Shown here: positions 1-34,601 of the stretch, piece by piece
Position numbering within the stretch: position 1 is the stretch's first letter
Layout of the letters: each line of letters starts with the position of its first letter
Assembly (NCBI GenBank): GCA_030018935.1
Contig: JASEGZ010000020.1
Coordinates: forward strand, 1-34,601
Direction: 5' to 3'
DNA from: Syntrophales bacterium
GTDB taxonomy: Bacteria > Desulfobacterota > Syntrophia > Syntrophales > CG2-30-49-12
Length of the DNA: 34,601 nucleotides
Notes under the pieces: generated by a model
The model's input: the letters and a program-made list of their open reading frames with translations, nothing else
What the model was told of the DNA's origin: nothing
Database searches by the model: none
Made by a program: the position numbers and the translations under genes

Positions 1-62
1 AAAAAAAGGGCCCCTTTGAAGAACAGAAAAAGCGGACAATTCATTTGCTACAAAACCGGACA
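1..62. mobile_element. Probable insertion-sequence end (left boundary)
   Basis: Two copies of a CGGACA motif lie 24 bp apart (32-38 and 56-62), separated by TGCTACAAAA at 46-55. The same arrangement occurs in reverse complement at the far right of the window (34571-34601). Repeated short motifs at a terminus, ending in 5'-TGTCCGG when read inward, resemble IS21-type multi-repeat ends. The family assignment is a guess because no transposase is in view. The element body would lie to the left of position 1. The outer tip is probably at 62, since the motif beginning TGTCCGG would start there on the minus strand. Confidence 0.55.
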
Positions 63-94
63 ATTCTATTTACTCTTGACAGGAGGATTTTGGA

Positions 95-883
95 ATGACA
101 TACAACACTCTAAAGGTTGATAAGAAAAATGGTATTCTAATTATCAAGATAAACCGACCGCAAGTTCTTAATGCCTTGGATTCCGAAGCCTTTGATGAAT
201 TAGAAAAATGTTTTGATTTTGCAAAGAACGACCTGAATACTAAGGTTATAGTTTTAACAGGGGAGGGTAAAGTCTTTAGCTCAGGTGGAGATATGTCCCT
301 TTTGAAATTGATCTCCGAGTCAACTCCTAATGAAATTCGCTCTATAGTATATAGAGTCCAAAGGCAAATGGGTAAAATGGTAGAAATTGAAAAGCCCGTG
401 ATTGTTGCCATCAACGGAGCTGCAATTGGAGTAGGGCTCGGCGTAGCACTTCTGGGAGATATTAGAATTGCTGCTGAAAATGCTGTTCTGGCTACAGAAT
501 TTGTCAAAGTAGGTATAATACCTGAAACAGGTGTCACCTATACGCTGGCAAGGATAATTGGCTACTCAAAAGCCCTCGAGTTAGTTTTAACCGCGCGGCG
601 AATCAGTGGAAAAGAAGCAGCGGAGATCGGCCTTGTAAATAAAGCTGTCCCCCTGGAAGAACTAGAAAAAACTACCATGGAACTGGCTTCAGAGTTAAGT
701 AGTTTACCTGCCATTTCCTTAGGTTTAACCAAAAGAGCAATGAGAATGGGGTTAATGGGAACCCTGGAAGCAGCTTTTGAAAATGAGGCTACATTTAATT
801 CAATCTGTTATGCCACTGAAGATCACAAAGAGGCAATAAAAGCTTTTAAGGAAAAAAGGGCTCCCAAATTTATGGGCAAATAG
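95..883 (+). CDS. Enoyl-CoA hydratase/isomerase (crotonase) family protein
   Basis: A full-length crotonase of 262 residues, predicted to be cytosolic and to act on an acyl-CoA thioester. The oxyanion-hole segments are visible as SSGGDM (62-67) and NGAAIGVGLG (107-116). Of the two glutamates of classical hydratases, the first (after GGGC in rat ECH) is Val117 here, whereas the second position is kept as Glu135. A further acid, Glu144 in IIPETG, sits where PaaG-type isomerases carry their catalytic Asp. Double-bond isomerisation is therefore at least as likely as hydration. The start is well supported by AGGAGG at 81-86, 8 bases before ATG. The gene begins only about 30 bp from the putative IS end, is transcribed opposite to its neighbours, and is visibly AT-richer than the rest of the window, which suggests separate ancestry. 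The substrate is unknown. Confidence 0.9.
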   Translation: MTYNTLKVDKKNGILIIKINRPQVLNALDSEAFDELEKCFDFAKNDLNTKVIVLTGEGKVFSSGGDMSLLKLISESTPNEIRSIVYRVQRQMGKMVEIEKPVIVAINGAAIGVGLGVALLGDIRIAAENAVLATEFVKVGIIPETGVTYTLARIIGYSKALELVLTARRISGKEAAEIGLVNKAVPLEELEKTTMELASELSSLPAISLGLTKRAMRMGLMGTLEAAFENEATFNSICYATEDHKEAIKAFKEKRAPKFMGK

Positions 884-918
884 TACTACAGTGTTTTTGT
901 TTTGACCTGTCTTACTAA

Positions 919-953
919 TCGCTGATCGCTGATCGCTGACGGCTGAACGCTTA
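919..953. repeat. Heptamer repeat tract (CTGA type)
   Basis: Five 7-bp units run in register: TCGCTGA three times (919-939), then CGGCTGA and ACGCTTA. The tract fills the gap between two convergent genes. The last 20 bases (935-954) match the right arm of the element at 6482-6501 with one mismatch, so this is a dispersed repeat and not local slippage only. Confidence 0.75.
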
Positions 954-961
954 CATAACCT

Positions 962-2176
962 TTAAGGAAGACCATAAATGGCCACCGCGCACATGAACTT
1001 TCCCGGCAGACCAGCCTGATTATGAACCAGCCCCATCCGGGGATTTTTCAACCGGCGTGTCTTATCCTCTGCTCTTCCCAGGAGCTGCTGGTATATCTCG
1101 AAGGCCTCTCTGCAACCGCTGGCGCCGATGGGATGCCCAAAGGCTTTCAACCCTCCGCTGAGATTGACAGGTATCTCCCCCTTCTGGGTCCAGGCCCCGG
1201 ACTCTATATCCGCTCTCGCTTTTCCCCTCTCGCAGAGCCCCATAGACTCCACGGCAATAACTTCGGAGATGGAGAAACAGTCATGGCACTCTACAAGGTC
1301 GAGCTCTTTCCGGGGATTCGTTATTCCTGCCATGGCGTATGCCTGTTTACTGGCGTGTACCGTCTCATCCCAGATGGTAAAGTCATAATCTGTCCTGATG
1401 CTTCCCTGTCCCGGCCCTACGGAAAGACCCAATCCCTTGATAAGGACATAGTCGTCTTTGAATTTTTTTGCATCCTCTGCACGGCACAGGATAGCCGCCG
1501 CCGCGCCGTCGGTTACGCCGCAGCAATCGAATAAACCGAGGGGCCACGCAATTACGGGCGCGTTTATCACCTGCTCCTCGGTGATCACATTGCGGAGATG
1601 CGCCCGGGGATTTCGGGAGGCGTTGTAGTGACTCTTTACCGAGACCTTGGCCAGCATCCTCTTTCCCTCCTCCGGGGTCAGTCCATACTTCTTGAAATAT
1701 CTCGTGGCGGCAAGGGCATACATGCCGGGTGCGGTTATACCCCCTTCAAATACGGGGTGCGGAGGTATAGCCAGCTCGCCAAGTCCGCCGAAACCGGTAT
1801 CCTTCAGCTTTTCAACACCTACGACAAGAACGATGTCGTAGACCTTGGCCGCTACGGCAAAAGCGGCATTTCTCAGGGCATCCGTCCCGGTAGCGCATCC
1901 GTTTTCCACATGGGTGACGGGCTTGTATTGGAGCTTCAAGGGCATCGAGATCGCCGCCCCGGTGATCCCTGTGGACGTCATCCCGGTTCCCGTACCGTGA
2001 AATCCTATTGTGCCCACCCATGCGGCATCAATATCTTTCATCTCGATCCCGGCATCCGCCAATGCATCATAGGTGGCATCCACCACCATATCCTCACTCC
2101 CCATGTCCCAGTTCTCACCGAATTTGGAACAACCCATACCAATAATTGCAACCTTGTCTTTAAAGCTTTCTGCCAT
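962..2176 (-). CDS. SCP2-type thiolase (acetyl-CoA acetyltransferase family)
   Basis: A 404-residue thiolase-fold protein of the lipid-transfer (SCP-x) branch. The nucleophile is Cys94 in ENGCATGTD. ECHDCFS (296-302) supplies His298 of the SCP2 signature, and FGHPIGASG (346-354) supplies His348. The second catalytic cysteine of biosynthetic thiolases (CxGGG) is replaced by His385 in VHNQAG, as usual for this branch. The start is fixed by AGGAGG a few bases upstream. It lies 13 bp downstream of the HMG-CoA-synthase-like/DUF35 gene and is surely co-transcribed with it. In archaea and in the benzylsuccinate pathway (BbsA/BbsB), such thiolases work in complex with a DUF35 zinc-ribbon protein. By analogy this pair would cleave or condense a 3-oxoacyl-CoA. 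The actual substrate cannot be read from the sequence. Confidence 0.88.
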   Translation of the reverse strand: MAESFKDKVAIIGMGCSKFGENWDMGSEDMVVDATYDALADAGIEMKDIDAAWVGTIGFHGTGTGMTSTGITGAAISMPLKLQYKPVTHVENGCATGTDALRNAAFAVAAKVYDIVLVVGVEKLKDTGFGGLGELAIPPHPVFEGGITAPGMYALAATRYFKKYGLTPEEGKRMLAKVSVKSHYNASRNPRAHLRNVITEEQVINAPVIAWPLGLFDCCGVTDGAAAAILCRAEDAKKFKDDYVLIKGLGLSVGPGQGSIRTDYDFTIWDETVHASKQAYAMAGITNPRKELDLVECHDCFSISEVIAVESMGLCERGKARADIESGAWTQKGEIPVNLSGGLKAFGHPIGASGCREAFEIYQQLLGRAEDKTRRLKNPRMGLVHNQAGLPGKFMCAVAIYGLP

Positions 2177-2189
2177 CTTCCATCCCTCC

Positions 2190-3611
2190 TTATGCTCTTG
2201 CCGGCCGGCATTTCCAGAAATAGTTGTGAATACCCTGCGCCTCGTGAACCCTTCTAAAGGTAAATTCCACCGGCATATCAGGACTGATCTTTTCCGTGTC
2301 CCGATCCGTCAAAACAGTGGAAAATCTTCCTCCTCCGACGATGTTCACGATGGCAATGACGGTGGGTTTATCTACAGATGTGGCCAGATTATCCATACTG
2401 TAAGTAAAGAGCGTCCCCTTTTTGTCCGACAGTCTTACCTCATCAAAGTCATCCTTGGCCTGACACCACGTACAGACCCTCTGCATAGGGAATTGTATGG
2501 TTCCGCACTGCCGGCACTTATGCCCGTGACAACTTAAGAGCCAGCTCCTATCCCTCCATGACATGGTCAGGGCTCCGAACCTTTCAGGCTCCCGCTGCCT
2601 GCCCCAATCAAGAATGTTCCGGAAATGTAAATACTTCCCATAAGAGGACAGTTCCATCCGTGATGCAAGGTTCTTCTTTATCCCCCGCCTGTCCCTGATC
2701 TTCTCTATCTGGTCGCATACCTTCAGGATGAAGGCATCCGCCCCGTCGCCGTAATTGGCAAAGAGTATCTTGTCCCCCGGCTTGGCCTCTTCCAGGGCGG
2801 CGACCAACATCATCATGGCCTGAGCCGATCCCGTATGCCCCACCGTGGAAAGAAGAGAGTCCTGCAACTGGGTGGCGGGATCGAAACCAAGCTTCTTCGC
2901 AATTTCAAGGTGCCTCCTCTGATCAAAGGCATAGAACACGACTTTGCTGAAGTCCTTCGGAGTAACTTTATACTTTTTGAAGATGATAGAGATTATCTCT
3001 TCAAGATGGGCCAGGTAACCTTTGGTAACGATAAATCTCTCCTCCCATGCCTGGACGTACCTGTCCTCCTCCCTCTTCCAGATATCCATGAATTCACTCG
3101 AGATACTGGCGCTTCCTTCAATTTCCACGGCGAGATCGGAATCTCCTATCAGAAAGGCCGCCGACCCATCGCCGAAAAGCCTCTCGAATTGAGAATCCGG
3201 GGCGGGCACACGACAATCGGCTGCGGCAACCAAGAACCTTTTTGCCGATCCAGCCTTAACCGCATCTATCGCGGCTTTCAAAGCGTTTGTCCCCCCCCTT
3301 ACCGAATTGGCAAAATCTGCTGTCGTGATGTCCCTCCTGAGATCAATTACCTTGGCGATGATGCTTGCGTTTTGCTTCTCCCGGTAAGCCGGGGTGGTGG
3401 TCGCAAAATAAAGGCCGTCAATCGTTGACCTGTCCAGGCCGTTGAGGCAATCAACGGAAGATTCCGTGGCCATGGTAAGAGAGTCTTCATCCCAATTGGC
3501 CACCGCCTTTTCCCCCTTCCCCGCAGGACTGCCCCAGGTCCGGGCCAATGTCTGCATATTCATCCGGTACATGGGAATGTATGCCCCATAAGAAGTTATA
3601 CCTACTGCCAT
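2190..3611 (-). CDS. HMG-CoA-synthase-like protein fused to DUF35 zinc-ribbon/OB-fold domain
   Basis: 473 residues with two parts. Residues 1 to about 310 have the thiolase-like fold of HMG-CoA synthase/KAS III. Residues about 340-473 form a DUF35 acyl-CoA-associated domain with a zinc ribbon, CRQC (366-369) and CTWC (380-383), followed by an OB fold. Where archaeal HMG-CoA synthases carry the acyl-accepting cysteine (FACKAGT-like), this protein reads FANSVRGGT (100-108), so N102 or S103 replaces it. A His in TVGHTGS (H259) is present. The nucleophile appears to be missing, so normal HMG-CoA synthesis is doubtful. A decarboxylating, scaffolding or substrate-channelling role with the downstream thiolase is possible. 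The start is well supported by GGGAGG 7 bases before ATG. It is encoded 13 bp upstream of the thiolase gene and 33 bp downstream of rarA. Confidence 0.85.
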   Translation of the reverse strand: MAVGITSYGAYIPMYRMNMQTLARTWGSPAGKGEKAVANWDEDSLTMATESSVDCLNGLDRSTIDGLYFATTTPAYREKQNASIIAKVIDLRRDITTADFANSVRGGTNALKAAIDAVKAGSAKRFLVAAADCRVPAPDSQFERLFGDGSAAFLIGDSDLAVEIEGSASISSEFMDIWKREEDRYVQAWEERFIVTKGYLAHLEEIISIIFKKYKVTPKDFSKVVFYAFDQRRHLEIAKKLGFDPATQLQDSLLSTVGHTGSAQAMMMLVAALEEAKPGDKILFANYGDGADAFILKVCDQIEKIRDRRGIKKNLASRMELSSYGKYLHFRNILDWGRQREPERFGALTMSWRDRSWLLSCHGHKCRQCGTIQFPMQRVCTWCQAKDDFDEVRLSDKKGTLFTYSMDNLATSVDKPTVIAIVNIVGGGRFSTVLTDRDTEKISPDMPVEFTFRRVHEAQGIHNYFWKCRPARA

Positions 3612-3644
3612 TTGTTTCCCTCCCTTCTGTTTATTAACCTGCGT

Positions 3645-5045
3645 TCACTCCTCCTTAATTCGTGGAGGTCGCATGACCTCCCCTTTCTTTTTTCTTGTTG
3701 CCTCTCGAACCCTTCGCCACTGTTCAATCCTTTCTCTGATTGTCTTCTCGTATCCCCTATCCGTTGGGATATAAAAGGCAAGTCCCCTCCTCTCAAGTCT
3801 CTCCGGCAGATATTCCTGAGGGACATAGCCATCTTCAAAGTCATGGGCATACCTGTAACCTCTGCCATAACCGAGATCCTTCATCAATCGTGTGGGTGCA
3901 TTTCTGATGTGCAGGGGAGCAGGAAGCGCTCCGGTTTCCCTTATCGTTTCCTTTACCTTGCCATAGCCGACATACAGAGCATTGCTCTTGGGCGCCGTGG
4001 CAAGATAAACAGCGGCCTGGGCCAGGGCCAGCTCACCTTCGGGAAGACCGATGAACTGAAAGGCCTGCATGGCGGAAAGAGCTACGTTAAGCGCCCCCGG
4101 GGCGGCATTGCCGACATCTTCCGAGGCAAATCTTACCATGCGGCGGGCGATGTAAAGGGGATCTTCACCGGCCATGAGCATGCGCCCCAGCCAGTAAAGG
4201 GCTGCATCGTGGTCACTCCCCCGCAGGCTTTTGTGAAAAGCAGATATCAGGTTGTAGTGTTCCTCTCCCTTCTTATCGTATTGCAAGGCTTTCTTCTGCA
4301 GGGCCATTTTTACCGCGGCAGAGGTAATTTTTCTTCCCTTTCCTTCCTCTATCTGCAGAAGAGAGACAGCCGCTTCAAGATTGTTCAGGGCGACACGGGC
4401 ATCTCCATCGGCAGACCAGACGATATACGCCAGGGCCTCCGACTCAATTTCCAGAGAGAGGGTCCCAAAACCCCTTTCCCGATCATTGATGGCCCTGTTT
4501 ACGATACATGAGAGTTCCTCGTCGGAGAAAGGCTTCAGGACCATGACCCGCGACCGGGAAAGAAGGGGTGCAATGACCTCAAAAGAAGGATTCTCCGTCG
4601 TTGCGCCAATCAGGGTGACGAGACCACTTTCCACATGGGGCAAGAAGGCATCCTGCTGGGCCTTGTTAAACCGGTGAATCTCATCAACGAAGAGAACAGT
4701 CTTTTTTTGATGATCTCGCCACTGTCTGCCTGCCTCATCAATAACTATCCTAATCTCCTTTACGCCGGAAAGGACAGCCGAAAAGCTTGTAAAATAAGAT
4801 TTTGTTTCATGAGCAATGACACGGGCCAGGGTGGTCTTACCGGAACCAGGCGGCCCCCAAAAAATCATGGAAAACAGGTGATCCTCTTCTATGGCGCGAC
4901 GGAGCAAACTATTTTTAGCTAAAAGATGAGACTGCCCCACATAGTCCTCAAGTGCGCGGGGCCTCATCCTGTCCGCCAGGGGACGGCTATCTATCCTCTT
5001 TTCCTGCTGGTCAAAAAGGTCCTTCATCGGCTCATTCACGGCCAC
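3645..5045 (-). CDS. rarA: Replication-associated recombination protein RarA (MgsA), AAA+ ATPase
   Basis: A clamp-loader-related AAA+ ATPase that acts at stalled replication forks. Visible motifs are Walker A GPPGSGKT (64-71), Walker B LFVDEIHR (118-125) and the sensor region GATTENPSF (147-155). The RarA tetramerisation and clamp-loader-like C-terminal domains follow, giving a normal family length of about 460. The listed start is GTG at 5045. Family members usually begin close to an M..LFD motif, which would put the start at the ATG ending at 5027. Neither has a convincing ribosome-binding site at good spacing, so the N-terminus is uncertain by six residues. The gene lies upstream of and close to the thiolase pair on the same strand, which probably reflects packing and not shared function. 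Confidence 0.93.
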   Translation of the reverse strand: MAVNEPMKDLFDQQEKRIDSRPLADRMRPRALEDYVGQSHLLAKNSLLRRAIEEDHLFSMIFWGPPGSGKTTLARVIAHETKSYFTSFSAVLSGVKEIRIVIDEAGRQWRDHQKKTVLFVDEIHRFNKAQQDAFLPHVESGLVTLIGATTENPSFEVIAPLLSRSRVMVLKPFSDEELSCIVNRAINDRERGFGTLSLEIESEALAYIVWSADGDARVALNNLEAAVSLLQIEEGKGRKITSAAVKMALQKKALQYDKKGEEHYNLISAFHKSLRGSDHDAALYWLGRMLMAGEDPLYIARRMVRFASEDVGNAAPGALNVALSAMQAFQFIGLPEGELALAQAAVYLATAPKSNALYVGYGKVKETIRETGALPAPLHIRNAPTRLMKDLGYGRGYRYAHDFEDGYVPQEYLPERLERRGLAFYIPTDRGYEKTIRERIEQWRRVREATRKKKGEVMRPPRIKEE

Positions 5046-5102
5046 GACGGAGCGTGGCCCTCCACCAAATCGGTAATTTATACTTTTTACTGGTGGCGAA
5101 CT

Positions 5103-6314
5103 TTACGTTTCGGGAATTCCCAGCTTAGCCAATAACCCTTTATGCCTTCGATACCACAGGTTTGGTATAAGCCTGTACAGGGCCCTCGATACAGGCCCAA
5201 TGTACTCACTCTTTCTTCTATCGAACTGGCAGGCCTGAATGACCTGTTCCTTAATCTCTTTTTTATTGCCCCCTTCGTTAAATATCTTATAGGCGCAATG
5301 AAACAAGGGACTGTACATATTCTTTTTTTCCAGGTATTTGTGGACATTCCTGATGGTGTAGGGACCTTCCGGTGTCCCGTCTATTCTCTCCAGCACCTTG
5401 ATGTTCGTTTCTATGGGATTACCGGTGAATAGTTCATAGAACAATTTGCCGTACCGGTAATTCTTGCTTGCCTCGGAAGAAACGGTTACGTACATATCTC
5501 CCACGCCTGCTTGGCTGTGAAAGGCTTGAAAACTACCACCTAACAATTTTGATAGGGACCTTATTTCAACACCAGATCTCGCAAATATGGTCCCGGGAAG
5601 GGAATCACCGAGGTCTAAAGAATCCGTGACTCCCTTGATGTTTGCCACAATATTCTTGAGAGAACCGCATGCCTCTACTCCAACGATATCAAAATTATAA
5701 TAGGAATACAATTCCCTCCTGTTGAATCTCATGAGATCCTCTCTGATAATCTTTGATATACGCTTTCCCCCGGCAATGGTGACACACACCGGATTTCCCA
5801 GTGCGATATCTATATCAAAGAATGGTCCCCCGATACAAACCACCTGATACTTATACTTCAGATTGTACAGATAATTGTTAATCAACTGGGATGGCGTAAT
5901 CAGTTCTTTTGTAATTTCATCAGAAGTAAGACCTTTGATCGGGGAGATGAAACAGGTATCTCCGGCTTTCTTGTCAATCAATGGTTTCAGGTAGTTCAAT
6001 AGCTCGGGAAGCCGGTCCATGGTGATGGAAAGAAAAATAAAATCGTTATCCTCCACCGCCCGTTCCAGATCATTCGTCGCATATACCCTCGATGACAATC
6101 TGGGAACCTTATCTATACCTCCCAATCTCTTAGCGAGATCCTGGGTCAGGTGTTTCGGGTTCAGGCGCTCTCTATTAATAGCCCGGCATACATCTGCATC
6201 GTGATAATAGAGGGTTACTCTCTTATTATCCCTGCCAAACTTGTAGGCAAAAGACGTTCCGAGTCTGCCAGGTCCAATAATTGCGATTCTACTTGTATCC
6301 AGATTGGTTATCAT
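5103..6314 (-). CDS. NAD(P)H-dependent glycerol-3-phosphate dehydrogenase-like protein
   Basis: 403 residues with the GpsA architecture. A Rossmann motif GPGRLG (14-19) is followed by the substrate-binding IKGLT (126-130, Lys127) and the C-terminal catalytic helix signature GVEACGSLKNI with Lys220, equivalent to the GALKN lysine of GpsA. Genuine GpsA is about 330 residues. The extra length here is mostly a basic C-terminal tail (about 340-403) with several Arg/Lys/Tyr residues and a final helix-like segment. It may therefore be a divergent GpsA or a paralogue acting on a related hydroxy-phosphate. No strong ribosome-binding site precedes the ATG. It stands between rarA and the ABC transporter with a repeat element upstream, so it is probably its own transcription unit. 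Confidence 0.82.
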   Translation of the reverse strand: MITNLDTSRIAIIGPGRLGTSFAYKFGRDNKRVTLYYHDADVCRAINRERLNPKHLTQDLAKRLGGIDKVPRLSSRVYATNDLERAVEDNDFIFLSITMDRLPELLNYLKPLIDKKAGDTCFISPIKGLTSDEITKELITPSQLINNYLYNLKYKYQVVCIGGPFFDIDIALGNPVCVTIAGGKRISKIIREDLMRFNRRELYSYYNFDIVGVEACGSLKNIVANIKGVTDSLDLGDSLPGTIFARSGVEIRSLSKLLGGSFQAFHSQAGVGDMYVTVSSEASKNYRYGKLFYELFTGNPIETNIKVLERIDGTPEGPYTIRNVHKYLEKKNMYSPLFHCAYKIFNEGGNKKEIKEQVIQACQFDRRKSEYIGPVSRALYRLIPNLWYRRHKGLLAKLGIPET

Positions 6315-6358
6315 TGTTTATCAAATATGAACGTCTTTACTGACTTTAACTGCACTTT

Positions 6359-6511
6359 AAAAATACGTCGGCGTTTAGCTATCAGCCGTCAGCTTTCAGT
6401 AAAAAAACAGGGGATTAGACAAAACACCTTCTCATTGTTAAAGCAATGTTTTATGGATAATTCATTACTTTTCTTTATCTTGCTGACGGCTGAATGCTTA
6501 CAAAAATACGT
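6359..6511. repeat. MITE-like element with inverted heptamer arms and 10-bp flanking direct repeat
   Basis: The 10-mer AAAAATACGT occurs in the same orientation at 6359-6368 and 6502-6511. Just inside it are inverted arms, TAGCTATCAGCCGTCAGC at 6376-6393 and GCTGACGGCTGAATGCTTA at 6482-6500, made of CTGANNG heptamers. About 90 bp of unremarkable AT-rich sequence lies between them and no gene is visible. The layout (direct repeat, inverted repeat, core) is that of a small non-autonomous element with a target duplication, although chance similarity in AT-rich flanks is possible. It occupies most of the 243-bp gap upstream of the dehydrogenase gene. Confidence 0.5.
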
Positions 6512-6557
6512 TGTCATTATAGGTAAAAAACCCTCCCTGTCAAACAGTATAAAGGTC

Positions 6558-7658
6558 TTATTTTTCCTGCCGGATCACGTGAACGGCCGTTGCCTTAAAG
6601 GATACGGTTGCGGCCTTTCCCGCCTGGAGAGACAAATTTTCCCCGGATTGATGGGCAACAAAGGCAACAACCACAAAACCGCAGTAGAGGTACACCTTAC
6701 AAAAGAGTCCCAGAGGTATGATTTTTAAAATCTTTCCCGAAAGAACATTTCCCATACCTGGCTCTCCCCTGACAGAATTGGTCGAAAGTGTTATATGTTC
6801 GGGGCGGATACCACAGACCACCTTTTCCCCCGGAGTCGCAACACCTGCGACCTGGACATGATGACCGGAAATGGAAACAGTAAAAGCCCCCTCCCCCTCG
6901 CCGGCTTCTATCACACTACCCGTCATGAGAGTCTCCATGCCGACAAATGAGGCCACAAACAGATCCACCGGATGATCCATTACCTCTGCCGGAGGACCGA
7001 TCTGAACAATTTTCCCTTTATTCATCACCGCAAGCCTATCCGAGAACCTCAATGCTTCCTGCAAGTCATGGGTTGCCAGTATCGCTGTTGTCTGCGTTTC
7101 ACGGAGAATCCCTTCCAGATCTTCAATCAGTGATTCCCGGCTGGGAGGATCGAGGGAGACAAAGGGTTCATCAAGGAAGACAATCTCCGGGCGTGTGGCA
7201 AAGGCTCTGGCAAGACTCGTCCGCTGTGCCTCTCCTCCGGAGAGCTTACGAGCGGAGCGACGGCTGAGATGACTGATACCAAATCGTTCCAGACATTCCA
7301 TCACCCGGCGCTGGATTTCCCCTTTTCCCATCCCGCGAATCTTCAAACCCGAGGCGACATTGTCAAAAACCGTGGCATTAAAGAGGAGTGGCTCCTGGAA
7401 GACCATGGCGAGCTTTCTCCGATATGCAAATACAGCCTGATGTGTATCCACCCTTTGTCCCTTGAAGATGATGGTCCCCCGGAATGGCTTTAACAAACAG
7501 GCCAGGGTAAGCAGGACGGTGGATTTTCCTGTACCATTCGGTCCGATGAGGGTAAGGATTTCTCTTTCCCTGATAAAAAGGGAGGAGATGTCCAGAACTG
7601 TAACTCCCCCCCTTTTTACCAGCAGGTTTTCTACCTCCAATACTGGCGTTGCATTCAT
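6558..7658 (-). CDS. tupC: ABC transporter ATP-binding protein, tungstate/molybdate type
   Basis: 366 residues and cytosolic. It energises uptake through the permease encoded immediately upstream. Motifs are Walker A GPNGTGKST (39-47), the ABC signature LSGGEAQR (139-146), Walker B IVFLDEP (159-165) and the switch His in ATHD. The region beyond about residue 235 has two small beta-rich TOBE/MOP-like segments, typical of ATPases for molybdate, tungstate, sulfate or other oxyanions. The start codon overlaps the permease stop by 4 bp (ATGA at 7655-7658), indicating translational coupling. The pairing with a short ~230-residue TupB-like permease favours tungstate. ModC or WtpC-type molybdate use cannot be excluded. 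Confidence 0.85.
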   Translation of the reverse strand: MNATPVLEVENLLVKRGGVTVLDISSLFIREREILTLIGPNGTGKSTVLLTLACLLKPFRGTIIFKGQRVDTHQAVFAYRRKLAMVFQEPLLFNATVFDNVASGLKIRGMGKGEIQRRVMECLERFGISHLSRRSARKLSGGEAQRTSLARAFATRPEIVFLDEPFVSLDPPSRESLIEDLEGILRETQTTAILATHDLQEALRFSDRLAVMNKGKIVQIGPPAEVMDHPVDLFVASFVGMETLMTGSVIEAGEGEGAFTVSISGHHVQVAGVATPGEKVVCGIRPEHITLSTNSVRGEPGMGNVLSGKILKIIPLGLFCKVYLYCGFVVVAFVAHQSGENLSLQAGKAATVSFKATAVHVIRQEK

Positions 7659-8353
7659 CTCGGTCTCTCTTGCTGTTGTATCTGTGTGAGGATGGCATTA
7701 ATCAAAAAGACAAACAACAGAAGGATGACACTGAGAGCGATGGCAATCTCAAAATTTCCCCGGCTTGTCTCCATAACTGTAGCTGTCGTCAGGACCCGGG
7801 AGTATCCCTTGATGTTGCCACCTACCATGATGGAGGCGCCGATTTCAGAGATTACCCCTCCGAACCCGGCCATGACTGCTGCCAGCAGGGGCAGTCTTGC
7901 CTCCTTCATGAGTATCCAGACCATTTGAAAGCGGGTAGCCCCGAGAGCAAGAATCTGTAACCGGAGATTTCCGGGAAGTTGCTGAATAGCCGCCAGGCTG
8001 ATACCGGTTACAATGGGAGTTGCAATGATGGCCTGGGCGATAATCATGGCTGTCGGTGTGTAAAGGATTTCCAGAAATCCCAATGGTCCGCTTCTCCACA
8101 GAAATATGGTAACAAAAAGGCCAACCACCACCGGTGGAAAAGCCATACCGGTATTAAACAGACTGACAACGAACTTTTTCCAGGGAAATTCAGAGAGGGC
8201 AACATAAGTCCCTGCGGATATCCCAATCAGTAAACTGATGATCGTGGCTGTACCGGATATCCGCAGAGAAAGCAGGGTAATCCCCATTACCTCAGGATCA
8301 AAAGTGATGAGGAGATAAAATGCCTTACCGATTCCTTCGAGAAGCAAATCCAT
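7655..8353 (-). CDS. tupB: ABC transporter permease, tungstate (TupB) type
   Basis: A 232-residue integral membrane protein with about five to six hydrophobic helices (for example around 25-50, 60-85, 100-125, 150-175 and 200-225). The binding-protein-dependent transport loop spans the segment beginning ALGATRFQMVW. Length and sequence style match TupB/WtpB-like permeases. It overlaps the ATPase gene by 4 bp. The expected tupA-like periplasmic binding-protein gene is not upstream. In its place is a long palindrome and a damaged crotonase gene, so substrate capture must come from a binding protein encoded elsewhere, or the system is crippled. The ribosome-binding site before the ATG is weak (GGGTAGAGAG). 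Confidence 0.85.
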   Translation of the reverse strand: MDLLLEGIGKAFYLLITFDPEVMGITLLSLRISGTATIISLLIGISAGTYVALSEFPWKKFVVSLFNTGMAFPPVVVGLFVTIFLWRSGPLGFLEILYTPTAMIIAQAIIATPIVTGISLAAIQQLPGNLRLQILALGATRFQMVWILMKEARLPLLAAVMAGFGGVISEIGASIMVGGNIKGYSRVLTTATVMETSRGNFEIAIALSVILLLFVFLINAILTQIQQQERPR

Positions 8354-8371
8354 CTCTCTACCCGGAGTATC

Positions 8372-8580
8372 TCTGCGAGAGCTTTTGAAAATTGTCTTCG
8401 CAAGCGCTCAAAATCTTTTTTCGACCATGCACATCTCGCTTCGCTGCCAGGGCAAAACTCAGGCTTTGCCTTCAAACAGTTGCCCTGGCGGGCGCTTCGC
8501 TTTGATGGCATGGTGCCCGAAAAAATCTTTGATTCGCCCTTCACGAAGACAATTTCCAGTTTTTCAAAGGTCTCTCTGCG
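8372..8580. repeat. Long imperfect inverted repeat (about 210 bp)
   Basis: The left arm from about 8372 to 8463 and the reverse complement of about 8475-8580 align with gaps. Shared blocks are a CTTTTGAAAA/CTTTGAAAA block, ATTGTCTTCG, a TCAAA-A-TTTTTTCG block, ACCATGC, GCTTCGC/GCGAAGC and GCCAGGGCAA. A smaller hairpin (GGCAAA...TTTGCC) sits at the centre near 8451-8470. No credible gene lies within it. An 85-codon open frame across it arises only from the repeat. It starts 18 bp upstream of the permease ATG, so it is either a degenerate mobile element or a structured leader of the transporter mRNA. It resembles no riboswitch class I can identify. Confidence 0.65.
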
Positions 8581-8780
8581 TCAATAAATAACCGTTGACT
8601 TTTCCCAAAACGTTCTTTTATATCTTTACAACTTGATACCGTCAAAGTCAAACTGCAAACTAAAAGGTAGTCAGAATCCCAGGGAGTTACTTTTTGGCGA
8701 CATTGTCACAGGAAAGAATATGCCTCGTTCCAAACCTTATCCGAACGGGCTAAAATTGACTAAGGGAGGTAAAAATAAAA

Positions 8781-9114
8781 ATGGATATCATTTTAATCTG
8801 TCGGGATGCTCTGCCGCCAGTACACTGCCCGACAGGCTTATGAAATGGGTCTGGTAAATGCCGTTGTCCCCAATGCCAAACTCGAGGAGGAGGTAGATAA
8901 ATGGTGTGAGGAGCTATTCGGCCTTGCCCCCTCCTGCCTGCAAATAGTGAAACAGAGTTTTAATGCTGTGGGAAACGAGATAAAATGGACTTCTGAAAAG
9001 ATCTTATCCCTGATTGCCCCGGATTTCTTTGACCGACCGGAGGTAAAGGAGGCGCACGAAGCATTCTTTAACAAGAGGACACCGAATTTCTGGAAGGACG
9101 CCAGGAAGGGTTAG
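8781..9114 (+). pseudogene. Internally deleted crotonase gene (MenB/BadI-like C-terminal fragment)
   Basis: A strong ribosome-binding site, GGGAGGT at 8764-8770, precedes an ATG at 8781, but that frame ends after 20 codons (stop at 8841-8843). The +1 frame, open from about 8797 to the TAG at 9112-9114, encodes the last ~100 residues of a crotonase. It begins MLCRQYTARQAYEMGLVNAV and ends in KRTPNFW, resembling the C-terminus of naphthoyl-CoA synthase (MenB) or ketocyclohexanecarboxyl-CoA hydrolase (BadI). The two crotonase oxyanion-hole regions, about 150 residues, are missing. The simplest reading is that the start and the end of one gene survive and the middle was deleted out of frame. The fragment could not be catalytically active. 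Confidence 0.75.
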
Positions 9115-9140
9115 TTAGCAAAGCTGAATACTTACTCCCA

Positions 9141-9983
9141 TTAGTTCATCATGATCGGCTCTACGCCTGGAGGAAGCGGCAGATCAAATACCTCCGGGTC
9201 CGTTTCTGCCGAAAGCTGGGGATCAGAATACTCAATGGTAATACTTCGTTTATCAGCCCCTCTGGTGGCGACGGTCACCTTTCGGGGAATAATTACATTT
9301 TCCACCCTGACGAAACCTTCAAATTTTACGGAATACAAGATATTCCCCTGATCAGCAAAGGCGTCAACCCTGACCAGATGGTTATCCGCCGGATCTAGCC
9401 ATAGAGACCGGATTTTCTTGTTCTGAGAGGTCACATCTATCCGGTATAGTTTACCTTCTGGAATTCCCTCCAGGGTCTGACCTCTCTCATCAAGAACAGG
9501 ACAGGTACCGGTCAGGATGGAGAGCATCTCCTCTACCGGAAGACTGATGGGGAAAAAAGAGGAGAGATTCTTTGTGGTTGCCTCACCGATGTAAAACTCA
9601 CCTTTCCGGGGCAGAAACACCTTTAAAACATTTCCCTTTACAGAGAGGAAAAAATCGGGGGGACCGATAAGGGGGATAGTCTCAACCCTTAAAAACGACG
9701 GCTTCTGCAACATCACGGCGACCCTTGCAGGATACCTTCCCCGGGTGGTGATGATCTCCATACGGGCAATGGCCCTCAGTGTGCCTTTAAGATGAGCCTT
9801 TGAAGCAGCCTTTTCTAAGGCGTTCTCGGGAGAGGAGAAATAAGCCGCAGAAAGAGGGACTTTTCCGGGGAGACATCCGGAAAAGGCAAAAAGAAAAGAG
9901 ATAATGAGAACAAAAGCAGGAAAAAATTGCAAACCTACAGGGAAGGCGTACCTTCTCAAAGAGAGGTCACCCGGAGCGCTCAT
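9141..9983 (-). CDS. LolA/LolB-fold outer-membrane lipoprotein (DUF4292-like)
   Basis: 280 residues. The N-terminal signal ends in a lipobox FSGC with Cys37, so the protein should be exported and lipidated. The rest is a beta-rich domain with features of the LolA/LolB/DUF4292 group: a region with KVFLPRKGEFYIGEA about 105-120, a SLPVEEMLSIL helix, and late segments of the type expected from a half-barrel lipid-binding fold. Its start codon overlaps the stop of the TPR lipoprotein gene by 4 bp (ATGA at 9980-9983), so the two are co-translated. A role in lipoprotein or lipid handling at the outer membrane is inferred from fold and from the envelope-gene context. The sequence similarity is weak and the exact function is unknown. 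Confidence 0.75.
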   Translation of the reverse strand: MSAPGDLSLRRYAFPVGLQFFPAFVLIISFLFAFSGCLPGKVPLSAAYFSSPENALEKAASKAHLKGTLRAIARMEIITTRGRYPARVAVMLQKPSFLRVETIPLIGPPDFFLSVKGNVLKVFLPRKGEFYIGEATTKNLSSFFPISLPVEEMLSILTGTCPVLDERGQTLEGIPEGKLYRIDVTSQNKKIRSLWLDPADNHLVRVDAFADQGNILYSVKFEGFVRVENVIIPRKVTVATRGADKRSITIEYSDPQLSAETDPEVFDLPLPPGVEPIMMN

Positions 9984-11707
9984 TGGCTATTGCTCTTATT
10001 TTGTTTCTCCATAAGTTCATCTATTTTTTTTTGCAGGACTCGATTTGCCGGATTTAACTTCAAAGCCTGTTTGTATACCTCGAGGGCATCCTTAGTACGA
10101 CCTGCCTTAGCATAGGCATCGCCTAAGTGTTCCGCAATAGCAGCATCGTCAGGCAGGATATCTGATGCCTCCTTCAGGTATTTTATTGCCTGATCCATCT
10201 TGTTTTGCCGGAAATATACCCACCCCAGGCTGTCAATCATATAGCCGTTCCCCGGCTTTAGTTGCAGGGCCTTTCCGATCATCTCCTCCGCTTTATCAAG
10301 ATTTATCCCCCTGTCGGCATAGGTATAACCTATAAAATTAAGGGCCTCCGCATTGTTGGGGTCAATTTTCAGGACAGTTTCCATCTCTTGAATACTCTCT
10401 TTGAAAAGTCCCATCTTTTCGTACAGGGCGCCAAGACTGTAATGAAGATCAGCACTCTGGGGCAGGACGAGAAGACCTTCCTTTAATGCCTCGCAGGCAG
10501 CGGAGAGTTTTTTGTCCTCCTCATAAAGGGATGATAGAAAGAGATACAGTTCGGGCCATTCCTTTTTGTTATTAATGGCTTCTCTAATCACAGCGATAGC
10601 CTCATCGCCCTTACCCTCTTCCTTCAATCTTACTCCCATTTGGATCCGGGCGCTTCCATATAAATTTGAGTCTGCAGGGATCTTTTTAAACTCTTCAAGG
10701 GCACTGTTGTATGCCTTCTTTTCTTCATAAGTTAGGGCCAATAGATACCTCACCCTGTGATCGGCTGGATGATCTTTCAGTAAGGAGGCAAACTCCTCAA
10801 TTGCCTGTTCATACTGCTTCCTCTCCAGGTAAATAAGACCGAGGGTCATCTTGACTTCTCTATTGTTGCCATCAAATTTCAGGATTTCTTGAAACTCCCT
10901 TACCGCTTCATCGTATTTTTGCTCTCTTAAAAGAGTCTCTCCCAATTTCATCCTCACATTGACTCTTGTGGGATACAAGTCGAGAAAATTTTTGTAGGTT
11001 TCTATGGCTAAAGTGTTCTTTTTTTGCCTTTCGTAAAGAACTCCCAGGTCAATTAATGCAGGCTCAAAGGCAGGATCTATAGCCAGGGTCTTTTTGAACC
11101 TCTGCTCAGCTTCATTATAGCGTCTCATACTGGTCAATATCCTGGCAAAATAATAGTTACCCATCAGATGATCAGGGTCAATACGGAGTAGATTCTCGAA
11201 TACCCCGACGGCCTTTTTATACCTTTTGTCTTCCGCATAGATCATCCCCAGGTGAATATGGGACATTAAATTTTTCGGATCCAGCTCAATGACCCTTTCG
11301 TATTCCCTGACGGCATTTTTATAGTCTTTTATATTCAGGTATAGTCTGCCTAACATGAGATGTGTGTCCACGTCATCAGGATTATCAGGGAGAGATTTTT
11401 CACAGAGACTGATGGCCTTCTGTATCTCACCCTTTTTAATATAGAGTGTGGCAAGTTCAACGGCAAGGTAAGAGGACGTAGGGTCAAAAGTTAAGGCTTT
11501 TTCAAACTCTCCGATGGCTTCATCAGGCCTTTCATTAAGAGAAAACATTACACCGAGAGAGTAGTGATAGGTGGCGTTAAATGATGCCCTCCCATTATCC
11601 GGCTGTAGGGCCACCTCCCTACCCTTACCCGGTGGGAAGAGGACGCACCCACTGAGTAACAGTGACAGGATAACCAGCAGACATTTTTTTATCATACCAA
11701 TGCGCAT
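9980..11707 (-). CDS. Large tetratricopeptide-repeat lipoprotein
   Basis: 575 residues. A short signal peptide ends in LLSGC with Cys21 as the lipidation site. From about residue 45 to 565 the protein is a continuous array of TPR units (at least a dozen), recognisable by recurring patterns such as YKNAVREYERVIELDPKN and YEQAIEEFASLLKDHP. Such proteins are protein-interaction scaffolds in the periplasm or at the outer membrane. Here it is coupled to the LolB-like lipoprotein gene by a 4-bp overlap and lies downstream of yibQ and ctpA. The start may be the ATG at 11707 or the one four codons later. Neither has a clear ribosome-binding site. Confidence 0.88.
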   Translation of the reverse strand: MRIGMIKKCLLVILSLLLSGCVLFPPGKGREVALQPDNGRASFNATYHYSLGVMFSLNERPDEAIGEFEKALTFDPTSSYLAVELATLYIKKGEIQKAISLCEKSLPDNPDDVDTHLMLGRLYLNIKDYKNAVREYERVIELDPKNLMSHIHLGMIYAEDKRYKKAVGVFENLLRIDPDHLMGNYYFARILTSMRRYNEAEQRFKKTLAIDPAFEPALIDLGVLYERQKKNTLAIETYKNFLDLYPTRVNVRMKLGETLLREQKYDEAVREFQEILKFDGNNREVKMTLGLIYLERKQYEQAIEEFASLLKDHPADHRVRYLLALTYEEKKAYNSALEEFKKIPADSNLYGSARIQMGVRLKEEGKGDEAIAVIREAINNKKEWPELYLFLSSLYEEDKKLSAACEALKEGLLVLPQSADLHYSLGALYEKMGLFKESIQEMETVLKIDPNNAEALNFIGYTYADRGINLDKAEEMIGKALQLKPGNGYMIDSLGWVYFRQNKMDQAIKYLKEASDILPDDAAIAEHLGDAYAKAGRTKDALEVYKQALKLNPANRVLQKKIDELMEKQNKSNSQ

Positions 11708-11720
11708 AAAGTTTTTTTAT

Positions 11721-12632
11721 TTAATCTTCTCTCGTGGTTTTCTTTCCGGTCATCTCAAGAAGCTCTGACACGGGGACGATGTCAATGCCCTTTGCCTTAA
11801 GGAGGGGCACGGCCTCCTTAAGTGCCCTGACGGTAGAAGGATAAGGGTGCCCGCTTACGATGACGATCTCCATTTTCTGCGGGTTACGTTTATCCCATAG
11901 ATCCATCAGAATCTGAAAGGTCGCTTTATAATCTCTGCCGTTGTCAATAAACACATCTCTTGCAGCAAACCGAAGTCCTATCTCCTTTGCCAGTTCTCTT
12001 CCTTTCGAGTACCGGGTTGTTAAACTGTCCACAAAGAAAAGACCTCTCTCCTTGATCTGCTGCAAAACGACAGACAATTTTGTCCTGTCTTCCATAAATC
12101 GGGAACCCATGTGATTATTAACCCCTACAATATAGGGAACAGCGTCAAGGTCTTCTTCGACCTGCTGCCTGATCTGATCCTCGTTCATCCAGAGGAAAAG
12201 GGCCCCGCTCCCCGGTTTTTCTTCGGGATAAGTTTTAGGTTCCATCGGCAGGTGGAGAAGAATTTCTCTTCCCTCCCGGTAGAGTATCTCGGCGGCATCA
12301 ACAGAATGTGGTAGGTGGGGAAGAATGGCAAAGGTGATGGGAGCATCAATCTCAAGGAGTTCATTCAGTGGGGCAAGATTATAACCGATGTCATCAATAA
12401 TAATGGAGACCTTCTGTTTTTTTAGAAATGGTATCTTTTCCTCTCGTCTTTCTGTATCATACCTTTCCGGTGGCTCCTGATATGGCATTTCTCTCAGAGG
12501 ACCACCCTGTTTTCCTTTTAGAGGTTCCTCCGTCGTTTCCCTCGGGCGCTTGGGTTGCAAGAGATAAACAATCGCAACAACTAAGATAATCGCGATAATG
12601 ACAGCCAAGGCAAAGCCTCTCGTGAATCTCAT
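11721..12632 (-). CDS. Divergent polysaccharide deacetylase family protein (YibQ/DUF610-like)
   Basis: 303 residues. An N-terminal transmembrane anchor at about 8-26 is followed by a charged, proline-rich linker to about residue 75 and then a divergent polysaccharide deacetylase (NodB-like) domain. Visible motifs are VSIIIDDIGYN, HLPMEP and NNHMGS, the metal-site and core motifs of this subfamily. The protein should sit in the inner membrane with its domain in the periplasm. The family often neighbours ctpA-type proteases and murein hydrolase regulators, and ctpA is directly upstream here, so a role in peptidoglycan turnover is likely but not proven. AGGAGG lies unusually close (2-5 bases) to the ATG. 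Confidence 0.85.
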   Translation of the reverse strand: MRFTRGFALAVIIAIILVVAIVYLLQPKRPRETTEEPLKGKQGGPLREMPYQEPPERYDTERREEKIPFLKKQKVSIIIDDIGYNLAPLNELLEIDAPITFAILPHLPHSVDAAEILYREGREILLHLPMEPKTYPEEKPGSGALFLWMNEDQIRQQVEEDLDAVPYIVGVNNHMGSRFMEDRTKLSVVLQQIKERGLFFVDSLTTRYSKGRELAKEIGLRFAARDVFIDNGRDYKATFQILMDLWDKRNPQKMEIVIVSGHPYPSTVRALKEAVPLLKAKGIDIVPVSELLEMTGKKTTRED

Positions 12633-12670
12633 ACCCTCCTTTCACCACAATGTCCGCAATATACCAACGT

Positions 12671-13990
12671 TTAACTTTTCACTTCCCCGGTTCCTGAACT
12701 GGTTTTCTTGAATATCTCCCAGCTCTTTATCATATCTACGGCGGCTTTCAGTTGATTATCCTCCATCGTTAAATCTTTAGATTCCTTTTTTGCAGAGTCT
12801 ACTGGGCTGTCTTCTTCTTTTGGCGACCTGATGTGACCAACAAGATCCTGTTCTCTTATGGGCTTGGCTGACGATCCCTTTTCCTCGGGTGTTTTTAAAT
12901 ATTTAACCACGATATCAGGGGTGATTCCTTCGGCCTGGATAGATCGCCCCTTGGGTGTGTAATACTTGGCGGTGGTCAATTTCAATGCCGAGCCGTCCTC
13001 AAGAGGGATAACGGTCTGCACAGACCCCTTTCCAAAAGTTTGGGTACCGAGGATCAATGCCCTTCCGTTATCCTGAAGTGCCCCGGATACGATCTCGGCA
13101 GCGCTGGCAGTTCCTTCGTTAACCAGAATGATGATAGGATATGTTGGCTCATCACCGTCGTCTTTCGCCATAAACCTGCTTTCTACGTTTTTTACCCTCC
13201 CTCTCGCGGACACAATAACCCCTGATTTCAGGAAGACATCGGAAACTTCTACCGCCTGAGTGTATAGACCACCTGGGTTGTATCTCATATCCAGGACCAG
13301 ACCTTTCAAAGGAGAGCCCTCCCTATTGACTTCCTGAATGGCTTTTTTAACTTCCTCCACTGTTCTTTCCTGGAAGGAAGATATTCTGAGATAAGCGATA
13401 TGATCATCAACAATTCTGGACTTGACACTCTTTATCTTGATATCAGCACGGGTGATCATAAAGTCCTTTGGCAAGGGCATATTTTCCCGCAAGATGGTAA
13501 TCGTAACCTTCGTATCTTTTGGTCCCCGTAATTTTTTAACAGCTTCCATAATGGTAATATCTTTGGTAGATACTCCGTCAATCTTGATAATCTGGTCTCC
13601 TGCTTTAATACCGGCGTGAAAAGCAGGGGTATCCTCAATAGGCGATACAACGGTAAGGACATCTTTTAAGATGGTAATTTCAATCCCGATACCGCCGAAG
13701 CCCCCTCTCGTTTCCACCTCGAGTTCCCTGTACATGTCCGCAGTCATGAAGGCACTGTGGGGATCAAGAGATCTCAGCATCCCGTTGATCGCTCCCTGAA
13801 TGAGGGTCTTTGAGTCTATGTCCTCCACATAGTTCTTCTCCACCATGTCGAGGATCTCATTAAATATCTTGAGATTCTTATAGGTGTTCCGGTCCACCGC
13901 GGAGACCTGGCTGTCACCACAGGGGCCAAGAAGGACCAATAAAGTAAAAAGGCATAACAGCGGTAGCGACTTACAGAAAAATCTCTTCAT
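12671..13990 (-). CDS. ctpA: Carboxy-terminal processing protease (S41 family, CtpA/Prc)
   Basis: 439 residues counted from the ATG at 13990, chosen because GGAGG (13997-14001) stands about 6-7 bases upstream and the signal peptide begins right there. An upstream ATG 14 codons earlier has no such site. Order of parts: signal peptide (about 1-31), N-terminal helical region, PDZ domain (about 95-175), then the S41 protease core with catalytic Ser296 in GTASAAE and Lys321 in TFGKGSVQ, and a Lys/Ser/Glu-rich tail after 385. It is a periplasmic serine protease that trims or degrades proteins at their C-termini and often controls peptidoglycan hydrolases. It lies downstream of the tol-pal operon and upstream of yibQ. 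Confidence 0.94.
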   Translation of the reverse strand: MKRFFCKSLPLLCLFTLLVLLGPCGDSQVSAVDRNTYKNLKIFNEILDMVEKNYVEDIDSKTLIQGAINGMLRSLDPHSAFMTADMYRELEVETRGGFGGIGIEITILKDVLTVVSPIEDTPAFHAGIKAGDQIIKIDGVSTKDITIMEAVKKLRGPKDTKVTITILRENMPLPKDFMITRADIKIKSVKSRIVDDHIAYLRISSFQERTVEEVKKAIQEVNREGSPLKGLVLDMRYNPGGLYTQAVEVSDVFLKSGVIVSARGRVKNVESRFMAKDDGDEPTYPIIILVNEGTASAAEIVSGALQDNGRALILGTQTFGKGSVQTVIPLEDGSALKLTTAKYYTPKGRSIQAEGITPDIVVKYLKTPEEKGSSAKPIREQDLVGHIRSPKEEDSPVDSAKKESKDLTMEDNQLKAAVDMIKSWEIFKKTSSGTGEVKS

Positions 13991-14254
13991 GGAAAGCCTC
14001 CAGGAATTTATAGGTTCGTGAAATAATAACATTTTTATCCGTTAAATTTCCATAACTTTTTATTTGCTTCGGGTCTTTGTAACTCTGAAAAAACCTTTAG
14101 CAACTCACCGAAAAGGACCCATTCTTGGACTCCTGTGGGGGTACAGAAGAAGTTATTGCAGAATAAGCGGAACTAAAAGATGGAAAGATTCCCATCCGGG
14201 AAGGGCAAGGCATACCGGTAAGGAAAGTGTCTGTTCAGTTCTTTCTCATTGGTA

Positions 14255-15112
14255 TTACTTAATTTCCATCAATTTTGCTCTTGCTATCCTTGCCTGGTTG
14301 GTATGGGGATAATCCTTGATAACCTGTTGCAGGATAATTCTTGCGCTTGATTTGTCACCCAGTTCAAGGAAAGAAAATCCCTGTTTCAGCAGGGCATAGG
14401 GAACCTTATTTCCCTGGGGATAGTTTTTAGCCACCTTTTCATACTCGAGAATCGCCTTTTCATATTTTTTTTCCAAGTAGTAACACTCACCGATCCAGAA
14501 TTGGGCGTTATCGGAATACTCTGTATCAGAAAATTGTTTCAGGAAGTTTTGAAACTCCGTCCGGGCCTTCTCATACTTTCCTTCTTTAAAGGTTTCATAG
14601 GCCGCCGCGTAAACTGATTCCCTGTCCGCTTTCCCTTTTATGGCATCCTTCGAGGGAGGGGAGACACCCTGTCTGTCTCTCCCTGCCGCAACCTCTCCGA
14701 GTTCGCTTTTTTTGCTGATTCCAAGAAAGCTTTCTATAAAATTAATTTTGAAGGATATATTATCCAGCTTTTCCCGGAGAACCTTATATTCCTCGTCTCT
14801 TCGGTTTGCCTGCTGAACCATGGTTAGGATGTCTTTCCGGAGTCCCTCGACAATCCCCTTCAGTTGCTGGATATGATCCCTAAGCTCGGTGATATCTGCG
14901 CCAACGCCAGCCTGGCCCTTTCGTAAGGTTGTAATCGCCTCTGTCTTCTTTTCAAGTTCCTCTTTCAGGGCCAGGGTCTTTAGCTCTATCGTCTTGACAG
15001 TTTCGTCAACGATGACAAGTTCTCCACGTACCTGCTTCAAGCCCTGAGGCGTGGCACAACCTGATATGGCGATGAGACACACCAGCAAAAAAAAGGATAG
15101 ACAGTTTTTCAA
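14255..15112 (-). CDS. cpoB: Tol-Pal system protein CpoB/YbgF (lipoprotein form)
   Basis: 285 residues, the last gene of the tol-pal operon. A signal peptide with the lipobox AISGC (Cys19) indicates a lipoprotein, unlike the soluble E. coli protein. Residues about 30-120 are a coiled coil (multimerisation region) and about 165-285 hold three TPR-like repeats beginning YAAAYETFKEGKYEKARTEF. In E. coli, CpoB links Tol activity to PBP1B-driven septal wall synthesis. The start codon is TTG, supported by GGGAGG at 15121-15126, 8 bases upstream, and by the signal peptide starting immediately. No ATG offers an alternative without cutting into the signal peptide. Confidence 0.9.
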   Translation of the reverse strand: MKNCLSFFLLVCLIAISGCATPQGLKQVRGELVIVDETVKTIELKTLALKEELEKKTEAITTLRKGQAGVGADITELRDHIQQLKGIVEGLRKDILTMVQQANRRDEEYKVLREKLDNISFKINFIESFLGISKKSELGEVAAGRDRQGVSPPSKDAIKGKADRESVYAAAYETFKEGKYEKARTEFQNFLKQFSDTEYSDNAQFWIGECYYLEKKYEKAILEYEKVAKNYPQGNKVPYALLKQGFSFLELGDKSSARIILQQVIKDYPHTNQARIARAKLMEIK

Positions 15113-15120
15113 TCTCTATG

Positions 15121-15126
15121 CCTCCC
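15121..15126 (-). promoter_or_regulatory. Ribosome-binding site fixing the TTG start of cpoB
   Basis: The minus strand reads GGGAGG 8 bases before TTG at 15110-15112. It lies in the short gap after the pal stop codon (15132-15134), consistent with operon translation. Confidence 0.75.
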
Positions 15127-15131
15127 TACAG

Positions 15132-15758
15132 TCATGGCGCTGCTTTCTTGGGAATGACGACAAAGTGGGCTCTCCTGTTCTTTGCCCAGGCCTCTTCGTT
15201 ATGACCTGGATCCAGGGGACGTTCCTCACCATAACTGATTGTTTCTATCCTCGTTTCGTCAATACCGAGGTCGGTAAGGTATTTCGCTGCTGCTGCTGCC
15301 CGCCTTTCACCGAGAGCCAGGTTATATTCAGTAGTTCCTCTTTCATCACAGTGTCCCTCAATGACGAGGCTGCAATTTTCATGCTTCAGCAGCCAGTCTG
15401 TATGTTGCTCAAGGATCTTCCTTACTTCAGGTTTAAGGTTGAATTTGTCGAAATCGAAATGGATATCCTCAAGTTTAAATTCCTCTTTTGCCGTAGGAAC
15501 CAGTTCTTTCGCCGCCTCCTCTTTCGCCGCTTGTTCTTTCAGTGCTTGTTCTTTCAAGGTCTGTTCTTTCAGTGCCCGTTCTCTTGCAGCCTGTTCTTTT
15601 GCAGCTTGATCTTCTAAAGGAACCTGTTGCTCCACTGCCGGCGGTTCTTCTCCGGTTATCACGGCTTTCTGCACCGGCTTTTTTGCACACCCGGTTACCA
15701 ACATGGCCGAAACACACACGGTCAGAATGAGTATTACCCATAAGTTTCTTTTTCTCAT
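15132..15758 (-). CDS. pal: Peptidoglycan-associated lipoprotein Pal
   Basis: 208 residues from the ATG at 15758, which has GGAGGAAGT just upstream. A longer frame to 15818 adds 20 residues without a better site. The signal peptide ends in LVTGC (Cys24 lipidated). Residues 52-86 are seven pentapeptides of the form A-[AL]-K-E-Q, a charged helical spacer not found in E. coli Pal. From about 93 onward is the OmpA-like peptidoglycan-binding domain with IEGHCDERGTTEYNLALG (123-140) and the RR..A helix. Pal anchors the outer membrane to peptidoglycan and is moved by TolB/TolA during constriction. Confidence 0.95.
   Translation of the reverse strand: MRKRNLWVILILTVCVSAMLVTGCAKKPVQKAVITGEEPPAVEQQVPLEDQAAKEQAARERALKEQTLKEQALKEQAAKEEAAKELVPTAKEEFKLEDIHFDFDKFNLKPEVRKILEQHTDWLLKHENCSLVIEGHCDERGTTEYNLALGERRAAAAAKYLTDLGIDETRIETISYGEERPLDPGHNEEAWAKNRRAHFVVIPKKAAP
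15501..15605 (-). repeat. In-frame 15-bp tandem repeat within pal (7 units)
   Basis: The units encode AAKEQ, AARER, ALKEQ, TLKEQ, ALKEQ, AAKEE and AAKEL. The DNA units are similar but not identical, with repeated TTCTTT-containing 15-mers on the plus strand. Gain or loss of a unit would keep the frame and alter the length of the spacer between the lipid anchor and the peptidoglycan-binding domain. Confidence 0.8.
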
Positions 15759-15893
15759 ACTTCCTCCTCCTCTCAAGTTTTTTTGCGTTGTTAAAAGTGT
15801 TATAGGCAAAAGACACATTTAGCATAAACATAATAGCATAACCGATGTCAAGTGGAAACGGTAACATTCTGGCCTATCTGGTTTGTAAAAGAC

Positions 15894-17225
15894 TTATTTA
15901 AGATGTACATTATAACACTTCGGGGACCATGAAAGGCCGGAACAGTCGTCAAGCCCCTCGTATAATACCCTCATATTTGACCCGTCGGCATTCATGACAC
16001 ATATCCTGGACTTGCCATTTTTCCTTGAATGGAAGGCTATGTATCTGCCGTCCGGTGACCAGGAAGGAGACTCATTGTTTGCAGCATCGGAGGTAAGCTG
16101 AAGAAGATTACTACCATCCCCTTCAATGGAAAATATCTGGAAGCGGCTGTCTGTCATACCTTCATAGGCAATTCTATCTCCCCTAAGAGACCAGGAAGGG
16201 GAGGTGTTATATTTCCCTTCGTAAGTGAGCCTTTTTACATTACCGCCGTCGGCATCCATCAGGTAAATCTGGGGAGAACCGGAACGATTTGATACAAAGG
16301 CAATTTTCCGGCCATCAGGCGCCCAGGTGGGGGAGACATCTATGGCAAAATTATTGGTCAGACGTCTGAGTTGACCGTCCTTGAGATCCATAACATATAT
16401 CTCTTCATTGCCGTCCTTGCTTAAGGTCAGCAGAATCTTTTTGCCATCAGGTGACCAGGAGCCGGAAAGATTGAGTCCCCTGAAGTTCACCATTTTTCTT
16501 GTCGTTCTGTCTTCAAGAGACATAAGGTACAGATCCGGGTTACCATTTTTGTAAGATGTAAAGGAAATATACCTGCCATCCGGTGACCAGCGGGGCGAGA
16601 GAGTAAGGGACTGGTAGTTGGTTATCCCGGTAAGATCAGATCCGTCAAAGCCGATAGTATAGATATCTGAGGCTTTACCCTTCTTCAGGACAAAGGCGAT
16701 CTTTGTATCAAATACTCCTTCGTTTCCCGTAAGCGCCAGGAGAATTTCACCGGCGAACTTGAAGACCATATCTCGCCTGCTATCCATTTTCCCGGTGTAT
16801 CTCTTTCCCGTGATAAGTTCCCCTTTGATCACGTCGTAGAGACGAAATTCCGTGATAAGGTCTCTCCCATCGAAAAGGAAACCTCCCTTTACCAGATATT
16901 CTGCGCCGATGATCCTCCAGTCGGCAAACCGGATGCTCTCAGCCGCAAGCCCCCCCTGATTTTGATTTTCAAGAAAGGCCTTTTTGATGATGACATTGAA
17001 TAAACCTGTTGCCTCCAGACACTTTGTTAGGGCATCGGAAAACCAGATCGAGAGGTTTTCCTTGTCCTGGCTCCTGTTTAATCTCTCGAAATTAGTGATG
17101 GCGATGGGAAATTTTTGAAAGGCGGGAGAGTCTATATCTATATACACCTTACCATTGGCACTATGACCTCCATACAGGACAAGTGAGATAACAACAATAC
17201 ATACAAAAAACTTATGACGACACAT
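15894..17225 (-). CDS. tolB: Tol-Pal system beta-propeller protein TolB
   Basis: 443 residues: signal peptide (about 1-24), N-terminal alpha/beta domain (about 27-170, containing a DALTKCLEATGLF segment) and a six-bladed beta-propeller (about 175-435) marked by repeated WSPDGR-type motifs. These are SPRWSPDGRYISF, SGSWSPDGKKILL, SPTWAPDGRKIAF, SPSWSLRGDRIAY and SPSWSPDGRYIAF. It is a periplasmic partner of Pal and TolA. An AGAGG stretch lies close before the ATG. The 28-bp gap to tolA contains two heptamer repeat units. Confidence 0.95.
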   Translation of the reverse strand: MCRHKFFVCIVVISLVLYGGHSANGKVYIDIDSPAFQKFPIAITNFERLNRSQDKENLSIWFSDALTKCLEATGLFNVIIKKAFLENQNQGGLAAESIRFADWRIIGAEYLVKGGFLFDGRDLITEFRLYDVIKGELITGKRYTGKMDSRRDMVFKFAGEILLALTGNEGVFDTKIAFVLKKGKASDIYTIGFDGSDLTGITNYQSLTLSPRWSPDGRYISFTSYKNGNPDLYLMSLEDRTTRKMVNFRGLNLSGSWSPDGKKILLTLSKDGNEEIYVMDLKDGQLRRLTNNFAIDVSPTWAPDGRKIAFVSNRSGSPQIYLMDADGGNVKRLTYEGKYNTSPSWSLRGDRIAYEGMTDSRFQIFSIEGDGSNLLQLTSDAANNESPSWSPDGRYIAFHSRKNGKSRICVMNADGSNMRVLYEGLDDCSGLSWSPKCYNVHLK

Positions 17226-17235
17226 TTGCCTCTAA

Positions 17236-17249
17236 TAGCTGATAGTTGA
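17236..17249. repeat. Short heptamer repeat (two TAG[CT]TGA units)
   Basis: Units TAGCTGA (17236-17242) and TAGTTGA (17243-17249) lie in the tolA-tolB gap. They belong to the same CTGA-type family as the tracts at 919-953 and 6376-6500, but this copy is minimal. Confidence 0.45.
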
Positions 17250-17253
17250 TATT

Positions 17254-18012
17254 TTACCGCATCTCGGATGAATGAAACCGTATCCCCACCTCGATACTGT
17301 TGTCCCTGAGCTGCTCAGGTAATGGAGGGAAGGGAGACGCCTTTTCGATGGCCTTCATTGTGGACTCATCAAAGTAGCGATTACCCGAGCGCTTTTCAAA
17401 ATTAACGTCGGTTACTGTTCCATTCCTTAAGATTCGCAGATGGATAACTGCCCCTATGTTCTTCCCCGACAGGATATCCGGAGGGAGCACCCATTGACCC
17501 TTGATCCTTTCCCAGATTATGGCGTAATAAGCCTTCATTTTCATGCTCAGTTCAGCATCGCCCTGCTGGGTTAATGAAGCCACTGTACCTTCAGCTACCA
17601 CCGGTGGTGTCGCCCTGTCCTGCGGGTTTGACAGGGACAATACCCTCTGCCTGATATCTTCTATGGCTCTTTCGCTACTACCGGTCTGCTTTTTCTGGAT
17701 TTCGATACTTCTTGTCAGTCCCGTGGCGGTGGTATCAATGCGCTTTTTTAGAATGATTGGACGATCTCTCAGGTCTGTTTCCATGAGTTCTCTTGAGATA
17801 GCCGAGGTAGACTTCTCTTTTAATAGATCTTCAGAAAGACTTACCAGTTGAACCGAATAGATGGGGCCAAAGGTCCACCTCGGTGAAGGCAGCGTTGGTG
17901 AAAAGAGGATAGCAGAAAGCGCCAGGGCATGGAGTAAAAGGGAAAGGAAAATCATGTTGTTCAGACTGATCCTGTTGTTGTCTCTTCCCTTGCCTATCCT
18001 TGGAGACGTCAT
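17254..18012 (-). CDS. tolA: TolA-like energy-transducing protein (TonB C-terminal domain)
   Basis: 252 residues. One N-terminal transmembrane helix (about 20-38) is followed by a periplasmic linker and a TonB/TolA C-terminal domain (about 160-250), which includes VIHLRILRNGTVTDVNFEKR and SPFPPLPEQL. It spans the periplasm to connect the TolQR motor with TolB/Pal. It is much shorter than E. coli TolA (421 residues) and lacks a long alanine-rich helical domain. The family name is therefore based on position and on the C-terminal domain. The start overlaps the tolR stop by 4 bp (18009-18012). Confidence 0.88.
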   Translation of the reverse strand: MTSPRIGKGRDNNRISLNNMIFLSLLLHALALSAILFSPTLPSPRWTFGPIYSVQLVSLSEDLLKEKSTSAISRELMETDLRDRPIILKKRIDTTATGLTRSIEIQKKQTGSSERAIEDIRQRVLSLSNPQDRATPPVVAEGTVASLTQQGDAELSMKMKAYYAIIWERIKGQWVLPPDILSGKNIGAVIHLRILRNGTVTDVNFEKRSGNRYFDESTMKAIEKASPFPPLPEQLRDNSIEVGIRFHSSEMR

Positions 18013-18434
18013 CTTGCTTCCTCTGGCGGTTCGGTGATCATTCCTAATTTATCAACACCGGCCTTCCTTACCCGGGACATCACCTCAACAACAAATCCAT
18101 AAGGGACATCCCTGTCAGCCCGTAAGAAAACCTCTCTCTCGATCCTGTGGGCGAAGATACTTTCCAGCTTGGCATTGAGATCGGTCAAGGGAACTTTACT
18201 TTTATTGATGAAGATATCTCTCGTATTGTTGATGGTGAGGATAATTTTTTCCTCACTCACATCAACGCTCTTTGACTTTACACGGGGAAGATTTACGTCT
18301 ATTCCCATCTGGAGCATCGGGGCGGTGACCATAAAGATGATCAGCAGGACGAGGACCACATCAACGAGGGGAATCACATTGATATCAGCCAACGGTTTGG
18401 TTTCAAAATAGCTACGCTTTCTTCCGTATCTCAT
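18009..18434 (-). CDS. tolR: TolR/ExbD family biopolymer transport protein
   Basis: 141 residues, the usual length. A single transmembrane helix (about 18-40) carries the essential Asp25 in NVIPLVDVVLVLL, the proton-path residue of the TolQR/ExbBD/MotAB family. The periplasmic domain follows, with KVPLTDLNAKL and DRDVPYGFVVEVM segments typical of the ExbD fold. It lies 4 bp after tolQ and overlaps tolA by 4 bp, so TolQ, TolR and TolA are tightly coupled. Confidence 0.95.
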   Translation of the reverse strand: MRYGRKRSYFETKPLADINVIPLVDVVLVLLIIFMVTAPMLQMGIDVNLPRVKSKSVDVSEEKIILTINNTRDIFINKSKVPLTDLNAKLESIFAHRIEREVFLRADRDVPYGFVVEVMSRVRKAGVDKLGMITEPPEEAR

Positions 18435-18438
18435 GGGG

Positions 18439-19188
18439 CTACCCGAGATAATGCCGTTTAATAATGTTCAACAACTCAGAGACAAAGTTGTCCATTTCCA
18501 TAGTTATCGCCCTGATCCGGTTCAGATAGTAATTATAAAAGATGACTGCTGGTATAGCCGCAGCCAGACCGGCGGCTGTGGCGATAAGGGCCTCCGAGAT
18601 ACCGGGTGCCACGATGGCCAAGGTCGCTGAACCCTTTACCCCTATGCCTCTAAAGGTGTGCATAATCCCCCAGACCGTCCCGAAGAGGCCGATAAAAGGG
18701 CTGGCACTACCCGTCGTTGCCAGGAAGCCGAGGGTACTTTCAAGTTTGGTGCATTCAGTTCCACAGGCCCTGTTCATGGCCCGTTCAATATTATCAATAC
18801 CATTCAGCGGCAGGGCAGCAAGACCGGGGTCATCAGCCTCTCTTGCCGATGCTGAACCTTTGATTGCCCTTGTTAACTTGGCCAGTTCCGTATATCCTGC
18901 CCGGAATACTTCGGCAACTGTTGAGTACCTGAATTTTTTTGCTTCGGGAAATATTTCTGACAGCTTGTCCTTCTTCATATAGAGATCCAAAAAGATGCTA
19001 TTTTCTCTTCTTACTTTTTTGATGGTTCTGTATTTCAGCAGGATAATGGCCCACGAGACGACGGAGAAGAAAAGGAGCAACAGGAGGACGAACTGTACCA
19101 TGCCTCCGGCATCGAGGATCATGCTAAGCAGGCTGCCATGAAAATGGCCCGTAGGATCTACAGCGCCAATAGAGGAAATATCTTTCAC
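18439..19188 (-). CDS. tolQ: TolQ proton-channel subunit (MotA/TolQ/ExbB family)
   Basis: 249 residues with three transmembrane segments: about 28-52 (MVQFVLLLLLFFSVVSWAI), about 153-178 (LATTGSASPFIGLFGTVWG) and about 195-220 (ALIATAAGLAAAIPAVIF), the latter two forming the conserved ion-channel core. With TolR it uses the proton gradient to drive TolA. The start is GTG at 19186-19188, supported by GGGAG (19196-19200) 7 bases upstream. It is the first gene of the tol-pal series but follows epmA by only 12 bp, so an upstream promoter may drive both. Confidence 0.95.
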   Translation of the reverse strand: MKDISSIGAVDPTGHFHGSLLSMILDAGGMVQFVLLLLLFFSVVSWAIILLKYRTIKKVRRENSIFLDLYMKKDKLSEIFPEAKKFRYSTVAEVFRAGYTELAKLTRAIKGSASAREADDPGLAALPLNGIDNIERAMNRACGTECTKLESTLGFLATTGSASPFIGLFGTVWGIMHTFRGIGVKGSATLAIVAPGISEALIATAAGLAAAIPAVIFYNYYLNRIRAITMEMDNFVSELLNIIKRHYLG

Positions 19189-19195
19189 TTTTACT

Positions 19196-19200
19196 CTCCC
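19196..19200 (-). promoter_or_regulatory. Ribosome-binding site fixing the GTG start of tolQ
   Basis: The minus strand reads GGGAG 7 bases ahead of GTG at 19186-19188. The next in-frame ATG would remove 18-19 residues that precede the first membrane helix. Confidence 0.65.
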
Positions 19201-20124
19201 TTAGATGTATTCCGGGGTAAACGTTACCACGTCGTCAATTGCCGGTAAGTCTGTAAAAATCATGGCCAACCTGTCCACGCCGAGGGCCATACCGGCTGCC
19301 TCTGGCATGGTCGGAAGTACCTCTAAGAATCTCTCCGGTTGCGGGTAAACCTTCTTACCCTGTAACCGGCGAAATTGCCGGGCCCTTTTGAACCGTAAAC
19401 GTTGTTCATCCACGTCGGCAAGTTCGGAAGATCCGTTGGCTATCTCCATTCCTCCCATGTACAATTCGAACCGCTCCTCCACAGAGGGGTCCTCCTTCTT
19501 TGTCCTTGTTAAGGTAGAGGAATAAACAGGATAATCATAGAGAAATGTCGGTTGCCTTTCTCCCATATGGGGTGCGATATAACAGGCCATGATCTCATCA
19601 AACTTCTCCCTTTCTAAGGACTCTGCCAGCGATAGAGGCGAATAACACTCAAAGGCCTCTCTGACCGAGAGCATCTCCCGGGGCTTCTGTAAAGCGATCT
19701 CTTTACCCTGGTAATGGATAACCTCTCCGCAACCGAGGTCGGAGGCAACGGAGGTGACCAGTTCCTCACACTCTTCCATGAGAATCCGGTAGTCTATACC
19801 CTGATGATACCATTCCAACATGGTGAATTCCGGCAGATGGCAGGAGCCTCGCTCCCCCTCACGAAAGCATTTGCAGATCTGGAATATCCTCGGATAACCT
19901 GCGGCAAGTAACCGTTTCATACACAACTCAGGAGATGTATGCAAAAACCAGTTGCTGGAAGCTACAGCATCAATGTGAGATTCTGGTGCTGGTGCCGTAA
20001 TTCTGTAAGGAGTTTCAACCTCAAGGTAACACCGATCAGAGAAAAACCTGCGGATCGCCCGGATCATTCTATCACGTCTCCATAAGGCATCCCGCCGCCT
20101 TGCCAATACCCGGCCATCTTCCAT
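19201..20124 (-). CDS. epmA: EF-P--(R)-beta-lysine ligase EpmA (PoxA/GenX)
   Basis: 307 residues from the ATG at 20124. A longer frame to 20199 would overlap the end of efp by 68 bp and adds residues not expected for the family. It is a class II lysyl-tRNA-synthetase-like catalytic core without the anticodon-binding domain. Motif 2 is seen in FREGERGSCHLPEFTMLEWY, and motif 3 in GMALGVDRLAMIF near the C-terminus. EpmA activates (R)-beta-lysine (or lysine) with ATP and attaches it to a conserved lysine of EF-P. It is encoded 7 bp downstream of efp with AAGGA within the efp stop region. EF-P and a candidate aminomutase are adjacent, which makes the assignment firm. Confidence 0.94.
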   Translation of the reverse strand: MEDGRVLARRRDALWRRDRMIRAIRRFFSDRCYLEVETPYRITAPAPESHIDAVASSNWFLHTSPELCMKRLLAAGYPRIFQICKCFREGERGSCHLPEFTMLEWYHQGIDYRILMEECEELVTSVASDLGCGEVIHYQGKEIALQKPREMLSVREAFECYSPLSLAESLEREKFDEIMACYIAPHMGERQPTFLYDYPVYSSTLTRTKKEDPSVEERFELYMGGMEIANGSSELADVDEQRLRFKRARQFRRLQGKKVYPQPERFLEVLPTMPEAAGMALGVDRLAMIFTDLPAIDDVVTFTPEYI

Positions 20125-20131
20125 CGCTGGT

Positions 20132-20695
20132 TTAATCCTTGACCCTGGTGATATATTCTCCGCTACGGGTATCAACCCTGATTTTTTCTCCTTCTTCAAT
20201 GAATGGGGGAACCTGGAGCTGGTAACCCGTCTGCAGGGTCACAGGTTTGGTGTTTCCTGTTACAGAATCACCTTTTGCCCATGGTTCAGCCTTCACGACG
20301 GTCAGATCAACGAAATTGGGAAGACTGACCTCGAGAGGTTTATCCTCAAAAAAGAGGATCTCTACCACTGTGTTATCAATCAGGTAATTTTTTGCCTCCC
20401 CGATCTGATCCGCCGAAAGAAAAACCTGTTCGTAGTTCTCACTGTCCATGAAGTAGTATTTTCCCTCTTCCGAGTAAAGGTATTGCATTTTCTTTTCCCT
20501 CAGATCGGCAGGCCCAAAGGTATCCGCCGCACGGAATGTCCTTTCAAACTGGCTGCCCGTGACCATGTTCCGCAGTTTGCAGCGATACAGGGCCTGGCCT
20601 TTACCGGGCTTTACAAAATTGAATTCAGTAATGATATATGGCTCATGGTCAAGTTTGATCTTCAGGCCTTTCCTCAAATCACTGGCATTATACAT
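20132..20695 (-). CDS. efp: Translation elongation factor P
   Basis: 187 residues, the standard three-domain EF-P length. The modification site is present as VKPGKGQA (28-35) with Lys32, equivalent to Lys34 of E. coli EF-P, so it is a likely substrate of the adjacent EpmA. The C-terminal OB domain includes the conserved TGYQLQVPPFIEEGEKIRVDT-type region. EF-P relieves ribosome stalling at polyproline stretches. The ATG is preceded by GAGGAG at a rather long spacing of about 12 bases. Confidence 0.97.
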   Translation of the reverse strand: MYNASDLRKGLKIKLDHEPYIITEFNFVKPGKGQALYRCKLRNMVTGSQFERTFRAADTFGPADLREKKMQYLYSEEGKYYFMDSENYEQVFLSADQIGEAKNYLIDNTVVEILFFEDKPLEVSLPNFVDLTVVKAEPWAKGDSVTGNTKPVTLQTGYQLQVPPFIEEGEKIRVDTRSGEYITRVKD

Positions 20696-20733
20696 CGTAA
20701 CTGTATTCTCCTCTGTTATGGCTGAAACATTCC

Positions 20734-20763
20734 AGTAGGGGCACGTTGCAACGTGCCCCTACT
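20734..20763. repeat. Perfect 30-bp palindrome
   Basis: Arms AGTAGGGGCACGTTG (20734-20748) and CAACGTGCCCCTACT (20749-20763) are exact reverse complements with no spacer. It lies in the 170-bp gap between the aminomutase gene and efp. Palindromes of the GTAGGGGC...GCCCCTAC type are common dispersed intergenic repeats in several phyla. No T-run follows on either side, so it is a poor terminator, but it could form a strong hairpin in the RNA. Confidence 0.9.
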
Positions 20764-20866
20764 GATCCCGAGCGGTTATTATGTGTTTTATTAGTCCATT
20801 TGTGCCGTCCTGTCAAAAGAATGTTTATGCTGAATTTGAAGATTCCTTTCAGCGATACGGTCATTC

Positions 20867-21922
20867 TCAGACGCGTAGAAAAAACGGCGGGAGAGGAATT
20901 TTTCCTCTACCGCCAGGAAGATCAAGCACATATCGAGGCACGCAGAGTCCCGACATATTCTTCCATGTTTTTTCCATGATCTCCACCCCTAATCGGAGAT
21001 CAACACGAAAGTGGTCCGTCCCCTTCACCAGATCACACTGGAACAGGTAATACGGTTTTACCGAGATCCGCTGGAGGCCATGGAGGAGGTCACGCATCGT
21101 CTCATAGGAGTCGTTAACCCCTCGGAGTAGAACGGACTGGTTGGAGACGGGAATCCCTGCCTCGAGCAGCATCTCGCATGCCCTGGCCGTCTCCAGGGTA
21201 ATCTCTCTCGGGTGATTGAATTGGGTAATGAACCAGAGTGGACGATGTCTGCGTAGCATGGTACATAGCTCTTGCGTGATCCTCATCGGCAGGATCACCG
21301 GTGCACGGCTCCCGATACGGAGTACCTCCACATGGGGTATGGATCTTAGACACCCCAAAAACCAGTTGAGGGTTTCATCCCTCAAAGTAAGGGGATCACC
21401 TCCAGAAACGATAACTTCACGAATACGAGGAGATTGGGAAATATAGTTAATCATCCTCCGGAGGCTTTTCCTGATGTTTGTCGATGCTTTTCCTCCCCAC
21501 ATCCGTTTGCGATTGCAGTGGCGACAATATGTGAAGCAGCTATTCGTTACCATTGCCAGACACCGATCAGGGTAACGGTGCACCAGATTCGGAACGGGCA
21601 TATCCATCTCTTCCCCGAGGGGATCAGCCACGCCACCGAGAGAAAAATAAATCTCCCTGAGATCGGGAAAACACTGGAGACGGAGAGGATCGTTCTCATC
21701 CATTACGTCTATCAGAGAGAGGTAGTAGGGGGTTATGGAGAAATGATAACATTCAGCGACAGCACTCAATTCCCTCAGGGCAGATAGGGGTTTGTTAAGC
21801 ACACGGGCCAGTTGCGCCAGGGTGTGTATTCTGTTTTTACACTGCCACTTCCAGTCACGCCAGATGTCTGTCGAGACCTTTTCTACTCTTGCGGCGATGG
21901 TATTATCTCCTCCCAATTTCAT
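20867..21922 (-). CDS. Lysine 2,3-aminomutase family radical SAM protein (KamA/EpmB type)
   Basis: 351 residues. The radical SAM cysteines are Cys129, Cys133 and Cys136 in SCFTYCRHC, followed by RKRMWGG. A VSGGDPL motif supports SAM binding, and a late PGGRGK provides the PLP lysine, Lys341. Such enzymes convert (S)-alpha-lysine to beta-lysine. The cluster motif and the YYLFQCDLVKGTDHFRV segment look more like KamA than E. coli EpmB. However, the gene stands next to efp and epmA, so making (R)-beta-lysine for EF-P is the likely role. It ends 10 residues after the PLP lysine, as EpmB does, whereas classical KamA (about 415 residues) has a longer tail. A weak AGGA precedes the ATG. Confidence 0.88.
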   Translation of the reverse strand: MKLGGDNTIAARVEKVSTDIWRDWKWQCKNRIHTLAQLARVLNKPLSALRELSAVAECYHFSITPYYLSLIDVMDENDPLRLQCFPDLREIYFSLGGVADPLGEEMDMPVPNLVHRYPDRCLAMVTNSCFTYCRHCNRKRMWGGKASTNIRKSLRRMINYISQSPRIREVIVSGGDPLTLRDETLNWFLGCLRSIPHVEVLRIGSRAPVILPMRITQELCTMLRRHRPLWFITQFNHPREITLETARACEMLLEAGIPVSNQSVLLRGVNDSYETMRDLLHGLQRISVKPYYLFQCDLVKGTDHFRVDLRLGVEIMEKTWKNMSGLCVPRYVLDLPGGRGKIPLPPFFLRV

Positions 21923-22164
21923 AATCCTGCAATTTTTGTTAAAAGTGAGAACCTCAAAGGCTAATTTTCTATCATAATTTCTTACAGCATAAAAGAAAAT
22001 TCACAACAGTACCCTCAAGGTTGACAACAAAAAACCATGATTTCCCTTAAAATCAAGGGCTTAAAGAAAGAGTTTGCTTTGTAAAGAGATATTTTGTATT
22101 TAAGTCAAGAAAAAATCGAGCGTGGAGGATCTTTACTTTTGCCGTGAGAAGGGAGATTGGTCGC

Positions 22165-23313
22165 ATGGATACATTATCCAGAGAGGAACTCGAAATACTG
22201 ATAAACAAACGTAATGAGCGGTGCATCTCAATTTTTATGCCCACCTATCGGACAGGTGTGGAAATCCAACAAAATCAGATCAGACTCAGAAACCTGCTTC
22301 GGGAAGCAGAGGAAAAGTTACTTGTCAGTGGCCTTCGGACCACGGAGGTGAAATCATTACTGGAGCCTATCCAGGGGCTCTTGGGTAATATCCTTTTCTG
22401 GCGACGTCAGAGCGACGGTCTTGCCATCTTTCTATCCTCCGACATGTTTCGTTTTTACTGCCTTCCCCTGGATTTTGGGGAATTGGTCATTATCACCGAC
22501 CGTTTTCACATCAAACCGCTTCTGCCAGCTCTACGGGGAGACGAGCGTTTCTACATTCTAGCCCTCAGCCAGAATGAGGTCAGGCTCCTCGAAGGCACCA
22601 GACATAGCGTCAGAGAGATTGATCTTGAAACCATCCCTAAAAGTCTTGCCAAGGCCCTCCAGTACGATGTGCCGGGGAAAGAGGTTCGCTTTCATCCAGC
22701 AATATCAGGTAGTGGCGGACGTTCGGTGATGGTCTCCGGGCATGGTGCCAGTATGGAGGATGTGAAGGATAATATTCTGAAATACTTTCGCCAGATTGAT
22801 AGAGGTCTACGCGACCTCCTCAGGGACGAACAGGCACCTCTCGTGTTGGCAGGGGTAAATTATCTCTTTCCGATTTATAGAGAGGCAAATACCTACCCCC
22901 GGCTTATGGAGGAAGGCACTGGAGGAAATCCAAAGGGAATGGGAGCGGAACAATTGCATACGCAGGCCTGGAGTATCGTGGAGCCCTGCTTTCAAAAGGC
23001 CGAGGCCGAGGCCATTGCTCAGTACAGGCAATCTTTGGGGACCGGTCTAACCTCCAACGATATTATAGAGATCGTTCAGGCTGCCTGTCACGGGAGGATC
23101 GGTTTGCTGTTCGTCGCCATAGGCCACAGGCAGTGGGGGGTAGTTGACCCTAACACCTATGAAGTGCATCTGCACGAGAAGATGGAACCAGGCGATGAAG
23201 ATCTCTTCGACTTTGCTGCCATCAAGACCTTCTTGAACGGTGCCACTGTCTTTGCCCTTCCCCCAGAGAGAATACCTGATGGTGCATCAGTAGCGGCTGT
23301 ATTCCGTTATTGA
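22165..23313 (+). CDS. baeRF family protein (bacterial eRF1-like, type 3)
   Basis: 382 residues from the ATG at 22165, which has GGGAG about 9 bases upstream. A GTG at 22144 in frame would add seven residues. The protein resembles the bacterial relatives of archaeal/eukaryotic peptide release factor domains. It begins MDTLSREELEILINKRNERC, then has an ISIFMPTYRTG strand, a middle domain with ERFYILALSQNEVRLLEG and a C-terminal domain near IGLLFVAIGHRQWGVVDP. Family members have been proposed to act on stalled ribosomes or to be peptidyl-tRNA hydrolase-like, but activity is not established for this type. No GGQ-type motif is evident. It is transcribed alone on the plus strand, convergent with the radical SAM gene. 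Confidence 0.8.
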   Translation: MDTLSREELEILINKRNERCISIFMPTYRTGVEIQQNQIRLRNLLREAEEKLLVSGLRTTEVKSLLEPIQGLLGNILFWRRQSDGLAIFLSSDMFRFYCLPLDFGELVIITDRFHIKPLLPALRGDERFYILALSQNEVRLLEGTRHSVREIDLETIPKSLAKALQYDVPGKEVRFHPAISGSGGRSVMVSGHGASMEDVKDNILKYFRQIDRGLRDLLRDEQAPLVLAGVNYLFPIYREANTYPRLMEEGTGGNPKGMGAEQLHTQAWSIVEPCFQKAEAEAIAQYRQSLGTGLTSNDIIEIVQAACHGRIGLLFVAIGHRQWGVVDPNTYEVHLHEKMEPGDEDLFDFAAIKTFLNGATVFALPPERIPDGASVAAVFRY

Positions 23314-23350
23314 AAATTAGGCGAGGGCAGCAGATGTAAAGCCGAACGGT

Positions 23351-24562
23351 TCATGGACCGATGTTTCCTGCCGTTGTCTGAACGATGACTGTTTTTAACC
23401 CCATATCCTGGAGAACATCACGGAGGGCCATCATTTCCATATCTTTCGGCTTTACGATATTGCTTCTGAATGTACTCCTGTAATTGAGGACGGTAACCTG
23501 AAGAGAAGGGGTGATTTTAAGAAGTTTCTGTCCCATACGGCTTATCTCGGACAGAGAAGTAAAACTCCGGTTGTAAGGAATGCCAACACCGACAAAAACC
23601 TTCTCCGGGTAGTTATGAATCAGGTATCTCACCGCTCCCCATGCGGTTTCTTTATAGTTTTCCGCCAAGTTCCTGTCAGACAGACCCGTTATCTTCATAA
23701 AGGTATCTGTTTTTAGGGCCTTGAGGTCTATTCCGATATCAGTCATGCCGGCATCTACCAATTCATCGAGGTAATCGTGAGTGAGCAATGAACCGTTGGT
23801 ATCAACATGGAAGCGGGCGTCCGGGTCGGGATTAAAACTTTTCATTTCCCTTAAAAACAGGGTTAACCAGGTCCTGTTGAGGGTGGACTCGCCGCCGGAA
23901 ACCGTCATCCTGTTTAACTCTAAACCCTCTCTTATCATGGTTAATCTTCGGGCTGCTTCCTGGGGCGTTAAGGCTTCACCCTGTCCCCTGTAAGTGATCG
24001 GCCAGTTCTGACAGTGGGGGCATCTGAGATTACATCCCGCGGTAAAACAGGCCGCCTCAAGATAAAAGCCATCGTTACCCTGGGATTGCCGTGGTGTACC
24101 CACCCCTCCCATGGAGTGACCCTGGAAATTCACCACGATCCTCCTCGGGACGTATTCCTCCGGCAACTCGGTCCTGATCCTTATCCCCTTTCTCACCATC
24201 GTCCGGCAGGCGAGTTTTACCATACCATCAATCTCAACGGCGCAACTCCCGCACCCTCCGACTTCGCAGGGGGCAAACAGACCCGATTCCCGAGAGGATA
24301 TGGCAAGTGGGTAACCTGCTTCTATCAGGGCGTCTTTTACACTTGTCTGTTCAGGTACCGAGGCCAATTTGCCGTTTATTTCAATAGTTACTTCCCTCTC
24401 CCGCGGCGCCTCCACAAGTTCCAGGGCCTGGTGGGGACAGGCCAGGACACAGGCTCTACAACCGATGCAGATCAACTCATCTGCTCCGGGACAGTTAACT
24501 ATTTCACTACAGGCACCACAGAGGTGGCATTTCTCTGGATGATGAATGGCAACGTAAGGCAT
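23351..24562 (-). CDS. Radical SAM protein fused to 2x[4Fe-4S] and [2Fe-2S] ferredoxin domains
   Basis: 403 residues in three parts. Residues 5-50 are a bacterial ferredoxin with two clusters: Cys12, 15, 18 and 24, and Cys32, 35, 38 and 42. Residues 57-130 are a [2Fe-2S] domain with Cys99, 104, 107 and 119 (spacing CX4CX2CX11C, as in NuoG-like domains). Residues about 165-400 are a radical SAM domain with Cys177, 181 and 184 in CNLRCPHC and a VSGGEST segment for SAM binding, related to PflA-type activating enzymes. It could activate a glycyl-radical or other enzyme, with electrons supplied by its own ferredoxin modules. The target is unknown. It is the last gene after the activase/dehydratase pair on the same strand, with AAGGA 6 bases before the ATG. 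Confidence 0.85.
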   Translation of the reverse strand: MPYVAIHHPEKCHLCGACSEIVNCPGADELICIGCRACVLACPHQALELVEAPREREVTIEINGKLASVPEQTSVKDALIEAGYPLAISSRESGLFAPCEVGGCGSCAVEIDGMVKLACRTMVRKGIRIRTELPEEYVPRRIVVNFQGHSMGGVGTPRQSQGNDGFYLEAACFTAGCNLRCPHCQNWPITYRGQGEALTPQEAARRLTMIREGLELNRMTVSGGESTLNRTWLTLFLREMKSFNPDPDARFHVDTNGSLLTHDYLDELVDAGMTDIGIDLKALKTDTFMKITGLSDRNLAENYKETAWGAVRYLIHNYPEKVFVGVGIPYNRSFTSLSEISRMGQKLLKITPSLQVTVLNYRSTFRSNIVKPKDMEMMALRDVLQDMGLKTVIVQTTAGNIGP

Positions 24563-24596
24563 AACGATTCCTTTTTCTTTTTATTCCCCGCTATGC

Positions 24597-24613
24597 GCAA
24601 CTTACGAAGTTGC
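24597..24613. repeat. Small hairpin between HgdB-like and radical SAM genes
   Basis: GCAACTT and AAGTTGC pair around a 3-base loop (ACG), giving a perfect 7-bp stem. No T-run follows it on the minus strand, so it is not an obvious terminator. It lies in the 66-bp intergenic gap. Confidence 0.4.
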
Positions 24614-24628
24614 GGCGGCTGCCGGCGC

Positions 24629-25981
24629 TTACTTCTGACGGATACGCCTCGCCTGCACGGCTATGGTATCGAGAAGTTTCTTCTGATTGGCTGATATCCA
24701 AGGGCCCTCACAATCAACAGAAACAAAGGGAATCTGGCTGTTGTTCGCCAGGCGTCTGAGAATGGCCTGGGAATTCATGACCGGCTGGCAGTTAAATGAA
24801 CCCACATTTATCAGTCCGTCAAAAACCCCTGACCTGAGAGAACAGATAAACCTCCCAATAGCTATGGGAGTTTCACAGAATCCGTTATGAGAAACATATT
24901 TGCTCCCTTCTCTAACAAGGTCGAGAAAAGGTACGTGCTTGTCATAGATGAGACCGGACTTTTTAGCTACCTCTCGATAGTGTTTCATAAGAGAGACGAT
25001 ACCCGCAATGTGCAACCTGGCCCGTAACGCCATTAATGCCTCTTTTAAGTTATTTTTAGGGTTGAAAATAGACAGGAGAAGCGAGGCACAATTAAATTGT
25101 CCTTCCGGTTTAGCCAGGCCTCTCTTGAAACCGTATCTGACCACATACTCAGATTCGATCCAGCAGATGCCCTCTGTGAGATCGGAAACCTTGGGGATGA
25201 TCCCCCGCTCCGCAAAAAACTCCGTTATCGGCCCGTGGATAAACTTCACGTTTAAACCGCCAAAGAGGAGTACCTTTGGCGTTTCCTCGACACTGGACTT
25301 AATGGGTATACGGGCGGTGACCTCCGCCCATTTTTTAAAGGTGGAGGCGAGGGCCCCGACCCCCCTCGGGGCACTTTCAATAACGCGGTTGACCTCCAGA
25401 TCAAACGTCTTGAGTGCAAGGTCTCTGTCTTTGGCAAGACATCTTAAAGTCCCCCGGGCTTCATCAAGCAAGTCTCCTACCACGGCAGAGATGGCAAGTT
25501 CGGCGGCAAACCTATCCCCCTGACGGAGATATTTGTTTCTCAAGCCGGGCCAGACGAGAAAGACAACATTTTTCAGATGAAGCCTTCTGGCGAATGTATC
25601 CCATACAATTGGCCATGCCCCGTTCTGGCATGGGCCGTCCTGATCCAGGTTGTAATAGAGGGAAATTTCATTTTCTCCACGGTTATCTAAAATATCCTTA
25701 TAGGTCGTGCCTGCCATGGCGGTGGTAGGGAGACATTCCCTCCCAGAACACAATCTCCTCGCATACTGGAGAATTCCGGCATTCGTCTGTCCCCCGCGCC
25801 TGAAATTCCAGCCCCGCTTCTCGAAAAAACCCTCCAGCAAACGTGTCGTATAAAGACCGGTAGGGAGTAACCAGACATGCACCACTTTCGGATCATCAAA
25901 TTCCACCCTGTTGCCGTCACTGGCGATGATGTAGCTATAATCTTCAGAGAGTCGTGCCTGTTTTACTTCACCGTTGTTCAT
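24629..25981 (-). CDS. 2-Hydroxyacyl-CoA dehydratase/benzoyl-CoA reductase D-component-like protein (HgdB/BcrC type)
   Basis: 450 residues. It resembles the HgdB-like C-terminal section of the long activase-related proteins. Conserved cysteine contexts include GRECLP (Cys83), DGPCQNG (Cys118), FNCQP and VDCEGPW near the C-terminus, some of which may bind a [4Fe-4S] cluster. In the characterised family these subunits carry out radical dehydration or ring reduction of acyl-CoA thioesters after single-electron transfer from an activase. It is directly downstream (50 bp) of the tandem activase gene. The ATG has no visible ribosome-binding site. I infer that the two form one functional unit. The substrate is unknown, and a dedicated benzoyl-CoA reductase is not shown. 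Confidence 0.8.
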   Translation of the reverse strand: MNNGEVKQARLSEDYSYIIASDGNRVEFDDPKVVHVWLLPTGLYTTRLLEGFFEKRGWNFRRGGQTNAGILQYARRLCSGRECLPTTAMAGTTYKDILDNRGENEISLYYNLDQDGPCQNGAWPIVWDTFARRLHLKNVVFLVWPGLRNKYLRQGDRFAAELAISAVVGDLLDEARGTLRCLAKDRDLALKTFDLEVNRVIESAPRGVGALASTFKKWAEVTARIPIKSSVEETPKVLLFGGLNVKFIHGPITEFFAERGIIPKVSDLTEGICWIESEYVVRYGFKRGLAKPEGQFNCASLLLSIFNPKNNLKEALMALRARLHIAGIVSLMKHYREVAKKSGLIYDKHVPFLDLVREGSKYVSHNGFCETPIAIGRFICSLRSGVFDGLINVGSFNCQPVMNSQAILRRLANNSQIPFVSVDCEGPWISANQKKLLDTIAVQARRIRQK

Positions 25982-26020
25982 GATGACATGTCTCGTAACT
26001 GCTCAAGAGTCAGAATTTTG

Positions 26021-26048
26021 CGACTTACGACTTACGACTTATGACTTA
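26021..26048. repeat. Heptamer repeat tract (GACTTAC type) overlapping a gene end
   Basis: Four units run from 26022: GACTTAC, GACTTAC, GACTTAT, GACTTA. The stop codon of the 979-residue protein (26032-26034) and its last residues (ISHKS) are encoded inside the tract. The tract therefore entered or grew at the exact junction of the two dehydratase-type genes. Confidence 0.75.
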
Positions 26049-28971
26049 TTTTTTTTGGGCGACGGCGCTCCTCGACAATGTCAAGAAAGGCGCCCACCCG
26101 TGTCTCAAAACCGGCATGGGCCGTGTGGGAATCTATTTCAAGATAACAGAACGTATCGCCAGCCAGTTCCTCGCGGATCAGATGATAGATGCTCGCATCT
26201 GGTCCGCAGGAAAAGCATGAAACGAAGGAGAGATAGAGATTGGGAAATTTCTTGACATAGGCGATAGCGTTTGTAATCTGCTGTGTATGGCGCCAGACGT
26301 TTCTCGGATGGTAAGCGTTGCCTAAGGGGGGGAGCATATCGGCGGGAACGACATGGTAACCCCGGCTGGTAATCTTGCGCGGGAGGGCAAGATTGACCTC
26401 TGTTGAACAGGTGGTGTACGGTCTCCCCGCAATGATAACCGTGGGTTCCTTAATCAGTCCTTCCAGTTCCTTTTTGCCCAGCTCGAGGTGCCTCTTCTTG
26501 AATCTTTCATAGGAGGCGATGGCTTTTTCTGCTGCCCTTCTTGCCGCTTTTTTCCCAATCCCCAGTATTCCGGCCATGACGATAATCTCTTTTAGGGTGG
26601 TGGCCATAAGGACTCCGGTGAGACCGATATGGGGAGAGAGTATTTTATCGGAGATGCCGCCAAAGGCCCCTTTGATGATGTCCGGAATGACGGTCGTAGA
26701 AGGACAGGTGTAACCGTAGAGATGACCACAGGAGGCTTCCATCTCAATGACGCGGGGTAAAAGGATAAAATCCACGTTGCGTTGCAACAGATCATAAACC
26801 GCCCCGTGGACGATTTCACATGGATAGCAGATGGGGGAAACAGTTTTGGCATTGCCGATTTTTGAGGGTTCCGACAGGACGCAATTAAAACCGAGTTCAT
26901 TTATGAGCCTTGTGTAAAAAGGGAAGAGTTCATAGGTGGTAAGGGCCACAGGCAAACCAATTGTTCCCCGGGGGTCAGCTATCTCCTTCGGCCCGAACTC
27001 ACCAAACATCAAAGCATTTCGCACTGCCACCAGATCGCGGCCTTCCTCCGTTTCTTTACCCCTCTGGCGTTGCAGTTCATATCTGGAACAGAGCCCCCCA
27101 AAGGGATAAATCCTGTCCCGGAGGGCAATCTTTTTAATCTCACATCTATTCTCACAACCTGGGCACCTGAATTGCCCCTTCACTTCCATCGAACCGGAGA
27201 CAAGGTCCTCAAGTTTATAGGGTTTTTCCGTAGTGTCCCCGTTATTTAGCCAAGCCCTCACCATGAGGGCAACCCCTATACACCCCATGAATTCCGGGTG
27301 GGGGGGAACCACTATCTTCTGGTGGGTGCGGGCAGCCATGGCCAGGGCTGCTGATCTGTTTAGGGCCACGCCTCCCTGGAAGAGGACGGTACCTCCTACG
27401 TGACGGGCACCGACGATCCGCGAGATATAGTTATCGGCAATGGAATAGACCAATCCGGCAACTACATCTTCACGTCCGGCGCCTTGCTGGAGGGCATTTC
27501 TTAAGTCAGTACTGATGAAGGCGGCGCATCGTTCCCCGAATGCCACGGCATGATCACTCCTGTAAGCTATACCACTGATCTCCTCCATGGCGATACCCAT
27601 ATCCCGTAAAGCAGATTCTTCAAGAAAACTCCCCGTTCCTGCCGAGCATCCTTCATTCATCGCATAATCAACGGGAACCCCTTTCAGGAATGAGATAAAC
27701 TTAGAATCCTGGCCCCCTATTTCAAAGACCGTATCAACCCCCGGCACCTCATGAGTCGCTGCCCTTGCATGGGCAAGTATCTCATTGACGCTCAGGCAGT
27801 TGTCGAGGTAGACAGATACTATCTCCCTTCCCGATCCCGTTGTCCCTGCCTGAATTACTTTTATTCGTTTATCACCCATCTGTCTTATGAGTTCCTCGAG
27901 GCATTTCTCTGTCGCCCGGACAGGATTGCCCTGTGTTCTCAAATAGCAACTGGCGCCGATGGAGACGTCTAAAATGTTAAGTAAAACTGCCTTCGTGGTG
28001 GTTGATCCGGCATCTACACTCAGGATATAGGATCCCCCCTCGATTACTTTTCCCTCTCTATCAGGACAAACTCTGTAGTCAAGCAACAGTTCCGCCTCTC
28101 TCAATGGTCTCAGGGTCTCAAATACAGGTTTTGTTCCCTTGAGCCAATTCCCACCGACAGGTGCGACAGCGCCTCCTAACAGTTCACAGGCATAGAGATA
28201 GGCTCCAAAGGCCTCCAGATAGGGGCTTTCCTCGAGGACTATTACCCTGGAGTTAGGGAGAAGTTCCTGCAATGTTTTCAGGAACGGTTCGTTTAAGGCA
28301 AGGCCGCCCGCGACGACGATTAAATCAGCGGGCCAGTTTGTAAGCTCAATCATCTTACATATCTTTTTTGCCAGGTCATGGATGAGGGATCTTGCTATAT
28401 CATCAGGGGTGCACTCACCTTTGTTGAGCTTGTGGGTAACGTCGGTTTTGCAGTGAACCGAACATCGCGTGGCCAGCGGAACCACCTTGCCGAACCTGAC
28501 TGCCGCAAGTCCGTCCGGGAGAGAGAAACCCATCCTCTGGAACTGCTGGATGAGAAACTCACCGGTGCCTGCGGCACATTTGGATGAGGAGATGATGTTT
28601 TTAATCTCACCGTCCCTCATAGGGTACACGGTAAACGTTTCTCCACCGAGGGAAAGGAGAATATCCGGCTTTATCTGATGGGATGAAAGGGCGGCCTCGA
28701 GGCATTCCGTCTCGGCACGGTAGGGAAGGGCAAAAAGGGCCTCTGCTGCCGGTCCTGTAACCACAATACGACAGTTATCCTCTTCGGGGACAGATTTGAA
28801 ATCTGTCCCCACATCAATAATTTCCCGTACCTTTCCCTGCGGGTTTCCCTCATGCCGCAGGATTTTTACCACCGGGTCTCCCTCTCTCTTCCCGACCCAT
28901 TTTACCGAGACGGCGCCGATCTCTAACCCTCCGCAGGAAGGAGATGACCACCGGTCATTCTGATGAGGCAC
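26032..28971 (-). CDS. Tandem acyl-CoA dehydratase activase (two BcrA/BcrD ASKHA domains plus DUF2229)
   Basis: 979 residues. Activase domain 1 spans about 14-290 and domain 2 about 314-585. Domain 2 has an intact phosphate loop, DAGSTTTK (320-327), EIGGQDSK (427-434) and the two cluster cysteines Cys442 (GCSAGTG) and Cys482 (GERCAAF). Domain 1 keeps the cysteine pair Cys132 (KCAAGTG) and Cys170 (TRCSVHC) but has GLEIGAVSVKW instead of the phosphate loop. A cysteine cluster CPGC..C (603-610) and Cys628 follow, then a DUF2229/HgdB-like region with CYPCE, GYTCPS, GRPYTTCS and CFSCGPDAS. In HgdC two identical subunits share one [4Fe-4S] cluster, and the duplication would build that inside one chain. 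ATP-driven electron donation to the next gene's product is inferred. The start is GTG, 7 bp after lspA. Confidence 0.86.
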   Translation of the reverse strand: MPHQNDRWSSPSCGGLEIGAVSVKWVGKREGDPVVKILRHEGNPQGKVREIIDVGTDFKSVPEEDNCRIVVTGPAAEALFALPYRAETECLEAALSSHQIKPDILLSLGGETFTVYPMRDGEIKNIISSSKCAAGTGEFLIQQFQRMGFSLPDGLAAVRFGKVVPLATRCSVHCKTDVTHKLNKGECTPDDIARSLIHDLAKKICKMIELTNWPADLIVVAGGLALNEPFLKTLQELLPNSRVIVLEESPYLEAFGAYLYACELLGGAVAPVGGNWLKGTKPVFETLRPLREAELLLDYRVCPDREGKVIEGGSYILSVDAGSTTTKAVLLNILDVSIGASCYLRTQGNPVRATEKCLEELIRQMGDKRIKVIQAGTTGSGREIVSVYLDNCLSVNEILAHARAATHEVPGVDTVFEIGGQDSKFISFLKGVPVDYAMNEGCSAGTGSFLEESALRDMGIAMEEISGIAYRSDHAVAFGERCAAFISTDLRNALQQGAGREDVVAGLVYSIADNYISRIVGARHVGGTVLFQGGVALNRSAALAMAARTHQKIVVPPHPEFMGCIGVALMVRAWLNNGDTTEKPYKLEDLVSGSMEVKGQFRCPGCENRCEIKKIALRDRIYPFGGLCSRYELQRQRGKETEEGRDLVAVRNALMFGEFGPKEIADPRGTIGLPVALTTYELFPFYTRLINELGFNCVLSEPSKIGNAKTVSPICYPCEIVHGAVYDLLQRNVDFILLPRVIEMEASCGHLYGYTCPSTTVIPDIIKGAFGGISDKILSPHIGLTGVLMATTLKEIIVMAGILGIGKKAARRAAEKAIASYERFKKRHLELGKKELEGLIKEPTVIIAGRPYTTCSTEVNLALPRKITSRGYHVVPADMLPPLGNAYHPRNVWRHTQQITNAIAYVKKFPNLYLSFVSCFSCGPDASIYHLIREELAGDTFCYLEIDSHTAHAGFETRVGAFLDIVEERRRPKKISHKS

Positions 28972-28978
28972 TTCTCTT

Positions 28979-29458
28979 TTACCCCTTTTTCCGTTTAAGC
29001 GTTATGAGAATCAGGATGGCGGCCCCCGTAGAGATCGCTGAATCAGCGGCATTAAAGGCAGGCCAGTGGTAAAAACCTATATAGACATCAAGGAAATCAA
29101 TTACTTCTCCAAAACGGACCCTGTCAATAAGATTTCCCATCGCACCGGCTAAGATCAGGGAAAGGGAAAAGATCAGGAGTAACTCTTCCTCCTTGCTTTT
29201 CCTGATGTAGTGGAGAATCAGCAAAATGACGGCAATTGTTGCCGACAGGAAGAAAACATAACGAAAGACGGGGGAAACACCGGTCAGGAAACCAAAAGCC
29301 GCACCCGGATTCCTGATGTATGTGATATTGAAGAAACCTTCAATGACGGCGAACGATTCATGAATGGACATGGTTGAACTGATGTAAGCCTTCGTTATCT
29401 GATCCAGAAGGATCACCGCTACCGTAGTTACGAAAAAAAGGAGGCATTTCTTTTTCAA
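28979..29458 (-). CDS. lspA: Lipoprotein signal peptidase (signal peptidase II)
   Basis: 159 residues, an inner-membrane aspartyl protease with four predicted transmembrane helices. The two catalytic aspartates are visible in GNLIDRV and FNAADSAI. It removes signal peptides from prolipoproteins, and would serve Pal, CpoB, the TPR lipoprotein and the LolB-like protein encoded nearby. The start is TTG (29456-29458), with the hydrophobic N-terminus beginning directly after it. No upstream in-frame ATG is seen, and the ribosome-binding site is weak. It follows ileS by 58 bp, the widespread ileS-lspA order. Confidence 0.95.
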   Translation of the reverse strand: MKKKCLLFFVTTVAVILLDQITKAYISSTMSIHESFAVIEGFFNITYIRNPGAAFGFLTGVSPVFRYVFFLSATIAVILLILHYIRKSKEEELLLIFSLSLILAGAMGNLIDRVRFGEVIDFLDVYIGFYHWPAFNAADSAISTGAAILILITLKRKKG

Positions 29459-29516
29459 GGGATTTCTCGCTTTGCCCGAAATGACATGATGGTAATGTTA
29501 TTTCCGAAACGTTCTA

Positions 29517-32315
29517 CTACGTAGTCCGTAATGCTTGCAAGCACCTGTCGCAGATGGCTGGATGTTCGATGTCTGTGCCCACTGACTCGCTGTAGATCCA
29601 GCATCTGCTGCATTTCTGTCCCCGTGCCCTTGTCACCCCGATCATCAAACCCTCAAATTCACCACTCTGATACGGTTCACTTATCCTGTCCCTACCCACG
29701 ATACTGAGCTGTGATACGATTGACAGGGTCCTCATATCCTCCCGATGCGCCTCTAAAAAGGGACGGAGGTCTTCCGGGGGAAAGATATTCACAGAGGCCT
29801 CCAGGGAATGTCCCAACACTTTGTTTTTTCTGGCCGTCTCGATGGCCCTTGCGATCTCAGACCTGATCGCAATCATCGTCTTCCAGCTCTCAGCCAGTTC
29901 AGGATTTATGTGACGATGATTCACCTCCGGGAACTGGGTCAGGTGAACACTTTCCTCTTTTCCCTCATAGGCGGGTAAGGCTGCCCATATCTCTTCCGCG
30001 GTAAAGGTGAAGATCGAGGCGAGGAGTCTTACCATGGCATCAAGGATAATGCACATGGCGCTCTGGGCTGACCGCCGTTCTTTCGATTCTGCCTTCGAGG
30101 TATAGAGTCTGTCCTTCAGGACATCGAGGTAAAGGGCGGAAAGATCAACGGTGCAGTAGTTGTAAATAGTATAAAAAGCGAGATGAAACTGATAACGATC
30201 GTAGGCTTCCCGCACCCTCCGGATGATCTCCTGAAGTCTGTGGAGAGACCACCTGTCTATCTCTTCCATGGCCTCATAAGAGGCCATATCGGCCTTGCAG
30301 TCAAAATCGTACAGGTTCCCCAGGAGGTAACGGCTGGTGTTACGGATCCGCCTGTAGGCCTCAACGAGGCGTTTTAAGATCTCCTCGGAAATCCTTATAT
30401 CATCCGTGTAATCCTCGGCGGCAACCCAGAGACGCAATATTTCAGCACCGTATTGCTCGATGATCTCCTGAGAATCAATAACATTGCCCAAGGATTTGGA
30501 CATCTTTTTCCCCTCGCCGTCCACGACGAAACCATGGGTCAGGACACTTTTATAAGGCGCCCTTTCCCGCGTTCCCACAGACTCGAGTAGGGATGAGTGG
30601 AACCAGCCCCGGTGCTGGTCAGACCCTTCCAGGTACATATCCGCCGGAGATCTGAGTCCCGGCCGCTTTTCCAGCACGGCGGCGTGACTGACACCAGAAT
30701 CGAACCAGACATCCAGGATATTGAGTTCCTTTGAAAATTTGTCCTTCCGGCAAATGGGACAGACTTGACCGGCAGGCATAAGGTCTTGCGGTTCTCTCTC
30801 AAACCATATATCGGCGCCATACTGTCTGACCAGTTCCACCACGTGGGCGATGATTTCTTTCGTCAGGAACTCATTCCCACAGTAATCACAGTAGAACATC
30901 GTGATTGGAACCCCCCATAACCGCTGGCGGGAGATACACCAGTCGGGGCGGTTCTCAATCATCCCGTAGATCCTGTCACGCCCCCAGGCCGGAATCCACT
31001 CCACAGAGTCTATGGCACGGAGGGCCTTTTCTCTCAGGTCGTTCTTCTCCATGGAGATAAACCATTGTTCGGTGGAGCGGAAGATGATCGGGTTTTTACA
31101 TCGCCAGCAGTGGGGATAGGAGTGAACAACTTCGGCAAATCCAAGGAGGGCGCCGACTTCCTCTAATTTTCGGGTAATCGCATCATTGGCATCAAAGACG
31201 AACTGACCGGCAAAGTCCTTAACATCGGTGGTGAAATTACCGTCATCGTCAACAGGGGCATAATTGTCCAGCCCGTATTTCATGCCGACCTCGTAATCCT
31301 CCTGTCCATGACCCGGGGCAATATGGACGCATCCGGTCCCCGTGTCTAACATGACAAAGGGGGCCAGGACGAGGAGACTTTCACGATCTATCAAGGGATG
31401 TCTGCATTTCAGGCCTTCCATTGCTGCACCGGGGAACTCATCTAAGACTTCGAATGTCTTATCTTCATGGCCGAAGGCAGACAGACAGCGGTCCACCAGT
31501 TCCTTCGCCATGATGAGGACCTCACCGGCAACCTTTACGGCCACGTAGACAAAATCGGGGTGGAAGGCGATTGCCAGGTTGGCGGGAATCGTCCAGGGGG
31601 TCGTCGTCCAGATGACCACTCTGACCTTTTCTCCCTTCAATTTCGGACGCACAGGAGATATATTCGATACCATCGGGAATTTGACATAGATGGATGGTGT
31701 GGAATGATCCGCATATTCGACTTCGGCCTCCGCCAGGGCGGTCTTGCAGGAGGCACACCAGTACACCGGTTTTTTCCCCTTATAGACGCTTCCCGCAAGG
31801 AAGAGCTTTCCGAACTCCTCAACGGTTGCCGCCTCGTAATCGTAGGCCATGGTCAGGTAAGGGTTTTCCCAATCACCGAATACACCCAACCGCTTGAACT
31901 CTTCCCTCTGGATACCTACATATTTTTCGGCATAGCGCCGGCAGAAGCGCCTCTTATCTGCCTGGGACATACTATGACAACCCTCCCCCAGTTCCTTATC
32001 AACCTGGTGCTCGATGGGAAGACCATGACAATCCCATCCAGGGACAAAGATGCAGTCAAAACTGGCCATATTTTTTGCTTTGATTATCATGTCCTTGATA
32101 ATCTTATTTAATGCGGTACCGAGATGGATGTTTCCGTTGGCATAAGGGGGACCATCGTGGAGTATATAGACCTTTCTCCCTTTTGATACCTCTCTAATCT
32201 TCTCATAAATGTGCATCTCTTCCCACATCTTGAGTATCTCCGGTTCCTTCCGGGAGAGATTTGCCTTCATGGGAAACGCTGTCTGTGGCAGATTCAAGCT
32301 ATCTTTATAGTCCAT
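29517..32315 (-). CDS. ileS: Isoleucyl-tRNA synthetase
   Basis: 932 residues from the ATG at 32315, chosen because AAGGAG lies 6-7 bases upstream. A longer frame to 32390 runs through a repeat tract and adds spurious residues. It is a class I synthetase: the HIGH signature is PPYANGNIHLG (56-66) and the KMSKS loop appears intact in GEGKKMSKSLGN. The editing (CP1) domain sits between the two halves, and a C-terminal zinc ribbon is seen as CSRCW and CDRC. It charges tRNA-Ile in the cytosol. Confidence 0.97.
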   Translation of the reverse strand: MDYKDSLNLPQTAFPMKANLSRKEPEILKMWEEMHIYEKIREVSKGRKVYILHDGPPYANGNIHLGTALNKIIKDMIIKAKNMASFDCIFVPGWDCHGLPIEHQVDKELGEGCHSMSQADKRRFCRRYAEKYVGIQREEFKRLGVFGDWENPYLTMAYDYEAATVEEFGKLFLAGSVYKGKKPVYWCASCKTALAEAEVEYADHSTPSIYVKFPMVSNISPVRPKLKGEKVRVVIWTTTPWTIPANLAIAFHPDFVYVAVKVAGEVLIMAKELVDRCLSAFGHEDKTFEVLDEFPGAAMEGLKCRHPLIDRESLLVLAPFVMLDTGTGCVHIAPGHGQEDYEVGMKYGLDNYAPVDDDGNFTTDVKDFAGQFVFDANDAITRKLEEVGALLGFAEVVHSYPHCWRCKNPIIFRSTEQWFISMEKNDLREKALRAIDSVEWIPAWGRDRIYGMIENRPDWCISRQRLWGVPITMFYCDYCGNEFLTKEIIAHVVELVRQYGADIWFEREPQDLMPAGQVCPICRKDKFSKELNILDVWFDSGVSHAAVLEKRPGLRSPADMYLEGSDQHRGWFHSSLLESVGTRERAPYKSVLTHGFVVDGEGKKMSKSLGNVIDSQEIIEQYGAEILRLWVAAEDYTDDIRISEEILKRLVEAYRRIRNTSRYLLGNLYDFDCKADMASYEAMEEIDRWSLHRLQEIIRRVREAYDRYQFHLAFYTIYNYCTVDLSALYLDVLKDRLYTSKAESKERRSAQSAMCIILDAMVRLLASIFTFTAEEIWAALPAYEGKEESVHLTQFPEVNHRHINPELAESWKTMIAIRSEIARAIETARKNKVLGHSLEASVNIFPPEDLRPFLEAHREDMRTLSIVSQLSIVGRDRISEPYQSGEFEGLMIGVTRARGQKCSRCWIYSESVGTDIEHPAICDRCLQALRTT

Positions 32316-32343
32316 GTAATACTCCTTACGCAAGCGTTCAGTT

Positions 32344-32370
32344 GACTTACGACTTACGACTGATGACTGG
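32344..32370. repeat. Heptamer repeat tract (GACTTAC type) upstream of ileS
   Basis: Units GACTTAC, GACTTAC, GACTGAT and GACTGG follow each other directly. Just to the left, at about 32332-32342, is a degenerate GCAAGCGTTCAG that resembles the CTGA-type family end in reverse. Both repeat types therefore meet here, 29 bp before the ileS start. Confidence 0.65.
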
Positions 32371-32422
32371 TTTTTATTGGAGGCTATCACAGAAACACAC
32401 CGCTTTCAAGCATGAGTAACAT

Positions 32423-32458
32423 AAAAAAGCCCCCCACCTCAATGGCAGGGGGCTTTTT
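32423..32458 (-). terminator. Intrinsic terminator after groESL (bidirectional form)
   Basis: Stem GCCCCC (32429-32434) pairs with GGGGGC (32448-32453) around a 13-base loop. It is flanked by A6 on the left (T-run on the minus strand) and T5 on the right. It lies 21 bp downstream of the groEL stop and separates groESL from ileS. Confidence 0.92.
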
Positions 32459-32478
32459 CGTTGGTTCATTAAAACACC

Positions 32479-34137
<1,659 letters not shown>

Positions 34138-34140
34138 TTA

Positions 34141-34431
34141 TTACTTTTCTATGATCCCCAGAATATCGTCCTCTCTCATGATGAGATGTTCCACACCGTC
34201 TATCTTGACTTCCGTGCCACCGTACTTGCTGAAGAGGACCCTGTCACCGACTTTGACATCAGGTTTTATCAGTTTACCGTCCTCTGTGGTTTTCCCTTTA
34301 CCCACAGCGATAACTTTACCCTCAATAGGTTTTTCCTTTGCCGTATCGGGGATAATGATCCCCCCCTTGGTCTTCTCCTCTTCCTCTAACCGTTTGACAA
34401 TCACCCTGTCCTGCAATGGCCTGATCTTCAT
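34141..34431 (-). CDS. groES: Co-chaperonin GroES (10 kDa)
   Basis: 96 residues, standard GroES. It begins [14 protein letters not shown], has the mobile loop [18 protein letters not shown] (18-35) that docks to GroEL and the roof region near [23 protein letters not shown] is positioned well before the ATG. It is the first gene of the groESL operon, 27 bp ahead of groEL. Confidence 0.98.
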
Positions 34432-34507
34432 GTTATCACCTCTCCTTTCTTTGTTTGATTTTTATATTTAGTAAAATACCTTGTCTCTTTGAAAGAAATT
34501 CTGACCT

Positions 34508-34535
34508 ATAATAAACATAAATTCTGCTATGTCAA
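34508..34535 (-). promoter_or_regulatory. Sigma-70-type promoter for groESL
   Basis: On the minus strand a -35 box TTGACA (34530-34535) and a -10 box TATTAT (34508-34513) are separated by 16 bases, about 75 bp ahead of the groES start. No CIRCE operator (TTAGCACTC-N9-GAGTGCTAA) is visible between it and groES. The IS-like end begins about 36 bp further upstream. Confidence 0.7.
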
Positions 34536-34570
34536 GTCATAGAAAAAAATTTTGTTAGTAACACGTGATA

Positions 34571-34601
34571 TGTCCGGTTTGTAGCACACAATCTGTCCGG
34601 T
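34571..34601. mobile_element. Probable insertion-sequence end (right boundary)
   Basis: TGTCCGGT occurs at 34571-34578 and 34594-34601, with GTAGCACA between them. This is the reverse-complement counterpart of 32-62, with the same 23-24 bp spacing and the same TGCTACAAA-like core, but a different inner spacer. The two window edges therefore look like the two different ends of one IS type. The element body would extend right of the window. Confidence 0.55.

Follow-up and report, generated by a model that had tools for sequence, protein, structure and literature searches.

Large proteins that fuse activase with dehydratase-like parts are common across the bacterial order that we searched, and the locus studied here raises the question of why the parts of such a protein should be encoded by two genes that separate exactly at a heptamer repeat. 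The locus lies in a 34,601-nt stretch of DNA from a Syntrophales bacterium (contig JASEGZ010000020.1; hereafter the window). On its minus strand, a gene for a 979-residue protein (the N gene, 26032-28971, with a GTG start) is separated by 50 nt from a gene for a 450-residue protein (the C gene, 24629-25981, with an ATG start), and the summed length of the two products is 1,429 residues. We regard it as probable that the pair is a long-standing two-subunit form of the activase/activase/DUF2229/HgdB-like family, which would act as an ATP-driven low-potential reductase.

The N protein carries two BadF/BcrA-type (ASKHA) activase domains followed by DUF2229, with Pfam matches to BcrAD_BadFG in two stretches (E 6e-53) and to DUF2229 (E 6e-42). 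The first ASKHA domain extends approximately from residue 15 to residue 275 (28147-28929, minus strand) and has conserved Cys132 (CAAGTG) and Cys170/174 (RCSVHCK). The second, at about residues 315-570 (27262-28029, minus strand; PF01869, TIGR00241), contains Cys442 (CSAGTG) and Cys482 (ERCAAF) and matched the sequences of PDB entries 9gai_D (MbdQ), 4eht and 1hux, and also 7yyl_E (DCCP-R). A stretch of four cysteines, C603-C606-C610-C628 (27088-27165, minus strand), sits between activase and DUF2229 and constitutes a putative metal or Fe-S site. The DUF2229 core (residues 670-880; 26332-26964, minus strand; PF09989), a domain that a single paper of the literature searched names for the large fused proteins, belongs to a DCCP/BcrB-like half that reaches the C-terminus and includes C715, C756, C919 and C922. 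When 13 proteins, split and fused, were aligned, invariant cysteines were seen throughout this architecture: Cys132 and Cys170 in the first ASKHA domain, Cys442 and Cys482 in the second, all of Cys603/606/610/628, and Cys715 and Cys756 in the DUF2229 half. The ASKHA cysteine pair, kept in both domains in all 13 proteins, provides the predicted ligands for a shared [4Fe-4S] cluster.

The 450-residue protein is more difficult to place. It had no Pfam or NCBIfam match, PF06050 was undetected, and searches by sequence alone in Pfam, NCBIfam and the PDB, profiles included, found no dehydratase domain; its similarity to known dehydratases at sequence level is very weak. Its assignment as an HgdB-like half derives from fold comparison. 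The AF2 model of this C half (mean pLDDT 88.4, pTM 0.90) was matched by Foldseek, with probabilities of 0.99-1.00, to BzdN/BzdO (8s02, E 1e-5), DCCP (7yyl, 6eno), MbdN/O (9gai, 9g87) and HadBC (3o3m). The model of the DUF2229 half was weaker (pLDDT 72.9), and its best match was DCCP (7yyl/6eno, E ~2e-7). The TM-scores were only 0.35-0.46, which places the matches at the level of fold class and not of close structure, either because domain orientations differ or because the models are imprecise. At that level, both catalytic halves are modeled with an HgdB-type fold.

Conserved cysteines provide a further point of comparison for the C half. Every row of the 450-residue family has Cys83 and Cys118, and every full-length row also has Cys398. 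Their spacings of 35 and 280 resemble those of Cys95, Cys128 and Cys380 (33 and 252), the [4Fe-4S] ligands of BzdO (PMC11971306), a likeness of spacing as opposed to one of superposed structures. In an hhalign comparison with a Lokiarchaeota relative that has a gene of its own, Cys83, Cys118 and Cys398 were set opposite the cysteines of CFP, GPC and FTCMP, at a probability of only 42%. With a PF06050 protein that adjoins one fused relative (L115), hhalign gave no match.

Class I benzoyl-CoA reductases have two ASKHA subunits, which use ATP to drive electrons into a further two subunits of HgdB-like type. The window pair shares with the enzymes BzdNOPQ and MbdONPQ this set of two ASKHA and two HgdB-like units, the fold of the C half (BzdN/O, MbdN/O), the BzdO-like spacing of three cysteines and the sequence match of the activase to MbdQ. 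It differs from them in distributing the units over two chains (3+1) instead of four, in the low TM-scores given above and in standing outside a benzoyl-CoA context. DCCP and its reductase DCCP-R, which are encoded by separate genes (PMC7306483), are likewise similar in the fold of the DUF2229 half and in the activase, but here activase and DUF2229 half lie on one chain, and an [8Fe-9S] cluster is at most a candidate feature of the window pair. The 2-hydroxyacyl-CoA dehydratases (HgdAB/HadBC, with activases HgdC/HadI) resemble the pair in the fold match to HadBC and in the activase matches 4eht and 1hux, but differ from it in that the activase is here fused with one dehydratase-like half and in that PF06050 goes undetected in the window protein.

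The break between N and C falls in the interdomain linker that joins the two dehydratase-like halves. For the way in which the pair assembles, its clusters, the path of electrons and its substrate we infer the following scheme. The two products most likely come together in the manner of BzdNOPQ. Within the 979-residue chain, the two ASKHA domains would form an internal pseudo-dimer, to whose single [4Fe-4S] cluster each domain would contribute cysteines. ATP binding and hydrolysis would then push very-low-potential electrons from a ferredoxin-type donor into the Fe-S clusters of the DUF2229 half and of the separate 450-residue half. These two halves would make up a heterodimer like HgdAB or BzdNO, acting by reduction or dehydration on a substrate that may be an acyl-CoA, so that a '3+1' arrangement would carry out the work of the four-chain benzoyl-CoA reductase (BzdNOPQ). 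The working form would most likely be a 1:1 complex, or a dimer of it. The natural split marks a domain boundary and, if the halves assemble, as they plausibly do, the pair offers a tractable two-protein system for establishing which half holds which cluster.

A preliminary description of the locus had noted that 979 plus 450 residues equal the length and domain order of single fused proteins, and this equivalence was borne out. The window genome itself encodes a fused paralog of 1,439 residues (L076:2582-6901), with 39% identity to the pair over the N part and 26% (~25%) over part of the C part. Furthermore, the 155 genomes of the order contain many open frames of ~1,420-1,550 residues with a homolog of the 450-residue protein at 23-30% identity; contig ends may account for the length of the shorter frames in this order-wide list. 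The fused proteins of ~1,440 residues share with the pair the domain order, the total length, the cysteine motifs of both ASKHA domains, the four-cysteine stretch and most cysteines of the DUF2229 half. They differ in being one chain instead of two, in the modest identities just given and in forming a separate clade. Two ASKHA domains followed by DUF2229 are present in the window pair, and so is the HgdB-like C-terminal half, which matches the C-terminal part of the fused proteins and has a gene of its own; the single polypeptide is replaced by two ORFs, here as in eight relatives. The pair is a variant, and not a typical member, of this family of large proteins.

The relatives that share the split were found by scanning an alignment of the C half against 84,980 species genomes. 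The scan yielded nine loci (L077-L085), belonging to a genus-mate, Syntrophaceae CG2_30_49_12 (L077, genome G001), to CSMAG_2901 (L078), CSMAG_3031 (L079), a Lokiarchaeota MAG (L080), Smithella (L081, genome G044), a Syntrophaceae MAG (L082, genome G038), a Desulfuromonadaceae MAG (L083), CSMAG_3044 (L084) and an Acidobacteria MAG (L085). The N and C parts are encoded by different genes at L077-L084, and L085 is fused. The same boundary separates the two genes in nine genomes that span several bacterial lineages and one Lokiarchaeon: the window genome, the genus-mate (L077 together with L062) and the seven others. Identity to these split relatives is 57-87% for the N gene; for the C part it is 40-59% in the relatives that lack the heptamer array. 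Fused members of the split-type subfamily are L085 and three more that were added by a search of the phylum, L115 (genome G229), L116 (G475) and L117 (G155).

A maximum-likelihood tree was built from 29 N+C or fused proteins: the nine split pairs, the three fused L115-L117, L085 and 16 ordinary fused proteins. The nine split rows and L115-L117 formed one clade with a support of 100/99, the fused Acidobacteria protein fell outside this clade, and the 16 ordinary fused proteins, the window genome's own paralog among them, formed a separate and distant clade. With fused L115-L117 nested inside the split clade, the state must have changed at least twice on the best tree; a tree constrained to place all split rows in one clade was not rejected (p-AU 0.384). 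A bolder proposal, which we hold to be rather doubtful, is that the split clade represents a distinct two-subunit ATP-driven reductase with its own substrate, spread horizontally among Thermodesulfobacteriota, Myxococcota-assigned MAGs and Lokiarchaeota, in which the 450-residue subunit would be an exchangeable catalytic half. If true, nature would have supplied a two-component system whose activase and catalytic partner are separately testable.

The arrangement of the two genes bears on whether their products still belong together. N and C genes overlap by 8 nt in two relatives (L081, L082) and are separated by 2 nt (L079), 17 nt (L080), 25 nt (L084) or 362 nt (L078) in others, while the junction of L083 measures 977 nt and holds a gene for an IclR-type regulator. 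In the genus-mate the two genes lie on different contigs: the N gene runs off a contig end after residue 920, and 5' of the C gene there is ~1.2 kb of other sequence with pieces of an IS110-like transposase, an ORF resembling the C-terminal part of RecG and a degenerate heptamer array. Close linkage is therefore not always kept. The transposase-like fragments, judged by eye to be of IS110 type, have frame breaks and occupy L073:1-430, 5' of the C gene and at the contig end. The different contigs of the genus-mate, the intervening regulator gene of L083 and several further stand-alone activases in the window genome would all fit a pair that is no longer one enzyme, the 979-residue protein serving as activase for several partners and the 450-residue protein working with others. 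We nevertheless regard this reading as unlikely, given that N and C co-occur in nine of nine genomes, adjacent and in the same order in eight of them, and that fused forms lie inside the same clade.

Selection was assessed by comparing the window genome with its genus-mate. The C gene had a dN/dS of 0.24-0.32 and the N gene one of 0.28-0.35; the values were 0.21-0.27 in the neighboring radical SAM gene and 0.15-0.19 in the fused paralog. Both halves are maintained under purifying selection. The C gene furthermore has its own start region, with a methionine common to the relatives, and its frame is closed 7 codons 5' of the ATG (open frame of 457 codons). Since start and end are conserved and selection is purifying, the split is real. 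A pair in decay, in which the split would be a disabling mutation in a dispensable gene while the fused paralog does the work, would be consistent with the stronger constraint on that paralog and with the genus-mate, where the pair is disrupted and fragments of what looks like an IS110-type element lie in front of it. However, both halves are intact with their cysteines kept, and the paralog sits in a different, distant clade. The dN/dS values led us to reject a pseudogene as the main reading, and we consider it very improbable.

The coincidence of the break with a repeat requires a closer look at the repeat family. The array of four CGACTTA copies (26021-26048, listed without strand) overlaps the 3' end of the N gene: its minus strand encodes the final residues ISHKS and the TAA stop codon, which the preliminary description had likewise ascribed to the repeat. 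The pattern GACTTACGACTTACGACTTA has 387 matches genome-wide with up to two mismatches, and its reversed control has none. With up to one mismatch, the GACTTAC/TAAGTC heptamer occurs in two of 154 genomes of the order, 193 times in the window genome and 25 times in the genus-mate, and was absent from the other 152. It is a dispersed repeat that is confined to one genus within the order. On the strand reading TAAGTC, the 7-nt unit places TAA in all frames within 21 nt, so that an ORF entering an array of at least three copies must stop there. When 18 arrays near the best matches were sampled (the first loci listed, hence a non-random set), about half overlapped the 3' end of an ORF on the TAAGTC strand, by a few to ~25 nt. 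The TAACTGA heptamers of Beggiatoaceae described by MacGregor are similar: they are dispersed and intergenic, stop all frames in the forward direction and overlap ORF ends (PMC4679880). The repeats of the window genome differ in their unit, GACTTAC, and in often running into gene 3' ends, as seen in our small sample. Any array that adjoins a gene in this orientation should provide its stop codon, which is therefore a poor guide to the cause of the split; as the unit closes all frames within 21 nt and arrays often meet gene 3' ends in this genome, the coincidence is weak evidence.

The preliminary description had also suggested that the split was driven by the repeat, an expansion in a fused gene having introduced the stop and broken the frame in this lineage, perhaps reversibly through phase variation. 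The array does lie exactly at the break and supplies the TAA, and the degenerate array of the genus-mate occupies the same position. Comparison of fused and split forms among relatives nonetheless refuted the repeat as origin of the split, which is seen where the repeat is absent. None of the eight split relatives has an intact heptamer array at the junction, the genus-mate's being degenerate and the L083 junction holding one isolated hexamer match, and the genomes of two members of the same order with the split pair (G038, G044) lack the heptamer pattern entirely. The conserved start of the C gene, its frame closed upstream, and the frequency of arrays at ORF 3' ends in the window genome, as in Beggiatoaceae, also speak against a repeat-driven break, to which we give hardly any credence. 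An error of assembly or sequencing in a single frame can practically be dismissed: although the window genome is a 90-contig draft and repeats are error-prone, eight other assemblies show the same split with different junctions, and the sequence 5' of the genus-mate's C gene is unrelated. Judged from the sequences compared, and whether it arose once or repeatedly, the split long predates the heptamer, which is limited to one genus. Under the preferred reading of a long-standing two-subunit enzyme, the array, as a genus-specific dispersed repeat, would have landed later in the spacer and overwritten the end of the N gene. We take the repeat for a bystander, responsible for trimming the N gene end, and a stop codon within a dispersed repeat is no proof that the repeat broke the gene.

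The genes surrounding the pair vary among genomes. In the window its neighbors are lspA, ileS and a ferredoxin-like/radical SAM gene (23351-24562, minus strand; 403 residues) that lies 66 nt downstream of the C gene. The latter had been proposed to belong with the pair to one redox system, a claim that was not supported for the system in general: only the window genome and its genus-mate have this gene behind the pair, and close homologs occur in only 4 of 155 genomes of the order. It is therefore not a general part of the system, and we rejected it as an obligate partner. CoA-transferase and acyl-CoA-dehydrogenase-like genes neighbor the pair at L078, and further stand-alone activase and DUF2229 genes do so at L080. 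At the latter locus (Lokiarchaeota), stand-alone genes of DUF2229 type, FAD-oxidase-like/DUF2229, activase and dehydratase-like kinds adjoin the split pair (1520-2596, 7672-10185, 10182-11213, 11207-12532 and 12708-13298), a dense cluster of parts of ATP-driven Fe-S reductases.

Other features of the window were recorded in passing. A gene of the baeRF family (22144-23313), similar by NCBIfam, below cut-off, to the AOC03_06830-like ribosome hibernation factor, adjoins the operon on the opposite strand. A second GACTTAC array (32344-32369) lies just 5' of the likely start of ileS, where the called ORF is extended too far at its N-terminus. The 7-bp unit ATCGCTG, repeated in tandem at 918-951 (4.9 copies), is unrelated in sequence to the GACTTAC family. 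Finally, 15-bp tandem repeats at 15503-15613 are probably coding, since their lengths are multiples of three.
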